Shown: in pieces, positions 1-64,000 of the stretch
Position numbering within the stretch: position 1 is the first letter of the stretch
Layout of the letters: each line of letters starts with the position of its first letter
Source of the DNA: a virus
IMG/VR virus record: IMGVR_UViG_3300021959_000011
Coordinates: 62,001 to 126,000 of that record
DNA: 64,000 nt
Direction: 5' to 3' (one strand)
The notes under the pieces: model-generated
Database searches by the model: none
Seen by the model: the letters and a program-made list of their open reading frames with translations, nothing else
What the model was told of the DNA's origin: nothing
Made by a program: the position numbers and the translations under genes

Positions 1-569
1 ATTGTATTGTTTCTGATACTAATGTAGATACTATGTCAACATTTGATATTGAATATCTTTTTATTAAAATTCGTAGTAAATCTGTCGGAAATATTATTAA
101 TCTAAATTATAAATTTGATAACTGCACAGCAGAGTTAAATGATGATAGTACTGTACCAAGAATTTGCGAAGTACCATTTGAATTAGACTTAGATGAAGTA
201 GTAGTTAAAACCGAAGGAGAGCACAATAACATTATCAACATAACCGACGATGTTGGTGTTGTGATGAAATATCCAGATTTTAAATTATTAAGTAAAATCG
301 CATCAATGAATAATTATGATGAACTAATTGATGTTGTTGGTAATTGTGTAAAAATGATTTTTATGGGAGATGAAACATATGACCCCAGTGAATATAAATC
401 AGAAGAATTGAGAAATTTCTTTGAGAGTTTGAGTCAGGAACAATTTCAAAAAGTTAGTAATTTTTTTGAAACAATGCCACAAACAATGGCAAATGTTCGT
501 ATACAATGTAAAAAATGCGGAAAGATGGAAAATATTGAATTAAAAGGTATATCGGATTTTTTCGAATAA
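1..569 (+). CDS. 26: Baseplate hub protein gp26-like, 5' end outside window
   Basis: Resembles the T4 gp26 family, which builds the hub of the tail baseplate. The reading frame is open from base 3, before the first ATG at 33, and T4 gp26 is about 208 residues (178 from that ATG), so the true start probably lies upstream of the window. The start of the visible protein (DIEYLFIKIRSKSVG) is the conserved core I recognise. The C-terminus carries a CxxC pair (CKKCG) of zinc-knuckle type. The last codons, GAT TTT TTC GAA TAA, contain a -1 slippery heptamer, treated separately. It opens a + strand late tail operon with the next genes. Family assignment is from memory of marine T4-like homologues. 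Confidence 0.75.
   Translation, partial: CIVSDTNVDTMSTFDIEYLFIKIRSKSVGNIINLNYKFDNCTAELNDDSTVPRICEVPFELDLDEVVVKTEGEHNNIINITDDVGVVMKYPDFKLLSKIASMNNYDELIDVVGNCVKMIFMGDETYDPSEYKSEELRNFFESLSQEQFQKVSNFFETMPQTMANVRIQCKKCGKMENIELKGISDFFE
557..563 (+). promoter_or_regulatory. Candidate -1 ribosomal frameshift site (T TTT TTC)
   Basis: The heptamer fits X XXY YYZ in the gp26 frame, four codons before the stop. A -1 slip moves ribosomes past the gp26 stop into a frame open to 739. A 6-bp hairpin (585-590 with 601-606) lies downstream, but 21 nt away, further than the usual stimulatory spacing. Confidence 0.55.
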
Positions 570-739
570 CTTTATATCATGAAAGTTTGGGGTCTCTCTA
601 CCAAACAAATTTTTCTCTTATGCAATATCATAAATATAGTTTAACAGAACTAGAAAATATGATTCCTTGGGAACGTGAAATATATGTATCGTTATTAGTT
701 AACTATTTGCGTGAACAAGAACAGAAACAAAAAGGCTAG
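557..739 (+). CDS. Frameshift extension of gp26 (or separate 39-aa ORF from ATG 620)
   Basis: Read in -1 from the slippery site this gives a 60-residue extension with no start codon until ATG 620. The peptide upstream of ATG 620 (LYHESLGSLYQTNFSL) looks like protein and runs straight into MQYHKYSLTELENMIPWERE, so the coding unit appears longer than the ATG-started ORF. The short acidic helix with the L..M..W.R..Y pattern recalls phage P2 E/E'-type tail chaperone extensions. Either a gp26 fusion made by frameshifting or a 39-residue protein (620-739) is possible. I favour the fusion because conservation-like sequence begins before the ATG. Confidence 0.55.
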   Translation, partial: FFRITLYHESLGSLYQTNFSLMQYHKYSLTELENMIPWEREIYVSLLVNYLREQEQKQKG

Positions 740-747
740 AGGATAAT

Positions 748-996
748 ATGGAAATGACAGAAAACAGAGATAATAAATATCAAAATTGGATCGATTTGGC
801 AAAGGCCGTCGATTCGTGGAGAATCTTTCCAAGACTTTTTATTACGACATACATTTATTTACTGTATGCAGTAGTAAATTGGTTCATGACATTAGACACA
901 CCAAATTTAGAACAATCTGGTTTGGTTAGTATCGTTGTCGGTGCCGGTGCTGCATGGTTTGGATTATATTTGGGTTCAAGTAAAAAGGCTGAATAA
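748..996 (+). CDS. Small membrane protein, two predicted TM segments
   Basis: 82 residues with hydrophobic stretches at about 28-50 and 58-75, and a charged N-terminus and tail (SSKKAE). An AGAGGA ribosome site precedes the start. The stop overlaps the next start (TAATG), so the two are translationally coupled. Two-TM size and topology would suit a holin or an inner-membrane factor for DNA entry, but I recognise no family. Function unknown. Confidence 0.6.
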   Translation: MEMTENRDNKYQNWIDLAKAVDSWRIFPRLFITTYIYLLYAVVNWFMTLDTPNLEQSGLVSIVVGAGAAWFGLYLGSSKKAE

Positions 997-3539
997 TGGC
1001 AACTTTAGATTCCGTAATAGAAAATATTAATAGTTTTAATAATACAGGACAACTATCACAGGCACTAGAAAGTGTCTCTGATAGTTTAGAAACTGGTACT
1101 GGTGTCACTGCACTTGGTGAAATTTCACAACTCATCAAAACACAAGGTGATATGTCTGTTAAGGAATTAAAACGTTCAAGAGAAGATTTAGCATCTCTTA
1201 AAGATAAAGTATTAACATCTGATAGAATTGCAGAAAAAGATAGAAGTAATATTCTAACTCTTATTCAAAATCAAGAAGATGTAATTAATCAAAATACTAC
1301 ATTATCAAAAAGAGCTGCAGAGTTTGTCCAAGAAAATATTAAAGAAAAAATACCAGACATTGCTGGTGTTGCAGCAGGGGTACTTTCGGAGAGTCCAGCG
1401 GCCGCTCTTGGTGTTAAGTTTATTGGTGATAAAATCCAAGAGAGTAGAGAAAGAAAAAGAAAAGAAAGAGAAGAAAGAGCTGCAAGATTGCAGAGAATTG
1501 CAGACGAAGAAGATAGGCATAATAGAGAATTAGAAGTACTACGTGGACAAATAACTAACGAAGAAACTCTTTCTAAAGTCAATATGACTCAACAGGAAGC
1601 TGCAGATATTGCAAAACAAAATGGGATGGATTATCAAGATTATATCAATGACTTAAAAAATCAATTGATTGAACAATCCAAACTACAGAAACAACAAAAA
1701 GATGTTCAAGAAGCAAAATTAAAAGAAACTGAAGAACTAAAAGATAAATTTGGTTTTGATCAAAGTGGGGCCCCAGTAACAGAAAGTCCTATTGGGCCTG
1801 GCAATCCATCTACCCCATCAGAACCACTAGAAACATTATCTGATGGTGGTGGCGAACCATACCTTGCAGAAATTAGAGACTTGTTAAAATTTATGTCAAG
1901 TCCAGATACAGTGACTCCATTTGACATAGAAAATAGTAGAGAAGAACGTAGATTTCAAAAAGATTTGGCCGCAAAAGAAGAGGCAGTAATTGAACAATTA
2001 GAAATCCAAACTGATTTATTAGAGAAAATTCATAAAGAACAAAATGATGACTTAAAAGAAAATATCATTGCAAACATGGCAGGCAGTATTGGTGGCAAAT
2101 TAAGTGGTTTTGCCTCTATGATTGGTGGTAGTGTTGCAGGCGCATTAGGACTTGGTGGTCTTGGCGGTGCGTTAGGACTTGGCGGAAAGAGTGCGAAGGC
2201 AGGCAAAACAGCAGGCAGGGCTGCAAAGGCAGGAAAACTTGGTAGACTTGCAAAGATAGGTAAGATTGCAAAAACTGGTGGTATTGCGGCACTAGGTGCA
2301 ACTGCAGCAAGTGCATTAGTTGGTGGTGCTACAAAACTAGGAAAAACTGTAGTTGGTGCTGGTAGTGCATTAATGGGGGGTGTTAAAAGAGTTGCTGGTT
2401 CTGTTGGAGAGATGGCAGGAAGGGCGACAACCAATCTTGGTGAATCTATAGGTAAGGTTGCATCATCTGCAACTGGTATTGCAAAAGCAACTCCAGAACC
2501 AAAAGCACTCACGAATGTAGCAGATGCAATTACTAAAACTGGGCCTGATATGATTGATGGTAAAATTGCATCCCCCAAAGTTACACCAACCCCCAAAGTT
2601 TCTACTCCACCAAAACTACCAAAGGCCGCCGGTGCGTTAGATACTGCGAAAGGTGCATTAAAAAATGTAACTGCACCAGTTGTTAAACTAAAGGATGGTG
2701 CGGCCAAATCAGTTGCTGGTGCATTAGATAAAACCATTGCAAAAAAGATTCTTGCATCAAAAGGTGCAAAGTTACTTGCAAAGGCAATCCCAGGCATAGG
2801 TATGGCCGCAGGAGGATTATTTGCACTCAACTCATTATTTAAAGGTGACTTTGTTGGTGCAGCTGCGGAAGCGGGAGGAATATTCCTTCCATCTGTTGCA
2901 GGGGCCCCATTAGATGCAGGGATTATGGCAAGAGAAACATATAATCAAATGTTTGGTACAGAAGATAATCCATTTCCACTCGAAGGAGATATGATTAAAC
3001 AACCTGATGTTGCAAAAAGTCGTATGGGTCAACTAAAGGATATGGCATTAGAGGTTATTGGAGTTGGACAGGAAGAACTAGATAAACAAGGAAAAATACA
3101 GGCATTGCAAAAAGAAATAACTGATGCCGAAGATAGAATTACAAGGTCTACTGGCGGAGAGAATGTATATTATGGTAGAGATTCCAAAGGAATTGAAAAA
3201 GACCAAGCTTCTATTGCTGCAAAACAGGCAGAAATTAATTCTTTATCAGTCTCATCTGGTGAAACATCAACATCCCCAGACTTGAGTGGTGGTTCTGCAA
3301 CTGAACAAATGAGTATGAATTCTGAAAGAGCCAATTTAAACCAAGAAATGAACAACATGATGCGACAAGAGGCGATAACTAGAAATACACCATCCAATAC
3401 TGGTGGAACCGCAAATGTTGTTAATGCGCCTCAACAAAATATCAATGCATCAAAGACAACAATTGTACAACAACCGCACGTTAGAAATCCAGACCCATCA
3501 ATTGGGTTTGCTCAACGTGGATTACAAGGAGCAGTATAA
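996..3539 (+). CDS. Large virion protein, probable tape measure/tail hub (gp29-like role)
   Basis: 847 residues. The N-terminal half is charged coiled coil (about 50-350). The middle is rich in Gly/Ala/Lys (about 360-640) with hydrophobic repeats such as GALGLGGLGGALGLGG. The C-terminus is polar and Gln/Asn-rich. Long helical arms around a hydrophobic core are typical of tail tape-measure or injected proteins, and the position just after gp26 fits the tail-hub/tape-measure slot. I see no catalytic motif. T4 gp29 is 590 residues, so this is longer. A different injected virion protein remains possible. Confidence 0.5.
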   Translation: MATLDSVIENINSFNNTGQLSQALESVSDSLETGTGVTALGEISQLIKTQGDMSVKELKRSREDLASLKDKVLTSDRIAEKDRSNILTLIQNQEDVINQNTTLSKRAAEFVQENIKEKIPDIAGVAAGVLSESPAAALGVKFIGDKIQESRERKRKEREERAARLQRIADEEDRHNRELEVLRGQITNEETLSKVNMTQQEAADIAKQNGMDYQDYINDLKNQLIEQSKLQKQQKDVQEAKLKETEELKDKFGFDQSGAPVTESPIGPGNPSTPSEPLETLSDGGGEPYLAEIRDLLKFMSSPDTVTPFDIENSREERRFQKDLAAKEEAVIEQLEIQTDLLEKIHKEQNDDLKENIIANMAGSIGGKLSGFASMIGGSVAGALGLGGLGGALGLGGKSAKAGKTAGRAAKAGKLGRLAKIGKIAKTGGIAALGATAASALVGGATKLGKTVVGAGSALMGGVKRVAGSVGEMAGRATTNLGESIGKVASSATGIAKATPEPKALTNVADAITKTGPDMIDGKIASPKVTPTPKVSTPPKLPKAAGALDTAKGALKNVTAPVVKLKDGAAKSVAGALDKTIAKKILASKGAKLLAKAIPGIGMAAGGLFALNSLFKGDFVGAAAEAGGIFLPSVAGAPLDAGIMARETYNQMFGTEDNPFPLEGDMIKQPDVAKSRMGQLKDMALEVIGVGQEELDKQGKIQALQKEITDAEDRITRSTGGENVYYGRDSKGIEKDQASIAAKQAEINSLSVSSGETSTSPDLSGGSATEQMSMNSERANLNQEMNNMMRQEAITRNTPSNTGGTANVVNAPQQNINASKTTIVQQPHVRNPDPSIGFAQRGLQGAV

Positions 3540-3683
3540 ATGAAAAAAATAATTAGTAGATTAACAAAAGAAAAAGAAGCAATTTGTATCATTGCTGGTA
3601 TTGCAGTATTACTAACACCAACTAGTTTAATTGGTTGGGGGTTAATTCTGTATGGCGCATACAATGTCTTTATGGATAGATGA
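3540..3683 (+). CDS. 47-aa small membrane protein
   Basis: Starts one base after the stop of the preceding gene. Basic N-terminus (MKKIISRLTKEKE) then one hydrophobic hairpin-like segment with GIAVLLTPTSLIGWGLILYG. No family recognised. Its stop overlaps the next start (ATGA), so it is part of the same operon. Confidence 0.55.
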   Translation: MKKIISRLTKEKEAICIIAGIAVLLTPTSLIGWGLILYGAYNVFMDR

Positions 3684-3778
3684 ATAAAGAAGATACAATT
3701 AAATTTGTAAAGGTGCATGTATTAAGACATGTAATGAAAACTTTACGTCAGAGAGAAGAAAAAGAAAAGGAGGGATAA
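3680..3778 (+). CDS. 32-aa basic/acidic peptide
   Basis: ATGA overlap with the preceding gene and a stop inside the terminator loop. MNKEDTIKFVKVHVLRHVMK followed by a highly charged tail. Tiny; supported only by coupling and frame. Function unknown. Confidence 0.4.
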   Translation: MNKEDTIKFVKVHVLRHVMKTLRQREEKEKEG

Positions 3779-3789
3779 ACCCTCCTTTT
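3765..3789. terminator. Bidirectional rho-independent terminator
   Basis: AAAAGGAGGG, a 5-nt loop, then CCCTCCTTTT: a 10-bp perfect stem flanked by A and T runs, so it works on both strands. It lies between the + strand tail operon and the convergent gp32 gene. Confidence 0.85.
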
Positions 3790-3873
3790 CCACTCTTGCT
3801 ATGTGTTAGTTTTTTTAGGTGGTGTTACGACCATTCGGACTTATCTGCACCAAGGATATACTAACTTACCTTT

Positions 3874-4794
3874 TTAGTCCTCTGCAGCAAGTTTTTCAAA
3901 GTACGAGAAATCCTCGTCATCATCATCTACTGTGCTACTTACACTTTTTGGTTCCTTCCATGATTTATCTTCAAAAGTAGGAGCCGAAACTTCTGGCATT
4001 ACTGGTGCAGGAGTCTCTTCGACATAAACATCTCTTTCTGCAGATGTTGTAGTCTGTACAGAACCAAGGACTTTTCCTAAACGATCCTTTAGTGCATCAT
4101 AAGATTTAAACTTATCTTCGGCAACAAACTCTGCGAGAGAATGTTGTGAGTTGTATATTGTTTCCAATACACTTTCATCTTCCGATAGTCCACTTGTTGA
4201 ATCGAATTCAGATTTATCGTAGTTCTGATAACCATCTACTCGTCTGATTTTTAGTTTAAAGTTTGCACCATCCCAAAAATCAAATGGGTTTACTGGTTTT
4301 TCATCTTCAAACTCAGGACGCATCATGTCTTGAAGTTTATCGAAGATTTTTTTACCAAACTGATAAAGGAAAACTTTTCCTTCATTGTGTGGGTTTGCAG
4401 GGTCTTTTACTACGTAAATATTAGAAATGTACTTCAATTTACGTTTACGTTCCCTAACAATATTCTGGTTTGCAGTAGAACCTGTCTGCCACAACTCAGA
4501 ATTCGCTTCACAGATTGGACATTTCTTGTTGATGGTTGTAAGACAGTTATCTATCAACCACCCGCCAGGGCCCTTAAAACCGTGATTAAATACTCTTACC
4601 CATGGCAAATCTTCACCTTGTGGTTGAGGGAGGAAACGAATAACGGCATAACCATTACCAGATTTATCAACTTCTGGTTTCCAAAATCTCTCATCCTTAT
4701 TAGACGAAGTTTGTTGTGGGTTTGATGTTTTTTCTAATTCTTCTGCAAGTTTAGAAAAGTTAGTACGGTTAGATTTTAATGCTGCGAATGACAT
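3874..4794 (-). CDS. 32: Single-stranded DNA-binding protein gp32
   Basis: T4 gp32 family: coats ssDNA during replication, recombination and repair, and recruits gp59. 306 residues (T4: 301). An N-terminal basic LAST-like motif (LKSNR at 6-10) mediates cooperative binding in the family. The OB-fold core carries the zinc site H71, C84, C92, C95 in the expected spacing. The C-terminus is acidic (DDDDEDFSYFEKLAAED), the protein-interaction tail. An AGGAGA ribosome site precedes the start. Neighbours gp59 and gp33 follow the T4 pattern, with a membrane protein inserted between gp32 and gp59. Confidence 0.95.
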   Translation of the reverse strand: MSFAALKSNRTNFSKLAEELEKTSNPQQTSSNKDERFWKPEVDKSGNGYAVIRFLPQPQGEDLPWVRVFNHGFKGPGGWLIDNCLTTINKKCPICEANSELWQTGSTANQNIVRERKRKLKYISNIYVVKDPANPHNEGKVFLYQFGKKIFDKLQDMMRPEFEDEKPVNPFDFWDGANFKLKIRRVDGYQNYDKSEFDSTSGLSEDESVLETIYNSQHSLAEFVAEDKFKSYDALKDRLGKVLGSVQTTTSAERDVYVEETPAPVMPEVSAPTFEDKSWKEPKSVSSTVDDDDEDFSYFEKLAAED

Positions 4795-4874
4795 ATATTT
4801 TCTCCTATGTTTGTATACGTTGTATTCGATTGTTTATAGTAAGTCACATTTACATAATGTATGAGTGTACTATA

Positions 4875-6101
4875 TCACTCTTTTATTGATTCGTCAAGCT
4901 GTTTTTTTCTTTTTTCTTTGTTTTTTGAAACTTTTTGCCAACCAGTGTTGGTTTTAATGAGAACTTGTTCTGCGTCCTTGACACTATCCTCAATTTTTGT
5001 TCCTTTCTCTAACAGTTTTCTTTCTTTTCGCATCTTGAAAGATAACTGCGCGGCGATTAATAATAAGATTGCAAGAGGGTCGAAAACAAATACAATTGCA
5101 ATTATAACCCATCTCACTGCAGACTCAAGTATATCAGCATCTGCATCACCATACACAAACTCTGCAATGTATTTTACAGGTCCAACTTCGGCCTCTAGTT
5201 TTCTATATGATGTTTCTAAATTATACCTTTCTTCAGTCAATGTGTCAATAGATTTTTCCGCATCTATAATATTATTTTCTAGTCTTTGAATTCTTGTAAG
5301 TTGAGTTTCACTTAATTCATTAACACCCAATTTATCTCTTAGTCTATCTAAAAGTTCATTACTTTGTGTTAGTTCATTTCTTTCTGCATCTCTTAACTGA
5401 TTGATTCTTTCTCTTGAAGATGTGACAATTTCACTAACCTTTGACTCTTCTTTTTCTCTGAATTCTTCAACTTTCTTTGCAGTATTTTTACCATAGTTAC
5501 CATCTACTGCTGCACCGACTAGAGATTGCAAGGCCTCTATGTTTTGGTCTGCAATGTACTGTTTAAGTAAGTCTAAAGTACCAGATGCAGAATTAATAAT
5601 CTCTTGTTGTTCATCAACTAATGAATTGTAATTTTTACGTACTGTTTCAATTCTAGTTAATTCTTTTTCTATTTGTGCGTTAACTTGTTCGTTTGTGTTA
5701 GAACCAGAAGTTTCAATTTTTTCAATTTCTACGAGTGATTTAGTTACAATAGTTTCTTGTCTTACTATGTTGGTAGAAATCTGCTCAATCTTTGCAATAT
5801 TTTCTCTTGCGGTTGAAGTTTGTTCGATATGTGCGGAAGATAAAAATCCAAAAATACCCATACTGGTAAGCAACATTAGAACGAATACTGCAATTGTCAG
5901 ATATCCACGCAACCATCTAGGTATATCTTTCCAATGTCTATGTAACCATAGTGCAGTAACAATTTTACCGGCCTCTAAAACTCCACCCATGATGATAATA
6001 GGTAACATCGCAGCGGCGAAGATTTTAGATAAACCAATAATACTGTAATATGCTGCAACTCCACTAATAGATAGTGCAACAAATAAAGTTAAAAATTCCA
6101 T
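4875..6101 (-). CDS. Membrane-anchored coiled-coil protein
   Basis: 408 residues. Three hydrophobic segments within the first 95 residues, a long charged coiled coil (about 95-320), a fourth TM (about 335-365, WVIIAIVFVFDPLAILLLIA), then a basic cytoplasmic tail. It sits between gp32 and gp59. The topology suggests a membrane tether, perhaps for the replisome or for superinfection exclusion, but no motif identifies it. Confidence 0.65.
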   Translation of the reverse strand: MEFLTLFVALSISGVAAYYSIIGLSKIFAAAMLPIIIMGGVLEAGKIVTALWLHRHWKDIPRWLRGYLTIAVFVLMLLTSMGIFGFLSSAHIEQTSTARENIAKIEQISTNIVRQETIVTKSLVEIEKIETSGSNTNEQVNAQIEKELTRIETVRKNYNSLVDEQQEIINSASGTLDLLKQYIADQNIEALQSLVGAAVDGNYGKNTAKKVEEFREKEESKVSEIVTSSRERINQLRDAERNELTQSNELLDRLRDKLGVNELSETQLTRIQRLENNIIDAEKSIDTLTEERYNLETSYRKLEAEVGPVKYIAEFVYGDADADILESAVRWVIIAIVFVFDPLAILLLIAAQLSFKMRKERKLLEKGTKIEDSVKDAEQVLIKTNTGWQKVSKNKEKRKKQLDESIKE

Positions 6102-6113
6102 AGTTATCTACCC

Positions 6114-6794
6114 TTATAGTAGATGACCATACTCCTCGTTGAAATCATCTACCATTACTTTCTTTAAAATATCTTTATAGTAATCTATATTTATATCCAA
6201 AAAGGCAGAGTATTTTTGACATTTAAATTTGTATAGGGGCCAATAGGTTGTTTCGTTTATATTCACCTTATCCACAAAACCAAACATCTTATCAAATACT
6301 ATTAGGGTTTCTAGGGAAATTTCTCCCCTAGATTCCATTTTCATAATAAGTGGATATTCGCCATGTACAGATTTAAATATTTTTGCAAAATTTAAATCTA
6401 AATCTACGGCCTTGGTAAGTAGTTCCTTTACATCATTTTCAAATATATAAGATAAACTTTGGATTCTTTTTTTCCATTCCTTGTGTGTATCAAAGGTTTC
6501 GTCATCCAATAATTTTCCAGACCACATGAATTCATTTCTGGCGAGTGCGAGACTACCACCAGAAGTTACATCTAGAAACGCTGCAAGTAAAAATTCTTCT
6601 AACTCTTTTTTGTTAAATCTTCTAGAAAGTTCTTCAAAAGTTTTTTTATCATCTCTACGTTGAAATGCATCATTACTTACTTTTTGTTTACCTTTATATT
6701 TTACATAGTCATACTCACCTTGAAAATGAGATTTCATTGCAATATAAATTTTAAATGCGTCAAATTCATCCATTTTTCTTTGCGATACTATCAT
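6114..6794 (-). CDS. 59: gp59-like loader of DNA helicase
   Basis: Matches the T4 gp59 family, which loads the gp41 helicase onto gp32-coated forks. 226 residues (T4: 217). Recognised from the N-terminal helix MDEFDAFKIYIAMKSHFQG, then DYDYVKYKGK-like sequence (EYDYVKYKGKQKVS) and the NKKELEEFLLAAF block. It overlaps the next gene by 4 nt (ATGA). gp32-gp59-gp33 order is the T4 arrangement. Confidence 0.88.
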   Translation of the reverse strand: MIVSQRKMDEFDAFKIYIAMKSHFQGEYDYVKYKGKQKVSNDAFQRRDDKKTFEELSRRFNKKELEEFLLAAFLDVTSGGSLALARNEFMWSGKLLDDETFDTHKEWKKRIQSLSYIFENDVKELLTKAVDLDLNFAKIFKSVHGEYPLIMKMESRGEISLETLIVFDKMFGFVDKVNINETTYWPLYKFKCQKYSAFLDINIDYYKDILKKVMVDDFNEEYGHLL

Positions 6795-7015
6795 AGAGGT
6801 AATTTAGTTGCGGTCTTGGGAATCATGTGAAGATTCTCAGCCTCATATTGTATCTTCTCCTTTAATAGTGGTCCAACCAAATTTGAAACTGATTCTATAT
6901 CCAAATCTTTTTCCTCGCAATATTGCACAATACACTCTATATAACTCATGCCAGATTCTTTTGCAATATTTTCAATATCACCTGTAAACTCTTTACTACT
7001 TTTAACTTTCAACAC
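6791..7015 (-). CDS. 33: gp33-like late transcription co-activator
   Basis: 74 residues resembling the core of T4 gp33 (112 aa), which bridges host RNA polymerase and the sliding clamp for late transcription. Recognised by SYIECIVQYCEEKDLDIESV, then LLKEKIQYEAENL and a proline/leucine-rich end. It is immediately next to gp59 as in T4. TATAAATA late promoters in the window make a gp33 expected. Confidence 0.8.
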   Translation of the reverse strand: MLKVKSSKEFTGDIENIAKESGMSYIECIVQYCEEKDLDIESVSNLVGPLLKEKIQYEAENLHMIPKTATKLPL

Positions 7016-7573
7016 TTATTTGTTCTCCCTATAAAAAATATGTTTACCAATTTTATTTGTTCGATGGAACTTTTTAGACCAAGATGGTTGTACATAATCT
7101 GCATGATAGAATGTTGCACCAAAACTTGGGTCGTAAGTTCGATTAGATAGATATTCATTAACTACGTGCCACGAAACTCGCATTGCAAGATCCCAAGCTC
7201 GTGCATCATAAATTTTATCAGACTTACCATCACACCACCAACTAAACTGACAACGATGACGGATAGGATAAAATTTACCATTTTGTTTCCAAGATTCTTT
7301 TACTGGACCTTGTTTAACGACCCCACAAATATCATTGGGAAAATTGTCTGAAAATACACGATTAAGAGTTACGTATGCAACTGCAACCTGTCCTGTAATA
7401 GATTCACTTCTAGATTCATGATATACATTTTCTGCCAAACATCGCAATTCCGAGTTTAACATATTTTCAACATCTTTATATTTTGGAATTTCTGCGTATG
7501 ATGCTGCGGTACTAACTGTAGTAGTAGCAAATACAGCAAGGGCCAAACCCAATTTAGTAACTACCTGTTTCAC
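7016..7573 (-). CDS. Secreted SleB-type cell wall hydrolase
   Basis: Hydrolase_2/SleB family, peptidoglycan lytic enzyme. 185 residues with an N-terminal signal peptide (about 1-27, LALAVFATTTVSTAASYA). The family signature LAENVYHESRSESITGQVAV runs from about 46, with the catalytic glutamate at E53, and GATFYHADYV lies near the C-terminus. The signal peptide suggests Sec export as in SAR-type endolysins. A perfect sigma70-type promoter lies upstream, so expression is probably early or middle. A second lytic enzyme (M15) is at 26994-27464. Confidence 0.85.
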   Translation of the reverse strand: MKQVVTKLGLALAVFATTTVSTAASYAEIPKYKDVENMLNSELRCLAENVYHESRSESITGQVAVAYVTLNRVFSDNFPNDICGVVKQGPVKESWKQNGKFYPIRHRCQFSWWCDGKSDKIYDARAWDLAMRVSWHVVNEYLSNRTYDPSFGATFYHADYVQPSWSKKFHRTNKIGKHIFYRENK

Positions 7574-7605
7574 TTTATGCCTCTTTAGTGATTCTTTATA
7601 GTTAC

Positions 7606-7634
7606 ATTATATTAGATTTGACCCATACTGTCAA
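7606..7634 (-). promoter_or_regulatory. Early promoter TTGACA-17-TATAAT
   Basis: -35 at 7629-7634 and -10 at 7606-7611, both full consensus, 17-bp spacer. Drives the SleB-type hydrolase, and possibly gp33-gp59 downstream. Confidence 0.85.
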
Positions 7635-7642
7635 GTGTTTTA

Positions 7643-7864
7643 TTAATCTTTATTTGAAACAAAAGAATACATTTCTTTTGCTTTATTCATTAACTCGTCC
7701 ATAGAATATGGTTGGCAAGCCTCTTGAAATTCTTCAGTGGTTGCTTTATTAGCTTCAAACTGCTGGCGCCAGAAATCCATGTTGATATGGTATTGTTGAT
7801 CCATATAATCTTTTGCCAGTTTAAGCATATCTGCTCTTATTTCAAATGGGTTCTTATTAGACAT
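7643..7864 (-). CDS. Conserved small helical protein
   Basis: 73 residues, helical and charged, Trp/Gln-rich (DFWRQQFEANKATTEEFQEA). Shares one base with the upstream gene (ATG/TAA overlap). I recall similar proteins in marine T4-like phages near gp33. No function known. Confidence 0.6.
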   Translation of the reverse strand: MSNKNPFEIRADMLKLAKDYMDQQYHINMDFWRQQFEANKATTEEFQEACQPYSMDELMNKAKEMYSFVSNKD

Positions 7865-8073
7865 TATTTCATCCCTTTCACAAAGGCATCACCAGTTGCA
7901 TTTGCAAAATCACTCATAGATTTTACTGCAACTTTTGTGAATGTTGTTTGGGCTTCAATAAAGGCCTTTAGTGGTGCAGACAAAGTTTCGTCTTTCACTA
8001 AAGTGTCAACCATTGTTTTCTTTGTAGTCTGGATATGGTCAATCCAGTAGTTTGTTGTCCAATCATTAATCAT
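7864..8073 (-). CDS. Phasin-like small helical protein
   Basis: 69 residues. The segment VKAFIEAQTTFTKVAVKSMSDFA-like (APLKAFIEAQTTF..AVKSM) recalls the amphipathic helices of phasins, which coat polyhydroxyalkanoate granules. It is coupled to the next gene. An AGGAGAG ribosome site precedes the start. The phasin likeness is a weak pattern impression; it could be any amphipathic helical protein. Confidence 0.55.
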   Translation of the reverse strand: MINDWTTNYWIDHIQTTKKTMVDTLVKDETLSAPLKAFIEAQTTFTKVAVKSMSDFANATGDAFVKGMK

Positions 8074-8195
8074 GATTCTCTCCTGTGTGTTTGTGTTGTG
8101 TAGTTTACATGCATAGATCTTCGTATTTGGTGGTATGAGCTCTATGCTTACTCATATCAAGATTATTTTCAATTCTAAATACAAATGAAAATAAT

Positions 8196-8453
8196 TTATT
8201 TAATTTTTCTTTCAAGTTGAACAATTCTTTTCTCCATCAAATCCATTTGATATGCTATGTTAGGATATTTATCTTTCCATTTACTTTCTGTTTGTAAAAT
8301 CTTGAAATCATATCTTTCAGCGGCCCAGTTATAAACATCTTCAGTTTTCTGAAAAAACCATTTACCTAATCTAGTATCTTCAAACCACTTACTTGTTGCA
8401 CTACCGATAATACTACCAGCGATGGCCTGTACCAACCAAAACCATATCATCAT
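8196..8453 (-). CDS. Small membrane-anchored protein
   Basis: 85 residues. N-terminal hydrophobic segment (WFWLVQAIAGSIIGSATS), aromatic middle, C-terminal coiled coil ending MEKRIVQLERKIK. ATGA overlap with the upstream ORF. Looks like a conserved marine-phage protein; function unknown. Confidence 0.6.
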   Translation of the reverse strand: MMIWFWLVQAIAGSIIGSATSKWFEDTRLGKWFFQKTEDVYNWAAERYDFKILQTESKWKDKYPNIAYQMDLMEKRIVQLERKIK

Positions 8454-8647
8454 TTTCTAATCTCCTTATATATTCCTACTGGACATGTTTGCCAATCCCA
8501 TATCCAATGTCTTTCTGGATACATATTGTAAAATTTACTATCTTCTTTGGTTGATCTATAGTCACATATTCGCACGAACTGTTGTTGTCCGTCCACGTAA
8601 ATATGAGTCAGGGTTGTGAAGCTCAAGTAGAGTACGATGGTTTTCAT
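8450..8647 (-). CDS. Small exported-type ORF overlapping the nuclease gene
   Basis: 65 residues with a short hydrophobic N-terminus (MKTIVLYLSFTTLTHIYVDG) and Trp/Cys in the C-terminal half. Its first 86 bases overlap the 3' end of the PD-(D/E)XK gene in another frame. Its stop is coupled to the next gene (ATGA). The long overlap lowers confidence; a later start is possible. Confidence 0.45.
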   Translation of the reverse strand: MKTIVLYLSFTTLTHIYVDGQQQFVRICDYRSTKEDSKFYNMYPERHWIWDWQTCPVGIYKEIRK

Positions 8648-9308
8648 TGTATTCTTCTATCATACCTCTCAGTCCATCTATGTGACTGTCTCTTTTGGAT
8701 GTGAATACTTCTGGTTCAGATTTACCATCAACCGCAGCAATAATAACTAAATTATTAATTGGAATTCCAGTTCTTTCTTCAAACATAACAGAATAACCAG
8801 ATGCCTGTCTAAAATACTTTTCTAATTTTCCATACTTATCACCAACCATAGTTTGTCTCGAAGTTTTAAAATCAATAATAGATAATTTTCCCATATATTC
8901 TGCAACGCAATCAACTGTACCAGCAAGTCGTAAGTGGTCAGAATAAAGACTACATTCTTGACTATACACATTATCTATCGCATTGTCAAGCACTGGTTGC
9001 ATAATTTTAAATAATTCTAAGTCAGTCGGAATCATTTTAGAAAAATTTAATTCAACATTATTAATATAATCTTCGCACATCTTGTGTACTGATGTACCAC
9101 GTCGAGCAGCTTGAGAACTTATTTTGTTTGCCTCTTTTTCACCTACACGCTTTCTCCATGCCATAATTCCCTTTGCAGAGAACCACCCAAGTACTGTAGT
9201 GATCGATGGATATTTCAATCCATCAGGTGTTTCGTAAAGTCTTTTGCCTTCGATATTTACTGTTTTTAATTTTTCAATTTCAAAGTCAAGTTCTACATGA
9301 TTAAACAT
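8562..9308 (-). CDS. PD-(D/E)XK superfamily exonuclease
   Basis: 248 residues. The core AGTVDCVAEYMGKLSIIDFK (about 130-150) gives the catalytic pattern: GTVD aspartate, then IDFK as the D-x-K motif. GTSVHKMCEDYIN earlier is typical of RecB-like/Cas4-type nucleases. Probably trims or degrades DNA in recombination or host DNA breakdown. No iron-sulphur cysteine cluster is visible. The downstream gene overlaps its 3' end. Confidence 0.75.
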   Translation of the reverse strand: MFNHVELDFEIEKLKTVNIEGKRLYETPDGLKYPSITTVLGWFSAKGIMAWRKRVGEKEANKISSQAARRGTSVHKMCEDYINNVELNFSKMIPTDLELFKIMQPVLDNAIDNVYSQECSLYSDHLRLAGTVDCVAEYMGKLSIIDFKTSRQTMVGDKYGKLEKYFRQASGYSVMFEERTGIPINNLVIIAAVDGKSEPEVFTSKRDSHIDGLRGMIEEYNENHRTLLELHNPDSYLRGRTTTVRANM

Positions 9309-9321
9309 TGTGTTTCCTATA

Positions 9322-10215
9322 TTATTTTACATTTCCCATAATTTGAGATAAGGTTTTACCTCTTGGAATTTTTTTCATGATTGTTTTATATATTTTCTGT
9401 TTTAATGCATCACCTTGAATGGCGCCGCCGGGCCCAGATTTTACATCTCGTAAAACTGGTTTTCCTTCTTTCTTAATTGTAATGTATTCAAAATCTTTTA
9501 CCGTTAGATTACCAGATGAATTCTTAATAGGATTTCCTTTATCATCTGTGTAGAATACTGTGTGATTTTTTCCACCTAGAATCATATGTACTGCACCATC
9601 TACTCCACTAGGTAGTCCTCTATCTATGTAATCTAACATAGTTTTAGCGGCGCCTTCATGGGTAGATAATAAAATATCGTCTGGTACAACCCTACTTCTA
9701 GATTTATTTTGTTTCACCGCAACTGAATAATCAGTCAATACCCATACAACATGAATATCTTTTGGTTGATATCCGGCATTTAACAGAGATGGAATAACAT
9801 CAGAAATATGTTTTGTATGTTTCATCGTAACATCGAAAATAATATTGGGTAATCTACCTTGAGACATACCTTTAAGTAACAATTCTAAAGTTTTATCTTT
9901 TAAGTTTAGACCTTCCACATGTTTATGTAAAATAAATACATCTTTTGGGTCTCTGAGATTTAATCCTAATAATTCTTGATTTGTTCTTTTGATATCATTG
10001 ATTTTAAGAATAAGTCTTTTCCACTCATCGACATCTCTAACTTTAAATTTTTCACCTTGCATAAAGTTTGAGATAGCAAAACCTTTACCACTACCGGCAC
10101 CACCAGCCAAAAAAACTATTTGGTTATACTTTGAACCTTTACCAACAATTACTTGTTTTTCTTCTAGGTATTCTTTTTCTAAAAAATCATGTCTTATATC
10201 TTCAAACTGTTTCAT
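9322..10215 (-). CDS. Zeta-type P-loop kinase
   Basis: 297 residues. Walker A GGAGSGKG at 38-45, preceded by a beta strand (IVFLA) and followed by RDVDEWK. The layout fits zeta-toxin/polynucleotide-kinase-like P-loop kinases common in marine myoviruses. A later NIIFDVTMKHTK strand resembles the second core strand. The substrate cannot be told from sequence; UDP-sugar, nucleotide or RNA ends are possible. Overlaps the MscS-like gene by 14 nt. Confidence 0.65.
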   Translation of the reverse strand: MKQFEDIRHDFLEKEYLEEKQVIVGKGSKYNQIVFLAGGAGSGKGFAISNFMQGEKFKVRDVDEWKRLILKINDIKRTNQELLGLNLRDPKDVFILHKHVEGLNLKDKTLELLLKGMSQGRLPNIIFDVTMKHTKHISDVIPSLLNAGYQPKDIHVVWVLTDYSVAVKQNKSRSRVVPDDILLSTHEGAAKTMLDYIDRGLPSGVDGAVHMILGGKNHTVFYTDDKGNPIKNSSGNLTVKDFEYITIKKEGKPVLRDVKSGPGGAIQGDALKQKIYKTIMKKIPRGKTLSQIMGNVK

Positions 10216-10594
10216 TTTTCGTATCCAGTATCTGTTGTATCTTTTGAGCCTTTTCTTGCTCTGTATCTAAATGCAAATCCTTATTAATTACTTTCTCTAA
10301 TTTGAGAAAGGGAATTCTTTCGTTTGGTACGTATCTCCAAGTAAACCCTTTATCAGAGTATACACCAAAAATACTCTCACGTAAACCTATTTTTACGATT
10401 AATGCATCATTACCATCTAAAATAACCTTATCTCCCTCATTAAACGCAGCATTCATTTTGAAAGTTGCACCCTTAACAAATGCATCTACAAAGTTTTTAA
10501 TCCATGCGGCGATAATTAAAGATAAAAGTATTGCTGCCCAAGGAGCCAAATATGAAGTCATATCACTTGAAAAGTTTGTAATTACTGGATCCAT
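10202..10594 (-). CDS. Minimal MscS-like mechanosensitive channel protein
   Basis: 130 residues. One or two N-terminal hydrophobic segments (about 12-35, APWAAILLSLIIAAWI) are followed by the MscS beta domain: FNEGDKVILDGNDALIVKIG, then VYSDKGFTWRYVPNERI, matching the F..GD.V...G..G.V..I and ...PN... pattern of the family. E. coli MscS is 286 residues with three TMs, so this is a cut-down form. It could form or modify a membrane pore, or act as a dominant partner of host MscS. Confidence 0.65.
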   Translation of the reverse strand: MDPVITNFSSDMTSYLAPWAAILLSLIIAAWIKNFVDAFVKGATFKMNAAFNEGDKVILDGNDALIVKIGLRESIFGVYSDKGFTWRYVPNERIPFLKLEKVINKDLHLDTEQEKAQKIQQILDTKNETV

Positions 10595-10614
10595 ATTCGA
10601 CTCCTTGGTTAAAG

Positions 10615-10944
10615 TTAAATTACCCCTTCGACTTCTTCACTTTCTTTTTTCCATTCCTCAATAACTTCGTCCATCTCTGTCAAAACAGGATTTTCCAGAC
10701 CAAGTTGTCTATCGATTGCGGCGTTTACAAATATATTTATAAAAGAAAAATCATCAACTAATTTATCCATATCTGTGTCTATATTATTATACTCCAAGTA
10801 ATCTACACATAAATTAATTACATCCATCGATAATTCTTCTGAGTATTTCAGTGTATCTTCATACGCTCCGTAGTTTTTAAATCCTTCTACTGGCGATTTC
10901 TGCTTCAGTTGAAAAATATGAGTGGCATCTACTACATTGGTCAT
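10615..10944 (-). CDS. Conserved acidic phage protein
   Basis: 109 residues, acidic and helical, with a central segment ELSMDVINLCVDYLEYNN typical of hypothetical proteins found beside phoH in marine T4-like phages (from memory). No catalytic motif. Confidence 0.55.
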   Translation of the reverse strand: MTNVVDATHIFQLKQKSPVEGFKNYGAYEDTLKYSEELSMDVINLCVDYLEYNNIDTDMDKLVDDFSFINIFVNAAIDRQLGLENPVLTEMDEVIEEWKKESEEVEGVI

Positions 10945-10965
10945 GTTAACCTCCTATTATTATAA

Positions 10966-11676
10966 TTATAGACCTTTTTTATCTTTTAAAATAATATAAT
11001 TTTTAACTAACTCGCTTCTCACAATATCAGATTGATGAAATTCAATAAATGAAAATTCTGGCATGTCTTTAATAATTTCGATAAAATCACTTATACCATT
11101 TCTTTCAGAAGACTTACTAAAGTCGGATTGTCTAAAATCTCCACAGAAAATAATTTTACAATTATCTCCAATACGTGTAATGATACTGTCTAGTTCATGA
11201 AAATTTAAATTTTGACATTCATCAACTATAATGATTGTATCTTCTAATGTTATACCTCTGATATAGGATGTTGTTAGAAAATTTACGGCATTCTTTTTTC
11301 GTAAAATTTCATACGCATCTCCTCTCTGGAATATATTAGTAAAGATTGATTTATATGGTGCTTCGTATACCTCCGTTTTTTGTTCTTCTGTGCCAGGCAA
11401 GAAACCAATATCTCTAGTTGGTACTACACTACGCACAATAGTTAAATTCTTATACTGATTTTGTGGGTCTAAAACTTCACTCATTCCAAGGTAACAGGAT
11501 ATAAAAGTTTTTCCTGTACCAGCTAATCCATGCAAAAATAAATTTTTGTCGTTCTCATACGCCGTCCAAACTTTGTCTTGCGTAAATGTTATAGGTGTTA
11601 TTTCCTGTAAATTAAAATATGGTTCATTAAGTACTGATTTTCTTTTTGCATTTTGTTTAGTTTTATGTCTACCCAT
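10966..11676 (-). CDS. phoH: PhoH-like ATPase
   Basis: 236 residues. Walker A GLAGTGKT at 50-57 and Walker B with the PhoH signature VDECQN at 151-156, then GDFRQSD. PhoH-like P-loop ATPases are among the commonest accessory genes of marine myoviruses and belong to the host Pho regulon in some bacteria; their biochemical role is unsettled. This window also has a Na/Pi transporter, which may or may not be linked. Confidence 0.88.
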   Translation of the reverse strand: MGRHKTKQNAKRKSVLNEPYFNLQEITPITFTQDKVWTAYENDKNLFLHGLAGTGKTFISCYLGMSEVLDPQNQYKNLTIVRSVVPTRDIGFLPGTEEQKTEVYEAPYKSIFTNIFQRGDAYEILRKKNAVNFLTTSYIRGITLEDTIIIVDECQNLNFHELDSIITRIGDNCKIIFCGDFRQSDFSKSSERNGISDFIEIIKDMPEFSFIEFHQSDIVRSELVKNYIILKDKKGL

Positions 11677-11724
11677 GTTTACTCCTTAGTTGGACCACCC
11701 ATAGTATAAAATATTCAAATGTGG

Positions 11725-11988
11725 TTATTGAAATTTAGATTCCCTTTTTGCAGCCCCCGGCATCTTTTTAACTTGGTCTAAAACTCCACTTCTAAAGTCA
11801 GTTGGCAGTTTCTGTACACCATATGCAACTGGGTCGCCAAGTGTTACTTTTGTAATCGTTTGTTGGATGTGTCCGTTACTACCACAGTCAGGACAATCTT
11901 CACTTAATGGTAAATGTCTATTTGACATTGAATTCATTTTTTCAAAAGAATGGTCACATTCTTTACATTGATATGAATATGTTGGCAT
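11725..11988 (-). CDS. FmdB-type zinc ribbon protein
   Basis: 87 residues from MPTYSYQC, the classical FmdB/putative regulatory start. CxxC pairs at C8/C11 and CPDC form one zinc ribbon. An in-frame ATG 17 codons upstream is unlikely because the MPTY start is conserved and has AGGAG nearby. Regulatory role is inferred from the family only. Confidence 0.75.
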   Translation of the reverse strand: MPTYSYQCKECDHSFEKMNSMSNRHLPLSEDCPDCGSNGHIQQTITKVTLGDPVAYGVQKLPTDFRSGVLDQVKKMPGAAKRESKFQ

Positions 11989-11998
11989 TATATAACTC

Positions 11999-12787
11999 CT
12001 AAATGTTTTTATAATATAAAATAATATCGTGGTCTGCAATAAGTTTCAGTAGAGGCCTTCTACTGAAAAAACTGTTCCATCTACTTTTCCATCTTGTTTT
12101 AAAAATCTTCCATGCTGATGTTAGATGTGTTGTATTATCCATTTCTACATGGATGTATTCTCCCATGTGCGTATAAAGTAAACCAAAAGGTACTGATGGT
12201 ACAATATCTGCACCATGCACATGTCTGTAAAATTTTGATTTGACTGATTGACAATATTTTTTTGTACCCACTCTTGGTTGTCCAAATGTATATACCTGTC
12301 CAATGTACTTTGAGCGTGCGGCAGCAACCGTGGCAAGGGCGCCACCAAGACTATGACCAGTAAAGTATACAATATCACCTTTAGTATAAGTTTCGTCTAG
12401 CACTCGTTCTACATCATTCCAGATGTTATCTAATGCACCAGCAAAACCACGATGCACCATTCCTTGTTTTTCTCCCTTAGTGGGGAAAAGATTTAAATCT
12501 GCAACAACATCTTTTAATTCAGTTGGTTCTGTACCCCTAAATGCAATAACAATAGATTTACCAGACTTGAATAACATGGCCTCTGTACCATCTACATCAA
12601 AGTATGCGAGTTTAGTAACTTTATATGATTTTAAGTGTTGTTTAACTGTTTGCTTATTATCTGACAAATAAGCAAGTGCGGAAAACAAAGACATTTGTTT
12701 TGCAATATTTCTGTCATAATTAACAGATTGTGATATACTATTCCATTTTCCGAGCTCGTCAATAAGCTCAATCTTTTTTTCTTTCAT
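11999..12787 (-). CDS. Class 3 lipase (alpha/beta hydrolase)
   Basis: Lipase_3 family, hydrolysing acylglycerols or phospholipids. 262 residues from MKEKK. I chose this start because GGAG lies 8 nt upstream and the longer ORF overlaps the HNH gene. Nucleophile elbow GHSLGGA with S146; D194 in GADIVPSVP and H253 in ADHD complete a plausible triad. The IAFRGTE oxyanion strand is present. No signal peptide. It may attack host membrane lipids from inside, in takeover or lysis. Confidence 0.8.
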   Translation of the reverse strand: MKEKKIELIDELGKWNSISQSVNYDRNIAKQMSLFSALAYLSDNKQTVKQHLKSYKVTKLAYFDVDGTEAMLFKSGKSIVIAFRGTEPTELKDVVADLNLFPTKGEKQGMVHRGFAGALDNIWNDVERVLDETYTKGDIVYFTGHSLGGALATVAAARSKYIGQVYTFGQPRVGTKKYCQSVKSKFYRHVHGADIVPSVPFGLLYTHMGEYIHVEMDNTTHLTSAWKIFKTRWKSRWNSFFSRRPLLKLIADHDIILYYKNI

Positions 12788-12791
12788 TCGT

Positions 12792-13346
12792 CTACTCCAA
12801 GTCCGTATCCCAATAAACATAATCAATCCAAGTTAGGTGCAGTTTTTGGTATTTTTCCTTACTGATACCTCTCATCAAATGGGTGTTTGATGGCACTACT
12901 GGTTTATTTATAGGATACATTCCAATCTCTTTGGTGAGTCGATTTCCTTTCTTTGTATTGCACCGCCGACATGCAGTTACAATATTATGCCAAGATGTGT
13001 TACCACCACGACTTAATGGTAATACATGATCGAATGTCAAATCTTTTGTTGGAAATTTTGTATTGCAATACTGACATTTAAATCTATCTCTTGCAAAAAC
13101 ATTAAGCCTAGTAAATCTAGGTGTCCTATGAGTTTTTACGTATGATTTAAGTGATATTACTGATGGTACATACATCTTGAAAGACGCACTATGTACAACA
13201 TGTTCATCATATTCGTGTACAACATTAACTCTTTCAAGCAAGGTAGAAGTAACTGCTTCTTGCCATGTGCAAGTAGATAAGGGCATTGTTGCCAGTGGTC
13301 TATAATCCGCATTCAGAACTAAAGTCTGAACATTGTTTGGTATCAT
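12792..13346 (-). CDS. HNH endonuclease
   Basis: 184 residues. HNH core with zinc cysteines C91/C94 (CQYC) and C126/C129 (CRRC), DHV at 106-108 and WHNIVTAC. The N-terminal segment (VLNADYRPLATMPLS) is the one seen in free-standing HNH proteins of cyanophages and bacteria. It may be a homing-type nuclease or a packaging/recombination enzyme. It sits in line with neighbouring genes with no sign of intron insertion. Confidence 0.85.
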   Translation of the reverse strand: MIPNNVQTLVLNADYRPLATMPLSTCTWQEAVTSTLLERVNVVHEYDEHVVHSASFKMYVPSVISLKSYVKTHRTPRFTRLNVFARDRFKCQYCNTKFPTKDLTFDHVLPLSRGGNTSWHNIVTACRRCNTKKGNRLTKEIGMYPINKPVVPSNTHLMRGISKEKYQKLHLTWIDYVYWDTDLE

Positions 13347-13407
13347 GAAAGTTTCCTACACAACCAACTCTATCTAATTTTATTTAGTGGAGTAAAGTTT
13401 TCCGAAG

Positions 13408-13665
13408 TTACGTTTTTGGAAACTCTATAATATTTTCTGCATTGGAAGTGCCATCATTTTTGGTCAAAAGATCAGTCATTAACCTGTCCAGTGAATCTTT
13501 AGACATTGTGATATCATTATCACCAAATAAATACTCACTATCAATGGCATTATCAACGTACCCAAGTTCTGCATCTTTTAAAAATTTTATATCTGATTCA
13601 ATCTGGTCTAAACGTTTACAGATTGCATTTAAAATTGTTAATGCAGTATCTTCGAATGGTGTCAT
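13408..13665 (-). CDS. Small helical protein of unknown function
   Basis: 85 residues with an N-terminal helix (ALTILNAICKRLDQIESDIKFL) and an acidic remainder. Preceded by a consensus early promoter. First gene of the unit that runs on to the HNH nuclease and lipase. Confidence 0.55.
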   Translation of the reverse strand: MTPFEDTALTILNAICKRLDQIESDIKFLKDAELGYVDNAIDSEYLFGDNDITMSKDSLDRLMTDLLTKNDGTSNAENIIEFPKT

Positions 13666-13694
13666 TTTAGAATCCTTTTTGTATTTTGATTAAT

Positions 13695-13723
13695 AAAGTA
13701 ACATTTTATTCATCATTTGTCAA
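13695..13723 (-). promoter_or_regulatory. Early promoter TTGACA-17-TACTTT
   Basis: -35 at 13718-13723, -10 at 13695-13700. It lies just after the stop of the CHASE2 cyclase and starts the next early unit. Confidence 0.7.
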
Positions 13724-13726
13724 GCA

Positions 13727-15769
13727 CTATTTTGTTGTTGCTATAAAAACACCATTCCAATCTTCTGGTAAATCCTGAGTTTCCATGTATTCGCACCTTT
13801 CTTTCCACATCCTGTAATAACCTTCCATACGTCCATCAAAATGGTCAACCAAACCTTCACACAAATACCCAGCGCGTACAAATTCCTTATTACGATAGTG
13901 CTTTAACATTTCATCATGTATTCTACCACTAACTCTATAGTGATTTTTAATATTATCTAATGCGGTGTAAATACTTATACCTATAGTCTTTCCTTTGACT
14001 GCAAGATCATCTAACTTCAGATAAAAGAAATCATCTTTTGTTCTATTATAGGTTTCTTCTCCAATTAACAAAACCATACCATATTCTTTACACTTTGATT
14101 CTATTCTCGCAGCAGTTGATACAGAATCCCCCAATACGTCATACGAGTGTCTTGCAGTACTTCCCATTTCACCCAAATAACCAAGACCAGTATTAATACC
14201 AGCCCCCATACCAACTGGAGGCCTACCTTCACTAGTAATTTTTTCATTGAACTTTTCCACAGCATTTAACATATCAAATGCAGTTTGTACTGCAGTCTTG
14301 GCATGGTTTGGATCATCTATAGGGGCATTATGAACATGCATACTTGCATCACCAATATATTTGATAACCATACCTTCACTATCAAGAATTGGTTGTGTGA
14401 TTGCATCCATATAACCATTCATAATCTTAGTCAAACCTTTTACGTCATCACCAAAAGATTCTCCTAATGGTGTGAAACCACGCAAATCGGAAAAACAAAT
14501 ACTAATCTCTTTTTTCATACCATCTTTGATAAGTGAAGGATTTTCTTGTAACATGCGTACAACTGTGGGAGATGCATAACCGGCAAATTGTTTTTTGATT
14601 TCTTGTTTCTCTAAAAATTCACTGATAAACTTTACTGAGTATCTAAAAGTACCTAATAAAAGTAACAAGAATGATATCGTAAGTCCATCAATCAAAAATC
14701 CATATTGATTAAAAATGTATACTGTACTGTACATTATACCCACTAATGTAAACGTAAAGAAACATAATCCAATATAAGTCCAGTTTGATAACACAATTAA
14801 TAACAGTCCAATAACTATCAATGCAGTAATTTCGCCCCAGGCCTTTGCATCTGGGTGTCTTGAAATATTTGAGTCGTTGAATACTGTGCCCAACATGACT
14901 GCCTGCATTTCGTGCGGCCATATACCACCTTTTGCAGTAGAGATAGGTTGTGCAATCCCACCAGCACTAACACCAACAAAAACAACACCACCATTAAAAT
15001 TATCTGGTAAGTTTTCACTACTCACAGAAGTATATCCCTGAGACCAATCAATCCAGATTTCACCAAGGGCGTTTGTCTGAATAGAACCAAATTGTGGAAT
15101 TCTCAGTTTATCTACGCCGAGGGGGGATAGTTTAATTTGAAATGAAGGATCTCCAGCAATAACTCTTAAAGTCTCCATTGTTACATTTGGATATAAAACT
15201 CCACCACTTTCAAACACAAGGGGAGCTCTTCTTGTTACACCATCCAATTCTGGATAAGTGTCAGTTATCCCTGTACCAAGTGCAGTACCTTCAAGTAATT
15301 CAATATTAGTTGTGATGCCAGATATACTTGGAATGAGATGCATATACTGACTATTAATAATTCCAGCGCCAGGGTTATATGGTTCATTTTTGTTCTCCTC
15401 TGTACCTATCATTGTTAAAATGACAGGATACTCATTTAAAATATAAGATAATTCTTCATCTTCTCCAAATCTATCTTTTTCGCTCATAAGTACATTAAAT
15501 ACAACTAGTCCAGCACCTCTATCGTAAATATCTTGGATAATCTCCCCATAAATACTTCGAGGAAATGGCCATTGTCCATATTCATCAATAGTTGTTTCAT
15601 CTATATTGACTGTAAAAATATTATTTTGTTGTATTGGTTGACTTGTAATAAGAGTGTCAAAATATCTTAACCTAACACTCTCAACAAAATTTGGATTGAC
15701 ATGATAGATCCATGTCAGACATGCGAGTAGTAAAATACTCCATACAGGTGAAAGTAAAACTTTTTTCAT
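13727..15769 (-). CDS. CHASE2-domain adenylate cyclase
   Basis: Membrane sensor that should make cAMP. 680 residues: N-terminal TM (about 7-24), extracytoplasmic CHASE2 domain (about 30-300), three TMs (about 310-375), then a class III cyclase domain (about 415-605). Metal aspartates D428 and D474, adenine-specifying K470 and D544, and catalytic R555 are present. The usual catalytic asparagine four residues before that arginine is replaced by S551 (V-S-T-A-A-R). The start overlaps the upstream gene (ATGA). Last gene of the curli-like operon. A sensor cyclase next to a FecR protein is a known bacterial pairing. In a phage it is very unusual. Confidence 0.9.
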   Translation of the reverse strand: MKKVLLSPVWSILLLACLTWIYHVNPNFVESVRLRYFDTLITSQPIQQNNIFTVNIDETTIDEYGQWPFPRSIYGEIIQDIYDRGAGLVVFNVLMSEKDRFGEDEELSYILNEYPVILTMIGTEENKNEPYNPGAGIINSQYMHLIPSISGITTNIELLEGTALGTGITDTYPELDGVTRRAPLVFESGGVLYPNVTMETLRVIAGDPSFQIKLSPLGVDKLRIPQFGSIQTNALGEIWIDWSQGYTSVSSENLPDNFNGGVVFVGVSAGGIAQPISTAKGGIWPHEMQAVMLGTVFNDSNISRHPDAKAWGEITALIVIGLLLIVLSNWTYIGLCFFTFTLVGIMYSTVYIFNQYGFLIDGLTISFLLLLLGTFRYSVKFISEFLEKQEIKKQFAGYASPTVVRMLQENPSLIKDGMKKEISICFSDLRGFTPLGESFGDDVKGLTKIMNGYMDAITQPILDSEGMVIKYIGDASMHVHNAPIDDPNHAKTAVQTAFDMLNAVEKFNEKITSEGRPPVGMGAGINTGLGYLGEMGSTARHSYDVLGDSVSTAARIESKCKEYGMVLLIGEETYNRTKDDFFYLKLDDLAVKGKTIGISIYTALDNIKNHYRVSGRIHDEMLKHYRNKEFVRAGYLCEGLVDHFDGRMEGYYRMWKERCEYMETQDLPEDWNGVFIATTK

Positions 15770-16041
15770 GACAACTTTTTCTTTATATACAATACTACCG
15801 CATAAACTGTTAAAAGATACACTGTTGCGATACTAACATCTACAATATGTTCTCTCATATTATATATAAATTCTATTCCTGCCTGAACATCTCCCTGACC
15901 ACCTACACCAACATTTTCTGTAATATTGATTGTTTTGCCTTCGAACCCGTCAAAGGCGCCATCCTCAATAATAATTTCACAATCGTCACATTCGCCGTCT
16001 TGCCAAGGTTCTACTGTTTGATTAATTTCAATGTCATTCAT
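15766..16041 (-). CDS. Small bitopic membrane protein
   Basis: 91 residues: acidic Cys-containing N-terminus (GECDDCEIIIEDG), a Gly-rich ITENVGVGGQGD segment, and a C-terminal TM (about 67-86) with a lysine-rich end. ATGA overlap with the cyclase gene suggests the two proteins act together, for instance as a periplasmic or membrane partner of the CHASE2 sensor. No family recognised. Confidence 0.6.
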   Translation of the reverse strand: MNDIEINQTVEPWQDGECDDCEIIIEDGAFDGFEGKTINITENVGVGGQGDVQAGIEFIYNMREHIVDVSIATVYLLTVYAVVLYIKKKLS

Positions 16042-16048
16042 TTTTTCC

Positions 16049-16747
16049 TCAATTCTGTGTCACATTTACTGTACACCCAGATGAATTAGTGCAATAATTT
16101 GTAATAGAGATTGATTTTGATGCTGGGTCTTGGTAACTTGATCCAAGTTGTTGTATATTTGCTGTCACGGGCCCGCCAGCATTTGTTACATTGATAGTTG
16201 CTGAGTTATTAAGTGAACGTTGGTAAAGAGTAACATCGTTGTCATCACCTGTCACATAGATACCACCATAGGCTACACCATAACTGTCGCTGTTATGTTT
16301 TACTGTATTACCATCACCAGTTATATAAGTCTCACTTTCTTTGTGTCCACCCCAACTACCACCACTACTATTATTGATTAACCGACTCATTACAGTATTT
16401 TCATCACCTGTTATTTCTACAATAGTTTCTCTGGTGTTGCCATTGTTTTGTCCGGCCGCATGACTAGTTCGAACTATGTTTTCATTTCCAATCATTGTCA
16501 CATCTACAACACTGTTATCACTTTTATAACCTCTACTCCACCCTACTGCATTACCATTTAAGTCAATACAATTACTGTCAGCATTAGGTGTGGCACAATA
16601 ACGAAATTCGTTATCCCGTCCATCTTGAACCACAGTAAGTTCAAGATTGTCGCCAACTTGATTGATATAAATTTCGTTACTATTGGACTTGGATGATATT
16701 AATAGTGTTATTACCAACACCAAGCCGATAGTTATATATTGCTTCAT
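16049..16747 (-). CDS. Curlin-like repeat protein (second)
   Basis: 232 residues with a signal peptide (about 1-24). Irregular repeats around I.Q.GDN, TGDENTV, TGDGNTV and TGDDNDV, about 20-35 residues apart, resemble curlin (CsgA/CsgB) repeats, where Gln/Asn ladders stack in the amyloid. The ending TVNVTQN matches repeat ends. Its 5' part overlaps the FecR gene by 68 nt in another frame. Could be the minor or nucleating subunit. Divergent from enterobacterial curlins. Confidence 0.7.
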   Translation of the reverse strand: MKQYITIGLVLVITLLISSKSNSNEIYINQVGDNLELTVVQDGRDNEFRYCATPNADSNCIDLNGNAVGWSRGYKSDNSVVDVTMIGNENIVRTSHAAGQNNGNTRETIVEITGDENTVMSRLINNSSGGSWGGHKESETYITGDGNTVKHNSDSYGVAYGGIYVTGDDNDVTLYQRSLNNSATINVTNAGGPVTANIQQLGSSYQDPASKSISITNYCTNSSGCTVNVTQN

Positions 16748-17795
16748 CTTGTTGCTCCACGTTTATCGTATACCCATATTCTTGGTTTAATTCTAAATCA
16801 ATATAATGAGTAATGGATGCATCTTCTCTACTAAACTTCCAATTTGGTTCTTCAACTTCTAATGTTATTCTTGTGGCTGGATCGTATCCAAATACTTTAT
16901 CTGCAAAAAATTCTTCGTTCTGTTTTTGTAACTCATCTTTAAATAATTCCGCCAATGCTAGGTTCATCGTGTCTAACATATCATGCAACAATTCTTGTAA
17001 ATATAAGTCAGTATTATTTAGTTCAGTTACCCAGATGTTTTTGATATCGTCTAAAAGTACATCTTCATCCAACCCATCATATTCTAAAAAGTCAATATCT
17101 AAAAAATCATAAATTTTTCGCGCCTTGCGTACAATTTCTTCTTCCTCTTCTATATATGGAGATTTCTTTCTAAGAATTAAGAGATTTGTAATATCGGATT
17201 CTTCTAAAGGTAATATTAATGGTTTTAACGGTGGGGTCCAAGATTGTTTTACAATAGTTGTTTGATAAGATTGATTCATTATAACAATACCATTATCATT
17301 TTCTACAGTAATTTCACCAGTAACACAATATCCACTTATATCACAACTAGGCAGTAATGTAACCATTGTGCCACCAATTTCATCTACAACCATTACAAAA
17401 TCCGTGCCACGCACATTAATCTTTGCACTAGGAGTTCTTATGTTTACACGCTGTCTACTATTCTTTGCAATTTGACCACTTGCGTATCTAACTGTACCCA
17501 GAGTTGCCCTTAAACCCAATCTACCAGTACGAGTATTTGGATCATAAACAAAATCATCGATCAACAATCTTGCATGTTCTGTAATATCTACTCTAGTTTC
17601 ATCAACAAAATCGATTCTCATTCTACCCTTGGCAGTAACAGCAGTATCCATAGGCATAACACCTACGCCCCTGCCACCATCAATAACTTGATTATCTCTT
17701 TCTAACACTCCACTACCACTAAACTTACCTATTTCACCGGCACTACCAAACGCATAAGTTGGTATCAACAATAATAGACTTATTATCCTAAACAC
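16680..17795 (-). CDS. Secreted FecR-domain protein
   Basis: 371 residues with a signal peptide (about 1-17). The FecR beta domain spans about 25-170: GSGVLERDNQVI, VDETRVDITEHARL, GTVRYASGQ and the hallmark RTPSAKINVRGTDF. A helical, acidic segment follows (about 205-300). Periplasmic FecR domains sense and relay signals; FecR and CHASE2 proteins often share operons in bacteria. The C-terminus (NNTINIIQVQ) looks like a curlin-type repeat, hinting at direct contact with the fibre subunits. Confidence 0.82.
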   Translation of the reverse strand: MFRIISLLLLIPTYAFGSAGEIGKFSGSGVLERDNQVIDGGRGVGVMPMDTAVTAKGRMRIDFVDETRVDITEHARLLIDDFVYDPNTRTGRLGLRATLGTVRYASGQIAKNSRQRVNIRTPSAKINVRGTDFVMVVDEIGGTMVTLLPSCDISGYCVTGEITVENDNGIVIMNQSYQTTIVKQSWTPPLKPLILPLEESDITNLLILRKKSPYIEEEEEIVRKARKIYDFLDIDFLEYDGLDEDVLLDDIKNIWVTELNNTDLYLQELLHDMLDTMNLALAELFKDELQKQNEEFFADKVFGYDPATRITLEVEEPNWKFSREDASITHYIDLELNQEYGYTINVEQQDEAIYNYRLGVGNNTINIIQVQ

Positions 17796-17796
17796 A

Positions 17797-18525
17797 TTAG
17801 TCTCTCTGGATAATATCTACTTCGGCATTATCACCCACAAATGTTGCATCAACTTTTGTATCATAAATTCCACTTTGGTTTATACTAAACCAACCGCCAC
17901 CACCAGTAATACTTAATGTAACACTATGTCCGGCACTATCACCGGCACCAGATTGGTCAATCTTTACATAATTGCCAGGAGCTTCAGTAGCTAATCCAGA
18001 ATGACCGTCAGAAACTGTACCACTTGCAAGTGAATTTTCATTGTTTATTGTCACAGTAATATCTGCGGCCTTACCATCCTGATCAACATCAATGACGTTT
18101 CCATCACCAGTAATGGTAAATACGGCAACTAGGTCTTCCGCATCGCCGGTTTCACCAATTCTGAACAGAAATTTGTTATCATCTCCAGTTGTCGCAATAT
18201 TCAATGTGACATCTTCACAATTTGTACCAGAAGTATCATCACACGTCAGATCCACAGTATTGTCATCACCAGTAAATACCCACGTACCAGTGTAACTATT
18301 ACCTTTTATCAGTGCATCAATTTCATTAAAATTACCTGTTTGAGTAATTGAGAATGTCATATCATCACCATCTAAAAGAACATCTGTTGTAGAGTCACCA
18401 AACTCATTGTCCTGACCATCTTGCGTAATAGCTAAATCTAAATTATCACCAGATTGTGTAATATAGATATCATTAGCAAATACTGGAAACGAAAAGAATA
18501 TCAATGGAATTATATATTTCCACAT
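17797..18525 (-). CDS. Curlin-like repeat protein (first)
   Basis: 242 residues, signal peptide about 1-17 (FFSFPVFA). Starts DIYITQSGDNLDLAITQDGQ, two classical curlin half-repeats, followed by further IxQxG and TGD(D/G)N units through to the C-terminus. Acidic, Gly/Asp/Asn-rich and almost without aromatic residues, as expected of an amyloid-forming secreted fibre. Lies between CsgG and FecR, so it is probably the major subunit. The family call rests on repeat pattern and neighbourhood. Confidence 0.78.
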   Translation of the reverse strand: MWKYIIPLIFFSFPVFANDIYITQSGDNLDLAITQDGQDNEFGDSTTDVLLDGDDMTFSITQTGNFNEIDALIKGNSYTGTWVFTGDDNTVDLTCDDTSGTNCEDVTLNIATTGDDNKFLFRIGETGDAEDLVAVFTITGDGNVIDVDQDGKAADITVTINNENSLASGTVSDGHSGLATEAPGNYVKIDQSGAGDSAGHSVTLSITGGGGWFSINQSGIYDTKVDATFVGDNAEVDIIQRD

Positions 18526-18546
18526 ATCTTATTTCTCCTTAATAAA

Positions 18547-19347
18547 TTATTTGAATTTCCATAATTTTTTATCAACACCTTCATAAACCAATTCTATAAT
18601 TCCCTGCTCTATCGCAGCTCTTACTGCATAATTTACAGGTTCGTTTACTGAAAAACCAGATTCTGTTTCTACGAGTTTTGTACCTAAATCCAAAAACTTA
18701 AAAACATCTGCGCCGGTTCTATAACTTGCAATAGATTTTTCTGTTGCAATACTCATTAAGACCTTACCAGTGTTAACGCTAACTAATCTCATTACGACAG
18801 TAACTGTATCTATTCTATATTCTGTTTGTGCGCCGATGCCAAGATATCTTCCACCAACACCACCTACAGCCGTATTACTGTCATAACCAACTACACCACC
18901 TTCTAAAATCAAACCCGCAAAAATCATAGGTTTTAATTTTATGGGTCCGTTTGGTAAATCCTTTTCGTATACCTCTCTTGTATTTCTAATAAGTTGTCTT
19001 TCTTTAATAAGGTTGTCCATACCAACTCTTTCAACAACCTCAAACCATTCACCCTGTCCAACATCCTGTAGGGCCTTTATAACCCAAACCTCCGAACCTT
19101 GTGTTACGGCCGAACTTAGATTTGCAATACCATCTGATGGTTTTCTCTGTCCAGTTTTATCCAAAAACTGATAGACTGCAATAGTAATTTTATCACCATC
19201 TATTGGTGGTACTGCTGCCAATCGTTCTTTGATAGGACTCTCCTGTGATACTGGAGAATCGTCCAAACTATTCAGAACATCAAGAGATTGCATTACTGCA
19301 CATCCGCCTAAAAAATTCATAAAAAATATTATAAAAAATATTCTCAT
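18547..19347 (-). CDS. csgG: CsgG, curli secretion pore lipoprotein
   Basis: 266 residues (E. coli CsgG 277). Lipoprotein signal with lipobox LGGC, acylated cysteine at 16. Recognisable CsgG blocks: KITIAVYQFLDKTGQRKP, SEVWVIKALQDVGQGEWFEVVER.GMDNLIKERQ in two pieces, GLILEGGVVGYDSN, and the pore-lining YRIDTVTVVMRLVSVNTGKV. CsgG forms the nonameric outer-membrane channel for curli subunits. Starts one base after the csgF stop. Full length with no visible break. Confidence 0.93.
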   Translation of the reverse strand: MRIFFIIFFMNFLGGCAVMQSLDVLNSLDDSPVSQESPIKERLAAVPPIDGDKITIAVYQFLDKTGQRKPSDGIANLSSAVTQGSEVWVIKALQDVGQGEWFEVVERVGMDNLIKERQLIRNTREVYEKDLPNGPIKLKPMIFAGLILEGGVVGYDSNTAVGGVGGRYLGIGAQTEYRIDTVTVVMRLVSVNTGKVLMSIATEKSIASYRTGADVFKFLDLGTKLVETESGFSVNEPVNYAVRAAIEQGIIELVYEGVDKKLWKFK

Positions 19348-19809
19348 TTAAAATCCAAATTCTCCACTGCCTGGCACAGTAATTTCTGTAACAGTACCAT
19401 CATCACCAACAATAGTTAGTGTGATTTCACCAGTAGTTTCATCTCTAATCCAACTAATAGTTGAACCTTCAATCGATGCTGTACCTGTATTTGAACAAGT
19501 ATCAGTACAATCTGCAAACATCGAATCTACCATCTGTTTAGAAAGTTGTGCGTAAATTCTAGATTCAATGTTACGAATAAATTTATTTAGAGTTGTATTA
19601 TTCAATTCTCTTTCTATTCGTGCGGCCTCAGATTCTGCATCTTTTCGAAGTTCTTCTTTTCTATTATGTTGCAACTGTTCAACACTCAGTACATGAGTAG
19701 AATATCCATTACCATAATGAAATGCAGGGTTCTTAAATCCCCATGTCATTTCAGAACCATATACTGGAAATGTTAATAATAATATCACTAATATAAAAAA
19801 GATTTTCAT
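19348..19809 (-). CDS. csgF: CsgF, curli assembly factor
   Basis: 153 residues with a signal peptide (about 1-18). The mature start, MTWGFKNPAFHYGNGY, matches the CsgF N-terminus that inserts in the CsgG pore (family pattern F.NPxFGGNP). The C-terminus has two beta strands (TTGEITLTIVGDDGTVTEITV), as in the family. Contains a CTDTCS cysteine pair not typical of E. coli CsgF. Gene order csgF-csgG-curlin supports the call. No CsgE homologue is visible. Confidence 0.88.
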   Translation of the reverse strand: MKIFFILVILLLTFPVYGSEMTWGFKNPAFHYGNGYSTHVLSVEQLQHNRKEELRKDAESEAARIERELNNTTLNKFIRNIESRIYAQLSKQMVDSMFADCTDTCSNTGTASIEGSTISWIRDETTGEITLTIVGDDGTVTEITVPGSGEFGF

Positions 19810-19817
19810 AATTATTC

Positions 19818-20108
19818 CTACTTATCTTTATTCTTTAAAAACTCATCTATTTCTTCTTCAGTTGGTATTTTTTGTTCTTTAGATTGTAAAATCATATTTA
19901 ATTTTGTATTTAGTCTAATTAAATCATTATCCATCATTCTTATGCGATCAATTAATGCAATCAAAGTCATATGAGATTCTTCGATTACAGGGTCGACTTC
20001 CTTAGTAACCCAATTCCAAATATAAAATATGAAATATCCTAGTCCTACCGCAGCGATTATTGGAAATCCATACTGCGATACTAAATCACCTAAATTTTGA
20101 TCTGGCAT
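19818..20108 (-). CDS. Small membrane protein, BhlA/holin-like
   Basis: 96 residues: one TM (about 14-33, FPIIAAVGLGYFIFYIWNW), then an amphipathic coiled coil. Paralogous in layout to the protein at 20480-20767, both starting L.S..GFPI.A. Topology recalls BhlA/UviB holin-like proteins. Shares one base with the upstream gene. It could help lysis, or could stand in for an accessory factor of the secretion system. Confidence 0.6.
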   Translation of the reverse strand: MPDQNLGDLVSQYGFPIIAAVGLGYFIFYIWNWVTKEVDPVIEESHMTLIALIDRIRMMDNDLIRLNTKLNMILQSKEQKIPTEEEIDEFLKNKDK

Positions 20109-20311
20109 TATTCTGACTCAGACAAATCTTCTGGATTACATCTCATCAACCAACCATGTTCATTTACAACAAACTTATCGCCGGGCTTATAAAGGTGATA
20201 CTCCTTTACAGAATTTCCATCCTTATCCATTCCCATCACTTCGCCTGGCCAATCACCTTTGACTGTAAAATTATTGCCGGCCTGCTCAATACTATATTCA
20301 ACCCATAACAT
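20108..20311 (-). CDS. 67-aa hypothetical protein
   Basis: Starts at MLWVEYSIEQAGNN within the overlapping end of the upstream gene. The longer in-frame ORF reads antilogously through that gene and is unlikely. Contains two SH3-like beta repeats (KGDWPGEVMGMDKDGNSV, YKPGDKFVVNEHG). Its upstream neighbour has a similar GDVYRVGPNG motif, suggesting related small beta-barrel domains. Function unknown. Confidence 0.55.
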   Translation of the reverse strand: MLWVEYSIEQAGNNFTVKGDWPGEVMGMDKDGNSVKEYHLYKPGDKFVVNEHGWLMRCNPEDLSESE

Positions 20312-20477
20312 TTTCAGCACCAATTTTTTCAAAGTACCCATTTGGGCCAACTCTATAAACATCACCGATTTGTAATTCAACATCATCAATGATAAAAAAT
20401 TTATCATCTGGATTTTTATTTGTCAAAATGCGAAAACCATTTTGAAATTTCATTAGTAGTAAATCTTTCCACAACAT
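20298..20477 (-). CDS. 59-aa small beta-rich protein
   Basis: MLWKDLLLMKFQNGFRILTN start; DDVELQIGDVYRVGPNGYFE looks like an SH3-like strand pair. Overlaps the following gene by 14 nt and follows the upstream gene by 2 nt, so it fits the operon. Function unknown. Confidence 0.55.
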   Translation of the reverse strand: MLWKDLLLMKFQNGFRILTNKNPDDKFFIIDDVELQIGDVYRVGPNGYFEKIGAENVMG

Positions 20478-20479
20478 AT

Positions 20480-20767
20480 TTAGTCCTTTCTAGCATCTTT
20501 TTGTCCATCTGCCCTTGCAATTCTATTTAAATCTGCAGGGAGCATTGGAATATTAAATGAACGGCACATTAATATATCTATTCTCAAAAGTTCATTATTC
20601 ATCGTTTTCACTCTATTATCAAGAGACTTTACGAATCCTCTTTGGGTACGGATATCATCTAAGACTCCGGCCAATATGAATTTCAATGTTAGGAACACAA
20701 AAAATCCACCCGCCAAAGCGGATGCAATTGGAAACCCCACATCACTGACCAAATCTAAAATATCCAT
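20480..20767 (-). CDS. Small membrane protein, paralogue of 19818-20108
   Basis: 95 residues with one TM (about 12-32, FPIASALAGGFFVFLTLKFI), then a helical segment with RTQRGFVKSLDNRVKTMNNE. Same layout as the protein at 19818-20108. Preceded by an exact late promoter (20788-20795). Possible holin-like role. Confidence 0.6.
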   Translation of the reverse strand: MDILDLVSDVGFPIASALAGGFFVFLTLKFILAGVLDDIRTQRGFVKSLDNRVKTMNNELLRIDILMCRSFNIPMLPADLNRIARADGQKDARKD

Positions 20768-20787
20768 AATAGTTTATCCTCAAAACT

Positions 20788-20795
20788 ATTTATAA
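20788..20795 (-). promoter_or_regulatory. T4-type late promoter TATAAATA
   Basis: Exact late -10 box 20 bp upstream of the gene starting at 20767. The tightly packed genes from there to 13727 include the curli set, so it may drive the whole block late in infection. Confidence 0.7.
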
Positions 20796-20815
20796 AAATC
20801 AAAGAATTTACTTTA

Positions 20816-21292
20816 TTATCCTTGGGCCGACATGATAAGAAACACAATTAATGCCAATATTCCTGATAGACAAAGTATTAAAAATATAATTAATAGAAAT
20901 TCAAAAAACTTTTTACGTCTTTCCATTTGTTTATAAATGGTTTCTTCTCTTTCTTTTCGAATATTTCTACGCAACTCTACCATTTCTTTCCACGTACCAT
21001 AACCAAAACGGTTATTCAGTAGTGCCTGTAGGTCTGCCTCTTGTTCTGCGAGTTTCTTTTTATGAATAATTATCTGGAGGGCCTCTTCTTCGACAGAACC
21101 AGAAGAAAAAAGTTTAGTAAATAGTGGGGGATTTTTTCTTTGACTCTCTGCTCGAGTCAAATCTGCTGCAGCACCATACCAACGACCAAGATGACCGGCG
21201 ACTTCTTCCAAGTCTCTTCCGGCCGATACTAATTTACGTATACCATTGTATGCTGTAGTTGCAGCAGTTATTGCTGTTATGGGGTCAATCAT
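20816..21292 (-). CDS. Conserved membrane-tail protein of marine T4-like phages
   Basis: 158 residues. MIDPITAITAATTAYNGIRK start, then AGRDLEEVAGHLGRWYGAA, a charged coiled coil, and a C-terminal TM (about 130-153). I recall this layout (DPxTAI...GRD.E..A..LGRW) as a common hypothetical protein of cyanophages and pelagiphages. Late promoter 21381-21388 upstream. Possibly lysis- or virion-related. Confidence 0.65.
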   Translation of the reverse strand: MIDPITAITAATTAYNGIRKLVSAGRDLEEVAGHLGRWYGAAADLTRAESQRKNPPLFTKLFSSGSVEEEALQIIIHKKKLAEQEADLQALLNNRFGYGTWKEMVELRRNIRKEREETIYKQMERRKKFFEFLLIIFLILCLSGILALIVFLIMSAQG

Positions 21293-21380
21293 TATTATAC
21301 CTTTTACTTTACACCGTAAATATAAGAAATTTACGTTACATAGTAAATAATGATCTAAGGTTTCAATTCACATTACAAAG

Positions 21381-21388
21381 TATTTATA
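21381..21388 (-). promoter_or_regulatory. T4-type late promoter TATAAATA
   Basis: Exact late box about 90 bp upstream of the gene starting at 21292. The 21293-21380 interval holds no ORF. Confidence 0.6.
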
Positions 21389-21393
21389 ATATT

Positions 21394-21678
21394 TTAAAAA
21401 ACTCTACCACTTTCAGTCTCATTAATTAATCTACTCCATATCTTTAATTTGTTTCGTTTATGTTCTTCACGAATTTCCACTTCGTTCCAACTAAACATAT
21501 CCCATTCGTGGGCAAGATTAATCATCGTCATAACATCTCCAAGTTCATCTTGGAATTTTTTTCTGTCGTATTCACCTTTACGAATACATTTGGAACATTC
21601 TTGAATTAATTCGGCACATTCTTCCATAAGAATTACCAAAAGTTCATCTCTAGGGTCTTTGAACTGTTTAATACTCAT
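21394..21678 (-). CDS. MazG-like nucleotide pyrophosphohydrolase
   Basis: 94 residues, single MazG-like all-alpha domain. Metal-binding pattern EECAELIQE (about 17-25) and DELGDVMTM (about 44-52). Family members hydrolyse (d)NTPs or ppGpp-like nucleotides to monophosphates. Phage MazG proteins were proposed to lower ppGpp or recycle host nucleotides. ATGA overlap with the upstream small gene. Confidence 0.8.
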   Translation of the reverse strand: MSIKQFKDPRDELLVILMEECAELIQECSKCIRKGEYDRKKFQDELGDVMTMINLAHEWDMFSWNEVEIREEHKRNKLKIWSRLINETESGRVF

Positions 21679-21851
21679 TTTAGCGACAAATCCATCTTTA
21701 CTAAAACCATAGTACCATCTACCTCTACGGCCACATATGTATCAGATTGTTGTACACCTAATTGTTTAAAAGTTTGGTTTCCAGAAACTGTTAATCTGAT
21801 GTTTGCATCGTCATCAGTTATCCAAGATGTTGTTGTGTTTACTCTATGCAT
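21675..21851 (-). CDS. 58-aa small protein
   Basis: MHRVNTTTSWITDDDANIRL start; beta-rich, ending in EVDGTMVLVKMDLSLK. Coupled to the MazG-like gene by an ATGA overlap and directly downstream of tRNA-Pro. Function unknown. Confidence 0.5.
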   Translation of the reverse strand: MHRVNTTTSWITDDDANIRLTVSGNQTFKQLGVQQSDTYVAVEVDGTMVLVKMDLSLK

Positions 21852-21868
21852 AATATAATCCTATTAAT

Positions 21869-21945
21869 TGGTCGGAGTTAGAGGATTCGAACCTCTGACC
21901 CTCTGCTCCCAAAGCAGATGCGCTACCAGACTGCGCCAAACTCCG
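21869..21945 (-). tRNA. tRNA-Pro (UGG), CCA encoded
   Basis: 77 nt. Acceptor CGGAGTT/AACTCCG, anticodon loop TTTGGGA reading UGG, T loop TTCGAAT, and encoded CCA. Gives CCA/CCN decoding. Confidence 0.95.
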
Positions 21946-21952
21946 TTTTATT

Positions 21953-22162
21953 TTAGTTTTCAGAAACTACTTTAATCATTTCATCAAAAAATTTAAAGTA
22001 AAGATTGTCTCCAAGAATATCCATCCAACCATCAATGCACAAATCTGCATCGATAAAGTTCCAATTGAAAGAACCGTTGTTGTTGATATTTTCTGGATTG
22101 TTTGCAGCAACTTCGAACGCATTTTCAAAACCTACCGCAACTTCTGATGATACATAATTCAT
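21953..22162 (-). CDS. Small hypothetical protein
   Basis: 69 residues, acidic and Asn-rich (ANNPENINNNGSFNWNFIDA). First ORF behind a consensus early promoter. Ends 8 bp before tRNA-Pro, so the two are probably co-transcribed. No function recognised. Confidence 0.5.
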   Translation of the reverse strand: MNYVSSEVAVGFENAFEVAANNPENINNNGSFNWNFIDADLCIDGWMDILGDNLYFKFFDEMIKVVSEN

Positions 22163-22193
22163 AAGTGATTCCTTTTTTTCTAACTACCCTTAT

Positions 22194-22222
22194 AACATAT
22201 CTGATTCGATACTGATTGTCAA
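22194..22222 (-). promoter_or_regulatory. Early promoter TTGACA-17-TATGTT
   Basis: -35 at 22217-22222, -10 at 22194-22199. Drives the 69-aa gene and tRNA-Pro. Confidence 0.75.
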
Positions 22223-22242
22223 GCGAATAATTAATGTGTAGG

Positions 22243-22458
22243 TGGGATTTAGGAATACCCACAATTCCAGAATGATACATCCTCTATCAAACTATCTGAA
22301 AAGCCTCATATCAAACTAGTTAGGTCTGAAATCTAGCACTCCCTGTCTCCAGAGTCTACAAGTGTCACTACAACTATGAGCCAAGTTAGGGGCTGTATTA
22401 CCCCCATTTCCTTGCACTACAATCCCTACTCCGTCGAGTTTGGATTTTTTAAACTTAC
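22243..22458 (-). ncRNA. Candidate structured non-coding RNA
   Basis: No ORF over about 290 bp between two early promoters. Transcription from 22465-22493 would read a region with nested pairing: CAAACT/AGTTTG (22437-22442 with 22312-22317) closing, a GGGG/CCCC hairpin (22389-22405), a CTG-GAGA-CAG tetraloop hairpin (22343-22352) and a GTGGG/CCCAC stem near 22245. It is also visibly less AT-rich than other gaps. No known RNA family recognised. Confidence 0.5.
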
Positions 22459-22464
22459 TTGTGA

Positions 22465-22493
22465 AGTATATCACATTTTATATATTGTGTCAA
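22465..22493 (-). promoter_or_regulatory. Early promoter TTGACA-17-TATACT
   Basis: -35 at 22488-22493, -10 at 22465-22470. The first thing downstream is non-coding for about 290 bp, which implies an RNA product or a long leader. Confidence 0.8.
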
Positions 22494-22507
22494 GTCTTTT
22501 TTAAATT

Positions 22508-22633
22508 TTAATTAAACCATCCATATGTTAAACACCATAATTCCAAATAAATTTTATGGACACCAAAAACGACTATTGGCATTAAAGGTATCGATAAGAG
22601 CCAAAATAATGGATCTGTTAATATATCTTTCAT
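22508..22633 (-). CDS. 41-aa membrane peptide
   Basis: MKDILTDPLFWLLSIPLMPI start, one hydrophobic span, ending GWFN. Joined to the upstream gene by an ATGA overlap. Function unknown. Confidence 0.45.
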   Translation of the reverse strand: MKDILTDPLFWLLSIPLMPIVVFGVHKIYLELWCLTYGWFN

Positions 22634-22842
22634 TTCTTTCCTTGGTTAACTTGAACACAAATTCCCTGTGTATCTATGGGAAAGTGTCCATTTGGATTTC
22701 TCCCAATTTCTTCTGCAAGACTTTCTCTTGCCATAAAACAATCATACATGTTTGAAAATTCCCAATAACCTTCTACTCTAGGTTGCTTAACATTGTCTTC
22801 TGGGGTCAGACTAAACACTATGAAAACTAAAACCCATTTCAT
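22630..22842 (-). CDS. Small exported protein
   Basis: 70 residues, short N-terminal hydrophobic signal (MKWVLVFIVFSLTP), then a compact domain with cysteines at about 35 and 62 (DCFMARESLAEEIG, TQGICVQV). I recall this type in marine phages. Overlaps neighbours by 4 nt at both ends. Confidence 0.6.
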   Translation of the reverse strand: MKWVLVFIVFSLTPEDNVKQPRVEGYWEFSNMYDCFMARESLAEEIGRNPNGHFPIDTQGICVQVNQGKK

Positions 22843-23048
22843 TTATCTTTCCTTAGTGACCAACTAGCTGGTGATAATTCTTCCCAAATAAGTGTATCGC
22901 CATCATCCCAACCCATTTGATTCAAGAGGTCAACTGGCAATGGAAGAATTAAATCTTCTCCATCTTGTTCTATCTTAACAGTAAAACTATCTTTACGATT
23001 TACGGCATCATAGTTGGGATAACCTTTTTCAAATACTGGATTGTTCAT
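22839..23048 (-). CDS. AbrB/MazE-like small DNA-binding-type protein
   Basis: 69 residues. DGEDLILPLPVDLLNQMGWDDGD is the swapped-hairpin AbrB/SpoVT pattern (strand, P.ell..lgw..GD). Such domains occur in antitoxins and transition regulators. No toxin-like partner is seen beside it, so it may be a stand-alone phage regulator. Confidence 0.6.
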   Translation of the reverse strand: MNNPVFEKGYPNYDAVNRKDSFTVKIEQDGEDLILPLPVDLLNQMGWDDGDTLIWEELSPASWSLRKDK

Positions 23049-23205
23049 TTTCTATTCTTTTCATAATTTCATCTCTACGTTTATCTGTCATTTTTGTCCA
23101 TAACATAATTTCTTCCTGACTTCTACCACAACCAACACATTCCATATGTGTGTGTTTATTCACTAGGTGACATAATTTTATGCATGGACTTTTTAGTTTT
23201 TTCAT
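23029..23205 (-). CDS. DUF1289-like cysteine protein
   Basis: 58 residues, fitting DUF1289: SPCIKLC, then MECVGCGRSQEEIMLWTKM and a basic helix. The four cysteines suggest zinc or iron binding. DUF1289 proteins are common in proteobacteria. Starts 5 bp downstream of tRNA-Leu and overlaps the AbrB-like gene by 20 nt. Confidence 0.7.
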   Translation of the reverse strand: MKKLKSPCIKLCHLVNKHTHMECVGCGRSQEEIMLWTKMTDKRRDEIMKRIENEQSSI

Positions 23206-23209
23206 TTTA

Positions 23210-23296
23210 TGGTGCCCGCAGCTGGACTTGAACCAGCACAGCGATATCGCCGACAGATTTTAAGTCTGTTGTGTCTACCTATTCCACCATGCGGGC
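23210..23296 (-). tRNA. tRNA-Leu (UAA), CCA encoded
   Basis: 87 nt class II tRNA. Acceptor GCCCGCA/TGCGGGC, anticodon loop CTTAAAA reading UAA, long variable arm, T loop TTCAAGT, encoded CCA. Confidence 0.95.
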
Positions 23297-23304
23297 ATAT
23301 TATT

Positions 23305-23811
23305 TTAATCTGTAATGTACGTAGTATTTACGTATACTCTAATTGTATTACCCATTGGTAGAGTTGTTGGATGTATTGTAATCATTGTACCATTGACATC
23401 AGCAGTCACGATATAGTGACTAATTTTTTCAATAGTGTTATATGTATATTGGGTATAACATGATTGAATTGGACGATATCCTGAGATAACTCTTTGATTA
23501 CCTCTATCCCCTGCAATAACTCCACCAATGATCGCACCGGCGGCTGCACCTTGGTCATTACCTGTGGCACCTTTACCTAGTAATCCGCCAATAATCATAC
23601 CCTGAAGTACATTCGCACCACCATTACCACCTACATTTCCATAAATTGGAGCTTGAGTAGTATTACACACTCTCTCTGGCACTTTCTCCATAAAAGATGT
23701 ATAAACTGGTGACGAACTAAGAATACGTGCATCAACGTATTCCCCTGCATTTACAGGAGTAGTTGCAAATAGGGCGAGACCAACAAAGGTTGACTTCAAA
23801 AACGATTTCAT
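23305..23811 (-). CDS. Glycine-zipper outer-membrane-type protein
   Basis: 168 residues from MKSFLKS, chosen because GGAG lies 7 nt upstream and the earlier ATG would be at the very start of the mRNA. Signal peptide (about 1-22), then a glycine-zipper region (QGMIIGGLLGKGATG, GAAAGAIIGGVIAGDRG), as in the 17-kDa antigen/SlyB type, between cysteine-bearing beta segments. May sit in the host envelope and alter it or exclude other phages. Own early promoter. Confidence 0.7.
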   Translation of the reverse strand: MKSFLKSTFVGLALFATTPVNAGEYVDARILSSSPVYTSFMEKVPERVCNTTQAPIYGNVGGNGGANVLQGMIIGGLLGKGATGNDQGAAAGAIIGGVIAGDRGNQRVISGYRPIQSCYTQYTYNTIEKISHYIVTADVNGTMITIHPTTLPMGNTIRVYVNTTYITD

Positions 23812-23838
23812 TTTTTTCTCCACGTTCATTATGTATAT

Positions 23839-23867
23839 ACTATAACAGAAGTATATGTATTTGTCAA
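23839..23867 (-). promoter_or_regulatory. Early promoter TTGACA-17-TATAGT
   Basis: -35 at 23862-23867, -10 at 23839-23844. Serves the glycine-zipper gene, tRNA-Leu and following small genes. Confidence 0.8.
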
Positions 23868-23873
23868 TACATT

Positions 23874-25166
23874 TTAAATTTTCATAATATAAAAAATTGC
23901 ATAATATGGTGGTCGGTTTTCATGGCCATTTCCACCACCAGCGGAACCAGTAGTACCACTAAAGTTGTGTTGATGGTCTCCAATATGTCCTGTCTGTCCA
24001 GTAATTGTATGAGTATGTGCCCCTGCAGGTCTAATAGTATCTTGCCAATCTTCTAGTAATCTTTCTGCATCATCACTAAATGCACCAACACCATCTTTCT
24101 GACTACCATAATTTCCACGATCATTTGCATAAATTTGGTGTATGTGTTGACCTGCTTGATCTGTTTTTAATGTACCAGCTGTATGAGAATGTCCACCGCC
24201 GGGCCCGGCACTTAATCCACTACCATCGTGAGTATGATTTGGCATCTGGGCATCTGTTAAAGTGACTGATGCAGATCCACCAGTAGTATTTACTGCATAA
24301 CTATCCCCTGCCCCTACAACAAATCTATTTCTCAAATCTGGAGTACCGTTTGCACCATTACATAAGGCCCAACCAGTAGGAATATTAATTTCGGAACCAT
24401 GCCACATAATGATAGAACCGGCCGGCATTAAATTATTTGCAAAGTTAGTAATAGATTCTGTATCTAGATTAGTAACATGTCCTTCACCATCTAATGTAAC
24501 ACCTTGTACAACCACACTAGAAACACTACTTGCATTAGATGTATTTGCATGAGAAATTGTAAGAGTACCAGCAGTATCATTATATGCAGTATTAATACCA
24601 TTACCACCAGAGATTAATGCATTAACTCTATCATCAACTCTTTCATTTGTATGATATAAATTACTACCCTCTGTTAAGTCAGAAGTACTCTTTGATGCAA
24701 GGTCACTATTGAAATCAGAAGAACTATAACTGGTAACACTAATTACACCAGTACTTGAATCATACGTAACATCACCACCAGCTGAAATTGCAGCACGTAC
24801 TCTTGCCGCTGTGTGATACTGATTGGTACTACCTTCTGTTAGATTGTCAGTAGTTGCATTATTAGAATCGTAAACTTCGGAAATAATAGTTGATAACAAA
24901 TCTGCACCAACATTTTTAGTGAGTAAAGTAATTTCTGGTGGCGTTACACCTTGATTAAAATATGCAACATCAAACCAATCGTCATCAGTTGCATTACGCA
25001 TCTTTAAAATATGATTTGTTGTATCATACCACCACATATGTGCAAATGTATTTGGTGGTGTTGATGGATTTGCATTATTAGAAACAATTGCCTGCAAGGC
25101 ATCATTTATTTCTAATCTAAGATCGCTTGCAGTTTGATCCGATAGGACATAATCACTTACTGCCAT
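23874..25166 (-). CDS. Tail fibre with phage tail-collar domain
   Basis: 430 residues. N-terminal beta-rich shaft with repeated LTEGS.NLYHT motifs. From about 258 the collar domain: AGSIIMWHGSEINIPTGWAL, CNGANGTPDLRNRFVVGAG, then the His/Gly-rich TDAQMPNHTHDGSG region whose histidines bind iron in T4 gp12-type fibres. C-terminus YYAIFYIMKI. Late promoter at 25198-25205. Short-fibre (gp12-like) or distal side-fibre role. Confidence 0.85.
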   Translation of the reverse strand: MAVSDYVLSDQTASDLRLEINDALQAIVSNNANPSTPPNTFAHMWWYDTTNHILKMRNATDDDWFDVAYFNQGVTPPEITLLTKNVGADLLSTIISEVYDSNNATTDNLTEGSTNQYHTAARVRAAISAGGDVTYDSSTGVISVTSYSSSDFNSDLASKSTSDLTEGSNLYHTNERVDDRVNALISGGNGINTAYNDTAGTLTISHANTSNASSVSSVVVQGVTLDGEGHVTNLDTESITNFANNLMPAGSIIMWHGSEINIPTGWALCNGANGTPDLRNRFVVGAGDSYAVNTTGGSASVTLTDAQMPNHTHDGSGLSAGPGGGHSHTAGTLKTDQAGQHIHQIYANDRGNYGSQKDGVGAFSDDAERLLEDWQDTIRPAGAHTHTITGQTGHIGDHQHNFSGTTGSAGGGNGHENRPPYYAIFYIMKI

Positions 25167-25197
25167 GTTCGTTTCCTCTGTATGATAAGTTTAATAC

Positions 25198-25205
25198 TAT
25201 TTATA
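25198..25205 (-). promoter_or_regulatory. T4-type late promoter TATAAATA
   Basis: Exact late box 31 bp upstream of the collar-domain fibre gene, just after the terminator of the preceding unit. Confidence 0.8.
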
Positions 25206-25212
25206 CAAAAAA

Positions 25213-25234
25213 GAGGGGCTAACCATGGCCCCTC
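25213..25234 (-). terminator. Rho-independent terminator
   Basis: GAGGGGC, 8-nt loop, GCCCCTC, then TTTTTT on the minus strand. Ends the unit with tmRNA and the porin-like gene. Confidence 0.88.
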
Positions 25235-25275
25235 GCGTGTTTATTTAGTAACAACCCTATTAATGTATTAATGTA

Positions 25276-25629
25276 TTAGAATGAGAACGATGCACCAATA
25301 CTAATATCACCAACACCCCAATCTTTATCTGTGGTAGTTTTTCCATATACTTCCATGCCGGATACACTGGCAATTGGTGCAGTAATTTCATATTGCATAG
25401 ATGTAAATTCAATATCTTCTAAATCGATAACATTTGGTCCGACTTCGAATGATGCAACACCTAAATCCCATGTGAAATCTGCTTCATATGTGATGGCATT
25501 GGTTTCTGTTTCTAAGTTTCTTTCTGCGGTAAATTCATTATTAAATGACATTCCATTTCCAAGATCAATCGCAGATGCTGTGCCTGCTGTGGCCAAGATT
25601 AAAGCTGCAGCTGTTAATACGTTTTTCAT
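25276..25629 (-). CDS. Small exported beta-barrel-like protein
   Basis: 117 residues, signal peptide (about 1-20, AALILATAGTASA). The rest alternates hydrophobic/polar residues and ends GDISIGASFSF, with terminal Phe as in outer-membrane beta-barrels. Too short for a standard porin; could be a half-barrel, a decoy or a virion protein. Directly downstream of the tmRNA and followed by a strong terminator. Confidence 0.55.
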   Translation of the reverse strand: MKNVLTAAALILATAGTASAIDLGNGMSFNNEFTAERNLETETNAITYEADFTWDLGVASFEVGPNVIDLEDIEFTSMQYEITAPIASVSGMEVYGKTTTDKDWGVGDISIGASFSF

Positions 25630-25644
25630 TATAGTTCTTTCTAA

Positions 25645-25979
25645 TTAGAGTTAAAGTACGACTACTTCTGTTGCCAAGTGAGCCGCCAACTCCGTTAGAA
25701 TCAAGCTGCGATAGCCATCTCTACAGGTGCAAAATTATCGTTTGCATTTATTATTGTTGACCGAATAACGTAGGTCATCACGGCAATCTACTCTCATCTC
25801 TACACACCTGTCGATCCTAGTTCGCCCCCATCATAAATGCACTAACTTCGACCGCCACTTACGGGCCATCTATGTTCTGCAAAACTTCCTGTTGCAGCAG
25901 GACATAGTGCATTTATGGTGGAGGCGTTGGGTACTGCCCCCAAGTCCAGTATGTATGTTGAATCGTATCAACGACTACA
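25645..25979 (-). ncRNA. ssrA: Permuted two-piece tmRNA (alphaproteobacterial type)
   Basis: Order on the minus strand is acceptor piece, spacer, coding piece. The acceptor piece ends CGCCTCC-A-CCA (CCA 25916-25918; stem 25920-25926). The coding piece starts GGGGGCG (25829-25823). The two form a 7-bp acceptor stem with a G-U wobble at the third pair, the alanine identity signal. GGATCGACAGG follows as the D-loop region. The tag frame at 25745-25701 reads ANDNFAPVEMAIAA then TGA. A TGACC/GGTCA hairpin precedes it. Outer ends (about 25979 and 25645) are estimates. It would rescue stalled ribosomes and tag proteins for proteolysis. A consensus promoter lies upstream. Confidence 0.93.
25830..25915 (-). 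other. tmRNA intervening spacer with 13-bp inverted repeat
   Basis: CATAAATGCACTA (25832-25844) pairs perfectly with TAGTGCATTTATG (25905-25917), bringing the acceptor and coding pieces together for processing. A CTGCAA/TTGCAG hairpin lies inside. This is the segment removed to give two-piece tmRNA. Confidence 0.85.
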
Positions 25980-25985
25980 AATATA

Positions 25986-26014
25986 TTTATACACTATACT
26001 CTGTAAAATGTCAA
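25986..26014 (-). promoter_or_regulatory. tmRNA promoter TTGACA-17-TATAAA
   Basis: -35 at 26009-26014, -10 at 25986-25991. The -10 overlaps an exact TATAAATA late box (25984-25991), so the tmRNA could be made both early and late. Confidence 0.82.
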
Positions 26015-26047
26015 TACATTTCTATATGAAATATAGTGTGTTGTATT

Positions 26048-26260
26048 TTAGTCACTCCAACCATTTCTACTAAGTGCGAATGCACCATAACCAAACATAA
26101 ACAAACCACCAATGGAGCCAATTGCAGTTTGCCATAATGGAATCGGTTCAATATCTACTCCCGACATAATAAGTTCCATTGTGTAATCATCATTACCAAC
26201 AAAACCCAACATAATAAACAATCCACTAAAGCAGATAATTCCATTGATTATATTTTTCAT
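26048..26260 (-). CDS. Small two-TM membrane protein
   Basis: 70 residues with TM segments at about 5-22 and 43-62. ATGA overlap with the upstream metalloprotease gene. Function unknown. Confidence 0.6.
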   Translation of the reverse strand: MKNIINGIICFSGLFIMLGFVGNDDYTMELIMSGVDIEPIPLWQTAIGSIGGLFMFGYGAFALSRNGWSD

Positions 26261-26673
26261 AATACGTTATCCTTCCAAAGTTCTACGGTGTATTTGTCTT
26301 GTAACCTGTATGCCTCTTTTTCCCAAGGTTGATCCATGTAAGTAACATCTTGACAATTTCTACCTTTCCAATATTGGACGGCATTTACATCAACTAATTC
26401 CTTACGTGCATATTGTTTGACATGTATCATTTCATGAATAACAGTACAAACTAAATCATAAAGAGTTAAATTTCTCTCTATCTCCAATTCGAACTCATTA
26501 CCATCAAGGTGCAAACAACAACCTTCGATACCTTGTTTTTTACAATCTTTTAATTGAATTTGGATATCTAACGTTCTAAACCGTTTCATATGGTTTCTAA
26601 TAAACCACCCAACAGTCTTTCCGACAACATCTCTCTGAGACTTCAAACCACCAGTGACTTCTACGTAGTTCAT
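26257..26673 (-). CDS. SprT-like zinc metallopeptidase
   Basis: 138 residues. HEMIHVKQ gives the HExxH zinc motif (H80, E81, H84), with a likely third ligand in the downstream PWEKEAYRLQ helix. Layout resembles small SprT-like/phage metallopeptidases. Substrate unknown. Its promoter is embraced by a perfect 14-bp inverted repeat, which implies specific regulation. Confidence 0.75.
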   Translation of the reverse strand: MNYVEVTGGLKSQRDVVGKTVGWFIRNHMKRFRTLDIQIQLKDCKKQGIEGCCLHLDGNEFELEIERNLTLYDLVCTVIHEMIHVKQYARKELVDVNAVQYWKGRNCQDVTYMDQPWEKEAYRLQDKYTVELWKDNVL

Positions 26674-26679
26674 AACAAA

Positions 26680-26729
26680 CTCCTATCAATCAAAATATAC
26701 ACATATTATACGATATTGATTGATAGGAG
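26680..26729 (-). promoter_or_regulatory. Inverted-repeat operator around promoter
   Basis: CTCCTATCAATCAA (26680-26693) is the exact reverse complement of 26716-26729, with a 22-bp gap. One arm lies between -10 and -35, the other covers the ribosome-binding site. The first arm is upstream of the transcript start, so this is more likely a DNA operator than an RNA hairpin. Confidence 0.6.
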
Positions 26730-26733
26730 TCAA
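26705..26733 (-). promoter_or_regulatory. Early promoter TTGACT-17-TATAAT
   Basis: -35 at 26728-26733, -10 at 26705-26710. Drives the metallopeptidase gene. Confidence 0.8.
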
Positions 26734-26783
26734 GCATTCTTTGAAAAAAGAACTCTTTGTAAATCAATGACTTACAAATTATT

Positions 26784-26993
26784 TTACTTTTTATTTACTG
26801 GAGTGTACTGATTTTCTACGTCAAAGGGCTCAGTTTCTAGTATTTTCTTTGCCCTCTTTAATTCATATTGATGATAAGGGTCAGGACTATCTTCCTTGAA
26901 CCTTTTCATTACACCTTTAGCGCGATTTCTTTCATAATATGAATACATTCCAAACGAATCTGCCTCTACAGGATTGTCCGGCCAATCTGACAC
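26784..26993 (-). CDS. Small charged hypothetical protein
   Basis: 69 residues, start MSDWPDNPVEADSFGMYSYY, very polar with many Glu/Lys/Tyr. Starts one base after the endolysin stop, so co-transcribed. Function unknown. Confidence 0.5.
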   Translation of the reverse strand: MSDWPDNPVEADSFGMYSYYERNRAKGVMKRFKEDSPDPYHQYELKRAKKILETEPFDVENQYTPVNKK

Positions 26994-27464
26994 TTAGACA
27001 ATCAGTTCGAAATGTGGGCCATCAATAAATGGTCTACGTCCTTGTGAACGGCGTAAATCAACATATGCATTCATTGCATCTTCTGCAGTACCACTATAAG
27101 AACGAATATCACCTTCTGACCATGCAGCACCCCATTTGACTGCAACACCATGTTCTTCGGCGGCCTGTTTGAATGCATCACAGATATCATCATATACATT
27201 GATTTCCCAGATAACTTCTGATCCATCATAGGCGACAACATCTACTGCGTGAGAATACCCACTATCTTGAATTAAATGTTTAGATTTCATAGTCTGAGAA
27301 CGTCCAGATGCAACCAATCTTTTCTGTTCTTCTAGTTCACGTACTCCATAGGTCACACCAAAATCAACTTTGGTCAATTCAATAGCACGTTCAACGACTG
27401 CGACCATATCTGGATGGACGCCTTCTAATTTACCTTTTGATCTATTTGAAAGTTTAAAAGCCAT
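26994..27464 (-). CDS. M15-family peptidase endolysin
   Basis: 156 residues. Zinc pattern SKHL with H63, GYSHAVD ending at D75, and GPHFEL near the end with H151; this is the L-alanyl-D-glutamate/VanY-like peptidase layout of phage endolysins. No signal peptide, so a holin would be needed for release. An early YGVRELEEQKRLVASGRSQT block matches the family. Second cell-wall enzyme of the window after the SleB type. Confidence 0.88.
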   Translation of the reverse strand: MAFKLSNRSKGKLEGVHPDMVAVVERAIELTKVDFGVTYGVRELEEQKRLVASGRSQTMKSKHLIQDSGYSHAVDVVAYDGSEVIWEINVYDDICDAFKQAAEEHGVAVKWGAAWSEGDIRSYSGTAEDAMNAYVDLRRSQGRRPFIDGPHFELIV

Positions 27465-27524
27465 TATAATATCCTCATTAAGCTCTGTGGCATGTTACCA
27501 CAACATTATTTAGTAATCAATATT

Positions 27525-27707
27525 TTACCCACTTACATAAGTGTCTTTGGGTCTAAACCACACTTTCTGGTGGTGTATTTTTGCCAACAACTCAGTAACT
27601 TTTCGTTTATTATTGTTGTCTAATTCATTCTGGTAATGACGTAGAGCCTTTTCAATATACTCTACGTCACTTACTGTTAGTTTGAATTTTTCATTTGGTT
27701 TATTCAT
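27525..27707 (-). CDS. Conserved 60-aa marine phage protein
   Basis: FKLTVSDVEYIEKALRHYQNE, then ELLAKIHHQKVWFRPKDTYVSG; I recall this ending (KIHxQKxWYRPKDTYxSG) as widespread in cyanophages. Function unknown. Confidence 0.65.
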   Translation of the reverse strand: MNKPNEKFKLTVSDVEYIEKALRHYQNELDNNNKRKVTELLAKIHHQKVWFRPKDTYVSG

Positions 27708-27715
27708 ACTATTAT

Positions 27716-27904
27716 TTATATTGTTGGATCATATTGTTCGCCATTGTAGCCAGGGTAACTCTGACCATCATGCACACCAGAGTTACATCCTACAACAACA
27801 ACAAGTAAAAATAATATAGACCACAACGTTACTCTTTTACTCCAAACCATAAATGCATCAAAAGTTTTTTCTGCCTCTTGTTGTGCCTGTTCTCTAGGAG
27901 TCAT
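27716..27904 (-). CDS. 62-aa membrane protein in cytochrome c cluster
   Basis: Start MTPREQAQQEAEKTFDAF, one TM (about 26-42, LWSILFLLVVVVGC) and a short acidic tail. I chose this start because the longer frame overlaps another gene; ATG lies inside the upstream stop region. Cys in LVVVVGC resembles a lipobox but is in an internal TM. Its position beside cytochrome c suggests a membrane anchor or electron-transfer accessory protein. Confidence 0.55.
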   Translation of the reverse strand: MTPREQAQQEAEKTFDAFMVWSKRVTLWSILFLLVVVVGCNSGVHDGQSYPGYNGEQYDPTI

Positions 27905-28073
27905 AAGATATTCCGAAACATGGTATCCAACTCTTATTACAATACTGGGCGTAATCTTCCAACCCAACCATTGCCATAAGTGCCAAGATTGGTACACCAA
28001 CAATCATGAATGCGATAACTGCAAAGGCCTTACCCAAATCTTTAGTTGTACAATAATTAGTTTGTTCACTCAT
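27894..28073 (-). CDS. 59-aa membrane protein in cytochrome c cluster
   Basis: MSEQTNYCTTKDLGKAFAVI start and one strong TM (about 16-36) followed by a Cys-bearing tail (YAQYCNKSWIPCFG). Overlaps the cytochrome c gene by 8 nt and the next gene by 11 nt. No family recognised. Confidence 0.5.
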   Translation of the reverse strand: MSEQTNYCTTKDLGKAFAVIAFMIVGVPILALMAMVGLEDYAQYCNKSWIPCFGISYDS

Positions 28074-28473
28074 TATCAGTTACCCCCATAGTTTGTAAGT
28101 ATGCAATAATATCGGCACGCTTCTGTTCTTTCTTTTCTTTAAAGTTCATTTTAGTACCCTTAACTAATTTCTTCGAATTAGTCAACCAAGCATCCATCAA
28201 TTCTGGTGTCCACTCTGGATTTTCTTCTGCCCACGCAAGAAACTTTTTACTATATCTAAAGTCTGCCTGTGCAGTACCTCTTTGCATGATATTCCAGAGA
28301 TTAGGTCCAGTTTTATTCTTTCCGCCTTCGTCAATACTGTGACATGAGGCACATTTCTTAAAACCCTTTTTACCTTTGTCTGGATTACCTTCCGCCGATG
28401 CGGTTGCGACATATAACATACTTACTAAAAAACCTACAATAAAAGTCCAAATTAAAGCTTTATTCATTTTCAT
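28066..28473 (-). CDS. Class I c-type cytochrome
   Basis: Periplasmic electron carrier. 135 residues, signal peptide (about 1-27, ending TASAEG), haem motif CASCH at 41-45, TGPNLW typical of c2/c552-type cytochromes of alphaproteobacteria, and a probable Met ligand at M109 (KGTKMNF). Complete for its class. Host haem ligation machinery would be needed. A phage-borne cytochrome c is rare. Likely aim: keep respiration going, or divert electrons, during infection. Confidence 0.88.
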   Translation of the reverse strand: MKMNKALIWTFIVGFLVSMLYVATASAEGNPDKGKKGFKKCASCHSIDEGGKNKTGPNLWNIMQRGTAQADFRYSKKFLAWAEENPEWTPELMDAWLTNSKKLVKGTKMNFKEKKEQKRADIIAYLQTMGVTDNE

Positions 28474-28479
28474 TCCTTC

Positions 28480-28656
28480 TCAATTATTTTGGATTTTCCC
28501 TATTTCCAACATACATTTCTTGGCTTCCTCGTGCATACCCATTCTTGCGAGCTCCGCTGCCGCTCTCGCATAACCAACTGTCTGCGTATAACGATCTAGT
28601 GAAGACCACAATCCAGATAACGGTGAAAAGACATAGTTTGCTACTAAAGTTGTCAT
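28480..28656 (-). CDS. 58-aa helical protein
   Basis: MTTLVANYVFSPLSGLWSSL start, then YARAAAELARMGMHEEAKKC, a TPR/DUF1127-partner-like helix. Start overlaps the stop of the upstream DUF1127-like gene (TAATG). Likely acts with it. Function unknown. Confidence 0.55.
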   Translation of the reverse strand: MTTLVANYVFSPLSGLWSSLDRYTQTVGYARAAAELARMGMHEEAKKCMLEIGKIQNN

Positions 28657-28898
28657 TAGACCCACCCCTTCAAGTTACCATTTGAATATGTGTACACTCT
28701 TTCTTTTGCTTTATTTTCTTCGACAATATCTCTATAATGAGATTGTGCGACATATTTAATTTCTCCGCGACTAAGACCAATATCATTTAATTCATAATCG
28801 GTTAGTCTAGAGAGTTCTCTGATAGTTTGTTTTCTTGCTACTGATGCTTCATGACGAGATTGCCATGAACCATATAAGTTGATTAATACCCCTAACAT
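28656..28898 (-). CDS. DUF1127 (YjiS-like) small protein
   Basis: 80 residues from MLGVLINLYG. RELSRLTDYELNDIGLSRGE is the DUF1127 signature. In alphaproteobacteria such proteins bind RNA and tune phosphate and carbon metabolism genes. Presence in a phage suggests mimicry of a host regulator and supports an alphaproteobacterial host. Behind an early promoter. Confidence 0.82.
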   Translation of the reverse strand: MLGVLINLYGSWQSRHEASVARKQTIRELSRLTDYELNDIGLSRGEIKYVAQSHYRDIVEENKAKERVYTYSNGNLKGWV

Positions 28899-28942
28899 TT
28901 GCGTTTCCTTTCGTGTGATAAATGTGTGTATCATTACGTGAA

Positions 28943-28971
28943 TATATAGTGCAAAAGTATATTTAAGTCAA
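28943..28971 (-). promoter_or_regulatory. Early promoter TTGACT-17-TATATA
   Basis: -35 at 28966-28971, -10 at 28943-28948. Drives the DUF1127/cytochrome c unit. Confidence 0.65.
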
Positions 28972-28998
28972 GGGTTCTGACGGGTTTTTCATATAGAA

Positions 28999-29023
28999 TT
29001 TTTGCATTCCCGCCATGCAAAAA
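28999..29023. terminator. Rho-independent terminator after guaC
   Basis: TTTTTGCAT, 7-nt loop, ATGCAAAAA: 9-bp stem. Lies just after the GMP reductase stop on the minus strand. Confidence 0.7.
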
Positions 29024-29031
29024 ATGCATTA

Positions 29032-30156
29032 TTATTTTGTTTCAAATACTCCATTATATTGATTATTAACTAACACAAAAGTTGTACATTTCGAAAGTTG
29101 TTTAAGACTCCCTGCACCCACGTAAGTACAAGTACTTCTAATGCCCCCTAGAATATCTTGGATTGTCTTTGCCACCTCTCCACGATATGGTACTAAGACT
29201 TCTCTACCTTCAGACGAACGATATTCTTTAAGTCCACCAAAGTGTTTATCATTTGCAGCCTTACTGCTCATACCATAGAACTGCACAAACTGTTTTTCTT
29301 CTATTGCCGAAACGTGATCTCCATTATCATGTATATCAACTTCATCTGATTTGTAATATTTCTTTATTACTTCACCACCACCTTCATCGTGTCCGGCAAG
29401 CATACCACCCAACATTACAAAGTCAGCACCACCAGCGAATGCCTTCGCTACATCACCAGAGCATGTACACCCACCATCAGCAATGATATGCCCACCAAGA
29501 CCATGGGCAGCATCAGCGCATTCAATAACTGCCGAGAGTTGGGGATAACCGACTCCAGTTTTGATACGAGTAGTACAAACACTGCCAGGCCCAATACCCA
29601 CTTTAACAATATCGGCTCCATTTAAAATTAACTCCTGTGTTTGATCTGCAGTAACAACATTCCCTGCAATGATTACAATATTAGGATACAACATTCTAAA
29701 CTGTTTTATAAAGTCTACAAACCGTTCTGTATATCCATTTGCAACATCAATACAAACATATTTTAGATTATATCCAACTTGTTCGTAGACCATGCGAAAC
29801 TTATCATGATCCGCATCAGAAATACCAATAGACATTGCAACATATTCTCTGCGCTCAAGATATTCTTCTGTATCGAAATAATCCACTAGTTGATTTACTG
29901 TGTAGGTTTTGACTAAACAGGTCATAATCTGACCTGTTGCAAGCATATCAGCCATTTCAAATGTACCGACACCATCCATATTTGCAGCAATGATAGGTAC
30001 ACCAGAAAAATCTGAATCACATATATCATCGAAATTATAGTTTACAAATTGGTATTCTCTATTCAGAGATACGCACTTGCGACTTGACAGTGTAGAACGT
30101 TTCGGACGAATTAATACGTCACTATAATCTAATTTGGTTTCCTGTTCGATTCTCAT
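29032..30156 (-). CDS. guaC: GMP reductase
   Basis: Converts GMP to IMP with NADPH. 374 residues (E. coli GuaC 347), starting [20 protein letters not shown], nearly the enzyme's standard start. Catalytic loop GPGSVCTTR with C194; [22 protein letters not shown] and [10 protein letters not shown] follow. The extra length lies in the N-terminal half (about 40-100). No CBS domains, which argues for GMP reductase rather than IMP dehydrogenase. It would rebalance purines for AT-rich phage DNA. Confidence 0.9.
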
Positions 30157-30455
30157 TAGATACGTTCCGACTCATTGCCTTCAAAGTTAAATGAAATTTG
30201 AGATTCATCTATTGAAACTGATTCAGATGGATGATAATGCCAATCATCTGGATTATATGCATATGAATGTGAAATTGATGTTGGATCTTCAATTGTCGGT
30301 TCTTCATAGATAATGGAACCTTCTTCAACCCAAGTAAATCCACTTGCATAAAGAAATGCCTGAAATCTTTCTAGTATTTCATTCATATCTGCATGTTCGT
30401 TTGAAACACTGACTGAAACATCACCGTCATCATCATATTTTGTAAAAGTATACAT
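30156..30455 (-). CDS. Hypothetical protein upstream of guaC
   Basis: 99 residues, acidic, beta-rich ([20 protein letters not shown]) with a serine-rich C-terminal half. Shares one base with guaC and is first behind its promoter. Function unknown. Confidence 0.55.
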
Positions 30456-30490
30456 AAGTTCTCCTTTGAGTAATTACACATTTAAGAACT

Positions 30491-30519
30491 AATATACTAC
30501 ATATGATTGTTTATGTCAA
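30491..30519 (-). promoter_or_regulatory. Early promoter TTGACA-17-TATATT
   Basis: -35 at 30514-30519, -10 at 30491-30496. Drives the 99-aa gene and guaC. Confidence 0.8.
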
Positions 30520-30524
30520 TAGAT

Positions 30525-30950
30525 TTATTTCCAACGACCAATATTTTTCCAACATTCATCTACCAACATTGAATAGTGTGGATTTAATTGATAGAGTAAA
30601 CTACAAACGCCATATAAACACCAACATCCACCAAGATTATTCAGAAAGTGACCAATCTTTATAAGCCTTGGTTTGTAATGTTGATATGCAATTGTTGCGT
30701 CTTGCATATTGGAGAAACTTTTTTGTTCTATTTGGTGTAAGATATTTACAATAGTAAGATATGAATCAGTGATTTCATATTCATCAGTAAATTCGGTAGG
30801 TTTATCTTTAAAGAAAGTAACAGTTACAATCCAATGTGTAGTAACACCACCTGTTTCTTTTTCTTTTATTTTACGTAATACTTCTACGTCTGGAGTTTCT
30901 TGCAATTCCAATTGCGAATCATTCATAATCTTTTCTAGGTCAAATTGCAT
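30525..30950 (-). CDS. Hypothetical protein
   Basis: 141 residues. Mixed alpha/beta, with a GGCWCLYGVCSLLYQL segment (three Cys, possible amphipathic helix) near 107-122. Shares one base with the upstream fibre gene, so probably late-expressed with it, perhaps as a fibre chaperone; that role is only inferred from position. Confidence 0.5.
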   Translation of the reverse strand: MQFDLEKIMNDSQLELQETPDVEVLRKIKEKETGGVTTHWIVTVTFFKDKPTEFTDEYEITDSYLTIVNILHQIEQKSFSNMQDATIAYQHYKPRLIKIGHFLNNLGGCWCLYGVCSLLYQLNPHYSMLVDECWKNIGRWK

Positions 30951-32254
30951 TAATCGCCAACTCTGAGTAATTTAATAGATTGTGTTGTGGTTGTAGAACC
31001 CCCCAACGTAAACTCAATATTCCAATTCCCACCACGGACGGAAAAGATTTGAGAATTTGGATTTGTAAATTCTGTATAATCAAATGTATGAGAAGTTGTA
31101 AAAGTTTCATTTACAGTAGTTGCCCCAGAACGAAAACCAAAATCAACACTGTTTACTTGCAGCTGAGTGTTTGCAACGTTAGGACTAATCTTAAACGTCA
31201 TACTCGCAATCAGGTCATCCGATGTACCAGTTTCGTTCATATTATCTGGCATCATAGTCCACTGGCCCGGCGCCAATCCACCAGTATATGAATATGTTGA
31301 CCCATGAGAAATTCGAAAGACAACCCACTGTTTAATAAATGTGTGTGGAGCGGGTGCAATCCATGCATAGTCTGTACCAGACCAACTTAAAATATTTCCT
31401 GCCGTCACACTACTATTATTTAAATGTGTATCTACAGCACTATCCGAATAAACATTATTATCTACATAGGTTGTTGTTGCATATGCAGATAAATCAATAT
31501 TACCAACTGCAGTACTCACGTAAGACTTTGATGCATAATCTTCAGCCTCCAATGCAGTCTGAGTCACATATCCAGAAAAATCAATATTTGAAATTGCATT
31601 TGTTACATATGTCTCAGACGCAAGGCCTGTGATATCTGGAATTGTTGGTTTGTTGGTCAGATCATCATAGTCTCCACTAAACACGTCTGGAAGATTATCA
31701 ATCTGTGTTTGTAATCCAGCAAGAGATGTGGTCATCGTTCCTGCAAAATCTGCATCATCTCCAAGTGAAGCTGCAATCTCATTCAGTGTGTTTAGTGTAT
31801 CTGGTGCAGAGTCCATCAAATCCGCAATTGCAACATCCAAATCAGTAACTGTCACAAAACCACCACCAGTTGTTGGTTGTTCAACAAATGAGTTACCGGC
31901 TGCATTATATCGCAAATAAGACCCATCCGAAAAGTAACCACTTGCAGGCTCTGCAACATCAATAAGTTGTTTAATAGAAAGTGACACGTCACCGGCTCCT
32001 AAGTCAATTGTGATTGGTACGTAAATTGTATCGATACCATATTCAGTTTTTAATTCTGTTCGTTGAATTCCAACATCTACTAGATTTGCCGCAAAACGAA
32101 TAAAAGAATTATGTTTTAAAAAGTTTCCATACGTTTGTTGAGTCACTCTATGAACAATTACAGTAGGTAGGATCAAATAACCACCAATCCCAAGATCAGT
32201 AACATTTCCATTCTCATCCGTTTCTACGTAACTATATTGACTGTCTCTGGCCAT
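30950..32254 (-). CDS. Tail fibre-like structural protein
   Basis: 434 residues. N-terminal virion-attachment-like part, then repeated trimeric fibre motifs: DYDDLTNKPTIPDITGLASE, and S.YVSTAVGNIDLS-type repeats, each typical of phage tail fibres. Late promoter at 32272-32279. C-terminal 130 residues are a beta-rich head, presumably receptor-facing. Confidence 0.75.
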   Translation of the reverse strand: MARDSQYSYVETDENGNVTDLGIGGYLILPTVIVHRVTQQTYGNFLKHNSFIRFAANLVDVGIQRTELKTEYGIDTIYVPITIDLGAGDVSLSIKQLIDVAEPASGYFSDGSYLRYNAAGNSFVEQPTTGGGFVTVTDLDVAIADLMDSAPDTLNTLNEIAASLGDDADFAGTMTTSLAGLQTQIDNLPDVFSGDYDDLTNKPTIPDITGLASETYVTNAISNIDFSGYVTQTALEAEDYASKSYVSTAVGNIDLSAYATTTYVDNNVYSDSAVDTHLNNSSVTAGNILSWSGTDYAWIAPAPHTFIKQWVVFRISHGSTYSYTGGLAPGQWTMMPDNMNETGTSDDLIASMTFKISPNVANTQLQVNSVDFGFRSGATTVNETFTTSHTFDYTEFTNPNSQIFSVRGGNWNIEFTLGGSTTTTQSIKLLRVGD

Positions 32255-32271
32255 AGATAACCCCTTTCTTT

Positions 32272-32279
32272 TATTTATA
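32272..32279 (-). promoter_or_regulatory. T4-type late promoter TATAAATA
   Basis: Exact late box 17 bp upstream of the fibre gene starting at 32254. Confidence 0.8.
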
Positions 32280-32390
32280 AATCTATCCCGAAGGGATTCC
32301 GCGCTGAACGCATATGTCGGAAAAAGAAGGAATCATCGACACAACTGACTGACATGTAGATATGATGTACATACCATATCAAAAGAATGC

Positions 32391-32419
32391 TTGACAATAC
32401 GCCTCAAATCAGATAGATT
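32391..32419 (+). promoter_or_regulatory. Early promoter TTGACA-17-TAGATT, plus strand
   Basis: -35 at 32391-32396, -10 at 32414-32419. The only + strand early promoter found. It precedes two small + strand genes and a GGTGATTCGAA leader also seen before minus-strand genes. Confidence 0.7.
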
Positions 32420-32447
32420 ATAAGAGTAATAAGAAAGGTGATTCGAA

Positions 32448-32612
32448 ATGATTCAATATCTACCAAAAAAACTTCAATATGCAGCCGGTTATTCAGTCTC
32501 AGTGATATCCAGAGTGACAGCGATGTTAACATCTTCAGCATCGATAACAACTGTTTCGTTTATTCTGAACGTTGCATTTCTTGTTTCAATTCTTCTTCTA
32601 CTGAAAGGTTAA
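32448..32612 (+). CDS. 54-aa membrane peptide
   Basis: MIQYLPKKLQYAAGYSVSVI start, then a TM near the C-terminus (SFILNVAFLVSILLLLKG). Preceded by AAAGGTG. With the next gene it forms a tiny + strand transcription unit inside a minus-strand region. Function unknown. Confidence 0.55.
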   Translation: MIQYLPKKLQYAAGYSVSVISRVTAMLTSSASITTVSFILNVAFLVSILLLLKG

Positions 32613-32615
32613 ATC

Positions 32616-32762
32616 ATGTACATTGTAAAATATACACTCTATCGCAAATACCACCACGAAAAAACTTTTGATGACTACGAGTCTGCAAGAGGTTTCTTCT
32701 ATGGCATCTCTCGCAAATGCCGTGGTTCAAAATGCACGAAGGCAGAACTCATCTGCCTTTAA
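32616..32762 (+). CDS. 48-aa cationic Cys-containing peptide
   Basis: MYIVKYTLYRKYHHEKTFDD start; C-terminal SRKCRGSKCTKAELICL with three cysteines. Three bp after the previous stop. Its end overlaps the convergent minus-strand gene by 36 nt. Confidence 0.5.
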   Translation: MYIVKYTLYRKYHHEKTFDDYESARGFFYGISRKCRGSKCTKAELICL

Positions 32763-32951
32763 TTTTTTCTTCCATGCAATTTCAAAACCTTCTTCATAAT
32801 CAGACAGGGGAGCTCCATTGCTTCCATCAATCCATAATCTTTTAAAATATCCATTATAACAATCTAATGCAGTCTGATCACTTTCTGCGATATGTCCTTT
32901 GACAATCCAGAATATTCTATATGCTTCCTTTAAATCAGTTATGCAAATCAC
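32727..32951 (-). CDS. Hypothetical protein
   Basis: 74 residues, aromatic and acidic (AYRIFWIVKGHIAESDQTAL). Overlaps the upstream gene by 17 nt and the convergent + gene by 36 nt. Function unknown. Confidence 0.5.
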   Translation of the reverse strand: MICITDLKEAYRIFWIVKGHIAESDQTALDCYNGYFKRLWIDGSNGAPLSDYEEGFEIAWKKKLKADEFCLRAF

Positions 32952-33132
32952 TATCTCTACCTAACCCCTTGACTCTCACAATTGTTCGCGGAAGAATTTC
33001 ACAATTCTCTCCGCGATTTTCTATAGCGATAGTTTCATAACAATCTTCGTAGGAAGGCAACCCTTCATGGATACACTCTCCATGAAGGTAAATATCAAAA
33101 ACTACAGAATTTTTTTGAATTATTTTTTGCAA
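32935..33132 (-). CDS. Small hypothetical protein
   Basis: 65 residues, beta-rich, with four cysteines (HGECIHEGL, EDCYET, GENCEI). Overlaps neighbours at both ends, so part of a coupled set. Function unknown. Confidence 0.5.
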   Translation of the reverse strand: MQKIIQKNSVVFDIYLHGECIHEGLPSYEDCYETIAIENRGENCEILPRTIVRVKGLGRDSDLHN

Positions 33133-33365
33133 TCACACCCACCAGATGAACACTCACACTTTCTCATAAAAAAATGTATGACTGCCATGGAGAACCACAT
33201 CCAAGTCATTTCTCCAATACCAAAAATATCTGCGCTATGTGGATGATGTATATTCTCCATATGGCCATGTGACATATCACAATAAAGGAAATATGATCCT
33301 AGAGCGCCCAAGATGAGAGCCGCTTGTGCATTTGTAATTCGGAAATTTTTCATTCGTTTTAACAT
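33120..33365 (-). CDS. Membrane protein with His-rich loop and Cys-rich tail
   Basis: 81 residues. Two TMs (about 15-29 and 50-67) separated by a loop with HGHMENIHHPHSAD; cytoplasmic-type tail KCECSSGGCDCKK. The His and Cys clusters suggest metal binding, possibly copper or zinc handling. No family recognised. Confidence 0.5.
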   Translation of the reverse strand: MLKRMKNFRITNAQAALILGALGSYFLYCDMSHGHMENIHHPHSADIFGIGEMTWMWFSMAVIHFFMRKCECSSGGCDCKK

Positions 33366-33562
33366 TCGATATCCTTTCTAGATATTTCGATATTATTTAG
33401 GTTTCGGATATATTTTCTGGCAAAAAAAAAATTTTTCGAAAGTGTTTCTGAGGCGATTGAAGAACTTCTAGGGCCACTCTATAGACCGACCTAACCGAAA
33501 ATATGGAACCAACTTAATAAAGTCTTCACCAGTTTTGGGGGAGGGGGTCTTGAAGGATCAAA
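33366..33562. other. Gene-free stretch
   Basis: About 200 bp with no ORF above tiny size. Contains a 9-A run (33423-33431) and a G-rich track at 33536-33547. I see no consensus promoter for the 33365 gene here. Confidence 0.4.
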
Positions 33563-33606
33563 AAAAGGTCACAGTGGAATGAATGAGCAAACCAGAGCGA
33601 CCTTTT
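33563..33606 (-). terminator. Probable terminator of tRNA-Arg/ncRNA unit
   Basis: 8-bp stem AAAAGGTC (rc of 33599-33606) with GACCTTTT (rc of 33563-33570), 28-nt loop, followed by a T run on the minus strand. The large loop makes it less certain. Confidence 0.5.
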
Positions 33607-33776
33607 AGATACGAAGGTAAAGGAGAAAATCCTTCGTTGTTATATGGGAGGCCCTATACCTGTCGCTGGTTAATGCAGGCATTTACTCCTCGACTATGAT
33701 CGACCTCCAACCATAATCCAGCCAATTTTTATTATAAGGTGATAGAGATAAATTGGCGAAACTCTCTATCATATCT
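33607..33776 (-). ncRNA. Candidate structured RNA downstream of tRNA-Arg
   Basis: No ORF between tRNA-Arg and the terminator. Contains a perfect GATAGAGA/TCTCTATC hairpin (33741-33770), a CGAAGG/CCTTCG hairpin (33612-33636), and GGAGG/CCTCC and CCTG/CAGG pairings between. Could be the trailer of the tRNA transcript or a separate regulatory RNA. No family recognised. Confidence 0.4.
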
Positions 33777-33853
33777 TGGCGACCTCTATAGGACTCGAAC
33801 CTATAACCTACGGCTTAGAAGGCCGTTGCTCTATCCAGTTGAGCTAAGAGGCC
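33777..33853 (-). tRNA. tRNA-Arg (UCU), CCA encoded
   Basis: 77 nt. Acceptor GGCCTCT/AGAGGTC (one G-U pair), anticodon loop CTTCTAA reading UCU, T loop TTCGAGT, encoded CCA. Reads AGA codons, frequent in AT-rich phage genes. Confidence 0.95.
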
Positions 33854-33858
33854 TTATC

Positions 33859-34239
33859 TTATACTTGTTGATAAGGTTTGTTCCAATCCCCAACTGAGAT
33901 ATCCATGTAATATGCAGTGTCGAAATAATCAATCATGGCATCAGAGTTATCATACCAACCACGACCCACACCTTTTACCAAAGGCGCAGTTTTCACAATC
34001 TCAACAACTTTATCGAAGAAACTTGCATGGTCTCCATAATTGTGAGTATGATATTGGTTGATTTGACAATAACCTTCATCACCACGAAAATGTTCAGAGA
34101 AATCTGTAGGACCAGACTTGATGGTAACACCTACAGAGTGACCACCAGATGACTTTCGAACACTCCATTTAAATTTTGGAAATGTTTCTTTGAGCATCTC
34201 ACGAATCGATTTCACTTCATTTGCACTAATATAAGCCAT
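33859..34239 (-). CDS. LPD29-like phage protein
   Basis: 126 residues. MAYISANEVKSIREMLKETF start, KFKWSVRKSSGGHSVGVTI middle, and a C-terminal WYDNSDAMIDYFDTAYYMDI, the pattern I associate with the large-polyvalent-protein domain LPD29. Function unknown. Ends 5 bp before tRNA-Arg, so co-transcribed from 34273-34301. Confidence 0.65.
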   Translation of the reverse strand: MAYISANEVKSIREMLKETFPKFKWSVRKSSGGHSVGVTIKSGPTDFSEHFRGDEGYCQINQYHTHNYGDHASFFDKVVEIVKTAPLVKGVGRGWYDNSDAMIDYFDTAYYMDISVGDWNKPYQQV

Positions 34240-34253
34240 TACTGATTCCTTTT

Positions 34254-34278
34254 CTCTCTTGATTACATATACATTATA
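34254..34278 (-). repeat. Shared promoter-leader module, copy A
   Basis: 25 bp spanning the -10 box and GTATATGTAATCAAGAGAG. Identical at 36400-36424 and nearly so at 42510-42534. Confidence 0.8.
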
Positions 34279-34301
34279 GGATATTCACAGAGGAATGTCA
34301 A
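34273..34301 (-). promoter_or_regulatory. Early promoter TTGACA-17-TATAAT
   Basis: -35 at 34296-34301, -10 at 34273-34278, full consensus. The TGA stop of the upstream gene lies inside the -35. Confidence 0.88.
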
Positions 34302-34501
34302 GCGGATTCTGAAAATAAATTCGGAAATTCCTCGAATAATTCTGTACCATCACGTAACACCATCTTACCTCCAGATGTTTGTATGGTGGCTTGTAGATCG
34401 GTTCCGTACTTACAACGAACGTCAATGATCTCTCCAAGTCCTGGCACCATTACACCAGTACATCCAGAACCCCATAGATTGTTCATAAATTCATTCAACA
34501 T
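34298..34501 (-). CDS. Small hypothetical protein
   Basis: 67 residues; VPGLGEIIDVRCKYGTDLQA and TSGGKMVLRDG suggest a small beta barrel. Shares one base with the upstream gene; its stop is embedded in the next promoter. Function unknown. Confidence 0.5.
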   Translation of the reverse strand: MLNEFMNNLWGSGCTGVMVPGLGEIIDVRCKYGTDLQATIQTSGGKMVLRDGTELFEEFPNLFSESA

Positions 34502-34803
34502 TATTCAAACTCCCGAAGTAAACGCATCATATCTTCATCTTTAAATGTACCATGTGTACACCACTGACGAAAGGCAACACAGGCATGTCCAGTTTCAATA
34601 CAAGGCTGTGTGATAATCTCTATCTGTTCACCTTTTTTGTTCTCAATAAACTTTGATACACAAGTCTGAGCAAGAGGACAATTCAAACATGGTTCCTCTC
34701 GTTCGTTCGTAGGACCAAGATTGACTTCAAGCTCTTCTGAATTCCAACCTTTATATCCTCGTCCATTTAAAGACTCAGCATCTGTCCAAATCATTTCACT
34801 CAT
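34501..34803 (-). CDS. WhiB-like cysteine cluster protein
   Basis: 100 residues starting MSEMIW after a GAGGTGATTCG leader; the longer GTG start is less likely. Cysteines in EPCLNCPLAQTC, PCIETGHACVAFR and WCTHG give a WhiB-like/iron-sulphur or zinc arrangement. Could be a small regulator. Metal and role not shown. Confidence 0.6.
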   Translation of the reverse strand: MSEMIWTDAESLNGRGYKGWNSEELEVNLGPTNEREEPCLNCPLAQTCVSKFIENKKGEQIEIITQPCIETGHACVAFRQWCTHGTFKDEDMMRLLREFE

Positions 34804-34833
34804 ATTTCGAATCACCTCTATCAGTTCATGTAT

Positions 34834-34862
34834 ATCTTAACAAGCCTCTAAGGAATTGTCAA
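34834..34862 (-). promoter_or_regulatory. Early promoter TTGACA-17-TAAGAT
   Basis: -35 at 34857-34862, -10 at 34834-34839. Drives the cysteine-cluster gene. Confidence 0.7.
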
Positions 34863-34920
34863 GCATTATCTAAGAATATCTAAGAATCTTCCAAATCATT
34901 ATCAACCCTCAACACCGACC

Positions 34921-34949
34921 ATAATACCCCATGTCAAGGTATTTGTCAA
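34921..34949 (-). promoter_or_regulatory. Early promoter TTGACA-17-TATTAT
   Basis: -35 at 34944-34949, -10 at 34921-34926. Tandem with the promoter at 34834-34862. A second TTGACA lies inside its spacer. Confidence 0.7.
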
Positions 34950-35131
34950 GCGTTATTTGCGTTTTTTTAAAGTTTTTTTCTGCGAATCATGGCGGCTCCT
35001 CCGAATCACTTCGGCGAATCACCCTGCGGCATTAATTTAACACTCAAAATTTGTTTTCTGCAGCGGATTCCCAAACTTTCCCACATTATCCCATATAATT
35101 CCACTACCATTTCCATTGGAAATTAGAGTAT
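34950..35131. other. Gene-free stretch with GATTCG repeats
   Basis: About 180 bp. Minus strand has three GATTCGC/GATTCGG copies and a CCGAA-GTGA-TTCGG hairpin (35000-35013), then GGAGGAGCCGCC before a 7-codon ORF (MIRRKKL). Perhaps a leader or an attenuator; no clear gene. Confidence 0.4.
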
Positions 35132-35437
35132 TTATAAACGTTTTTTAGGTGGTTTTGGACTTTGATACCCTGGCAGATACTTTCTACCCTCTACACCAAG
35201 TGGATCATAATTATGAAAGTGTTGACCCCTATTGCGTAGAGTATTCCAACTTGTCTCTATATCGGCCTTCTTCTCCATAAACTCTTTCACCGTCATATCA
35301 TATTGTTTAAAATATTTCTTATAATATTTGTATTCTTCCCATAGGCTACGACCTAATATCTTCTTCATATCTTTCTGATATGTTCGACGTTCAAGTTTAC
35401 CGTCTGCATTAATCTGCATGTTACCAATGATTCGCAT
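35132..35437 (-). CDS. Basic hypothetical protein
   Basis: 101 residues, helical and Lys/Tyr-rich (EEYKYYKKYFKQYDMTVKEF), basic C-terminus ending PPKKRL. An alternative start at the seventh codon is possible. Overlaps the upstream gene by 17 nt. Function unknown. Confidence 0.5.
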   Translation of the reverse strand: MRIIGNMQINADGKLERRTYQKDMKKILGRSLWEEYKYYKKYFKQYDMTVKEFMEKKADIETSWNTLRNRGQHFHNYDPLGVEGRKYLPGYQSPKPPKKRL

Positions 35438-35690
35438 TTGAATAATACTTTCTATATAACTCCGATATCTTATCTAACTCTGGATGTTTGTGTATCCATT
35501 GTCCTGTAGATGCATCAAAATGTTTTCTAAAAAAATTATCTATTTTCTTATTACCTGTACTCTTTAATACATCTACTAACTTACATTGTTCATCGAAATC
35601 CGCATCGGACATAATACTATCATTCTTTACCTCATATGCATATGCGGCTACTGATAGTTTAATTCTTCTACGGATTTCTTCGTTTATCAC
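35421..35690 (-). CDS. Conserved phage protein with ligase-N-terminus-like helix
   Basis: About 89 residues from a GTG start that overlaps the upstream stop (GTGTGA); an ATG at 35738 would overlap the neighbour by 50 nt. INEEIRRRIKLSVAAYAYEV, then SIMSDADFDEQCKLV, like the YY/SDxEYD N-terminal helix pair of NAD-dependent DNA ligases, and HFDASTGQWIHKHPEL. Known to me only as a marine-phage hypothetical. Confidence 0.6.
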   Translation of the reverse strand: MINEEIRRRIKLSVAAYAYEVKNDSIMSDADFDEQCKLVDVLKSTGNKKIDNFFRKHFDASTGQWIHKHPELDKISELYRKYYSNANHW

Positions 35691-36001
35691 ACTAGGAGAC
35701 CTTTTAAGAAGGCTTTTCCTTCTGATGTGATTGACCAATATGCTTGATCGGGATGATTTTGTCTTGCATATGCCTCGTTTGAATCCATATTCAAATCCAT
35801 GACTGTATGTTCAAGATAACCTTGCTTTTTCAGCCATCCTTGATCACTTCGAAGGACAGGCAGTCGTACCATTTCTTCTTTTGTGAATGTATGTTCATCA
35901 ACGAAAACATGGTACAGATTAGATGTTCGAATTGGACTATGTTTGTTATATGTTTTCATTAATTTGGTGACTTGTGATTTCTTTATTGGATTGATTGCCA
36001 T
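35687..36001 (-). CDS. Winged-helix-like hypothetical protein
   Basis: 104 residues starting MAINPIKKSQVTKLMKTYNK, an ATG overlapping the upstream stop (TAATG). The layout with LRSDQGWLKKQGYLE and AYWSITSEGKAFL resembles a winged-helix DNA-binding fold. Possible regulator. Confidence 0.55.
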   Translation of the reverse strand: MAINPIKKSQVTKLMKTYNKHSPIRTSNLYHVFVDEHTFTKEEMVRLPVLRSDQGWLKKQGYLEHTVMDLNMDSNEAYARQNHPDQAYWSITSEGKAFLKGLLV

Positions 36002-36213
36002 TAGTGTAGTACCTCCTCTGTAACTATGATACGGCGTCCAAGGTTGTGCATCATGCATTCTTCGGTGTATGTTTTCATCGCACCGTCATCATACATGACA
36101 GTAATCAAAACGGTTTCATCGGCGTCTTCGTGGATTGAAGTGATTTCACCTTGTGCAACATAGTCACGATAGCGGCGTATCACACCCATTCCTGTTTCAA
36201 ACAATTCTGACAT
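36001..36213 (-). CDS. Small beta-rich hypothetical protein
   Basis: 70 residues from MSELFETG; AAGGAGAT lies 9 nt upstream. YVAQGEITSIHEDADETVLI and TYTEECMMHNLGRR suggest an SH3-like fold. Coupled at both ends. Function unknown. Confidence 0.5.
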   Translation of the reverse strand: MSELFETGMGVIRRYRDYVAQGEITSIHEDADETVLITVMYDDGAMKTYTEECMMHNLGRRIIVTEEVLH

Positions 36214-36214
36214 A

Positions 36215-36385
36215 TTAAAGATCTCCTTCATTGGCTTCTACGAAATTGGTGGCGATTGCGACTTCCATCATGAAAGTCTCTTGCGACATCTCAGACAAAT
36301 CTAAGTGACAAATGGCAGCATAGATACGTGATGCATAGTCTTGTGAACACAACAACAGGTCTTTGATTTGATTTTCGTAGTACAT
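36215..36385 (-). CDS. 56-aa helical protein
   Basis: MYYENQIKDLLLCSQDYASR start, fully helical, acidic. First gene behind the strong promoter at 36419-36447. Stop lies 1 bp from the next start region and contains its ribosome site. Function unknown. Confidence 0.55.
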   Translation of the reverse strand: MYYENQIKDLLLCSQDYASRIYAAICHLDLSEMSQETFMMEVAIATNFVEANEGDL

Positions 36386-36399
36386 TTTCGAATCACTTT

Positions 36400-36424
36400 C
36401 TCTCTTGATTACATATACATTATA
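36400..36424 (-). repeat. Shared promoter-leader module, copy B
   Basis: Identical over 25 bp to 34254-34278; followed in the transcript by AGTGATTCGAAA before the start codon. Confidence 0.8.
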
Positions 36425-36447
36425 GTATAACCGTATATGACTGTCAA
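36419..36447 (-). promoter_or_regulatory. Early promoter TTGACA-17-TATAAT
   Basis: -35 at 36442-36447, -10 at 36419-36424, full consensus. The upstream gene's TGA stop lies in the -35. Confidence 0.88.
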
Positions 36448-36623
36448 GCCTTTTCGGAAAGTTTTTTCCACACAGATCCCCACATCACTACGGGCGATTT
36501 GTATTTCTTTCGATTTGAACGGCGAAACATCTTACGATAAGGCACAAACATCAACTGTGGTTTCTTTGTTTCCTCATAGAGAGGCCCACTAGTGATTGGT
36601 TTGTATCTTGTCGTGATTGCCAT
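36444..36623 (-). CDS. 59-aa very basic protein
   Basis: MAITTRYKPITSGPLYEETK start, RKMFRRSNRKKYKS middle; pI clearly high. Stop within the -35 of the next promoter. May bind nucleic acid. Function unknown. Confidence 0.55.
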   Translation of the reverse strand: MAITTRYKPITSGPLYEETKKPQLMFVPYRKMFRRSNRKKYKSPVVMWGSVWKKLSEKA

Positions 36624-36630
36624 TTTCTTC

Positions 36631-37233
36631 CTATCGTGGAGCTGCTTTGATTGAGTCTACCACATCAATGATGTAGCAACTATACTCATCACTGAGAGTT
36701 TCCCATACATTGTCATTGAAGAATTCTTCGGATTCCTCATCTAACCACGCCTCTTCATCAAAACTATACCTGTCTTTGAGGTCATCATGAACTTGTTGAC
36801 ACCTCTCAATGATTTCTTCATATTCATCTTGACAGCCATCTACAACTTCTTCTCCCTCGTAGATAGAATATCCAGCAAAGTTGAGTCCTTCATCTTCATA
36901 TGTGATCGATGTGATATCTTTTGCACCAGCAATCTCAGTCAGCAACTTTTCTAGCCCGCGCTCAGGGGCATCCCATGCGGAGTAACCATAGAACCCATCA
37001 TCGTCATACTCTTGTATGTAGCACCACTTAGGCCCTATCTCTGATGTTGTCCAACTGTATTGCCTTACATCATCAAGACTGAGATCTTCATTTGTAAACA
37101 GATCACCAAACCAATATTCACCATCAGATGATTCATCGTTGTGTAGTTTTTGAGTAATCTGTCGCCATTTCTCTTTCATCAATGTAGAATTGTCTTCATC
37201 GAATTGTACAGAAAAACTTACATGATTAGCCAT
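36631..37233 (-). CDS. Acidic protein, Api92/DUF1281-like
   Basis: 200 residues from MANHVSFSVQF, the start that fits the upstream stop (GGCTAA overlap region). Acidic throughout (WLDEESEEFFNDNVWE). The start and PKWCYIQEYDDDGFYGYSAWDAPE recall ferredoxin-like Api92/DUF1281 phage proteins. Possible DNA mimic because of strong acidity. Function unknown. Confidence 0.55.
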   Translation of the reverse strand: MANHVSFSVQFDEDNSTLMKEKWRQITQKLHNDESSDGEYWFGDLFTNEDLSLDDVRQYSWTTSEIGPKWCYIQEYDDDGFYGYSAWDAPERGLEKLLTEIAGAKDITSITYEDEGLNFAGYSIYEGEEVVDGCQDEYEEIIERCQQVHDDLKDRYSFDEEAWLDEESEEFFNDNVWETLSDEYSCYIIDVVDSIKAAPR

Positions 37234-37471
37234 TTTCTTCCTCCCAAGTTTCACTTTCCCACCAGTTTATCAAATTGGAATATCCAATAGATAGTAATCC
37301 GTCATATCCATCACGGAAATTTTCAAGTTCTTTGATTTCTTCTTCTGTAAAATCAGTAATCTCATCGTGTCCAAAGAATTCAAAAACCTGTTCGTGTACG
37401 AGATCGGATATTTGTTGTTCAATCCAATCCTCAGATTTGTGCATTCTTGGAAAATCATATTCTTCACTCAT
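37226..37471 (-). CDS. Small acidic hypothetical protein
   Basis: 81 residues, acidic helical (DEITDFTEEEIKELENFRDG). Overlaps the next gene by 8 nt and the upstream gene by 4 nt. Function unknown. Confidence 0.5.
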   Translation of the reverse strand: MSEEYDFPRMHKSEDWIEQQISDLVHEQVFEFFGHDEITDFTEEEIKELENFRDGYDGLLSIGYSNLINWWESETWEEENG

Positions 37472-37905
37472 TTTTTTGTGACCTTTCTATCTTCACTTTT
37501 TAAAACTACATTCGATATGTCTACATCAATGCCTTTGATCTCTTTAATTAAATATGCCGTAAACCCTAAATCGATATGCGGCTGTTTATCTCCATAATTT
37601 GCAGACTCAAAACAGTTATACTCTGCACACACTTTTGGTCTGTTTTGCCAAATAGTACACTGTCTATCTTCAAGATTACCACATGCAACGTGATATCCAT
37701 CCCAATCTTCTACTAACTTGATTGGAATTTCTTCGTCATATTTTAGTTTAATCTTATCAGGAGTATTCTCATCAAAATGTTGTAGCCAGTCCTCTTTCAC
37801 TCTATAGAAAAAACAACAACGGCCACAATGTGTGCAAATTTCACTATCAACTAACTCTGATGGCAAATTGTTGATCTTTTCTCCATAATATAATTCACTC
37901 ATCAA
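37468..37905 (-). CDS. YkgJ-type metal-binding cysteine cluster protein
   Basis: 145 residues. CTHCGRCCFFYR (N-terminal), CGNLEDRQCTIWQNRPKVC and YNCF match the YkgJ/UPF0153 zinc- or iron-chelating family. These occur in many bacteria and marine phages; function unsettled. Confidence 0.78.
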   Translation of the reverse strand: MMSELYYGEKINNLPSELVDSEICTHCGRCCFFYRVKEDWLQHFDENTPDKIKLKYDEEIPIKLVEDWDGYHVACGNLEDRQCTIWQNRPKVCAEYNCFESANYGDKQPHIDLGFTAYLIKEIKGIDVDISNVVLKSEDRKVTKK

Positions 37906-38044
37906 TCACTTTGCCTTTCTTTCTAAATCGTTTGTTGTATCTGCGTTTGATCTTTTTTATCTGACCTTTACTCCAATGCACATATTTTCGAGCCTTTGTC
38001 AGAGCATCATATTCATCGCCACCCTTAAATGGTATTCGTTTCAT
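37895..38044 (-). CDS. 49-aa basic conserved phage protein
   Basis: MKRIPFKGGDEYDALTKARK start, then a basic helix (KKIKRRYNKRFRKKGK). I recall near-identical starts in cyanophages. Overlaps both neighbours. Function unknown. Confidence 0.6.
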   Translation of the reverse strand: MKRIPFKGGDEYDALTKARKYVHWSKGQIKKIKRRYNKRFRKKGKVIDE

Positions 38045-38382
38045 CGACGTTTTCCCGTCATTGGGTCTTGTACTTCTTGTTTCGACAAGACTTGATATGC
38101 ACCTTTGTTATATGCAGGACCTATCACATAATCTGATGTTACCTCGTGCCGAGCCTTTCTTGGAGCAACAGTAGGTATTACATCAGATGTAGGTAATGAT
38201 GGTCTATCTGATTTCAGATTTGGTAATGCATGTTTATAATTTGACTTACCAGTGACACCCATTTTCTTGAGAAACTTTTCATGACGTATCTGGGCCTCTC
38301 TATCCTTTGCAGTGAGACCTTTCTGTTTACGTTTCTTTGTGTTCGTAGTGGTGTAATACACTGGCGTCAAATGCATACTCAT
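38041..38382 (-). CDS. Conserved basic phage protein
   Basis: 113 residues from MSMHLTPVYYTTTNT, with KKRKQKGLTAKDREAQ and a C-terminal PAYNKGAYQVLSKQEVQDP. The MSMHL start is familiar from marine T4-like phages. The longer frame overlaps the neighbour. Function unknown. Confidence 0.6.
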   Translation of the reverse strand: MSMHLTPVYYTTTNTKKRKQKGLTAKDREAQIRHEKFLKKMGVTGKSNYKHALPNLKSDRPSLPTSDVIPTVAPRKARHEVTSDYVIGPAYNKGAYQVLSKQEVQDPMTGKRR

Positions 38383-38882
38383 GAATAGATGACTCCCTCC
38401 GACAATGGAATTTCTTTCACTTGATCCCAAACCTTTTTCATTTTAAAAAACTTATCGATTGTAGGAATGTGTTCGAATACTGATTTCTCCAGACACATAC
38501 ACTTATTCTGTGATTTGTTCAGATATACCATAAAGAATGGTCGATCGGCAAAGAATTTTTCTTTCCTACCAAGAAAATGAATGTGTTTGTAGTATGATGG
38601 CCATGTTTCATCCCATTGCGACCATCTTTCCAACTCTACATCTGCAACAACTTTACCATTTTCATTCAATATAGACATGTCCACTTTGTATGGACCAAAG
38701 TGTTTATCCACAAATCGATAGTTTGCAGTACCATCTGGTAAAAATTTACGAAGGTAATCTTTTAAGTCTTCGTTTGACCTTACAATGCGTTTAAATGCCG
38801 CTGCATCTAACTCGTCATCATATGAATCTTTTCGGTTGGAATAACTACCCCATCGAGCCTTGTCTGCATTAGTTACTTGCAT
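38379..38882 (-). CDS. Restriction-nuclease-fold candidate
   Basis: 167 residues. YKVDMSILNENGKVVADVEL followed by ERW places D, then E-x-E on adjacent strands, as in some PD-(D/E)XK proteins. FFMVYLNKSQNKCMCLEKS could be the next core strand. Weak evidence; otherwise a conserved hypothetical. Confidence 0.5.
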   Translation of the reverse strand: MQVTNADKARWGSYSNRKDSYDDELDAAAFKRIVRSNEDLKDYLRKFLPDGTANYRFVDKHFGPYKVDMSILNENGKVVADVELERWSQWDETWPSYYKHIHFLGRKEKFFADRPFFMVYLNKSQNKCMCLEKSVFEHIPTIDKFFKMKKVWDQVKEIPLSEGVIYS

Positions 38883-39192
38883 CTACTTTCCCTTCTGAAA
38901 TAAAATATAGTTTTTTCATAATACTTTCTACATCAGGTTCTGTCATGTATGGCATTACATCATCATCACCAGACATAATGCCAGGCAATCTCACAAATTT
39001 ATCTGTCTCTGCATCTATCACTGCAATTTCATACATTCCAGTTTTACCGAAATGTATTACTGACAAGATATATTGACCAAATGTCATTCTTGCTCTGGAC
39101 ATGACCTTTGCTGTATCTCCAAGCACATTGGCAAGTTCTTGTTGTTCTTGATCAACCATGAAAGTCAAATCATCAAAGTTCAACATCATCAT
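38869..39192 (-). CDS. Hypothetical protein
   Basis: 107 residues (start could be the third Met). FGQYILSVIHFGKTGMYEIA is a clear beta meander. Overlaps neighbours at both ends. Function unknown. Confidence 0.5.
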   Translation of the reverse strand: MMMLNFDDLTFMVDQEQQELANVLGDTAKVMSRARMTFGQYILSVIHFGKTGMYEIAVIDAETDKFVRLPGIMSGDDDVMPYMTEPDVESIMKKLYFISEGKVDASN

Positions 39193-39328
39193 CCCTCACT
39201 ATAAAGGTTACTTTTACTAAATTTTCTTTAGGTGCCTTCTTGATATAAAATTCAAGACCAGACTTTGCAAGAATTTGTCTCAATTGAGATAAGGTAGGAT
39301 CGTTTGACCTAACTATTGCTGAGTTCAT
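39173..39328 (-). CDS. 51-aa small protein
   Basis: Starts MNSAIVRSNDPTLSQLRQIL inside the upstream gene's end; small alpha/beta ending VTFIVRDDDVEL. Function unknown. Confidence 0.45.
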   Translation of the reverse strand: MNSAIVRSNDPTLSQLRQILAKSGLEFYIKKAPKENLVKVTFIVRDDDVEL

Positions 39329-39494
39329 CAGAAAGATCCCTCTGCATATTCTGTTCCATATAATTTGCAACAGTTTTATAGTTATCGGCCATAAGAGATA
39401 GTTCAGTTAAGATATCATTTCGGTCTTTACCGAAATTCTCACTACGCCTAATGAGACCTTCTAACTGTTTTGCGAATTCCCAATATTCTAGCAT
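39309..39494 (-). CDS. Small helical protein
   Basis: 61 residues, helical (YWEFAKQLEGLIRRSENFGK). First gene behind the promoter at 39522-39550, heading the run down to 34950. Function unknown. Confidence 0.5.
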   Translation of the reverse strand: MLEYWEFAKQLEGLIRRSENFGKDRNDILTELSLMADNYKTVANYMEQNMQRDLSDELSNS

Positions 39495-39521
39495 GAATCA
39501 CTCCTTACATTATGTACTACC

Positions 39522-39550
39522 ATAGTACCAGAAAATTTAGGTTATGTCAA
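39522..39550 (-). promoter_or_regulatory. Early promoter TTGACA-17-TACTAT
   Basis: -35 at 39545-39550, -10 at 39522-39527. Confidence 0.75.
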
Positions 39551-39640
39551 TGAATTTTTTTATATTAATTGAACCAATGTGTACAATCGTCACATGGATC
39601 ATCCCACTTGTGCGGAATTTCGTCCAATTAGTCTCCCTTG

Positions 39641-39910
39641 TTATTCTTCTTCGCGCATTTTACGCAGCATGTAATCGTAGTATCCTTCACGGACACCACA
39701 CACATCTTCGCGAAATTTGTATGCATCATCAGAATTTTCAAATGAATAACTATTTATATCCCAATCAGTTTGTCTAGATAATTTCCATTGCCATGATTCA
39801 AGATTCTCTTTACACCATGCCTCGGCTTTGTTACGTAGACCATCTTCAACATTTACTTTTGTGCCGGGCAACCACTTTGCCCTGTATTGTGCAATATCTA
39901 ACGGTTTCAT
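39641..39910 (-). CDS. Hypothetical protein
   Basis: 89 residues, Trp-rich (AWCKENLESWQWKLSRQTDW) with a SFENSDDAYKFREDV segment. ATGA overlap with the upstream gene. Function unknown. Confidence 0.5.
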   Translation of the reverse strand: MKPLDIAQYRAKWLPGTKVNVEDGLRNKAEAWCKENLESWQWKLSRQTDWDINSYSFENSDDAYKFREDVCGVREGYYDYMLRKMREEE

Positions 39911-40164
39911 GTCGTATTAATCCCTATCTCCTCTAGTAGTTCCTTTGCTATGAATGTTTGGTTTTCCATCTTTTCAATCTCTACATCAATTACTGATAAC
40001 TTTAACATTTCACAAAGAGTCTCTACTTTTTGTTTCTGTTTTGTTGGTAAACAATGTTTCCATAACTCCAATTCTTCTTGACTATCCATCACCCACATTA
40101 TATCTAATAATGCACATGACTCAGGGTCGAGCCCATCAATTGAGAGTTTTATTGGATCTTGCAT
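39907..40164 (-). CDS. Hypothetical protein
   Basis: 85 residues, mostly helical, with LWKHCLPTKQKQKVETLCEM. Overlaps glutaredoxin by 29 nt. Function unknown. Confidence 0.5.
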   Translation of the reverse strand: MQDPIKLSIDGLDPESCALLDIMWVMDSQEELELWKHCLPTKQKQKVETLCEMLKLSVIDVEIEKMENQTFIAKELLEEIGINTT

Positions 40165-40390
40165 TCACTGTCTCCTCGAATTCTTGATATCCACCTACAT
40201 GACTGCCATCCACTAAGATTTGTGGTACAGTCCTAACATCGGGAAAGATTTTAATAAACTCATCCCTAATATTCACATCTTCTAATTTTTTGTATGTTAC
40301 ATCATAATGCATGTTTGATGCGAGAGTCAATGCTTTTTCACACCAAATACAATTTTCTTTTCCGTAAATGATTACTTTGTTAATCGCCAT
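40136..40390 (-). CDS. Glutaredoxin
   Basis: 84 residues from MAINKVIIYG. Active site CIWC (C14, C17) instead of the usual CPYC, cis-proline TVPQIL, and GGYQEF near the end: a complete class I glutaredoxin fold. Likely reduces ribonucleotide reductase, whose probable C-terminus with a CxxxxC pair is at the window's end. Confidence 0.85.
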   Translation of the reverse strand: MAINKVIIYGKENCIWCEKALTLASNMHYDVTYKKLEDVNIRDEFIKIFPDVRTVPQILVDGSHVGGYQEFEETVNARSNKTLN

Positions 40391-40571
40391 CTTCTTTCTC
40401 CGGCATATGATATTGTACAACACTAGGATTGTTCCATGTGAGTGAGGCCTCTACTGCCTCCTCCTTTGTGTCATATAGTTTTGGACTACTACCTGTCTGC
40501 CATGACACACCATCACATACATAAATCCAATCGCCTGGATCTGGTTCGATCATTACTGCCCATTTCGGCAT
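40380..40571 (-). CDS. Small conserved phage protein
   Basis: 63 residues; MPKWAVMIEPDPGDWIYVCD followed by a KLYDTKEEAVEAS helix, a compact beta-beta-alpha fold seen in marine phages. Overlaps glutaredoxin by 11 nt. Function unknown. Confidence 0.55.
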   Translation of the reverse strand: MPKWAVMIEPDPGDWIYVCDGVSWQTGSSPKLYDTKEEAVEASLTWNNPSVVQYHMPEKEDGD

Positions 40572-40574
40572 GTT

Positions 40575-41135
40575 TTATCCTTCTCTTTTCTTTCTAGACT
40601 CCTTGAGTACCTTTGCATATTCCATTTGTTTTTTAGTGCGTCTTGTGCCCTTAACAGGAGTACATTTTTCTTCGAGTAACCTATGATATATTTGCACAAA
40701 AGATTTCCAGTGTTTTTGAGTATCATTATATTGTGCATTATATAATATACCCCAATCTTTGTTTATATCGCAGTGTGATATGACATGTTTACCATGTTTA
40801 GTTTCTATTGTAATTCCATATTTCGCACCACCAGGCATTGTGATTTCATCTTCTATAAGAGAGATATCAAACTTAGGACTTGGGGGTTGTTTTGGATATG
40901 TCTTTACCTTTCTTGTTTTTTTGGGTTTTGCAGTTATCTTTTCTCTTGGATATCCTATTTCCCATGGTTGTAATTTTTCTGGTGGTGGAGTTGCATCCTT
41001 TGACTTGGATGCCTCCATCTCGGCCTTTGTCCTACGTTTCCTTTTAGTTTTTGTAGGTTGTTTCTCTGCAATCCTTGCAGCTTCCATTTCCGCCTTTGTG
41101 CGTCTTTTACGTTTTGGTTTTTCTAAAACCGCCAT
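40575..41135 (-). CDS. Protein with repeated KRRTKAEMEA basic motif
   Basis: 186 residues. Two N-terminal copies of KRKRRTKAEMEA and a diverged copy (GTRRTKKQMEYAK) near the C-terminus flank a folded middle (DISLIEDEITMPGGAKYGIT). The repeats look like AT-hook-like or nucleic-acid-binding tails. Possibly a nucleoid-associated phage protein. Confidence 0.55.
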   Translation of the reverse strand: MAVLEKPKRKRRTKAEMEAARIAEKQPTKTKRKRRTKAEMEASKSKDATPPPEKLQPWEIGYPREKITAKPKKTRKVKTYPKQPPSPKFDISLIEDEITMPGGAKYGITIETKHGKHVISHCDINKDWGILYNAQYNDTQKHWKSFVQIYHRLLEEKCTPVKGTRRTKKQMEYAKVLKESRKKREG

Positions 41136-41138
41136 GTA

Positions 41139-41336
41139 TCAATCCTTATGCCAGACTTTTCCCATTGGTATAACTGTGGTGGTATCAATATAATCACCTT
41201 CACTAAAAGTTCTTGTAACAACAGTTTTTACAACGGTTTCACCATCACGTACTGAATACGTTACAAATTCTTGACGCAAAACATTTTCAGTTTCTGCGTC
41301 AACTGCACCTTTCATTGGGCCATCTTCCATTACCAT
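41139..41336 (-). CDS. Small beta-rich protein
   Basis: 65 residues; VRDGETVVKTVVTRTFSEGD is a strand pair. Overlaps the upstream gene by 7 nt. Function unknown. Confidence 0.5.
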   Translation of the reverse strand: MVMEDGPMKGAVDAETENVLRQEFVTYSVRDGETVVKTVVTRTFSEGDYIDTTTVIPMGKVWHKD

Positions 41337-41581
41337 TCTTTTCTATCCTCTTCCTCGCCATATCCGGCAGAATATTCACTGATTTGTTTTTCTGTCATTT
41401 GATCTTCCCCGATACGAGGCGATTGATATGTATTGCCAACGTAGTAGTGTGGTTCAAATGGTCTATCATAATATGCATCTGCACTACCTCTATCATACGG
41501 GCCACCATGTCTCTCACGATCCATTGTCAGATCTTCATGTAAGATGTATGGTTCTGATTTTGAATTATGTGGTATGCTCAT
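41330..41581 (-). CDS. Tyr/His-rich hypothetical protein
   Basis: 83 residues of low-complexity, polar, Tyr/His/Gly/Asp-rich sequence (RHGGPYDRGSADAYYDRPFE), probably disordered. Function unknown. Confidence 0.5.
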   Translation of the reverse strand: MSIPHNSKSEPYILHEDLTMDRERHGGPYDRGSADAYYDRPFEPHYYVGNTYQSPRIGEDQMTEKQISEYSAGYGEEEDRKEW

Positions 41582-41589
41582 TGGAATAT

Positions 41590-42138
41590 TTATGCAACCT
41601 CTGAATAAGGTTGCATCGTTTGCATCACCATATCAAACTCTTGGTGATACTTATTAGTTGGCAAATTCATAGTGTGACACGCAAAGGAACCGCCGTATGC
41701 AAGGTCGTATTCATCAAACTGTTGTGCCTCTAGTAACCAGCGAATTGCAGTTTCACGAGTCTTTGCACCCCACGAAATCATTTCTGCAATTGATTTTTCA
41801 AAGTTAGTGACTATCAACAAATCTTCGGCCTCTTGTTCCTGTATTTGTTGCTCAATCATTGCACCATATTCATTACACATGACATTTAACTGTTCGTCAG
41901 ACATGGTAGTGAAGTCAAAACTCCGAGCGTATGATTTAGATGTTGCCTCGGCAATAGTATAATATGCGTCCTCCTCTAGAGTTTCACGCATGTATTGTTC
42001 AAGAGTAGTACACCCCCGATCAATCCAATACTGCTCATCAGTTGGAATCATACCCACCCAACGACCTTCTTCTGCATCCATCCATGCTTGAGATTTTGCA
42101 TTTGCGGAATTGATGTAGTCGATAAGAGCCTGTTCCAT
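41590..42138 (-). CDS. Hypothetical acidic helical protein
   Basis: 182 residues from MEQALIDYINSANAKS, with GGAGGACTTTAAT directly upstream; the longer frame overlaps the neighbour. Acidic, helical, with FEKSIAEMISWGAKTRETAI. Function unknown. Confidence 0.6.
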   Translation of the reverse strand: MEQALIDYINSANAKSQAWMDAEEGRWVGMIPTDEQYWIDRGCTTLEQYMRETLEEDAYYTIAEATSKSYARSFDFTTMSDEQLNVMCNEYGAMIEQQIQEQEAEDLLIVTNFEKSIAEMISWGAKTRETAIRWLLEAQQFDEYDLAYGGSFACHTMNLPTNKYHQEFDMVMQTMQPYSEVA

Positions 42139-42158
42139 ATTAAAGTCCTCCAAGTAAA

Positions 42159-42500
42159 TTAAGATCCTGTTACCAAATTCCAAACGCCGTTACCTTGCGT
42201 TTCCAAATCTTCAATAAAGATATGATGATCTTTGTTTCCATCACTATCAACCGAATTTCGTATGACAGCATCACAAGCTTGCCAGATATCCCCCCAAGTC
42301 TCACCAGTACAAACTGCAGAGGCATCATAACCCCACACTTCACATTTGTTCTGAATAGTCATAGGAGTTTTGAAGGGATGTTTGTTACCCATTTTGATGT
42401 TCTCATCATAAATAGACCACCGTGTTTCAAATCCACAACCGGCACCATATGTGTCGAAATAGTCCATTTCTTTCATGAATTCTGCATCAGTCTGTGTCAT
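42159..42500 (-). CDS. Hypothetical protein
   Basis: 113 residues from MTQTDAEFMKEMDY, after a GAGAGGTGATTCGA leader. Cysteines at about 20, 49 and 59. Mixed alpha/beta. First gene behind the promoter at 42529-42557. Function unknown. Confidence 0.55.
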   Translation of the reverse strand: MTQTDAEFMKEMDYFDTYGAGCGFETRWSIYDENIKMGNKHPFKTPMTIQNKCEVWGYDASAVCTGETWGDIWQACDAVIRNSVDSDGNKDHHIFIEDLETQGNGVWNLVTGS

Positions 42501-42509
42501 TCGAATCAC

Positions 42510-42534
42510 CTCTCTTGATTACCTATACATTATC
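42510..42534 (-). repeat. Shared promoter-leader module, copy C
   Basis: Matches copies A and B with two base changes, including the -10 (GATAAT). Confidence 0.7.
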
Positions 42535-42557
42535 ACATATTAAGAGAACAATGTCAA
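42529..42557 (-). promoter_or_regulatory. Early promoter TTGACA-17-GATAAT
   Basis: -35 at 42552-42557, -10 at 42529-42534. The upstream gene's TGA stop lies in the -35. Confidence 0.8.
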
Positions 42558-42886
42558 GCACTAATTTTTTCAAACCCACACATTGCAACTTCATACTTGG
42601 TGTTACCAATTAACATTTGATCTCCCATGGATGTAGAACGCAGGCCCCATGACTGTCCACGGTCATCAACTGGTAGGGGTGCCATAACAGTTACGTTCTC
42701 ATTATAGTCACCGTTTTTACCACTAGACAAAAACTCTGATTGGATACTCCAAGAACCCATCACGTTATTTGTCCAACGATATGCATACTCCAGTTGTTCT
42801 TCAACTGACATGGCATCATCAACTTCAACTAATGCAACTGTATTTGGAGCTTGTTCAAAGGCGGTATGTATCACTGCAACTTGCAT
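42554..42886 (-). CDS. Hypothetical protein
   Basis: 110 residues; N-terminal strand AVIHTAFEQAPNTVALVEVD, then helical YAYRWTNNVMGSWS. Single gene behind its own early promoter. Function unknown. Confidence 0.55.
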   Translation of the reverse strand: MQVAVIHTAFEQAPNTVALVEVDDAMSVEEQLEYAYRWTNNVMGSWSIQSEFLSSGKNGDYNENVTVMAPLPVDDRGQSWGLRSTSMGDQMLIGNTKYEVAMCGFEKISA

Positions 42887-42915
42887 ATTTCTCTCTCTTT
42901 CTCAATTTATACTTT

Positions 42916-42944
42916 ACTATAACATATGATTCGTTTAATGTCAA
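42916..42944 (-). promoter_or_regulatory. Early promoter TTGACA-17-TATAGT
   Basis: -35 at 42939-42944, -10 at 42916-42921. Just downstream of tRNA-Trp. Confidence 0.8.
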
Positions 42945-42953
42945 GCATTCATT

Positions 42954-43027
42954 TGGCATCGGTGCAGGGAGTCGAACCCCAGCTTTCAGTTTTGGAGACT
43001 GACGTGCTACCGTAACACTTCACCGAT
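42954..43027 (-). tRNA. tRNA-Trp (CCA), 3' CCA encoded
   Basis: 74 nt. Acceptor ATCGGTG/CACCGAT, anticodon loop CTCCAAA reading CCA, T loop TTCGACT, encoded CCA. The upstream CDS stop (43020-43022) lies inside its acceptor arm. Confidence 0.93.
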
Positions 43028-43304
43028 CTATTGCATATTCAACATTCTTTTTGAGATACCATTTCTCTATGACAGGTAAACCAAACTCATCCTCATCAAC
43101 GCATATGTAAGCCACTGTCTTCTTCACATTCGCATATCGATATCCAGAATCATTTATCTGTCCACCACCTACCCAAACCTTATGTGGGAAATCTTCATTG
43201 ATATTGTTAATTGGATCATCATTCAGAGAATACTCAAAATAATTACCAACTTCTTTTTCAGTGAAGCAACCTATCGGGGATTTGGTATATGTGTAGTATC
43301 CCAT
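43020..43304 (-). CDS. Hypothetical protein overlapping tRNA-Trp
   Basis: 94 residues; CFTEKEVGNYFEYSLNDD and VAYICVDEDEFGLPVIEKWY. Its last 8 bases are also the 5' end of tRNA-Trp, so tRNA processing would cut the mRNA at its stop. Function unknown. Confidence 0.55.
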   Translation of the reverse strand: MGYYTYTKSPIGCFTEKEVGNYFEYSLNDDPINNINEDFPHKVWVGGGQINDSGYRYANVKKTVAYICVDEDEFGLPVIEKWYLKKNVEYAIDR

Positions 43305-43305
43305 T

Positions 43306-43527
43306 TTATTGAATTATCTCCATTCCAGTAAAACCTTCTTGCGACCAACCACGATCTTCTGCGTGGGCATTAATGATAAAATTATAATCCGAACTTGGCC
43401 ACAATCCTGTTTTTAAAGCATATGATTTCATGTCAGACTGCACCATAATAGATTGGGAGCCCTGTGCGGATTCTGCATTAATCCGATTATTTTCGTCTTC
43501 ACAAAATAACACATCATTCATGTTCAT
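43306..43527 (-). CDS. Small hypothetical protein
   Basis: 73 residues from MNMNDVLFCEDENN, chosen because the promoter's -10 at 43558-43563 excludes the longer ORF; a start two codons later is possible. Gln/Ser-rich middle. Function unknown. Confidence 0.55.
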   Translation of the reverse strand: MNMNDVLFCEDENNRINAESAQGSQSIMVQSDMKSYALKTGLWPSSDYNFIINAHAEDRGWSQEGFTGMEIIQ

Positions 43528-43557
43528 TTGTACTGATTCCTTTCTTATTACACCACT

Positions 43558-43586
43558 ATTATATGGGGTTTCGTAGAGATTGTCAA
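43558..43586 (-). promoter_or_regulatory. Early promoter TTGACA-17-TATAAT
   Basis: -35 at 43581-43586, -10 at 43558-43563, full consensus. Drives the unit with tRNA-Trp. Confidence 0.88.
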
Positions 43587-43602
43587 GCATTAATTTAAGT
43601 TT

Positions 43603-43610
43603 TATAAATA
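43603..43610 (+). promoter_or_regulatory. T4-type late promoter TATAAATA
   Basis: Exact late box 36 bp upstream of the exported protein gene at 43646. Confidence 0.75.
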
Positions 43611-43645
43611 GTTGTTCGATCTAATTGTTTTTGAAAGGAAATACC

Positions 43646-44005
43646 ATGTATAAAATTCTTATACTTGTTACGATTATATTGTTTCCAACTTTAAGTTTTG
43701 CACAACAAAAAAATAAACCAGATTTTAATTTACCAACCCTTATTCAGTGTGGACAAAGTTCTGCAGTGTGGGATATGTTACAAAATAAGTATCAAGAAGA
43801 ACCTTTTGCGCTTGGTGTTGGTACTTTAATTCGAAATGATGGCCTCCCAGTATCTGGAGATCTGGTAATGTGGACAAACAAAGACAAAAAATCTTTTACT
43901 GTATCAGTTACCTTCCCAGAGGTGGGTGTTACATGCATGATCGTTAATGGTAGAGAATTTCAATTACTAGATGGTTTCGAAACAAAATCTGGACTAAGAC
44001 TGTAA
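43646..44005 (+). CDS. Small exported protein, late-expressed
   Basis: 119 residues from MYKILILVTIILF, start chosen because GAAAGGAA precedes it and a signal peptide (about 1-20, ending LSFA) then begins at residue 1. Mature part has two cysteines (LIQCGQ, GVTCMI) and beta strands. I recall this type in marine phages. Location periplasmic or in the virion. Overlaps the convergent gene by 12 nt. Confidence 0.65.
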   Translation: MYKILILVTIILFPTLSFAQQKNKPDFNLPTLIQCGQSSAVWDMLQNKYQEEPFALGVGTLIRNDGLPVSGDLVMWTNKDKKSFTVSVTFPEVGVTCMIVNGREFQLLDGFETKSGLRL

Positions 44006-44182
44006 AGTTCTCTCAAGTAGAGATATCTCATCTTTAATTTTCAGTTTTTGTTGTTTCAATCCCTTTACCAATGATTGATGCCTCTCGCCGCGATTTAGAT
44101 TATCATCTATATTTAAGATTGTATCATCTATTTCGCGGTGTCTCTTGGTCAACCATTCAATTCTTTTTTGCGTATCATTCAT
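43994..44182 (-). CDS. DUF465 (YdcH-like) coiled-coil protein
   Basis: 62 residues: RIEWLTKRHREIDDTI, then LKQQKLKIKDEISLLE, the DUF465 helical hairpin pattern. Common in alphaproteobacteria. Function unknown. Confidence 0.65.
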   Translation of the reverse strand: MNDTQKRIEWLTKRHREIDDTILNIDDNLNRGERHQSLVKGLKQQKLKIKDEISLLERTLQS

Positions 44183-44399
44183 TATAATATTCCATATCTG
44201 TTATAATCTCATCACCTTCTCTATCATATGCAATTTCAAGGGCCATTGATTGTACTTGATCTAGCATATGTTGACATGCACCTTTATCATAACTATCTTC
44301 TGCGAGATTGCTATATTTGTTCCTTTCGCGGTGTAGTAAAACTGCGATATCTTTCATTGTATTCAATTTTTTTATCAGTTGTTCTACTGAATGTTGCAT
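44175..44399 (-). CDS. Small helical protein
   Basis: 74 residues from MQHSVEQLIKKLNTM; GGAGG lies 7 nt upstream. The longer frame crosses the promoter. Overlaps the DUF465 gene by 8 nt. Function unknown. Confidence 0.55.
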   Translation of the reverse strand: MQHSVEQLIKKLNTMKDIAVLLHRERNKYSNLAEDSYDKGACQHMLDQVQSMALEIAYDREGDEIITDMEYYNE

Positions 44400-44418
44400 A
44401 TAAACCTCCATTGCTACT

Positions 44419-44447
44419 AATATATATTGTTTTTGGTGAAATGTCAA
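44419..44447 (-). promoter_or_regulatory. Early promoter TTGACA-17-TATATT
   Basis: -35 at 44442-44447, -10 at 44419-44424. Divergent from the late promoter of the fibre cluster 12 bp away. Confidence 0.8.
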
Positions 44448-44458
44448 TAGAAAATAAA

Positions 44459-44466
44459 TATAAATA
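44459..44466 (+). promoter_or_regulatory. T4-type late promoter TATAAATA
   Basis: Exact late box 32 bp upstream of the first fibre-cluster gene. Confidence 0.85.
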
Positions 44467-44497
44467 AAAGAGAAAATGGTTTGGAGATAGATAAAAA

Positions 44498-46819
44498 ATG
44501 GCCGATTCACTACTCACTTCTTCAATAACCGCATTACGTACTAAGATTATCAATGACATTGCTTCGGCAAGTGTAAAAGAATTGGTTCATCTTGCACGTT
44601 CTGCGAAGGCACTAGGACTTACAGAAGATACATCTGTGGAGTCTGCGATTAATACGAGGGCAAACGCTCTCACATCTGGTGCCACAGTTGAAGAAATTAA
44701 AGATCTAGCACAGGCAGTAAAACAAGTAAAAAATGACGTTGCTGGTAGTACTATTTCTAGTGCGGATGATATTATTGATGGCGTTAATAATAAATTTTTA
44801 TCAACCGCAAATTTAAATACAGAATTACAATCACTAACTACGAATATTAAACCAGATGCAGATGTAACAAGAAATCTTGGAGAAGCACTATATAAGTTTA
44901 ATACAGTATATGCAGGGAAGGTAACAGGATTACTTGCACCTCTAGATGCAAATGATGCCGCAACTAAATCTTATGTAGATTCTAACGTATCAAGTTTCAA
45001 TCCCGCTTCGGTATCACAAAGTATTATTCCAGACACAAATGAAACTTATGATTTGGGTACATCCTCACTAAGATTTAGAGATGCATATTTAAGTGGAAAC
45101 ACTATTCATCTTGGTAATGCACAAATTACATCAGATACAAATGGTTTAGTTTCTTTACCAGCTGGATCTAAAGTTGGTACTGACCCTGTACCTACACAGA
45201 TTAATGATTTAACCAATGTTGATACTGATGTTGCACCAGAAACATTGGAAATACAAGTCGATGCACCAGAAGCTGGTCACGAATCACCGTGGATATGGAC
45301 ATGGTTGCAATCATCACTACCGTATGCACGTACTCCGATCACAAATTCACCACAAAATGTTGTGCCATTGTATATGCAAGGTTCTTATCAAATTAACAAC
45401 TTTGCACATACACTTCATGATAATATGACACAAACACACGCATTCAAACTGAAGTGGATTGAAGGTGCTGGTGATGATAATCTTGTAAGTTGGTCAACAA
45501 GTCAGATAGTAAGTGATTCACATCCAGATATCAATAGTGGCACAACACAAGATGTACAAAGATTGACAGTAAACGTACCATCTACTATCACTCCACCAAC
45601 TTTAACTGCACCATCAGTTACATATACAGTCGGACATACAACAGGAGCCTACGTTTTCACTGGAACTCAAATGGGTCAAAATCCTGAAATCGGACCATTC
45701 TTTCGTGGCGGCACTTATACAGTAAATATCAATGCAACCGGCCATCCATTTTACTTTACAACTGACAATGGAACTAATTATTCATCTGGCACATATTTTG
45801 GAGAATGGACTTCAGGTGTAACTGGTTCTCGCACAGAAAGTGGTACTATTACATTTACTGTACCATCAAATGCACCAGATACATTGTTTTATCAATGTGG
45901 TATTCATAGTGCAATGCGTGGTACTATCAGGGTACGTGATCTTGCGGTAGAAACTAATGAAAACGGTAATTACATCATTTATGGACAACACTCACAAGAA
46001 GGACATGAACAAAAGATTGAATTGCGTCCTATTCCTACACTCACATCTCAAATGTGTCTTGTTTATGATGCAAATACATCAAAGTTTGTACCACAAGATT
46101 TAGCGACTTACGTAGAGAACACACCAGCATTCAAAAACAAAATTAAAGAGGTTGCTGGTACTGCAACATTGGTTGCACCAGATGGTACATCTCTAGTTGC
46201 AAGTGTTGAGATTTATAGTGATGCAACATATCTACCAGCCGTTGGCAACACTATAGGAGATATTGCATTTGTAGAAGATACTCAGAAACTATACATTTAT
46301 AAAAATGCAACAGATTCATGGGTAGAAACAATTTCCCAATCAGACCTTACGGGCCTTGCAACGGAAAGTTATGTAAATTCTCAGGTTTCATCAAATACAT
46401 TCTCTGGAAACTATAATGATTTGTCAAATCAACCATCAATTCCATCTATATCAGGACTTGCAACAGAAAGTTATGTAAATTCTCAGGTTAGTAATGCGTC
46501 AATAACACAAACTGTTAATATGGCACAAAATGGTACACTCGCACTAACTACAGGTGTGACAAGATGGTATGCCCCAGATGATTTAACAATATCTAAGATT
46601 AAAGCTAGAATAACTACTGCTGGAAATGATGTGTTAAGAGTCGATATCAAGAAGAATGACGTAAGTTCAAAAATTATAAATATAAGCGCAGGAAGTTTAG
46701 AACAAACAGAAACATCTGGATTTTCAATGAATGAGGGTGATTATCTTACAATTGACATCACAAATGTGGGTTCAACGCCGGGCGAAAATTTAAATGTTCA
46801 AATATTTTATACAACATAA
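44498..46819 (+). CDS. Structural fibre protein with cupredoxin-like domain
   Basis: 773 residues. Helical N-terminus with LVHLARSAKALGLTED, fibre repeats with NLGEALYKFNTVYAG, and at about 380-480 a cupredoxin-like domain: GHPFYFTTDNG (H416) and FYQCGIHSAMRG (C467, H470, M473), the His/Cys/His/Met set of blue copper proteins. Then GLATESYVNSQV repeats. Close relative of the protein at 48981-50924. Late-expressed virion protein, probably fibre or neck decoration. Confidence 0.75.
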   Translation: MADSLLTSSITALRTKIINDIASASVKELVHLARSAKALGLTEDTSVESAINTRANALTSGATVEEIKDLAQAVKQVKNDVAGSTISSADDIIDGVNNKFLSTANLNTELQSLTTNIKPDADVTRNLGEALYKFNTVYAGKVTGLLAPLDANDAATKSYVDSNVSSFNPASVSQSIIPDTNETYDLGTSSLRFRDAYLSGNTIHLGNAQITSDTNGLVSLPAGSKVGTDPVPTQINDLTNVDTDVAPETLEIQVDAPEAGHESPWIWTWLQSSLPYARTPITNSPQNVVPLYMQGSYQINNFAHTLHDNMTQTHAFKLKWIEGAGDDNLVSWSTSQIVSDSHPDINSGTTQDVQRLTVNVPSTITPPTLTAPSVTYTVGHTTGAYVFTGTQMGQNPEIGPFFRGGTYTVNINATGHPFYFTTDNGTNYSSGTYFGEWTSGVTGSRTESGTITFTVPSNAPDTLFYQCGIHSAMRGTIRVRDLAVETNENGNYIIYGQHSQEGHEQKIELRPIPTLTSQMCLVYDANTSKFVPQDLATYVENTPAFKNKIKEVAGTATLVAPDGTSLVASVEIYSDATYLPAVGNTIGDIAFVEDTQKLYIYKNATDSWVETISQSDLTGLATESYVNSQVSSNTFSGNYNDLSNQPSIPSISGLATESYVNSQVSNASITQTVNMAQNGTLALTTGVTRWYAPDDLTISKIKARITTAGNDVLRVDIKKNDVSSKIINISAGSLEQTETSGFSMNEGDYLTIDITNVGSTPGENLNVQIFYTT

Positions 46820-46831
46820 TAGGAGTTAAAA

Positions 46832-47122
46832 ATGCCAATAACAGATACAGCGACTATCGAAGAATATATGGGAAAGTATGCGATTCAGTCACTAAATAAT
46901 ACAATAGACGATGATGGACAACTTGTTGTCGAAACACCACTTGCAACACCAGATTCGATTTCAGTGTTTACAACTGATAGTGCAACAGAAGATCAAAAAC
47001 AATTGTCATACTTAGTTGAAGATCAATCATCGATTGCATATGGTTCTGGGAATGAAATCTTATTCTTAGGAACTGTTGCATTAAAAGACGAAGATAACGT
47101 ATGGACAGAGGTAACGGAGTAA
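46832..47122 (+). CDS. Small acidic virion-cluster protein
   Basis: 96 residues, acidic, beta-rich. Lies between two structural genes with tight spacing (4 bp to the next). May be a fibre joint or chaperone. Function unknown. Confidence 0.55.
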   Translation: MPITDTATIEEYMGKYAIQSLNNTIDDDGQLVVETPLATPDSISVFTTDSATEDQKQLSYLVEDQSSIAYGSGNEILFLGTVALKDEDNVWTEVTE

Positions 47123-47126
47123 AAAA

Positions 47127-48254
47127 ATGTATATACACTTAGAATTTAAACCAACAGGATCGACAAGTACATCCCAAGCTGAACAAATTTGGTCAGCGGT
47201 ATGGAATACAATCAAAGACACTCCAACAATTACTACGATTGCACAGTTTGGTGCCGCAGTAAGTAGTGGAAATCTTATCGATACTGCATCATCATATATT
47301 GTTGGTACAAAACCATCAAATGGAATTTATACTTCTGCTCAGAATTATACTTCGGGTAGGTGGGAGTTTACCAAAAAACACTACGATCATGCAAATAAAA
47401 CCAGTACAAACACCCAAACAATGAAAATTACTCTGGGGTGGAGTTCATCAATTGGGTTTGCGATGGGAGTTAACGACAAGTACAGAGCAAACCCATCTTC
47501 AGAAAGCGATTACATGACGATGGCCTCAAGTAGTATTGAGATAGGTGATAGTAACATGTACAATTGTCGTTCAATAGATCTTAACATCACTGATTGTAGT
47601 TTCACATTTGCAGCACATGGCGATCCAAACAATCAACAATTCCAACAACCTATTGCGTTTAAACATTGGGGGGATTATCCAACTGTATCAGATTATGATG
47701 ATTATCATGTTGACGTAAATGATAGATATTATGCTGGTTGTATGCTCTCTGCCGGTTCATATGGTATTGTATCAAATGGTAACACTTCGATTACTGCGGC
47801 ATATAGTTTATATAGATTCCAGATGTTTGATGAGACACAACAATATAGAAATACTACCCAGACCAATGGTGGTTATCATGTGGGATGGTCTTCTAGTAAC
47901 TACACTAGTCAATATCAAAATTATTTATTCATGACTCCAATGGGCAGAAAATCGGTAAGAGAAACCCCAACTAATGCTGGTTTTGCATCTCTATTACATC
48001 CATGTTATGTTACACCAACATTTCAAGATTGGAACTACCAATCGCCACAACAAAATGACACTCGATATGGTCAGATGTTAGGGATTTATAGAATTGCCGA
48101 CAACATGGGTACTGCGAACCAAGGCAACAGATTGCAAGTTGGTAGTGATTATTATAGAATTATCAAAGGCGGCATGTCAGGAAGTCAACCGGCGGATCAT
48201 GGATATCGCGTATGTTGTTACGCAGTACCAGAATCTAATATCACTGGTCCATAA
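47127..48254 (+). CDS. Structural/fibre protein
   Basis: 375 residues, Tyr/Ser/Asn-rich, mostly beta (TSGRWEFTKKHYDHANKTST). The C-terminal part (YYRIIKGGMSGSQPADHGYR followed by VCCY) looks like a compact domain. Part of the late fibre cluster; probably on the virion surface. No specific family. Confidence 0.6.
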   Translation: MYIHLEFKPTGSTSTSQAEQIWSAVWNTIKDTPTITTIAQFGAAVSSGNLIDTASSYIVGTKPSNGIYTSAQNYTSGRWEFTKKHYDHANKTSTNTQTMKITLGWSSSIGFAMGVNDKYRANPSSESDYMTMASSSIEIGDSNMYNCRSIDLNITDCSFTFAAHGDPNNQQFQQPIAFKHWGDYPTVSDYDDYHVDVNDRYYAGCMLSAGSYGIVSNGNTSITAAYSLYRFQMFDETQQYRNTTQTNGGYHVGWSSSNYTSQYQNYLFMTPMGRKSVRETPTNAGFASLLHPCYVTPTFQDWNYQSPQQNDTRYGQMLGIYRIADNMGTANQGNRLQVGSDYYRIIKGGMSGSQPADHGYRVCCYAVPESNITGP

Positions 48255-48257
48255 TAA

Positions 48258-48968
48258 ATGACCGTAGGGCACAGTAACACAAATAATCTCAGCTCACCCA
48301 GTAATATGGGTCAAGCTGAGATTCTTTTGGCGTCAGGTGGAGTTTCTTCTATATTGAGTCCATCTGATGTGACACAATATGATATTAATTTAGCGCCGGG
48401 TGGCGTTTCTTCTATATCTAGTGTTGCTGGTGCAGCTACAATTGTAGGAGAAGATGGAAACAAAGTTGAATATTTGGGAACCCCCCCTTCAGTAACACTC
48501 GAACATGCTGGAATGAGTGAACCATATGTATTTTTGTTTTATGGTACAGCACCAGCAAACCTTGTACCTACTGGAATAACTGAAGATATTCCAAGACTTT
48601 TTGTTGATGGTTCAAACTTACTCAAATCTGGTGGTAAATGGGATTTAAGTAGAACTTACTCTGGTGGTGCAACAGATGATATTGCTGGTTCTGAGACAGG
48701 ACTCGAACCAGATCTCGACAGTCCTATTACTGCAATGGGCAATGTACAAAATCTGCAAACGCCACTTATAGCAGAACAATTTTCTATAACTATTCCCGCC
48801 ACCAATTTGGGATTGAACATTATTAGTCCTAATGTTGGAAAGTGGGTAGGACAAGATGGACTACCACTATTATTTACTGGTGTTAGTGATGATAGAGCAA
48901 TCGCAGAACACATCAGAGAAGATGATGATGAAGAAGAAGTAGTCTCTACAACGCAAATTTGGTTCTAA
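48258..48968 (+). CDS. Structural cluster protein with GGVSSI repeats
   Basis: 236 residues. Two copies of (L)(A)SGGVSSI/APGGVSSI near the N-terminus, Gly/Pro-rich middle, acidic C-terminus (EDDDEEEVVSTTQIWF). Probably a virion attachment or fibre protein; no family recognised. Confidence 0.6.
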   Translation: MTVGHSNTNNLSSPSNMGQAEILLASGGVSSILSPSDVTQYDINLAPGGVSSISSVAGAATIVGEDGNKVEYLGTPPSVTLEHAGMSEPYVFLFYGTAPANLVPTGITEDIPRLFVDGSNLLKSGGKWDLSRTYSGGATDDIAGSETGLEPDLDSPITAMGNVQNLQTPLIAEQFSITIPATNLGLNIISPNVGKWVGQDGLPLLFTGVSDDRAIAEHIREDDDEEEVVSTTQIWF

Positions 48969-48980
48969 AAGGATAAAATA

Positions 48981-50924
48981 ATGGCAGATGCAAATCTAAA
49001 CACATCTATATCAGCTCTTACGGCAGAAATTCTTAGTAATATACCTAGTGCTGGTGTCGAAGAGTTGCTCGCACTTTCGCGTTCTGCCGCTGCATTAGGA
49101 CAAAAAGAAAATTCTAGTATTGAGACTGCACTAAATTCAAGGGTTAATCAACTATACTCATCTGCAACTCCAGAACAAATTAAAAAACTAGCTGATGCAG
49201 TAAACAAACTTAGAAATCCAACTAGTGTTGAACAACAAGTTGGTAATTCTGACAATTTACCAGAAGGAACGACAAATCTTTACTACACAGACACAAAGGT
49301 ACAGACTAAACTTGGTAGTGTATCAGGACACATCTTACCCGATTCTAATGAGACATATGATTTAGGTAGTGCAACCAATAAGTTTAGAGATTTATATTTA
49401 AGTTCAAATACAATTCATTTGGGCGATACTACAATTTCTTCTGATGCATCTGGGATTGTAGTTGATGCATTAAAAGTTGGTACAAATCAAATTGATCTTG
49501 ATAGTGAAGGAAATTTGAGATTGCCGTCTGGTACAGTACCAAATGATGTTCACGACTTAGATAATGTCACATTAGACATACCACCAGAAACTTTAACTAT
49601 TGCAGTAGATGCAAATATGGCCGGCGGCGGCGCCGGAATGGATTGGTTGTGGAGTTGGGATGCAGGGTCTTTACCATATGCCAGAACAACTATTCGAAAT
49701 CAAACACAATCAAATGTGCCAATTTATAACCAAGGTACGTATACCGTGTTTAATTTCGCGGCACATGATTTAACCGATACTTCATTAACTCAAACTCACA
49801 AGATTTATCTAAAGTGGGTTGATGGGCCTGGTACTGACAACCTAGTTTCGTGGGCAACATCTACATTGAATGTACAAGATATTACATTTGATAGTGTTAG
49901 GGGTGGTTCCGAAACAGAAGTGCAGAGAATAAATATTTCTGTACCATCAACCATAACACCACCAACTTTAACGAATCCATCAGTTTCATACGATGTTTCT
50001 TTTGTTAATACTGGTAATTATACTTTTGGTGGTAATGCATTTGGTGATAATCCAACACTGACTCCATTATATCGTGGAGGCACCTATACATTTAATGTTG
50101 ATGCATCAGGGCATCCATTCTATTTGACAACTGATAATGGTGCAAACTTTATTAGTGGTTCATATGTAGACGAATATACTAGTGGAGTCACTGGTTCTCG
50201 TACAGATGTTGGTACTGTTACATTTACTGTGCCCATGGATGCACCAGATACACTATTTTATCAGTGTGGAATTCATGGTGCAATGCAAGGCGAGATTGCA
50301 ATCAAAGATCTTGCTGTGGAAACTAATGTTGATGGTAATTATATTTTATATTTTCAACATGATCAACAGGGCCATAAAACACCAGTAGAAATAAAACCAG
50401 TACCTACTATTGTAGGACAGGTATGTTTAGTATATAACTCGACTACACAAAAATTTGAACCGCAAGATTTGGGCGTGTATTTAGAACAAACAAATGTTTT
50501 TAAAGAAAAAGTTAAAGATGTCGCAGAAGAAAGAATTGTTGAAAAGGTAACAGATGATACTATTACTAATCTAACCAAAGTAAAAGATCAAACTACATTT
50601 GTGACAAATTTATATCAACAAGGCGAATTGCAAGTACATACTGGTACTGCAAGATGGTATGCACCATATGATTTAACTATATCAGACACTATACCAAAGT
50701 TGAATGTCTCGGCAGATGCAACTGTATCAATTCAAATAAATAAGAATGATGTTTCACAATCTTCAATAGATATCTTGGGTGGACAAACAACTGCATCACC
50801 TACGGGCACAAACAAAACATGGAATATGAATGCTGGGGATTACTTGACAGTAGACATCCTAACTATAGGTACTACAAATAAAGGCGAAGATTTAGTTATC
50901 CAGTTCAAATATAAACAAACATAA
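48981..50924 (+). CDS. Second cupredoxin-like fibre protein
   Basis: 647 residues, colinear with the 44498-46819 protein: LLALSRSAAALGQKENSSIE start, fibre repeats incl. NLPEGTTNLYYTDTKV, then a cupredoxin-like domain with H378, C429, H432, M435 (GHPFYLTT, FYQCGIHGAMQG), and a similar C-terminus (GTARWYAPYDLTISD). Shorter by one GLATESYVNSQV repeat region. Likely gene duplication. Confidence 0.75.
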   Translation: MADANLNTSISALTAEILSNIPSAGVEELLALSRSAAALGQKENSSIETALNSRVNQLYSSATPEQIKKLADAVNKLRNPTSVEQQVGNSDNLPEGTTNLYYTDTKVQTKLGSVSGHILPDSNETYDLGSATNKFRDLYLSSNTIHLGDTTISSDASGIVVDALKVGTNQIDLDSEGNLRLPSGTVPNDVHDLDNVTLDIPPETLTIAVDANMAGGGAGMDWLWSWDAGSLPYARTTIRNQTQSNVPIYNQGTYTVFNFAAHDLTDTSLTQTHKIYLKWVDGPGTDNLVSWATSTLNVQDITFDSVRGGSETEVQRINISVPSTITPPTLTNPSVSYDVSFVNTGNYTFGGNAFGDNPTLTPLYRGGTYTFNVDASGHPFYLTTDNGANFISGSYVDEYTSGVTGSRTDVGTVTFTVPMDAPDTLFYQCGIHGAMQGEIAIKDLAVETNVDGNYILYFQHDQQGHKTPVEIKPVPTIVGQVCLVYNSTTQKFEPQDLGVYLEQTNVFKEKVKDVAEERIVEKVTDDTITNLTKVKDQTTFVTNLYQQGELQVHTGTARWYAPYDLTISDTIPKLNVSADATVSIQINKNDVSQSSIDILGGQTTASPTGTNKTWNMNAGDYLTVDILTIGTTNKGEDLVIQFKYKQT

Positions 50925-50926
50925 AT

Positions 50927-50934
50927 TATAAATA
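50927..50934 (+). promoter_or_regulatory. T4-type late promoter TATAAATA
   Basis: Exact late box 29 bp upstream of the gene at 50963, inside the fibre cluster. Confidence 0.75.
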
Positions 50935-50962
50935 TAAGTATAAAATTTAAGGAGCATTTAAA

Positions 50963-51208
50963 ATGTCTGTTTTTACTATAAAAGAAAACCAAATCTCGTT
51001 AGACGATGATGGAAACGAGGTACACGAAGTAGTAGATGTGTCACTTACTGGCGATCTAACTGATGGAATTTTTACAGCAACTGACGAAGATGGTGTAATT
51101 AGAATTAATCAACCATTCAATTTTGATGCAGACGGAAGCCGTACTGCATGGAATGACCTTGACGAAGCAATTGCTTGGGTTAAGACTAACAACGCAGCAG
51201 GAGAATAG
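50963..51208 (+). CDS. Small acidic virion-cluster protein
   Basis: 81 residues, acidic, with an AWNDLDEAIAWVKTNNAAGE helix at the end. AAGGAGCATT ribosome site. Occupies the same relative slot after a cupredoxin fibre gene as the 96-aa protein at 46832. Function unknown. Confidence 0.6.
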   Translation: MSVFTIKENQISLDDDGNEVHEVVDVSLTGDLTDGIFTATDEDGVIRINQPFNFDADGSRTAWNDLDEAIAWVKTNNAAGE

Positions 51209-51210
51209 AA

Positions 51211-53073
51211 ATGGCTAAGGTATGGGATTACGAAGGAGATTATAATCGTCCTGTTGTACTTGAAGACCCAAGAGCAGGAAATGATGGATTCTACATTAAC
51301 GGTGATAAACACGATAAAAATAGTTTAACGCCGCAATATAATAAAAGTATTAATTTTAACGACAATCCATCAGATGGTTCATGGGAACGAAATTATCTAG
51401 ACAATAGAATTAATCATAACGGCCCTTACACTGGAAGTTCCATGGGTCTCGCTAAAATGCAAAATGGTGCGAATAGACCAGATGATAATAGCGCAGATTA
51501 TGCAAACACACCAGACTCTGGCGCATGGATTGATATGTCATTAACCTGTACCTCCAACGGTGTAGGTGAAGGTGGATACAAAGGCGGTTCTATGCAAATG
51601 ATTTCTGATGGTGTTGATGAGGCCCCTGTGTGGGCATATAATCAAAGTGCCACTTGTTATCAATTTGCATGGCCAAAGATGGAAAACACAACTAATTTGG
51701 ATGACGTAAGACCAACTGCAAGACATGCCAACTGGAGCGACAATTATTCACATAGATACCATTTCTGGGGAAAAGCCTATGGTTCGGATAAATTTGTACC
51801 AGCATTGAGTCGTGGTGACGATGGGGGTTCGACCTATAATTATCCATCATTTAAACTAAAAGTTGGTTATCATAGCACATCTGGTTCTCAGTGGCCGAAT
51901 AACTGGCCATCTCAGTATACTAGAGATGTTTATCAAATGGGTAATGATTGGACAGTACAATTTTTGGGTGAATCAAATGATGGTGGACTTTTGTTTGCTG
52001 GACAGCAAGCTTCTAGTGGTACAACTGGGAACTACATAAAAGTTGCAAAAGAGATGTGGACAAGTAACTATAATCCAACATCAACCAACATGTTTAATTA
52101 TACCAATTCCATTGGACCGTCCGGCACCCATTCTGGTGGCAGCAACATGAACAGTAAAGAGATTGCATCCAACTTCTCTGAAGTAATGGACGATCCAAGA
52201 GGTGTTTCTGGTACTAATATGCTGTTTTATAAATCTTACTACGATCAGTATTACAACTGGCACCCACTTGTAGTTACTTGGGATAGATCTTCAGATACCT
52301 TTGCGGTAGAAACTGATATCTCTACGGATGTTCTGAGTAGTACTAAAGCAGATTTGAGTGGATTTACGGCATATACCGGCGCGCATCATCCTATGCAATG
52401 GAGTACTACTTCTTGGGTGAGTGGTGGAACTAGATATGTTTCTGAATTTAGAATTGACGGAAGATATACATTTCAAGATACAGATGAAGGGTGGAGAACT
52501 TGGGTTACATATTCAGTAGATGCTGCAAACCCAAAAGATCTTACATATCATAGCGATATTACAATGCCCTCAACACCAAGACAATGGGTTTGGTTGAATG
52601 ATTCTCATACAATGATTGGGGTCTGGTTCACAAGTGCATTTAGGGTTTATGCATGGAATGATAGTACTGGTTGGACTGAAACATCAGTTGTCGATGGGTA
52701 TATTCACGAATGTGGTAGAGATAGTTTAGATAGAATTTGGTATACAAAACCAAGCTCTGTATATGGTGGAGACTACCCAGAGTTACATCTATTAACACCA
52801 ACATTACCTGTTTCTATTACTGTAACTCCAGAGAATACAAGTTACACATATTCTGGTAGTGATATTACTACATATATTGATGTAAGTGCAGTAAATGCAT
52901 CAGGTACAAGAATTGCAACAAGTGTTAAACTCGTTATTGAAGGTTCTTCTATGACGTTTACTGATGGTACTACGACAAAAACTGTGACTACGTTAACAAC
53001 TGGAGAGTTGCAAGTAGGTACAAAAGTTACTGGTGCTGGATTTACTAACGTTGCTGCATCTATCGAAATCTAA
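51211..53073 (+). CDS. Large beta-rich structural protein
   Basis: 620 residues, Trp/Tyr/Ser/Gly-rich. Repeated W-containing strands (PRQWVWLNDSHTMIGVWFTS) suggest a beta-propeller or similar sheet domain. The last 90 residues (VSITVTPENTSYTYSGSDIT) form an Ig-like fold. Likely a surface fibre or baseplate decoration. Confidence 0.6.
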   Translation: MAKVWDYEGDYNRPVVLEDPRAGNDGFYINGDKHDKNSLTPQYNKSINFNDNPSDGSWERNYLDNRINHNGPYTGSSMGLAKMQNGANRPDDNSADYANTPDSGAWIDMSLTCTSNGVGEGGYKGGSMQMISDGVDEAPVWAYNQSATCYQFAWPKMENTTNLDDVRPTARHANWSDNYSHRYHFWGKAYGSDKFVPALSRGDDGGSTYNYPSFKLKVGYHSTSGSQWPNNWPSQYTRDVYQMGNDWTVQFLGESNDGGLLFAGQQASSGTTGNYIKVAKEMWTSNYNPTSTNMFNYTNSIGPSGTHSGGSNMNSKEIASNFSEVMDDPRGVSGTNMLFYKSYYDQYYNWHPLVVTWDRSSDTFAVETDISTDVLSSTKADLSGFTAYTGAHHPMQWSTTSWVSGGTRYVSEFRIDGRYTFQDTDEGWRTWVTYSVDAANPKDLTYHSDITMPSTPRQWVWLNDSHTMIGVWFTSAFRVYAWNDSTGWTETSVVDGYIHECGRDSLDRIWYTKPSSVYGGDYPELHLLTPTLPVSITVTPENTSYTYSGSDITTYIDVSAVNASGTRIATSVKLVIEGSSMTFTDGTTTKTVTTLTTGELQVGTKVTGAGFTNVAASIEI

Positions 53074-53086
53074 AGTAGGATAAGAA

Positions 53087-55009
53087 ATGACAATTCAGGC
53101 CCTAACAGTTTCTGTAGAAACTAGTTTTAATACAGTTAACGCAGAAGCGGGGCCTGAATCACTTCCTAGTAATATTCAGGCATTTCCGCCCCTTTCAATT
53201 GAAATTAAAGATACTTCATCAAGACTTAATAATCCACTTGATGCAATAATTAATAATAAAGAAATACAAATCAATCAAGGTGTGTGGAATAATTTAAATC
53301 AAAATGTTCCACAATTTAATAATAAAATTGATATTATTGATGGTACAGATACTACTATTCTTGCAAAATATCCACCAAAAGCAATACCAATAGAAAATGG
53401 TACTTGGAATACTGGATTCGCCATAAAAAATGCAGATATTAATATCAATGTTGGAAACACAACAAATACATTAGAAACAAAAATAACAAATTCTAAAATT
53501 CCAATTCATGATGCATCTACCTTTAATTTTTTAGGTTCTTCTGTTAATGTGAATTATGCGTTTATTAGGGCTGACTTTAGTATCGCAGATGCAAGTAATC
53601 CAATGTTTAATCAGAGTTTTACAACCCCAGGCACATATTCTTGGACTGCACCAGCTGGAGTTACTTCAGTTAGTGTTGTTGCGGTCGGTTCTGGTGGTAC
53701 TGGTGGACATCAATGGTCATCTGGTGGTGGCGGCGGAGGCGGTCTTGGATATAAAAATAATATATCAGTAACGCCTGGCCAATCATATACTGTAGAAGTC
53801 GGTGCGGCGGGCCCTACATTAGTATCGAATGCAACAAGTTCAACTGCGATGGGAAACAATTCATACTTTATTAGTGACACTACCGTTTGTGGATTTGGCG
53901 CAGGTCGCGGTGGCACCGATTCAACTGGTTCTGGAAATGGTGGTTATGGTGGTGGATATACTGGTGATGGCGGCGGCCGAGGTGGTAATGGTGGATATCA
54001 GGGAACTTGGACTCGAAGTGGTGGTGGTGCAGGAGGATACTCTGGACAGGGAGCCGATGGTGGTGATGGTGATGCCGGACAAGGTGGCGGTGGGGGTGCT
54101 GGACAGCATTATTCATCAACTTGGGGATCGCCCGGCGGCGGTGGTGTCGGACTTTTTGGTGAGGGAACTAGTGGCGCGGCGTCAACAACAACTGGCGAAG
54201 GTGGTAAAGGTGGATCTGGTGGTGGTGATGGTGATGATGGCGAACCTCTATCAAACAATAAAATCAGTAAGGGTGATATCGCAGGGGGAGAATTCGGTGG
54301 TGGCGGCGGAGGATCTGGTACTTCTGCAGGCGGTGGGCCCGGCGGTGGTGGAGCTGTTAGACTTGTTTGGACAACAGGTTCAAATACCATTGAGTTTCCA
54401 TCAACTAATGTTGGATCAGTTTTATCAGCGTCATTCTCTCAAACTAATCTAGATCCTACACCAACTTTCTCAGGTACACTGAACACTCGCAATTCTTTTG
54501 ATAGAGTAATAAAAAATCAAAACGTATCAACGATAAAGTCACCAACTTTATTTAATAGTTCATATGGTGGGATAAATAATACAGAATTAAAAATTGTTGA
54601 TAATACTGATACTACAATTGAAAAAACTTTGACCAATAAAAAAATATCAATTGAAAATCCACCAAGTGATAGTAATGGTAGTTTTATAACTTCTAAAAAT
54701 AATACTGGTATTAATATCAATCCAACAACTAAAGCACCTGTAGAAATTCCTATCTCATCTACATACATAGGTATAGAAGCCGATAAAGCCTCACTATCAC
54801 CAAGTTTCTGTAATGCCGTTCAACTAGTAATATTTACGTCCAATCAAACACCATTGGGGTATTTTGAAAGAGATGGACATGGTTACTTTGAAACTATTAC
54901 ACCACAGAATGACCCAAGAATTGGTTCTGGAAATAGTGGTGGTGATGATGGAGATGCCGGCGGCGGTGGAGGCGGAGTAGGTAGTGGTCCTATTCAGTCT
55001 TGGAGTTAA
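53087..55009 (+). CDS. Polyglycine-rich receptor-binding adhesin candidate
   Basis: 640 residues. A FTTPGTYSWTAPAGVTSVSV block starts a Gly-rich domain (about 180-440) with dense GGG clusters, some with acidic and aromatic spacers, then a fibre region and a Gly-rich tail. This matches the glycine-rich domain of phage adhesins such as gp38 of S16-type phages, whose polyglycine helices pack into a sandwich. Probably binds the host receptor. Late-expressed, last gene of the cluster. Confidence 0.7.
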   Translation: MTIQALTVSVETSFNTVNAEAGPESLPSNIQAFPPLSIEIKDTSSRLNNPLDAIINNKEIQINQGVWNNLNQNVPQFNNKIDIIDGTDTTILAKYPPKAIPIENGTWNTGFAIKNADININVGNTTNTLETKITNSKIPIHDASTFNFLGSSVNVNYAFIRADFSIADASNPMFNQSFTTPGTYSWTAPAGVTSVSVVAVGSGGTGGHQWSSGGGGGGGLGYKNNISVTPGQSYTVEVGAAGPTLVSNATSSTAMGNNSYFISDTTVCGFGAGRGGTDSTGSGNGGYGGGYTGDGGGRGGNGGYQGTWTRSGGGAGGYSGQGADGGDGDAGQGGGGGAGQHYSSTWGSPGGGGVGLFGEGTSGAASTTTGEGGKGGSGGGDGDDGEPLSNNKISKGDIAGGEFGGGGGGSGTSAGGGPGGGGAVRLVWTTGSNTIEFPSTNVGSVLSASFSQTNLDPTPTFSGTLNTRNSFDRVIKNQNVSTIKSPTLFNSSYGGINNTELKIVDNTDTTIEKTLTNKKISIENPPSDSNGSFITSKNNTGININPTTKAPVEIPISSTYIGIEADKASLSPSFCNAVQLVIFTSNQTPLGYFERDGHGYFETITPQNDPRIGSGNSGGDDGDAGGGGGGVGSGPIQSWS

Positions 55010-55590
55010 TCAGTAATAATATTATAGATTTCTTTCCAGTTCCGAACCCGATGAGCACTACCATCATAATCAGTGTTGTGGTCATGGGCAACCAGTAAAC
55101 TGTGTAAACCGTTATCAAGTCCAACTTCGGCATTCTCAGGTTTATCTTCAACCCAATAACAACCAGTACCATGATACTCGGCAAGAGCCTCGTCTTTGTC
55201 GGCACCAGTGTCTAGATAAACATACCGTTCAAACGCACTATCACCAAACAGTTCCCGAAGGTTCTTAGTCCGAAGGTGTTGTGCATATTGATCGTTACTC
55301 AAACTAGTAATCGCATGGAAAATATAACCATGTTCTTCGTGGAGTTTTTTGACATACTTGATTGCATCCCGAAGGGGAGGTAATTTCCGTATCCAGGCAC
55401 TCTCGTTAAACATCCGAATCAACCGTTTACTTTCTTTCCGATCAAGTCCATATTTAACGTCCATTTTATAGTCACCATGACTCATGACTTGATACCCATG
55501 CCGGGCCATCCAACAGTCAAAGGCATACTCCCAATCAAGGAGCACACCATCACAGTCAACTAGTATTGTTTTTTCTTTATTTGCAATCAT
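55006..55590 (-). CDS. HAD-family phosphatase
   Basis: 194 residues. DCDGVLLDW gives the HAD motif I (D12, D14), AITSLSNDQ motif II, and VEDKPENAEVG motif IV. Closest impression is a 5'-nucleotidase/NT5C-like HAD phosphatase of marine phages, which would recycle dNMPs. Its 3' end overlaps the convergent adhesin gene by 4 nt. Confidence 0.78.
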   Translation of the reverse strand: MIANKEKTILVDCDGVLLDWEYAFDCWMARHGYQVMSHGDYKMDVKYGLDRKESKRLIRMFNESAWIRKLPPLRDAIKYVKKLHEEHGYIFHAITSLSNDQYAQHLRTKNLRELFGDSAFERYVYLDTGADKDEALAEYHGTGCYWVEDKPENAEVGLDNGLHSLLVAHDHNTDYDGSAHRVRNWKEIYNIITD

Positions 55591-55617
55591 TATTTACTTT
55601 CTCTAACTTACATATAC

Positions 55618-55646
55618 AATATAACTGATTCGCACATGAAAGTCAA
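55618..55646 (-). promoter_or_regulatory. Early promoter TTGACT-17-TATATT
   Basis: -35 at 55641-55646, -10 at 55618-55623. Followed by a GTATATGTAAGTTAGAG leader like the one before 55996. Confidence 0.75.
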
Positions 55647-55654
55647 GCATTATT

Positions 55655-55996
55655 TTACCGAAGGTAGTTAGGTCCTGTCCATTGAATATCATAATCTTCA
55701 AAGACATTTCCCCGAGCGGCATTCCGAGCAGGAGCATTCCACCCTGCAGCTTTCAGAATATCACCATACTTGAATTTCTTGTCATTATTAACAGCAACAA
55801 CAAAACCCCAAACAGAACCATTGGTAATAATTTTGATGTACTTATTACCTTCATTCCAAGAGATTTTTTCGTTGAATTGTGCAATCATAGTTTCATTGAT
55901 TTCAGACAACTCTTTAGTGTAATTTCTAGAAGTCCACCGCAAGTAGTCTTCTTTGATGTTTTCAACAAGAGTGGTTATTTGATTTTCAATGGTCAT
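55655..55996 (-). CDS. Conserved marine phage protein
   Basis: 113 residues; YIKIITNGSVWGFVVAVNND, then GDILKAAGWNAPARNAARGN and YDIQWTGPNYL, a pattern I recall as very widespread in cyanophages and pelagiphages. Function unknown. Confidence 0.65.
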   Translation of the reverse strand: MTIENQITTLVENIKEDYLRWTSRNYTKELSEINETMIAQFNEKISWNEGNKYIKIITNGSVWGFVVAVNNDKKFKYGDILKAAGWNAPARNAARGNVFEDYDIQWTGPNYLR

Positions 55997-56030
55997 AGAT
56001 TTCTCTCTCTTTTCTCTAACTTACATATAC

Positions 56031-56059
56031 AGTATATGATATAATGACCCAAGAGTCAA
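56031..56059 (-). promoter_or_regulatory. Early promoter TTGACT-17-TATACT
   Basis: -35 at 56054-56059, -10 at 56031-56036. Confidence 0.75.
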
Positions 56060-56081
56060 GCGTTTTGAGTAAAAAAAGTGA

Positions 56082-56114
56082 AATATAAGCCTTTATAAAA
56101 CAAAGACTTATATT
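56082..56114. terminator. Rho-independent terminator
   Basis: AATATAAG paired with CTTATATT plus inner CTTT/AAAG; T runs on both sides, so usable on either strand. Ends the Na/Pi transporter unit. Confidence 0.7.
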
Positions 56115-56119
56115 TTTTT

Positions 56120-56599
56120 TTAAAATTTATTGAGATATTTTGCAATATGACCCACAAAGGGAAGTAACATTATTGCCATTAATAGGTTCATTCCTGTATG
56201 TGCCATTGCGATTCGCAGGGTATCTCCTTTTGGAATTCCATCAGATACGAACAACCCAGCCAACCAGATTGTGCCAGTTGTACCTATATTTGCACCAAGA
56301 ACACATGCAATTGCAGCGGGCAATGGTAAAGCTCCAGAGGCAACTAGTGCAATAATTGCAGTTGTTGATAAACTAGACGATTGCCATAAGAGTGTCATGA
56401 TAATACCACCAAAGAACATATAAAGTGGGTTGCCTAAAAAGAATGATAGATGTTCCATATTCCCCATAGACTTCATACCACCAGAGAATGTTTTAAGACC
56501 GATATAAAAAATAACAAGTCCGATTAAGGCAGTTATGACAGGGTTTCCTAAATCCATTTTACTAACTTTCTTCCAAAGTTTTTTATGTTGTTTTTTCAC
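56120..56599 (-). CDS. Half-size Na+/phosphate cotransporter-like protein
   Basis: About 159 residues from a GTG start with AAAGGA 8 nt upstream (alternative ATG at 56557). The longer ATG frame runs inside the methyltransferase gene. Na_Pi_cotrans (NptA) family: GGMKSM, the QSSS motif in TLLWQSSSLSTTAIIALVAS, and GANIGTTGT. Four hydrophobic segments. Full NptA proteins have two such repeats, so this single half would have to dimerise. Presumably imports phosphate during infection. Confidence 0.75.
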   Translation of the reverse strand: MKKQHKKLWKKVSKMDLGNPVITALIGLVIFYIGLKTFSGGMKSMGNMEHLSFFLGNPLYMFFGGIIMTLLWQSSSLSTTAIIALVASGALPLPAAIACVLGANIGTTGTIWLAGLFVSDGIPKGDTLRIAMAHTGMNLLMAIMLLPFVGHIAKYLNKF

Positions 56600-56633
56600 A
56601 GAGAATTCCTTTCTTGAAAACTCACGCAAATAG

Positions 56634-57164
56634 TTATATCCAAATTTTAGGATAAAATTCAGTTTTTGTCGTATCCTTATCGAAAAGATACCAACAAGAA
56701 TTATCTTTACCAGTATGTTTTGAACCTTCAATCCATTTAACTCTACCAATAGATACTATCTTACTGCACATAGGCAAATATGGTGTTGCCTGTTTTGTGT
56801 GCATCCAATCCGCATCAAAGAGTAACCATGTAGGTGCCTGCTTGGTAAAATGTAGAATCATAGGATGTAATAACCACCTAGTCCAAGGTGGATTTGTAAT
56901 AATTAAATCCACATTTTCTGGAATTGTAGAATCGAGTGCATCTTTCTTTTCTACCCAATCAACTTGGGGGTCACAATCAGATGCACCTATTGATTTGCCG
57001 TTTGTAAGGCCTTCTGTAAACTTTACAAGTCTACCATCCCCTGCACATGGTTCCCAAAATGTGAAATCATGTTGTGGTAAGAATGGAATTAGAGGACGAA
57101 ATGCATCCTCTGGAGTAGGATACAAATCATTTTTTCTACGGCGAAATTCACTACGTTTACCCAT
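56634..57164 (-). CDS. N6-adenine DNA methyltransferase-like protein
   Basis: 176 residues from MGKRSEFRRRKNDLYPTPE. SAM-binding EPCAGDGRL (38-46) and catalytic NPPW (91-94), preceded by LIIT. DLYPTPEDAF is the standard start of phage Dam-like enzymes. No obvious target-recognition domain; may modify phage DNA broadly. Overlaps the DsbA-like gene by 8 nt. Confidence 0.8.
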   Translation of the reverse strand: MGKRSEFRRRKNDLYPTPEDAFRPLIPFLPQHDFTFWEPCAGDGRLVKFTEGLTNGKSIGASDCDPQVDWVEKKDALDSTIPENVDLIITNPPWTRWLLHPMILHFTKQAPTWLLFDADWMHTKQATPYLPMCSKIVSIGRVKWIEGSKHTGKDNSCWYLFDKDTTKTEFYPKIWI

Positions 57165-57441
57165 CTTCGTTATTATCAAATTTAGGAGTGAATGTTTCCA
57201 TTAGAGCTTCAATATCTTCTATTTCTCCGGCAACTTCACTCATATTCTGTTTATGATAAATCCTAGACATTTTACGTAAAATCTTTTTAGGAATATCAAC
57301 TTCTTCTGACAAGTTTTCGATTGCTTCCTTGACAAAACTTCTTTCACCCTCAGTACGTGTATACGAATTACTAATTTCTTCCATACACTCACGTATTTTT
57401 TTCTGATCTTGAGGATTTGATGGGATTATTATACCAGACAT
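57157..57441 (-). CDS. dsbA: DsbA-like dsDNA-binding protein
   Basis: 94 residues resembling T4 DsbA (89 aa), which binds dsDNA near late promoters. Shared features: a helical charged middle, (D/E)xPKKxLRKMSRIYHKQN pattern and an acidic end ELxE.F. In T4 dsbA lies near gp33 and rnh; here it lies upstream of the methyltransferase. Fits with the late promoters. Moderate confidence. Confidence 0.65.
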   Translation of the reverse strand: MSGIIIPSNPQDQKKIRECMEEISNSYTRTEGERSFVKEAIENLSEEVDIPKKILRKMSRIYHKQNMSEVAGEIEDIEALMETFTPKFDNNEDG

Positions 57442-57514
57442 ATTTCACCTTAGATAATTAATTAAAATGGGCCCGTTCTGTTACTAAGTGGAACCCATAC
57501 TCTAGTTTAACTAC

Positions 57515-57784
57515 TTATGCAGTGCGTAGTGCAGCATGTCCAGCGGCAACAACAGCGCGAGTAGGCGTACCAATCATATATTTCATATACGACTTGCCAT
57601 CAAATGATGATGTACGTTTATTGAGATAGATTGAATACCCCTCACTACGAAGTTTACTAATCACCGCACGTACATTTTTCACACCATATCGTGCAGAAAT
57701 TTGTTTTGCGGTTAATTGAGCACCACCCAATAGGGCGTTTGCTACTCTAGTAGTTTGAGTTTCTTTTCTAGTTGTATTAGTCAT
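57515..57784 (-). CDS. Helix-turn-helix DNA-binding protein
   Basis: 89 residues. ALLGGAQLTAKQISARYGVK, then VRAVISKLRSEGYSIYLNKR, is a winged-helix pattern. C-terminal MKYMIGTPTRAVVAAGHAAL tail. Common as a small regulator in marine phages. AGGAGAA ribosome site. Target unknown. Confidence 0.72.
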   Translation of the reverse strand: MTNTTRKETQTTRVANALLGGAQLTAKQISARYGVKNVRAVISKLRSEGYSIYLNKRTSSFDGKSYMKYMIGTPTRAVVAAGHAALRTA

Positions 57785-57872
57785 ATTATATTCTCCTGTA
57801 GATTACATGACAAAGTTTCAGTTTTAAGTCTTTTGGTTTCGGTAGAACTCACACCGATACATTAGAAATGTG

Positions 57873-58070
57873 TCAGAATCTACCTGTCATCATTTCCATA
57901 TGTTCTAATTTCATTAAGGCCATTTCTTCGTTTGCAGATTGAAGTTCGGATCCATATATTTCTTCCCAATATTCTTTACCCATTCTACCATACGAGTTGA
58001 CATATTGTTCCTTTGTCATCCACGTAATATCTTCTTCCATCGCAAAAACAAACTGACCCATTTTACTCAT
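57873..58070 (-). CDS. Small hypothetical protein
   Basis: 65 residues from MSKMGQFVFAMEED, Met/Glu-rich and helical; a start four codons earlier is possible. Overlaps the upstream membrane gene by 8 nt. Function unknown. Confidence 0.5.
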   Translation of the reverse strand: MSKMGQFVFAMEEDITWMTKEQYVNSYGRMGKEYWEEIYGSELQSANEEMALMKLEHMEMMTGRF

Positions 58071-58422
58071 TTTCATCTCCAAATAGTCTATTCACTTTTT
58101 TAGATTCCCCCATATAAAGACACCATAAGGCGGCAGAAAATATAAGTATAGAGGAAAATCCAACAATACCACTTATTAGTTGATATCCATTTACATACAT
58201 TTGTATGGAGGCAGTAATACCTAATATACCAGTAATGGGGGCATAAGGACCAAACATTACTGCACCTTCTTCCGAATAATTCAAAGTGTGTACAATCTTA
58301 ATATTACCAGAAAATACTGTCAATGGAATTATAAGGGATATCCATGGCAATATTTGCATTGCCATGGGATTGTGAAAGGAGGCCAATAACAAGACTGGCA
58401 AAATTAGGACAATTGGTAGCAT
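58063..58422 (-). CDS. Four-TM membrane protein
   Basis: 119 residues, hydrophobic throughout, about four TM segments, cytoplasmic-type end ESKKVNRLFGDENE. Shares one base with the upstream gene. No family recognised; could be a permease fragment or superinfection exclusion factor. Confidence 0.6.
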   Translation of the reverse strand: MLPIVLILPVLLLASFHNPMAMQILPWISLIIPLTVFSGNIKIVHTLNYSEEGAVMFGPYAPITGILGITASIQMYVNGYQLISGIVGFSSILIFSAALWCLYMGESKKVNRLFGDENE

Positions 58423-58664
58423 TATGATTCCACGGTTGCAGATACTACACTATCAACACGAAATGCACGCCATGCATCTTTATCTAAATCCCACACCGAA
58501 CGAGAATCTAAATTCACTTTCTTTGTAGAAATTTCCGCAGCTGCAGGCGGCAAGAAATCTTCTATGAGGGTACAACGCATATTTCTAGTTTCACCATTCA
58601 ATTTAGTGAATTGGACATTCACAATATTAGTTTGTAACATTTCTGTTAAAGTTTCAAAATTCAT
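58422..58664 (-). CDS. WYL_2/DUF2693-like protein
   Basis: 80 residues from MNFETL (AAAGGA 9 nt upstream). FTKLNGETRNMRCTLIEDFL with VWDLDKDAWRAFRVDSVV is the SH3-like pattern of the phage WYL_2/DUF2693 family. Function unknown. Confidence 0.68.
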   Translation of the reverse strand: MNFETLTEMLQTNIVNVQFTKLNGETRNMRCTLIEDFLPPAAAEISTKKVNLDSRSVWDLDKDAWRAFRVDSVVSATVES

Positions 58665-58699
58665 AAGAGTCATCCTTTCTTGATTAAGTTATATATACG

Positions 58700-58728
58700 A
58701 TTATATCCGATTATATCCGATTTGTCAA
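58700..58728 (-). promoter_or_regulatory. Early promoter TTGACA-17-TATAAT with duplicated -10
   Basis: -35 at 58723-58728, -10 at 58700-58705. CGGATATAAT occurs in tandem, placing a second TATAAT inside the spacer. Confidence 0.85.
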
Positions 58729-58733
58729 GTAAT

Positions 58734-59615
58734 TTATACTGCCATTTCAGCTTTAATTGCATCATGGTGTCTGTAATTTTCCAACTTAAAATCATCGACA
58801 GTATAATTTCCCAGATGTTTGTCTGGATTAATCCAAAGTTTTGGGAACATGTATGGTGTGCGTTTGATTTGTTTCTCTACCGCATCGATGTGGTTATTGT
58901 AAATATGCACATCTCCACCAATCCATATTAACTCTTTGGCATAGTAACCAAGTTCCTTTGCAATGATATAAGTTAACAGAGAATAACTTGCAATATTAAA
59001 AGGTACACCTAAAAACAAATCGCAACTTCTTTGATACAATGCACAAGAAAGTCCACCATCTTCACTTAGATGAAATTGACACATTAAGTGACAAGGTGGT
59101 AATGCCATCTTATCAAGATCATCAACATTCCATGCAGATAAAATATGTCGGCGACTACGTGGATCTTTGACTAAGTTAATCAACAATTCCCTTATTTGGT
59201 CAGTACCATTCCAATCTCTCCACTGTACTCCATATATAGGTCCAAGAATACCATCATCATACCCTAACTCAACACCCTGTTTGTTTGCATTCGCCGTCCA
59301 GATAGTTTTCTTGTCTTTTAACTCATCTCTATCTTTGTTATAATGAATTTCTGCTAGGCGTCTTTCATCATCAGAACCTTCAAGAAACCATAAAAGTTCT
59401 GAAACAACACTTTTAAATGCAAGTTTCTTTGTTGTTAAAACTGGTATTTGTTCTCTCAAATTTATATTTAATGTTGCATGAAAAATTGACTTTGTACCAA
59501 CTCCAGTACGGTCTTTTCGATCTTCGCCGGTATCTAGTACATGATATAATAAATCTTGATACTCAACTTCCCATATGTTACCATATCTATGTAACATTTC
59601 CATTTCTAAACTCAT
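58734..59615 (-). CDS. thyA: Thymidylate synthase
   Basis: Makes dTMP from dUMP. 293 residues, full length. DRTGVGT near 35-41, PPCHLMCQF with catalytic C175, and QRSCDLFLGVPFNIASY are all intact. Stop near the next early promoter. Overlaps dihydrofolate reductase by 4 nt: a thyA-frd pair as in T4. No intron, unlike T4 td. Confidence 0.96.
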   Translation of the reverse strand: MSLEMEMLHRYGNIWEVEYQDLLYHVLDTGEDRKDRTGVGTKSIFHATLNINLREQIPVLTTKKLAFKSVVSELLWFLEGSDDERRLAEIHYNKDRDELKDKKTIWTANANKQGVELGYDDGILGPIYGVQWRDWNGTDQIRELLINLVKDPRSRRHILSAWNVDDLDKMALPPCHLMCQFHLSEDGGLSCALYQRSCDLFLGVPFNIASYSLLTYIIAKELGYYAKELIWIGGDVHIYNNHIDAVEKQIKRTPYMFPKLWINPDKHLGNYTVDDFKLENYRHHDAIKAEMAV

Positions 59616-60097
59616 CCATACACCTTAAACTGCAAATCATCAAAATCACTTTGGGCCAACCACATGCGTTTACTTTTCATACTATCCAAATTATCTTTAG
59701 GTATAAAAGTATCACAATCATATGAATCTGGAAATTCTGTTATATAAAATCTTTCGATTAAATCCCAATATTCGGTAAGTACTTTTGCACCACCTATGAT
59801 GAATAATTCCTTATTATTATTTTTTTCCAACCAAGATCTAGCATCTTGAATAGATACTGTGTCCAAATTTTCATAATATGGTAAACTGTTTACTTTACTA
59901 GTAATTACTACATTATGTCTTTTAGGCAATGGTTTGGGCATATTGGGGTCATCCCAAGTATTTTTGCCCATAACCACTATCTTATTTGTTGTGTGAGAAC
60001 GAAACCATCTAAAATCTCTATCGTTTTTTGGCCATGGCAAAGTACCATCTTTACCAATACCACCATTTGCATCCATTGCAAAAATGGCATTAATCAT
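59612..60097 (-). CDS. frd: Dihydrofolate reductase
   Basis: Regenerates tetrahydrofolate for thymidylate synthase. 161 residues. GGIGKDGTLPWPKNDRDFRWF at the start, VMGKNTWDD, and IIGGAKVLTEYW are the family blocks. Coupled to thyA by ATGA. Confidence 0.95.
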   Translation of the reverse strand: MINAIFAMDANGGIGKDGTLPWPKNDRDFRWFRSHTTNKIVVMGKNTWDDPNMPKPLPKRHNVVITSKVNSLPYYENLDTVSIQDARSWLEKNNNKELFIIGGAKVLTEYWDLIERFYITEFPDSYDCDTFIPKDNLDSMKSKRMWLAQSDFDDLQFKVYG

Positions 60098-60345
60098 TGC
60101 ATAACCATTGGTTTACGTTTTGGGTCTCCCCAATGATCTTTTGCATTTACTCTAATAAATTTTTTATTGGTTTCGTTTTTATTTGGATTTTCAATAGTCA
60201 AGACTACATTCTTTCCCAACATCCAAGACTTTTGTTGATTTAGAATTCGACGTGTCGCATAATCTGGATCATTTTTACTACGACTCTTTGTAGTACCATG
60301 AATACCTTTACTGGTTTCTCCAGACCGTAACTTTTTCTTACCCAT
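60094..60345 (-). CDS. Basic conserved phage protein
   Basis: 83 residues. MGKKKLRSGETSKGIHGTTK start and VVLTIENPNKNETNKKFIRV end: a combination I recall from cyanophages near thyA/frd-type genes. Very basic; may bind nucleic acid or the ribosome. Overlaps frd by 4 nt. Confidence 0.6.
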   Translation of the reverse strand: MGKKKLRSGETSKGIHGTTKSRSKNDPDYATRRILNQQKSWMLGKNVVLTIENPNKNETNKKFIRVNAKDHWGDPKRKPMVMQ

Positions 60346-60550
60346 GTTGCAATTCCTTAAATGGTTTCAAGGTCTTTGCAAATGCGCGGGCGTTATCTTC
60401 ATTCAAGAAGAATTTAGTCGTGACTTCAGGACCACCTTCGCGTGACCAAGGTGAAGAAAAATCGATATGTTTTACCTCATATCCATAAATTTCTCTGCGA
60501 TCTCCCACATTTTTAACTTTTACAATATGTGGACTTCTTTTCTTTTCCAT
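60338..60550 (-). CDS. Small hypothetical protein
   Basis: 70 residues from MEKKRSPHIVKVKNV. Beta-alpha layout with FLNEDNARAFAKTLKPF. First gene of the DHFR-thyA unit. Function unknown. Confidence 0.5.
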   Translation of the reverse strand: MEKKRSPHIVKVKNVGDRREIYGYEVKHIDFSSPWSREGGPEVTTKFFLNEDNARAFAKTLKPFKELQHG

Positions 60551-60586
60551 TTTATATTCACTCTCCATACTACAGTTGATTTATTC

Positions 60587-60615
60587 AATATAACAGATGT
60601 TTATTTATTTGTCAA
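60587..60615 (-). promoter_or_regulatory. Early promoter TTGACA-17-TATATT
   Basis: -35 at 60610-60615, -10 at 60587-60592. Starts the frd-thyA unit. The -35 lies in the last codons of the upstream 52-aa gene. Confidence 0.8.
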
Positions 60616-60759
60616 TGGTTTTTCGCAGTTAGTTAAACAATATTTATTTAACTGGTTAGTTGTTGTTTCACACAAATAGGTAAATGCACCGGCGCAGATT
60701 ACTACAAAAATCAAAAAGTATGTAAACTTTGACCTTATTTCCATAGTGAGTAAAGACAT
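60601..60759 (-). CDS. 52-aa membrane peptide
   Basis: MSLLTMEIRSKFTYFLIFVV start, one TM, then a tail with cysteines (TYLCETTT, YCLTNCEK), probably periplasmic. Function unknown. Confidence 0.5.
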   Translation of the reverse strand: MSLLTMEIRSKFTYFLIFVVICAGAFTYLCETTTNQLNKYCLTNCEKPLTNK

Positions 60760-60768
60760 GACCTTTCC

Positions 60769-61206
60769 TTAGGCGTTGCTGGTTTCTTTTGACAATAAAT
60801 CAGGAAAGGTTTCGCGAACTAATTTTTCTGTGACTCCAGAAATTTTAAATTTTTTGCAGATAATCTTAACTAAAATTTCTGCATCATTTGCGTTTAAACT
60901 TTCTAGTTGTCTGACAAGTATACGTTCTTTTTGTTTCTCTGATTGATTTTTCATATTTTCAGTATAAAATAGATGTATTTTTCGCATTGCCAATGTCATG
61001 TTACTTATAGACAAACCAGCAGGATCATCAGCTGGGGTCCACATAGGTAGTGTCTTCTGGGTATAACCAAAGTCAATATTTTTTTCAAACATATGAATTA
61101 ATATAGTTTGTAAAGTTTTATTATTATTATTTATTAAAATATCTTTTTTAGCGTTCACAGATCTGGTACTTTCTAATTCTTGCACCAATTCATGAAAAAG
61201 TTTCAT
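60769..61206 (-). CDS. Conserved helical phage protein next to RNase H
   Basis: 145 residues from MKLFHELVQELESTRSV. Blocks such as AKKDILINNN, FEKNIDFGYTQKTLP and NANDAEILVKIICKKFKISG recall the N-terminal helical domain of ATP-dependent phage DNA ligases. It may be a stand-alone ligase-like DNA-binding domain. Overlaps RNase H by 17 nt. Confidence 0.55.
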   Translation of the reverse strand: MKLFHELVQELESTRSVNAKKDILINNNNKTLQTILIHMFEKNIDFGYTQKTLPMWTPADDPAGLSISNMTLAMRKIHLFYTENMKNQSEKQKERILVRQLESLNANDAEILVKIICKKFKISGVTEKLVRETFPDLLSKETSNA

Positions 61207-62074
61207 ATTCTTGTTCCTTAAAATTTGATATCTCATCCATCATGAGTACCATTTTGTTTTCTATAAAATAGTTAAATACTTTTTGCATATCACCTTCGGG
61301 AGTTTTACTAAACTGAGATAAAACTTCTTCTTGTATTGCAGCGGGCACGAATGTTAAATCCACTAACTGTTCGTTTCTACGATATCGTGCCAACATATTT
61401 GCATCACAAAAATCTTCAGGGTTTCTACCAGTATCCAACCAATCTTCTAGTTTTTTCTTAGATAAAGGTTTTTGTCTTTTTTCGTTTACAAAAACATCAT
61501 CATCAGAAAGAACATTAGGAACACCATCACCACGATCTCCGCGAATAATATGTTCACGAATATATTTATAAGGGTCTTCTGTCACTAAAAATTTCTTTAG
61601 AATAGGACTATATTGAGTCACATTAGGATATCGTTGCAACTGTTTAAAGTCTTTATCACTTGAAATTATAAGTATTTTCTCCTTAGTAGAAAACTGTTTA
61701 GTAAGAGTACCAATGATATCATCAGCCTCAGTCCTATCTACCTCGATAATTTTATAAGGAAATACCTTACGCAAATCTTGTTTTGTCTGCGTAATAGTAT
61801 TAAAGATAAGATTCCAATCATAACCAGAATCTTCTCTTGTTTTTTTACGCATACCTTTGTAGTAAGGAAATACATCCTTTCTCCAAAAGTTTTTATTGTC
61901 GCAACATATTACAATGTTACCATAATCATTCGCAAATCTTTTCTTGATACTAAGAATACTGTTTAGTATCATATGTTTTATTAGGTTTTGATCAAGCTCT
62001 TCTTCATCAGATAACTTGTTTATTTGTACCATTAGATTTGAAATGACCACTTGATTTAGGTCGATCAATATCAT
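61190..62074 (-). CDS. rnh: T4-type RNase H (FEN-family 5' nuclease)
   Basis: Removes lagging-strand RNA primers. 294 residues (T4 Rnh 305). ICCDNKNFWRKDVFPYYKGM, EVDRTEADDIIGTL and ISSDKDFKQLQ carry the metal-binding acidic residues; GDRGDGVPNVL is the helix-hairpin-helix-side motif. Both an early and a late-type box precede it. Confidence 0.9.
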   Translation of the reverse strand: MILIDLNQVVISNLMVQINKLSDEEELDQNLIKHMILNSILSIKKRFANDYGNIVICCDNKNFWRKDVFPYYKGMRKKTREDSGYDWNLIFNTITQTKQDLRKVFPYKIIEVDRTEADDIIGTLTKQFSTKEKILIISSDKDFKQLQRYPNVTQYSPILKKFLVTEDPYKYIREHIIRGDRGDGVPNVLSDDDVFVNEKRQKPLSKKKLEDWLDTGRNPEDFCDANMLARYRRNEQLVDLTFVPAAIQEEVLSQFSKTPEGDMQKVFNYFIENKMVLMMDEISNFKEQEYETFS

Positions 62075-62102
62075 AATATCACCATTATTTTGTTTACATT
62101 AT

Positions 62103-62110
62103 TATTTATA
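62103..62110 (-). promoter_or_regulatory. Possible late promoter TATAAATA
   Basis: Exact box 29 bp upstream of rnh and 5 bp downstream of the early -10. Either may be used; chance occurrence in AT-rich DNA is possible. Confidence 0.45.
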
Positions 62111-62115
62111 CACCA

Positions 62116-62144
62116 ATTATAACATTAAATGTTGCAACTGTCAA
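62116..62144 (-). promoter_or_regulatory. Early promoter TTGACA-17-TATAAT
   Basis: -35 at 62139-62144, -10 at 62116-62121, full consensus. Drives rnh. Confidence 0.88.
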
Positions 62145-62146
62145 GA

Positions 62147-62461
62147 CTAAAATGGTACTTCTGGAGAATCTTCTTCAGATTTTCCAACAATTTTTACGAT
62201 TTCTACGCGATTGAATGTAGTTTCGTCTTGTTTGTCGTATTCATTAAACGAGTGTTTTTTCACCGTACCGTTAAATGTAAAACATACTCCAACATCCAAC
62301 TCTGGTTTTTCGTCGGAAAAGAATACACCAAATTTATTGGTTCTGGTAATAAATTTATATACATGGCGTAAACCATAGTCTGTGCGTACTTTTCGCACAC
62401 CAAGAATTTTACCATACCAAACATCACGTTCCATTAGTTTACCAATATATTTGTTTTCCAT
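62147..62461 (-). CDS. OB-fold-like small protein
   Basis: 104 residues from MENKYIGKLMERDV. Five-strand beta pattern (WYGKILGVRKVRTDYGLRHV, VCFTFNGTVKKHSFN, TFNRVEIVKIV) typical of OB folds. Possibly binds ssDNA or RNA. Shares one base with the upstream gene. Confidence 0.6.
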   Translation of the reverse strand: MENKYIGKLMERDVWYGKILGVRKVRTDYGLRHVYKFITRTNKFGVFFSDEKPELDVGVCFTFNGTVKKHSFNEYDKQDETTFNRVEIVKIVGKSEEDSPEVPF

Positions 62462-63018
62462 TATACAACCTCGAACCATTCTGGGATATCTCGACCTGTC
62501 CAAATCATTTGGAAACGGTCTTGTTTTGTCTGATAAAATGCCTGATATGATTTAACAGGACATTCAAACATACATTCTGGGTTAGACTTCATTGCAAGTT
62601 TAAATGGTGTATACAAGTTTGACCAGTTAGTATGCGATGGAGGACGTTTTAGTATATCGCGCAATAAAGTGTCAGTAGAATGCACTTTATTGTACCTATA
62701 AGTGTACTCGTTACACAACCCAACAAAATGTTTGTAGTGCCACTCATAGTTTGCATTACTCTCCATTGTCCACAATGTAGAAGGGTGGCCTGGATGTACT
62801 GCCTTGTATAGTACATTTTCCATATTACTATTTGGATGTACCCAATACTTAACCATACGTTTGCCAGATTTAGATGGACGTTTGGTTTCTCTACCGTCAA
62901 GCATACGATGAGCAGTTGACAACATTTGTGCAGATTCAACAATCATTTTCACAACATGTTTATCACATTGCAGTTGTGCAGCAATTACAGGATCGTTATC
63001 TAGTCTGAAAATATTCAT
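62461..63018 (-). CDS. Conserved marine phage protein (possible glycosylase-like)
   Basis: 185 residues from MNIFRLDNDPVIAAQLQCDK. HVVKMIVESAQMLSTAHRML and CNEYTYRYNKVH are strongly conserved in my memory of T4-like marine phages; such proteins have sometimes been labelled pyrimidine-dimer glycosylase, which I cannot confirm from motifs. Function open. Confidence 0.65.
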   Translation of the reverse strand: MNIFRLDNDPVIAAQLQCDKHVVKMIVESAQMLSTAHRMLDGRETKRPSKSGKRMVKYWVHPNSNMENVLYKAVHPGHPSTLWTMESNANYEWHYKHFVGLCNEYTYRYNKVHSTDTLLRDILKRPPSHTNWSNLYTPFKLAMKSNPECMFECPVKSYQAFYQTKQDRFQMIWTGRDIPEWFEVV

Positions 63019-63049
63019 GTACGTACTCACTGTTATTGACTATACGTAC

Positions 63050-63078
63050 ATATTACCACTATGATTCCGTATTGTCAA
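63050..63078 (-). promoter_or_regulatory. Early promoter TTGACA-17-TAATAT
   Basis: -35 at 63073-63078, -10 at 63050-63055. The -35 sits inside the 3' end of the RuvC-like gene. Confidence 0.75.
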
Positions 63079-63628
63079 GTAAAAATTTACAAATATAAAA
63101 AGAATCTACTATATCAGAAACAGGATTGCCTACTTTTTCACTTTTGATTTCAAATTCATCTTGCAGATTTCTACCACCATCAGAAATAAAACTCTCATAC
63201 ATCATTTCTTTTTTCGCATTTCCCTTACCACTGGCGAATTTTTTGATGACTGTAGGAGCTACCACTTGATATGATAATTCTGCCTGCCATAATTTCCATT
63301 TTAGAAGTCCAGCATTTTCTGCGATATGAAATACTTTTCCTGTAGAACCATAACTATAATCTTCTAATGCAATAGTGTCAATTTCGTCCGTAATAAGAAT
63401 GTCCATTGCCCAATCAGAAATGAAATCATATCGTTCTTCTGCGCTCTCAAAATCCGATAGATTTTGTTGTCCATCTATATTTTTATAATTATAGTTTGAA
63501 AGTTTTTTCTTGTTAGATAAAAAGTATATCTTGCATTTTTCAAAACTAAAGTCTTGTTCTTCACCAACATATGTACACACCGCTGGTGATGTTAAACTAT
63601 AGTCTATTCCTCCGATTCGCCGTACCAT
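63059..63628 (-). CDS. RuvC/RNase H-fold endonuclease-like protein
   Basis: 189 residues. GIDYSLTSPAVC (D9), TIALEDYSYGS, and SDIVDSFYICKFL supply the acidic residues of an RNase H-like nuclease of the RuvC type; SGKGNAKKEMMY matches RuvC-like phage resolvases. Likely resolves branched DNA before packaging, a role played by gp49 in T4. Confidence 0.78.
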   Translation of the reverse strand: MVRRIGGIDYSLTSPAVCTYVGEEQDFSFEKCKIYFLSNKKKLSNYNYKNIDGQQNLSDFESAEERYDFISDWAMDILITDEIDTIALEDYSYGSTGKVFHIAENAGLLKWKLWQAELSYQVVAPTVIKKFASGKGNAKKEMMYESFISDGGRNLQDEFEIKSEKVGNPVSDIVDSFYICKFLLDNTES

Positions 63629-63789
63629 TCTTCATCCTCATCCATATAAGAGTCACTGTCTAATATATAGTCATCCAGAGACTCCCCACAGGCGGGGCAG
63701 AATTTTACGGTTTCATCTTCGTCTACGTATTTAACAATAAATTCAACACCACAATAGTTACAATCTTGCAGCTGTTTATTCTTAGGCAT
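63604..63789 (-). CDS. Small zinc-ribbon protein
   Basis: 61 residues: CNYCGVEF and FCPACGESL form one zinc ribbon, followed by a very acidic tail. Overlaps the RuvC-like gene by 25 nt. Possible regulator or RNA-polymerase-binding protein; role unknown. Confidence 0.7.
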   Translation of the reverse strand: MPKNKQLQDCNYCGVEFIVKYVDEDETVKFCPACGESLDDYILDSDSYMDEDEEWYGESEE

Positions 63790-63793
63790 AGTT

Positions 63794-63831
63794 GTGTTCT
63801 CCCAAATACCAGAAATTATTTAGGAGAACAC
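63794..63831. repeat. 9-bp inverted repeat upstream of zinc-ribbon gene
   Basis: GTGTTCTCC (63794-63802) and GGAGAACAC (63823-63831), 20-bp loop. Could be an operator, an RNA hairpin covering the ribosome site, or a weak terminator for the upstream reductase gene. Confidence 0.5.
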
Positions 63832-63860
63832 TAATTTTAAAATGGTGTCTGAAAACCTAC

Positions 63861-64000
63861 TTAAAAGGTAATTTCACACGCTCCACCCTGACAAGCTACC
63901 GCACCCATCGTGTCAATATCTGTAAAGGTTTTATCTGTTAATTGATTTACAAAATCAATAGGTTGAATATTTTGTTGAATTTTTGTCCACTTATGTAATA
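63861..64000 (-). CDS. C-terminus of probable ribonucleotide reductase large subunit, partial
   Basis: Only the last 45 or so residues are inside the window; the gene continues beyond the right edge. The C-terminal ACQGGACEITF has a C-x4-C pair like the redox-active tail of NrdA-type enzymes (E. coli CESGACKI). A nearby glutaredoxin gene would supply reducing power. The call rests on this short tail. Confidence 0.55.
   Translation of the reverse strand, partial: LHKWTKIQQNIQPIDFVNQLTDKTFTDIDTMGAVACQGGACEITF

Follow-up and report, generated by a model that had tools for sequence, protein, structure and literature searches.

What would a marine phage gain from genes of the curli (type VIII) secretion pathway? 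The locus that raises this question lies in a window of 64,000 nucleotides (positions 62,001 to 126,000 of the record IMGVR_UViG_3300021959_000011), the stretch 13727-20767 of which forms, on the minus strand, one operon extending from TMa to an adenylate cyclase (Table 1). A preliminary description of this DNA had recognized a phage-borne type VIII secretion set in the block 15766-20767. This identification is upheld, CsgG, CsgF and curlin-1 all scoring above their Pfam cut-offs. CsgF, CsgG and the two curlins were correctly named in that block; the FecR gene, the cyclase situated just downstream and the nature of two small membrane proteins were left out or without a label.

Table 1. Elements of the operon, listed in gene order on the minus strand (window coordinates)
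Feature	Position	Strand	Description	Match
Late promoter	20787..20794	-	T4-type late promoter TATAAATA, 20 nt 5' of the TMa ATG; first element of the operon	exact
TMa	20480..20767	-	95 aa, single TM helix followed by a probable coiled coil; DAR[KR]D at the C-terminus	
orf99	20108..20407	-	small ORF between TMa and TMb, start codon uncertain	
TMb	19818..20108	-	96 aa, predicted membrane segment then coiled coil	PHROG 18771
CsgF	19348..19809	-	CsgF	PF10614 E 1.1e-12, 48.7 bits (cut-off 25.8)
CsgG	18547..19347	-	outer-membrane secretion channel lipoprotein	PF03783 E 2.4e-47, 161 bits (cut-off 20.8)
Curlin-1	17797..18525	-	conserved curlin-repeat protein with signal peptide	PF07012 E 6.2e-10, 39.3 bits (cut-off 20.7)
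FecR-domain protein	16680..17795	-	periplasmic or exported, between the two curlins	PF04773 E 6e-8
Curlin-2	16049..16747	-	variable curlin-repeat protein, C-terminal Cys pair	PF07012 E 7.4e-4, 19.9 bits (cut-off 20.7)
TMc	15766..16041	-	91-aa orphan ORF, C-terminal TM, between curlin-2 and cyclase	
Adenylate cyclase	13727..15769	-	CHASE2-domain adenylate cyclase	PF05226 E 1.2e-29, PF00211 E 3.4e-17

Late promoter, CsgG and CsgF

The late promoter that the preliminary description had placed upstream is indeed found ahead of TMa, and no second TATAAATA occurs on either strand from position 12912 to 20787. This motif is present 17 times in the window, compared to 8.35 expected, and 17 was reached in 0 of 100 shuffles; among the relatives, it is seen at 67 of 123 TMa starts, whereas random windows have it in 1.3% of cases and the other genes in 0-9%. 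The phage is a T4-like marine myovirus with a real curli-type gene set, and the operon is probably expressed late. For CsgG, CsgF, curlin-1, FecR, the cyclase, TMa and TMb, dN/dS is low in most comparisons, with dS close to saturation in several of them.

The assignment of the two channel genes, already supported by the PF03783 and PF10614 profiles that had been put forward for this purpose, is strengthened at the level of structure and motifs. The phage CsgG matches the E. coli CsgG structures (E 6e-49) and carries, as claimed before, an intact lipobox (LGGC), whose Cys16 is invariant in 28/28 phage CsgGs. CsgF starts with a signal peptide-like sequence and a conserved FKNPxF segment; the pore-inserting start attributed to it corresponds to the conserved N-terminal MTWGFKNPAF, in which P28 and F30 are invariant. 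With a curlin-repeat substrate in addition to CsgG and CsgF, the locus carries three components of a type VIII secretion system (T8SS). The CsgG loop reads NLSSAV in the phage and NFSTAV in E. coli; a phage-specific change in the constriction was considered and rejected, the Leu being mostly common to alphaproteobacterial CsgGs (a loop pattern read in part of the sequences).

CsgE and CsgC, reported as missing at the outset, were detected nowhere in the whole 140.9-kb record. Since alphaproteobacterial systems likewise lack CsgC, CsgD and CsgE (PMC9599517), this absence excludes only the E. coli (gammaproteobacterial) subtype. The lack of a detectable CsgE gate would also suit the proposal, raised in PMC7029224 and PMC9599517, that an ungated CsgG admits nutrients or cofactors to the host during infection; this is very unlikely here, as the conserved CsgF, the two curlins and the curlin-like end of the FecR protein are left unexplained by such an uptake pore.

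Curlins, FecR protein and cyclase

The two curlins fare differently against PF07012: curlin-1 passes and curlin-2 falls just under the cut-off, yet the curlin repeat is matched in 17 of 23 members of the curlin-2 family alignment, with a best value of 5e-12. Compared with solved structures, the curlin-1 profile finds 8c50, a curlin-repeat protein, at E 1.4e-4, and gives a weak match to CsgA (8enq, E 0.096). Structure prediction drew on an alignment without rows from annotated records. The AlphaFold2 model of curlin-1 is a confident all-beta repeat fold (pLDDT 83, pTM 0.82), in agreement with the structure anticipated by the preliminary description, but a Foldseek search of this model against the PDB gave no significant fold match. 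More generally, the curlin repeats of the phage proteins are degenerate. As for curlin-2, C219 and C225 are invariant, PA14 domains are fused to it in several relatives, gp018 of HTVC008M having such a PA14 head, and the adhesin-type domains found among the relatives are PA14 or GLEYA. Curlin-2 is thus modular. It also often evolves fast, its dN/dS reaching 0.44-0.55 against three relatives, with 0.09 in one close pair.

The FecR protein, whose model matches the FecR-like domains 6ovk and 4m0n, ends with a curlin-like half repeat (NNTINIIQVQ); a C-terminal hxhxQ is present in 102 of 109 FecR homologues, compared to 8% of other ORFs. Its N-domain may resemble the adhesin retention module 5ix9 (Foldseek probability 1.00, but E 0.015; sequence E 0.67). 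Homologues of the cyclase commonly carry the FSDLRGF and KYIGD motifs, and the gene is placed alike in the phages HTVC008M and Melnitz. In many of the phage cyclases a Ser replaces the Asn of the bacterial L182 enzyme (GDSVS against GDAVN). A cAMP-binding protein was sought in the phage and none was found. The FecR protein and the cyclase are unlikely to be additions made by phages, since both are carried by L182, a bacterial chromosomal locus described below.

The TMa-TMb pair and the small ORFs

TMa and TMb are paralogues (hhalign 98.9%), and TMa shows a dN/dS of 0.03 where computable against close relatives. The pair is present in 129 of 153 CsgG-bearing loci, and all the loci without both are truncated by the end of the contig or locus; conversely, each TM pair of the best 80 loci has T8SS genes beside it or is on a contig that is short or cut. 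TMb was found in none of 385 genomes from the class of the Hyphomonas MAG that carries L182, nor was the pair found beside bacterial T8SS genes. In this comparison TMa-TMb is phage-only, and it goes with the phage T8SS in every case where the length of the contig permits a judgement.

Judging from their position and number, TMa and TMb are very probably the genes labelled 'histidine kinase' in PMC9599517. HisKA or HATPase domains gave no match at E<=1 in 50 TMa/TMb homologues, the 23 homologues of TMa being likewise without a Pfam match to them, and no histidine is found among the invariant or nearly invariant columns of the two proteins; a histidine kinase identity has no support from domains. 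Concerning the other small ORFs, orf99 is present in a minority of relatives, usually at the same place. TMc was found in only one of the screened loci, whose CsgG is 100% identical, and had no match in phage records, and its membership in the system is uncertain.

The features of the pair have a bearing on whether the operon could be a lysis device, in which a repurposed CsgG pore, with or without CsgF, would time lysis with TMa/TMb as holin-like inner-membrane partners. Such a function, put forward for Melnitz in PMC9004378 on the statement that csgA and csgB are absent there, would agree with the late promoter and with TMa/TMb being small TM and coiled-coil proteins of weak, sub-threshold similarity to holins and YvrJ. 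However, the Melnitz record contains two annotated curlin-repeat proteins, the first being 54% identical to curlin-1; the record and these matches contradict the absent-curlin premise, and the lysis proposal thereby loses its main support. In addition, two curlins, a cyclase, PA14 fusions and a FecR protein would all be superfluous for lysis, CsgG belongs to the outer membrane while pinholins act in the inner one, and, unlike an ordinary holin, TMa/TMb never occur without the curli module where this can be judged, for which reason a free-standing holin is rejected too. A lysis device is accordingly quite unlikely. Glyco_hydro_108 and peptidase S77 had no match in the phage's own genome, and the controls were without match either.

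Proposed function and comparison with known systems

Among the functions suggested by the preliminary description, the anatomy of the locus agrees best with an export of adhesive proteins, a use in lysis being weaker. The most likely function is to bring adhesive curlin-repeat proteins, late in infection, to the surface of the infected cell, and it is fairly probable that the whole is a phage-adapted type VIII operon that exports adhesive curlins via CsgG/CsgF, with adhesion as its benefit. The single promoter before TMa would turn the operon on late in infection, and CsgG and CsgF would form an outer-membrane channel leading curlin-repeat proteins to the cell surface, curlin-1 being the putative conserved fibre body and curlin-2 the putative variable adhesive subunit. 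The FecR protein and the CHASE2 cyclase would probably sense periplasmic export or assembly and convey it to the cytoplasm as a cAMP signal, and TMa-TMb might act as a phage-specific inner-membrane partner, perhaps as a substitute for the CsgE gate or as a clamp at the site of export. The likeliest benefit would be that infected cells or their debris hold other cells.

This export function is supported by the Pfam matches, the conserved gene order, the linkage of the TM pair, the low dN/dS of most parts, the curlin-1 model, the signal peptide-like N-termini, the TMa-specific late promoter, the PA14/GLEYA relatives and fast evolution of curlin-2, and L182; counted against it are the missing CsgE and CsgC, the lack of a significant PDB match for curlin-1, the degenerate repeats, the lack of a cAMP-binding protein, the near-saturated dS and the one slow curlin-2 pair. 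Cultures infected with Melnitz showed no clumps (PMC9004378), which counts against adhesion. The same anatomy would also serve surface masking, an idea found in PMC9599517, in which an exported curlin-repeat coat blocks other phages without gluing cells. A fast, modular curlin-2 would suit such a surface arms race, but late expression is poorly timed for superinfection exclusion and the PA14/GLEYA domains point to binding rather than passive coating, making masking unlikely. A bolder version of the export function, which we regard as doubtful, sees the operon as an envelope-spanning adhesin launcher derived from bacterial curli, where TMa-TMb and the curlin-tailed FecR protein would replace CsgE as inner-membrane/periplasmic gate, and curlin-2 would be a swappable adhesin, with PA14 or other heads, on a curli-like fibre late in infection.

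Several kb are given to a surface-protein exporter by phages of SAR11-like hosts, which lack its parts according to published accounts. If this exporter works, infection would make some of the ocean's most abundant free-living cells sticky, which would affect aggregation, gene exchange and the infection of neighbouring cells. Comparing the locus with published systems removes one published premise, that Melnitz lacks curlins, and questions the histidine kinase label; handles for further work are provided by the TM pair, by the fusions of PA14 with curlin and by the bacterial module in the same order.

The full gene set, whose novelty the preliminary description wanted checked, is not new: this operon was already described from pelagiphages in PMC7029224 (2020) and PMC9599517 (2022), and the module appears in PMC9004378 as well. 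These accounts do not single out the TM pair or the fast-changing, adhesin-like curlin-2; what is new here is the pair without kinase domain, the modular curlin-2, the curlin-like end of FecR and the Hyphomonas module without the pair. Compared to E. coli curli (csgBAC/csgDEFG), the phage set shares the CsgG and CsgF families and the curlin repeats, but has no CsgE or CsgC, has two long divergent curlins, and adds FecR, the CHASE2 cyclase and the TM pair. The gene order is identical in HTVC008M, in Melnitz and in most of the 151 tabulated CsgG loci. Like the pelagiphage module ordered in PMC9599517, of the HTVC008M/HTVC023P type (also PMC7029224), the locus comprises short gene(s), CsgF, CsgG, a curlin, FecR, a curlin and an adenylate cyclase; it differs in that the short genes are named histidine kinase there, while the pair present here shows no kinase domain, and in the extra orf99 and TMc, its CsgG being 54% identical to that of HTVC008M. 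Melnitz (Methylophilales phage EXVC044M) has the same order, with both curlins and FecR annotated in its record. Finally, the chromosomal locus L182 of Hyphomonas sp. TMED17, on a 705-kb contig with ordinary bacterial genes on its flanks, has CsgF, CsgG, curlin, FecR and CHASE2 adenylate cyclase in the same order, but no TMa/TMb, a single long curlin and a FecR protein without the curlin-like end; in the order to which this MAG belongs, FecR matches were obtained in 18 of 299 genomes, all except that of L182 in the FecR domain part only.

The curli module and its surroundings

The genes named in the preliminary description all proved to be real, and the identity of the operon parts is near certain; that description had left the FecR gene unlabelled and had not included the cyclase. 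The curlin repeat is matched by 17 of the 23 members of the curlin-2 family alignment. As in that description, CsgE and CsgC were not seen: neither was detected across the entire 140,926-base virus record, of which the window covers positions 62001-126000, both searches being positive in an E. coli control.

Features of the operon and its surroundings (window positions)
Feature	Position	Strand	Observation
TMa	20480-20767	-	small TM + coiled-coil protein
TMb	19818-20108	-	small TM + coiled-coil protein
CsgF	19348-19809	-	above Pfam curated cut-off
CsgG	18547-19347	-	above Pfam curated cut-off
Curlin-1	17797-18525	-	above Pfam curated cut-off
FecR-domain gene, between curlins	16680-17795	-	PF04773, E 6e-8
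Curlin-2	16049-16747	-	slightly under Pfam cut-off; family matches curlin repeat
Orphan ORF within operon	15766-16041	-	91 aa, C-terminal TM; found in 1 other contig only
CHASE2 adenylate cyclase	13727-15769	-	PF05226 + PF00211
Paired cysteines in exported proteins	16049-18525, 19348-19809
158-aa protein, immediately upstream of operon	20816-21292	-	C-terminal TM; near module in a few relatives
TATAAATA of 158-aa protein gene	21381-21388		own octamer
Two-piece (permuted) tmRNA	25655-26018	-	alphaproteobacterial-type, phage-encoded; tag ANDNFAPVEMAIAA
ORF with lipase-like motif	11999-12826	-	GHSLGG motif, seen by eye

The late promoter placed upstream of the block was likewise recovered, as TATAAATA lies 20 nt before TMa, the following one on the same strand being found past the cyclase. 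This octamer occurs close to the TMa start in 67 of 123 relatives; at the other genes its rate is 0-9%, and random windows of 160 bases contain it in 1.3% of cases. Based on this promoter position and TMa-specific enrichment, the operon probably runs from TMa through the cyclase and, judged by its promoter, would be late. CsgF has its own octamer in 7/29 cases where TMb is not directly before it, versus 2/78 otherwise.

On sequence grounds, the window belongs with the T4-like marine myovirus group, given the relatives of its T4-like nuclease gene (nearest Melnitz, a Methylophilales phage, next cyanomyoviruses), its baseplate and tail-fibre genes, an excess of T4-type late promoters (17 observed vs 8.35 expected) and its tmRNA. 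Melnitz also has a two-piece tmRNA, close to its csg genes. The relatives have SAR11 and OM43 as hosts.

The TMa-TMb pair

TMa and TMb are paralogues and, from their position and number, very probably correspond to what PMC9599517 terms HK (histidine kinase). A kinase domain was found in 0/50 TMa/TMb homologues, among which no histidine is conserved. CsgG is present in 61 of the best 80 viral loci found from TMb, and both TMa and TMb in 129 of the 153 found from CsgG, although these counts are not independent since loci are shared between searches, and most contigs are fragments. The remaining 19 TMb loci are short or cut, the cyclase side being visible in many, and the 18 CsgG loci with neither protein are truncated by the end of the contig or of the fetched stretch. 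Of 13 records searched whole, six hold the pair, including every long contig. Some phages have the pair in inverted orientation or relocated behind the cyclase, linkage being kept.

Within 9 kb, no fetched bacterial type VIII secretion (T8SS) locus carries the pair, save eight MAG contigs (L165, L166, L168, L170, L206, L209, L213 and L231), distant bacterial relatives being undercounted since the neighbour HMMs were built from phage sequences. As the modules of these eight, with TMa/TMb, are of phage type, they are probably misbinned phage contigs. The pair was also found in 0/385 genomes in the class of the Hyphomonas MAG, the identical query being positive in phage records. Taken together, co-occurrence with phage T8SS and non-detection beside the bacterial T8SS loci fetched make the pair look like an obligate, phage-specific partner.

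Predicted exported proteins and possible function

The AF2 model of curlin-1 is all-beta, with paired strands every ~20-27 residues (pLDDT 83, pTM 0.82), whereas Foldseek against the PDB gave nothing significant. Searched as a sequence profile, curlin-1 hits 8c50, a curlin-repeat protein of known structure, at E 1.4e-4; a weak match to CsgA (8enq) has E 0.096.

As judged by sequence comparison, curlin-2 is the variable part of the module. Family members are up to 518 aa long; their N-terminal regions differ, curlin repeats come next, and the pair of cysteines at the C-terminus is invariant. The curlin-2 dN/dS is 0.44-0.55 versus three relatives and 0.25 versus a fourth, core genes showing about 0.03-0.18 in the same comparisons, but it is 0.09 in one close pair; high dS makes these values rough. 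PA14 domains occur in 4/24 long curlin-2 proteins, including HTVC008M gp018, and GLEYA also in one of these four. Since both domains are associated with adhesins and carbohydrate binding, this points to curlin-2 as a putative surface adhesin. Paired cysteines are also found in many FecR and CsgF members, which suggests periplasmic oxidation of the exported proteins.

The FecR protein has a curlin-like C-terminus, its hxhxQ end being present in 102/109 homologues compared to 224/2778 other ORFs (curlin-1, 100/117; curlin-2, 77/87). Its AF2 model shows a FecR domain with matches to PupR and BDI_1681 at E of about 1e-4. The model also has an ill-defined central part and, at the C-terminus, a beta region; the tail may dock the protein to the fibre or channel. 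The cyclase retains the FSDLRGF and KYIGD motifs, and its GD.V[SN] motif has Ser in many phage copies and Asn in a Hyphomonas locus (L182). A search for a cNMP-binding protein in the phage found none.

Late export of adhesive curlin-repeat proteins fits these data best and is somewhat favoured. The role in lysis put forward for Melnitz (PMC9004378) has lost its premise, since the Melnitz record itself has two curlin-repeat genes. Visible clumping was absent from Melnitz cultures (PMC9004378), which is the strongest argument against cell-cell adhesion.

Comparison with known loci

The possible novelty of the full set does not hold, as the pelagiphage HTVC008M and Melnitz already have the same gene order. 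PMC7029224 noted CsgF and CsgG alongside hypothetical genes, and PMC9599517 reported the order HK-CsgF-CsgG-CsgA/B-FecR-CsgA/B-AC (adenylate cyclase) in podo- and myoviruses, together with an alphaproteobacterial origin, evidence of expression from ocean metatranscriptomes and the absence of FecR, AC and HK from canonical bacterial curli operons. Within the literature searched, only these two papers and PMC9004378 name both HTVC008M and curli.

Brevundimonas jumbo phages (L084, Kabachok) have a distant CsgG-like gene (28% identity), possibly HfaB-like, and gave no curlin, CsgF or FecR matches to the window's proteins. A 1,499-base 'Salmonella phage' record (OR851715.1) holds a csgG-like gene 41% identical to that of the window, which may be host DNA within a short contig.

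Finally, L182, on a contig of 705 kb with the title Hyphomonas sp. TMED17, has ordinary bacterial genes as neighbours and shares CsgF-CsgG-curlin-FecR-CHASE2 cyclase with the window but is devoid of the TM pair. Since it carries both genes, this one locus suggests that FecR and the cyclase are probably ancestral, the TM pair being a later phage feature.

Follow-up and report, generated by a model that had tools for sequence, protein, structure and literature searches.

The window, a 64,000-nucleotide stretch of a marine phage genome, carries on its minus strand (about positions 25978–25655) a complete circularly permuted, two-piece-type tmRNA gene. The tmRNA molecule releases ribosomes that have stalled and marks their products for degradation. 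ARAGORN called a permuted tmRNA with the tag ANDNFAPVEMAIAA, and full-length matches to two Rfam models were obtained. RF01849, the alphaproteobacterial model, scored 137.4 bits for a cut-off of 50, over model positions 1–355 of 355 (E = 2e-37), and RF04321 scored 121.8 bits for a cut-off of 47, over positions 1–213 of 213 (E = 3e-23). These E values place the match far beyond chance. A preliminary description of this DNA had proposed a permuted two-piece-type tmRNA in a phage and had named an Infernal search as the check; with both models above cut-off in that search, the proposal is borne out. Judged from its sequence, the gene looks like a working phage ssrA of the permuted alphaproteobacterial type. 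It is not the first of this type, since two-piece tmRNAs of marine phages have already been published (Melnitz and others), and it confirms that ribosome rescue is a function that marine phages often carry themselves: a loose pattern matched at least 120 viral contig stretches. We estimate at about 80% the probability that it works as an ssrA with its own promoter and a spacer helix, processed by the host and active in ribosome rescue and tagging, the likeliest benefit being extra rescue capacity.

All the parts of the gene are read on the minus strand. A sigma-70-type promoter, TTGACA-N17-TATAAA (26014–25986), has 11 of 12 consensus matches and a 17-nt spacing. The acceptor piece (25978–25916), whose 5' end is predicted from the start of the RF04321 match at 25978, comprises the 5' part of the connector, the T arm, the acceptor 3' strand, A73 and an encoded CCA. 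The T arm, TTGGG-GGCAGTA-CCCAA (25943–25927), has five of five stem pairs and an alpha-type T loop; it is followed by the acceptor 3' strand CGCCTCC (25926–25920, read from the sequence), A73 (25919) and the CCA (25918–25916). An intervening spacer of 86 nt, whose removal is expected, then extends from 25915 to 25830, and G1 stands at 25829, which gives the permuted order. The coding piece (25829–25655, with a mature 3' end predicted from the end of the RF01849 match at 25655) contains the acceptor 5' strand, the D-arm region (GAACTAGGATCGAC), the tag ORF and the 3' pseudoknot region. Its acceptor 5' strand GGGGGCG (25829–25823) pairs with CGCCTCC at 7 of 7 positions, G3-U70 included, and the tag ORF, ANDNFAPVEMAIAA plus stop (GCA...TGA, 25745–25701), was found both by ARAGORN and by translation. 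The set of identity elements is thereby complete: acceptor pairs, G3-U70, CCA, T arm, D region, resume codon GCA, tag and stop. The acceptor end, stem, D region, tag, spacer repeat and promoter had all been described beforehand in permuted order, and each was recovered. In a modelled co-fold of the predicted acceptor and coding pieces, the acceptor strands pair with each other, as do the connector strands.

Several of these elements recur in other viruses. A G-U at pair 3 was present in all 179 distinct viral permuted tmRNA genes extracted, and the same −35/−10 pattern lies upstream of the tmRNA in nine other viral loci and in phage Melnitz. The T loop had been singled out earlier as unlike a standard TTCGANN. 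This is correct, but the loop is not odd for permuted alpha-type tmRNAs, for which the RF01849 consensus is GGCgGUA: among 179 distinct permuted tmRNAs, nearly all viral, it is exactly GGCAGTA in 123 and GGCGGTA in 26. Degeneration of the gene as the reason for this loop was therefore ruled out, and, as the usual loop of the permuted family, GGCAGTA needs no special explanation. Strong sigma-70-type promoters are also found elsewhere in the window. Across positions 1–64000, the motif TTGACA-N16-18-TATAAT is matched at 11 or 12 of its 12 bases by 22 minus-strand sites, versus one on the plus strand; almost all have a spacing of 17 nt.

The most informative part of the earlier observation is the inverted repeat in the spacer. 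It had been given as 13 bp, and it is present: 11 bp are formed within the spacer, and the last two residues of the CCA end, C75 and A76, add the other two. The 5' arm (25917–25905) consists of C75-A76 and TAAATGCACTA, and pairs with the 3' arm TAGTGCATTTATG (25844–25832). An 11-bp run at the same register arose in 11 of 200,000 mononucleotide shuffles. Read from the sequence, the precursor would pass from the 7-bp acceptor stem to A73-U(−1), a C74/A(−2) mismatch, C75-G(−3), A76-U(−4) and 11 further pairs; this long helix of acceptor stem and spacer is also formed in the predicted minimum-energy fold.

Covariation supports a continuation of the acceptor stem through the CCA and into the repeat in the precursor, as judged from 132 distinct spacer ends of viral permuted tmRNAs with spacers of at least 30 nt. 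Over the 11 positions, 89% of the pairs were standard in the helix register, versus 37–57% in slid registers. Two to four Watson-Crick types occurred at each position, and 11 of 11 positions exceeded all 500 column shuffles, a comparison that sequence relatedness inflates, as it does not the slid-register control. Among 41 representatives below 70% identity, standard pairs still made up 81%. Most of the viral permuted tmRNAs collected thus have the helix at an unchanged register, with numerous compensatory changes between them. TGAT stands directly before G1 in the window gene and in 104 of the 132 distinct spacer ends. The helix is absent from genes with very short spacers (<22 nt) and is therefore not required in every gene. 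In the RF01849 and RF04321 models this region is unpaired. With an Rfam consensus that is A/U-rich beside CCA and G1, the helix could be a phage trait or one shared by bacterial genes. A literature search on the spacer helix and on maturation of permuted pre-tmRNA found nothing specific. The helix is a useful addition, a testable structural hypothesis for a maturation step that is little covered in the literature found.

The tags of these genes are variable in their centres and constant at their ends. An open tag frame was present in 173 of about 174 permuted genes not cut by a contig end; 172 of the 173 frames ended in AA in a permissive scan and one in LVA. ARAGORN gave 79 distinct viral tags of 7–22 aa among the loci compared, 78 of them ending in AA and 61 in LAA. 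The tag of the window gene ends in AIAA, a proteolysis-type end shared by seven of the 79, and the identical tag, together with the same tRNA spacing, is found in another, independent fragment from this virus population. Relatives with 84–91% identical genes differ in the tag centre (VEMAI, VETAL, SEFAL, SGYAL). The retention of tag frames and AA ends points to selection for a working tag, and supports the use of these genes as real tmRNAs. At the extremes of length, a tag of 22 aa, ANTKALGFADLTVGMSELRLAA, was seen in two loci and one of 9 aa, ANENFALAA, in four.

These elements suggest the following course of events. The gene would be transcribed from its own sigma-70 promoter, of which the sequence is present and the use is presumed, and the acceptor stem of the precursor would run on into the spacer helix, as covariation indicates. 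From what holds for the tmRNA family, host RNase P and 3'-processing enzymes would cut out the spacer, and the resulting acceptor and coding pieces would stay joined by base pairing. G3-U70 would direct charging of the RNA with alanine, and host SmpB and EF-Tu would bring it to ribosomes stalled on broken mRNA; it would enter these, Ala-ANDNFAPVEMAIAA would be added and the ribosomes released. The likeliest benefit to the phage would be more rescue capacity while phage and host mRNAs are cut during infection. Searches for SmpB found none in the 140.9-kb record, which may be incomplete, and none in ten further viral records, of which eight have a permuted tmRNA; the tmRNA would thus depend on host factors.

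Other uses of the gene can be envisaged. It could reprogram tagging, by replacing the host tag with one of different fate, for instance one degraded more slowly by host proteases, and so protect phage proteins or overload host proteolysis. The diversity of viral tags, their divergent centres among close relatives and the minority AIAA end of the window tag are what this would lead one to expect, whereas the conserved C-terminal AA, mostly LAA, argues for ordinary proteolysis, and we regard reprogramming as unlikely. A difference between the phage tag and that of the host, raised in the preliminary description, is possible, and the wide spread of viral tags makes phage retagging of proteins in the host a directly testable question. 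A host gene could also have been captured by chance and be kept, transcribed or not, without use. Capture of ssrA by phages is possible, and gene exchange with a prophage is discussed by the authors of the Melnitz study (PMC9004378). However, tag frames, acceptor stems, T arms, promoter and spacer helix are all kept across diverged viral genes, with compensatory changes, which is not expected of a decaying passenger and makes this account very improbable.

Least probable of all, with hardly any weight in our judgment, is that the main effect of the RNA is to titrate host SmpB or to block host tmRNA. Such an activity has a precedent in the tagless tmRNA of mycobacteriophage DS6A, reported to be a tmRNA inhibitor (PMC4131195, PMC11915505), and one related viral contig does have a tagless permuted tRNA-like domain beside its complete tmRNA. 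The tagless gene was seen only once among 179, though, and the window gene keeps a tag, a stop and the 3' region of the coding piece, all needless for a sponge; with its tag frame intact, it is excluded from the DS6A type. The related contig itself (L222; IMGVR_UViG_3300024264_000029, 64.7 kb) has the second tRNA-like domain on the minus strand near locus position 3620, about 3 kb from its complete permuted tmRNA, with a perfect acceptor stem, G3-U70, T arm and spacer helix, and with no tag frame. A second assembly (L305) starts inside the spacer with the same sequence and confirms the 3' half only. The domain resembles the DS6A tagless tmRNA but is permuted; alternatively, it is a degenerate copy.

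We also considered whether marine T4-like phages have evolved a permuted tmRNA lineage of their own, marked by a phage-specific D-arm signature and by a dedicated helix in the precursor, in which the CCA end would stay hidden inside a duplex of about 20 bp before processing. This proposal is tentative and on balance rather doubtful; if true, maturation could follow a non-host route (RNase III, for example) timed to infection. A 23-mer of the D arm, GGGGGCGAACTAGGATCGACAGG, was found in 95 viral contig stretches. The form of the 23-mer with W at one position had a single match in 84,980 species genomes. This distribution suggests a phage lineage of permuted tmRNA, short of proof, the viral and species collections differing in the environments sampled. 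The single match was in PBDU01000009.1, titled Euryarchaeota archaeon isolate SP339, which encodes an endolysin as well as a DNA helicase loader of T4 type (phrog_269) and therefore looks like a misplaced phage contig. This contig is binned as archaeal, and its permuted tmRNA has the phage-type D arm; some of the "archaeal" tmRNAs of PMC11915505 could likewise be misbinned phage contigs.

Comparison with known systems places the window gene, as an ssrA expected to act in rescue and tagging, among those of marine phages. The nearest isolate phages with related genes are Melnitz and HTVC008M, both of which have permuted tmRNAs. Methylophilales phage Melnitz (MZ577095-98) is a marine phage whose two-piece SsrA is annotated. 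The study describing it tallied 53 two-piece tmRNAs in phage genomes, of which 50 were marine or aquatic (PMC9004378). The permuted alpha-type tmRNA of Melnitz is 79% identical to that of the window over the aligned 35%, the spacer helix abuts the acceptor stem, the promoter is of the same type, and the cyclase and CsgG genes next to it have homologues in the window. In contrast, its tag is ANDNYVPVDYALAA, its spacer is 142 nt long versus 86 nt, and its tmRNA is followed by a glutamine riboswitch. Control by such a riboswitch was ruled out for the window gene, with no RF01739 match in the record. Pelagibacter phage HTVC008M also has a permuted tmRNA, with a spacer helix identified by eye (CCAAAACCACTTC/GAAGTGGTTTTGAT), but differs in its tag (ANFNEYALAA, 10 aa), T loop (TGCAATA) and acceptor (GGGGGTG). 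That tmRNA (KC465899.1, 145161–145370) is unannotated in its record and overlaps the end of the hypothetical protein AGE60528.1.

Roseobacter phage DSS3P8 and Rhodobacter phage RcXuper likewise have permuted genes, with a coding piece 71–74% identical over one third of the gene. The DSS3P8 tag also ends in EMAIAA, but the full tags differ (ANINNAPMEMAIAA and ANENFAPMEMRLAA), as do the phage genomes. A two-piece tmRNA of Caulobacter type was reportedly described in alphaproteobacteria by Keiler and colleagues in 2000. The window gene agrees with this type (RF01849) in its full-length model match, T loop class and order of parts, and differs in being phage-borne and in its D arm (GAACTAGG versus the consensus GAAAUAGG). 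A similar tmRNA gene was present in none of the plasmids searched.

The virus record to which the window belongs has 140,926 bases and genes for tail-fibre and baseplate-type proteins, an endolysin, thymidylate synthase, a CHASE2/adenylate-guanylate cyclase and CsgG. Its cyclase shares 51% identity with the Melnitz protein and 34% with the HTVC008M one, which makes the virus a distant relative of both. A search for the T4 portal (PF07230) gave zero matches in the record and zero in the controls too, and is therefore uninformative. The host is presumably alphaproteobacterial, as inferred from the tmRNA type and from a tRNA-Pro that shares 94% identity with one in a Rhizobium phage.

Downstream of the tmRNA, on the minus strand, lies a gene for a 117-aa protein (25629–25276) with a signal-peptide-like start and a C-terminal phenylalanine, followed by a terminator-like hairpin (25234–25213). 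The protein is also found 3' of the tmRNA in six close relatives (50–64% identity) and matched no Pfam or PHROG family. The gene is possibly co-transcribed with the tmRNA, and its product may be an outer-membrane beta-barrel. Two further genes lie on the minus strand of the window. One (28473–28066) encodes a cytochrome c (PF00034, E = 3e-12) that has a CxxCH motif and a start resembling a signal peptide, and for which tblastn against the phages collection gave no relative. The other (28934–28656) encodes a small DUF1127 (PF06568) protein.
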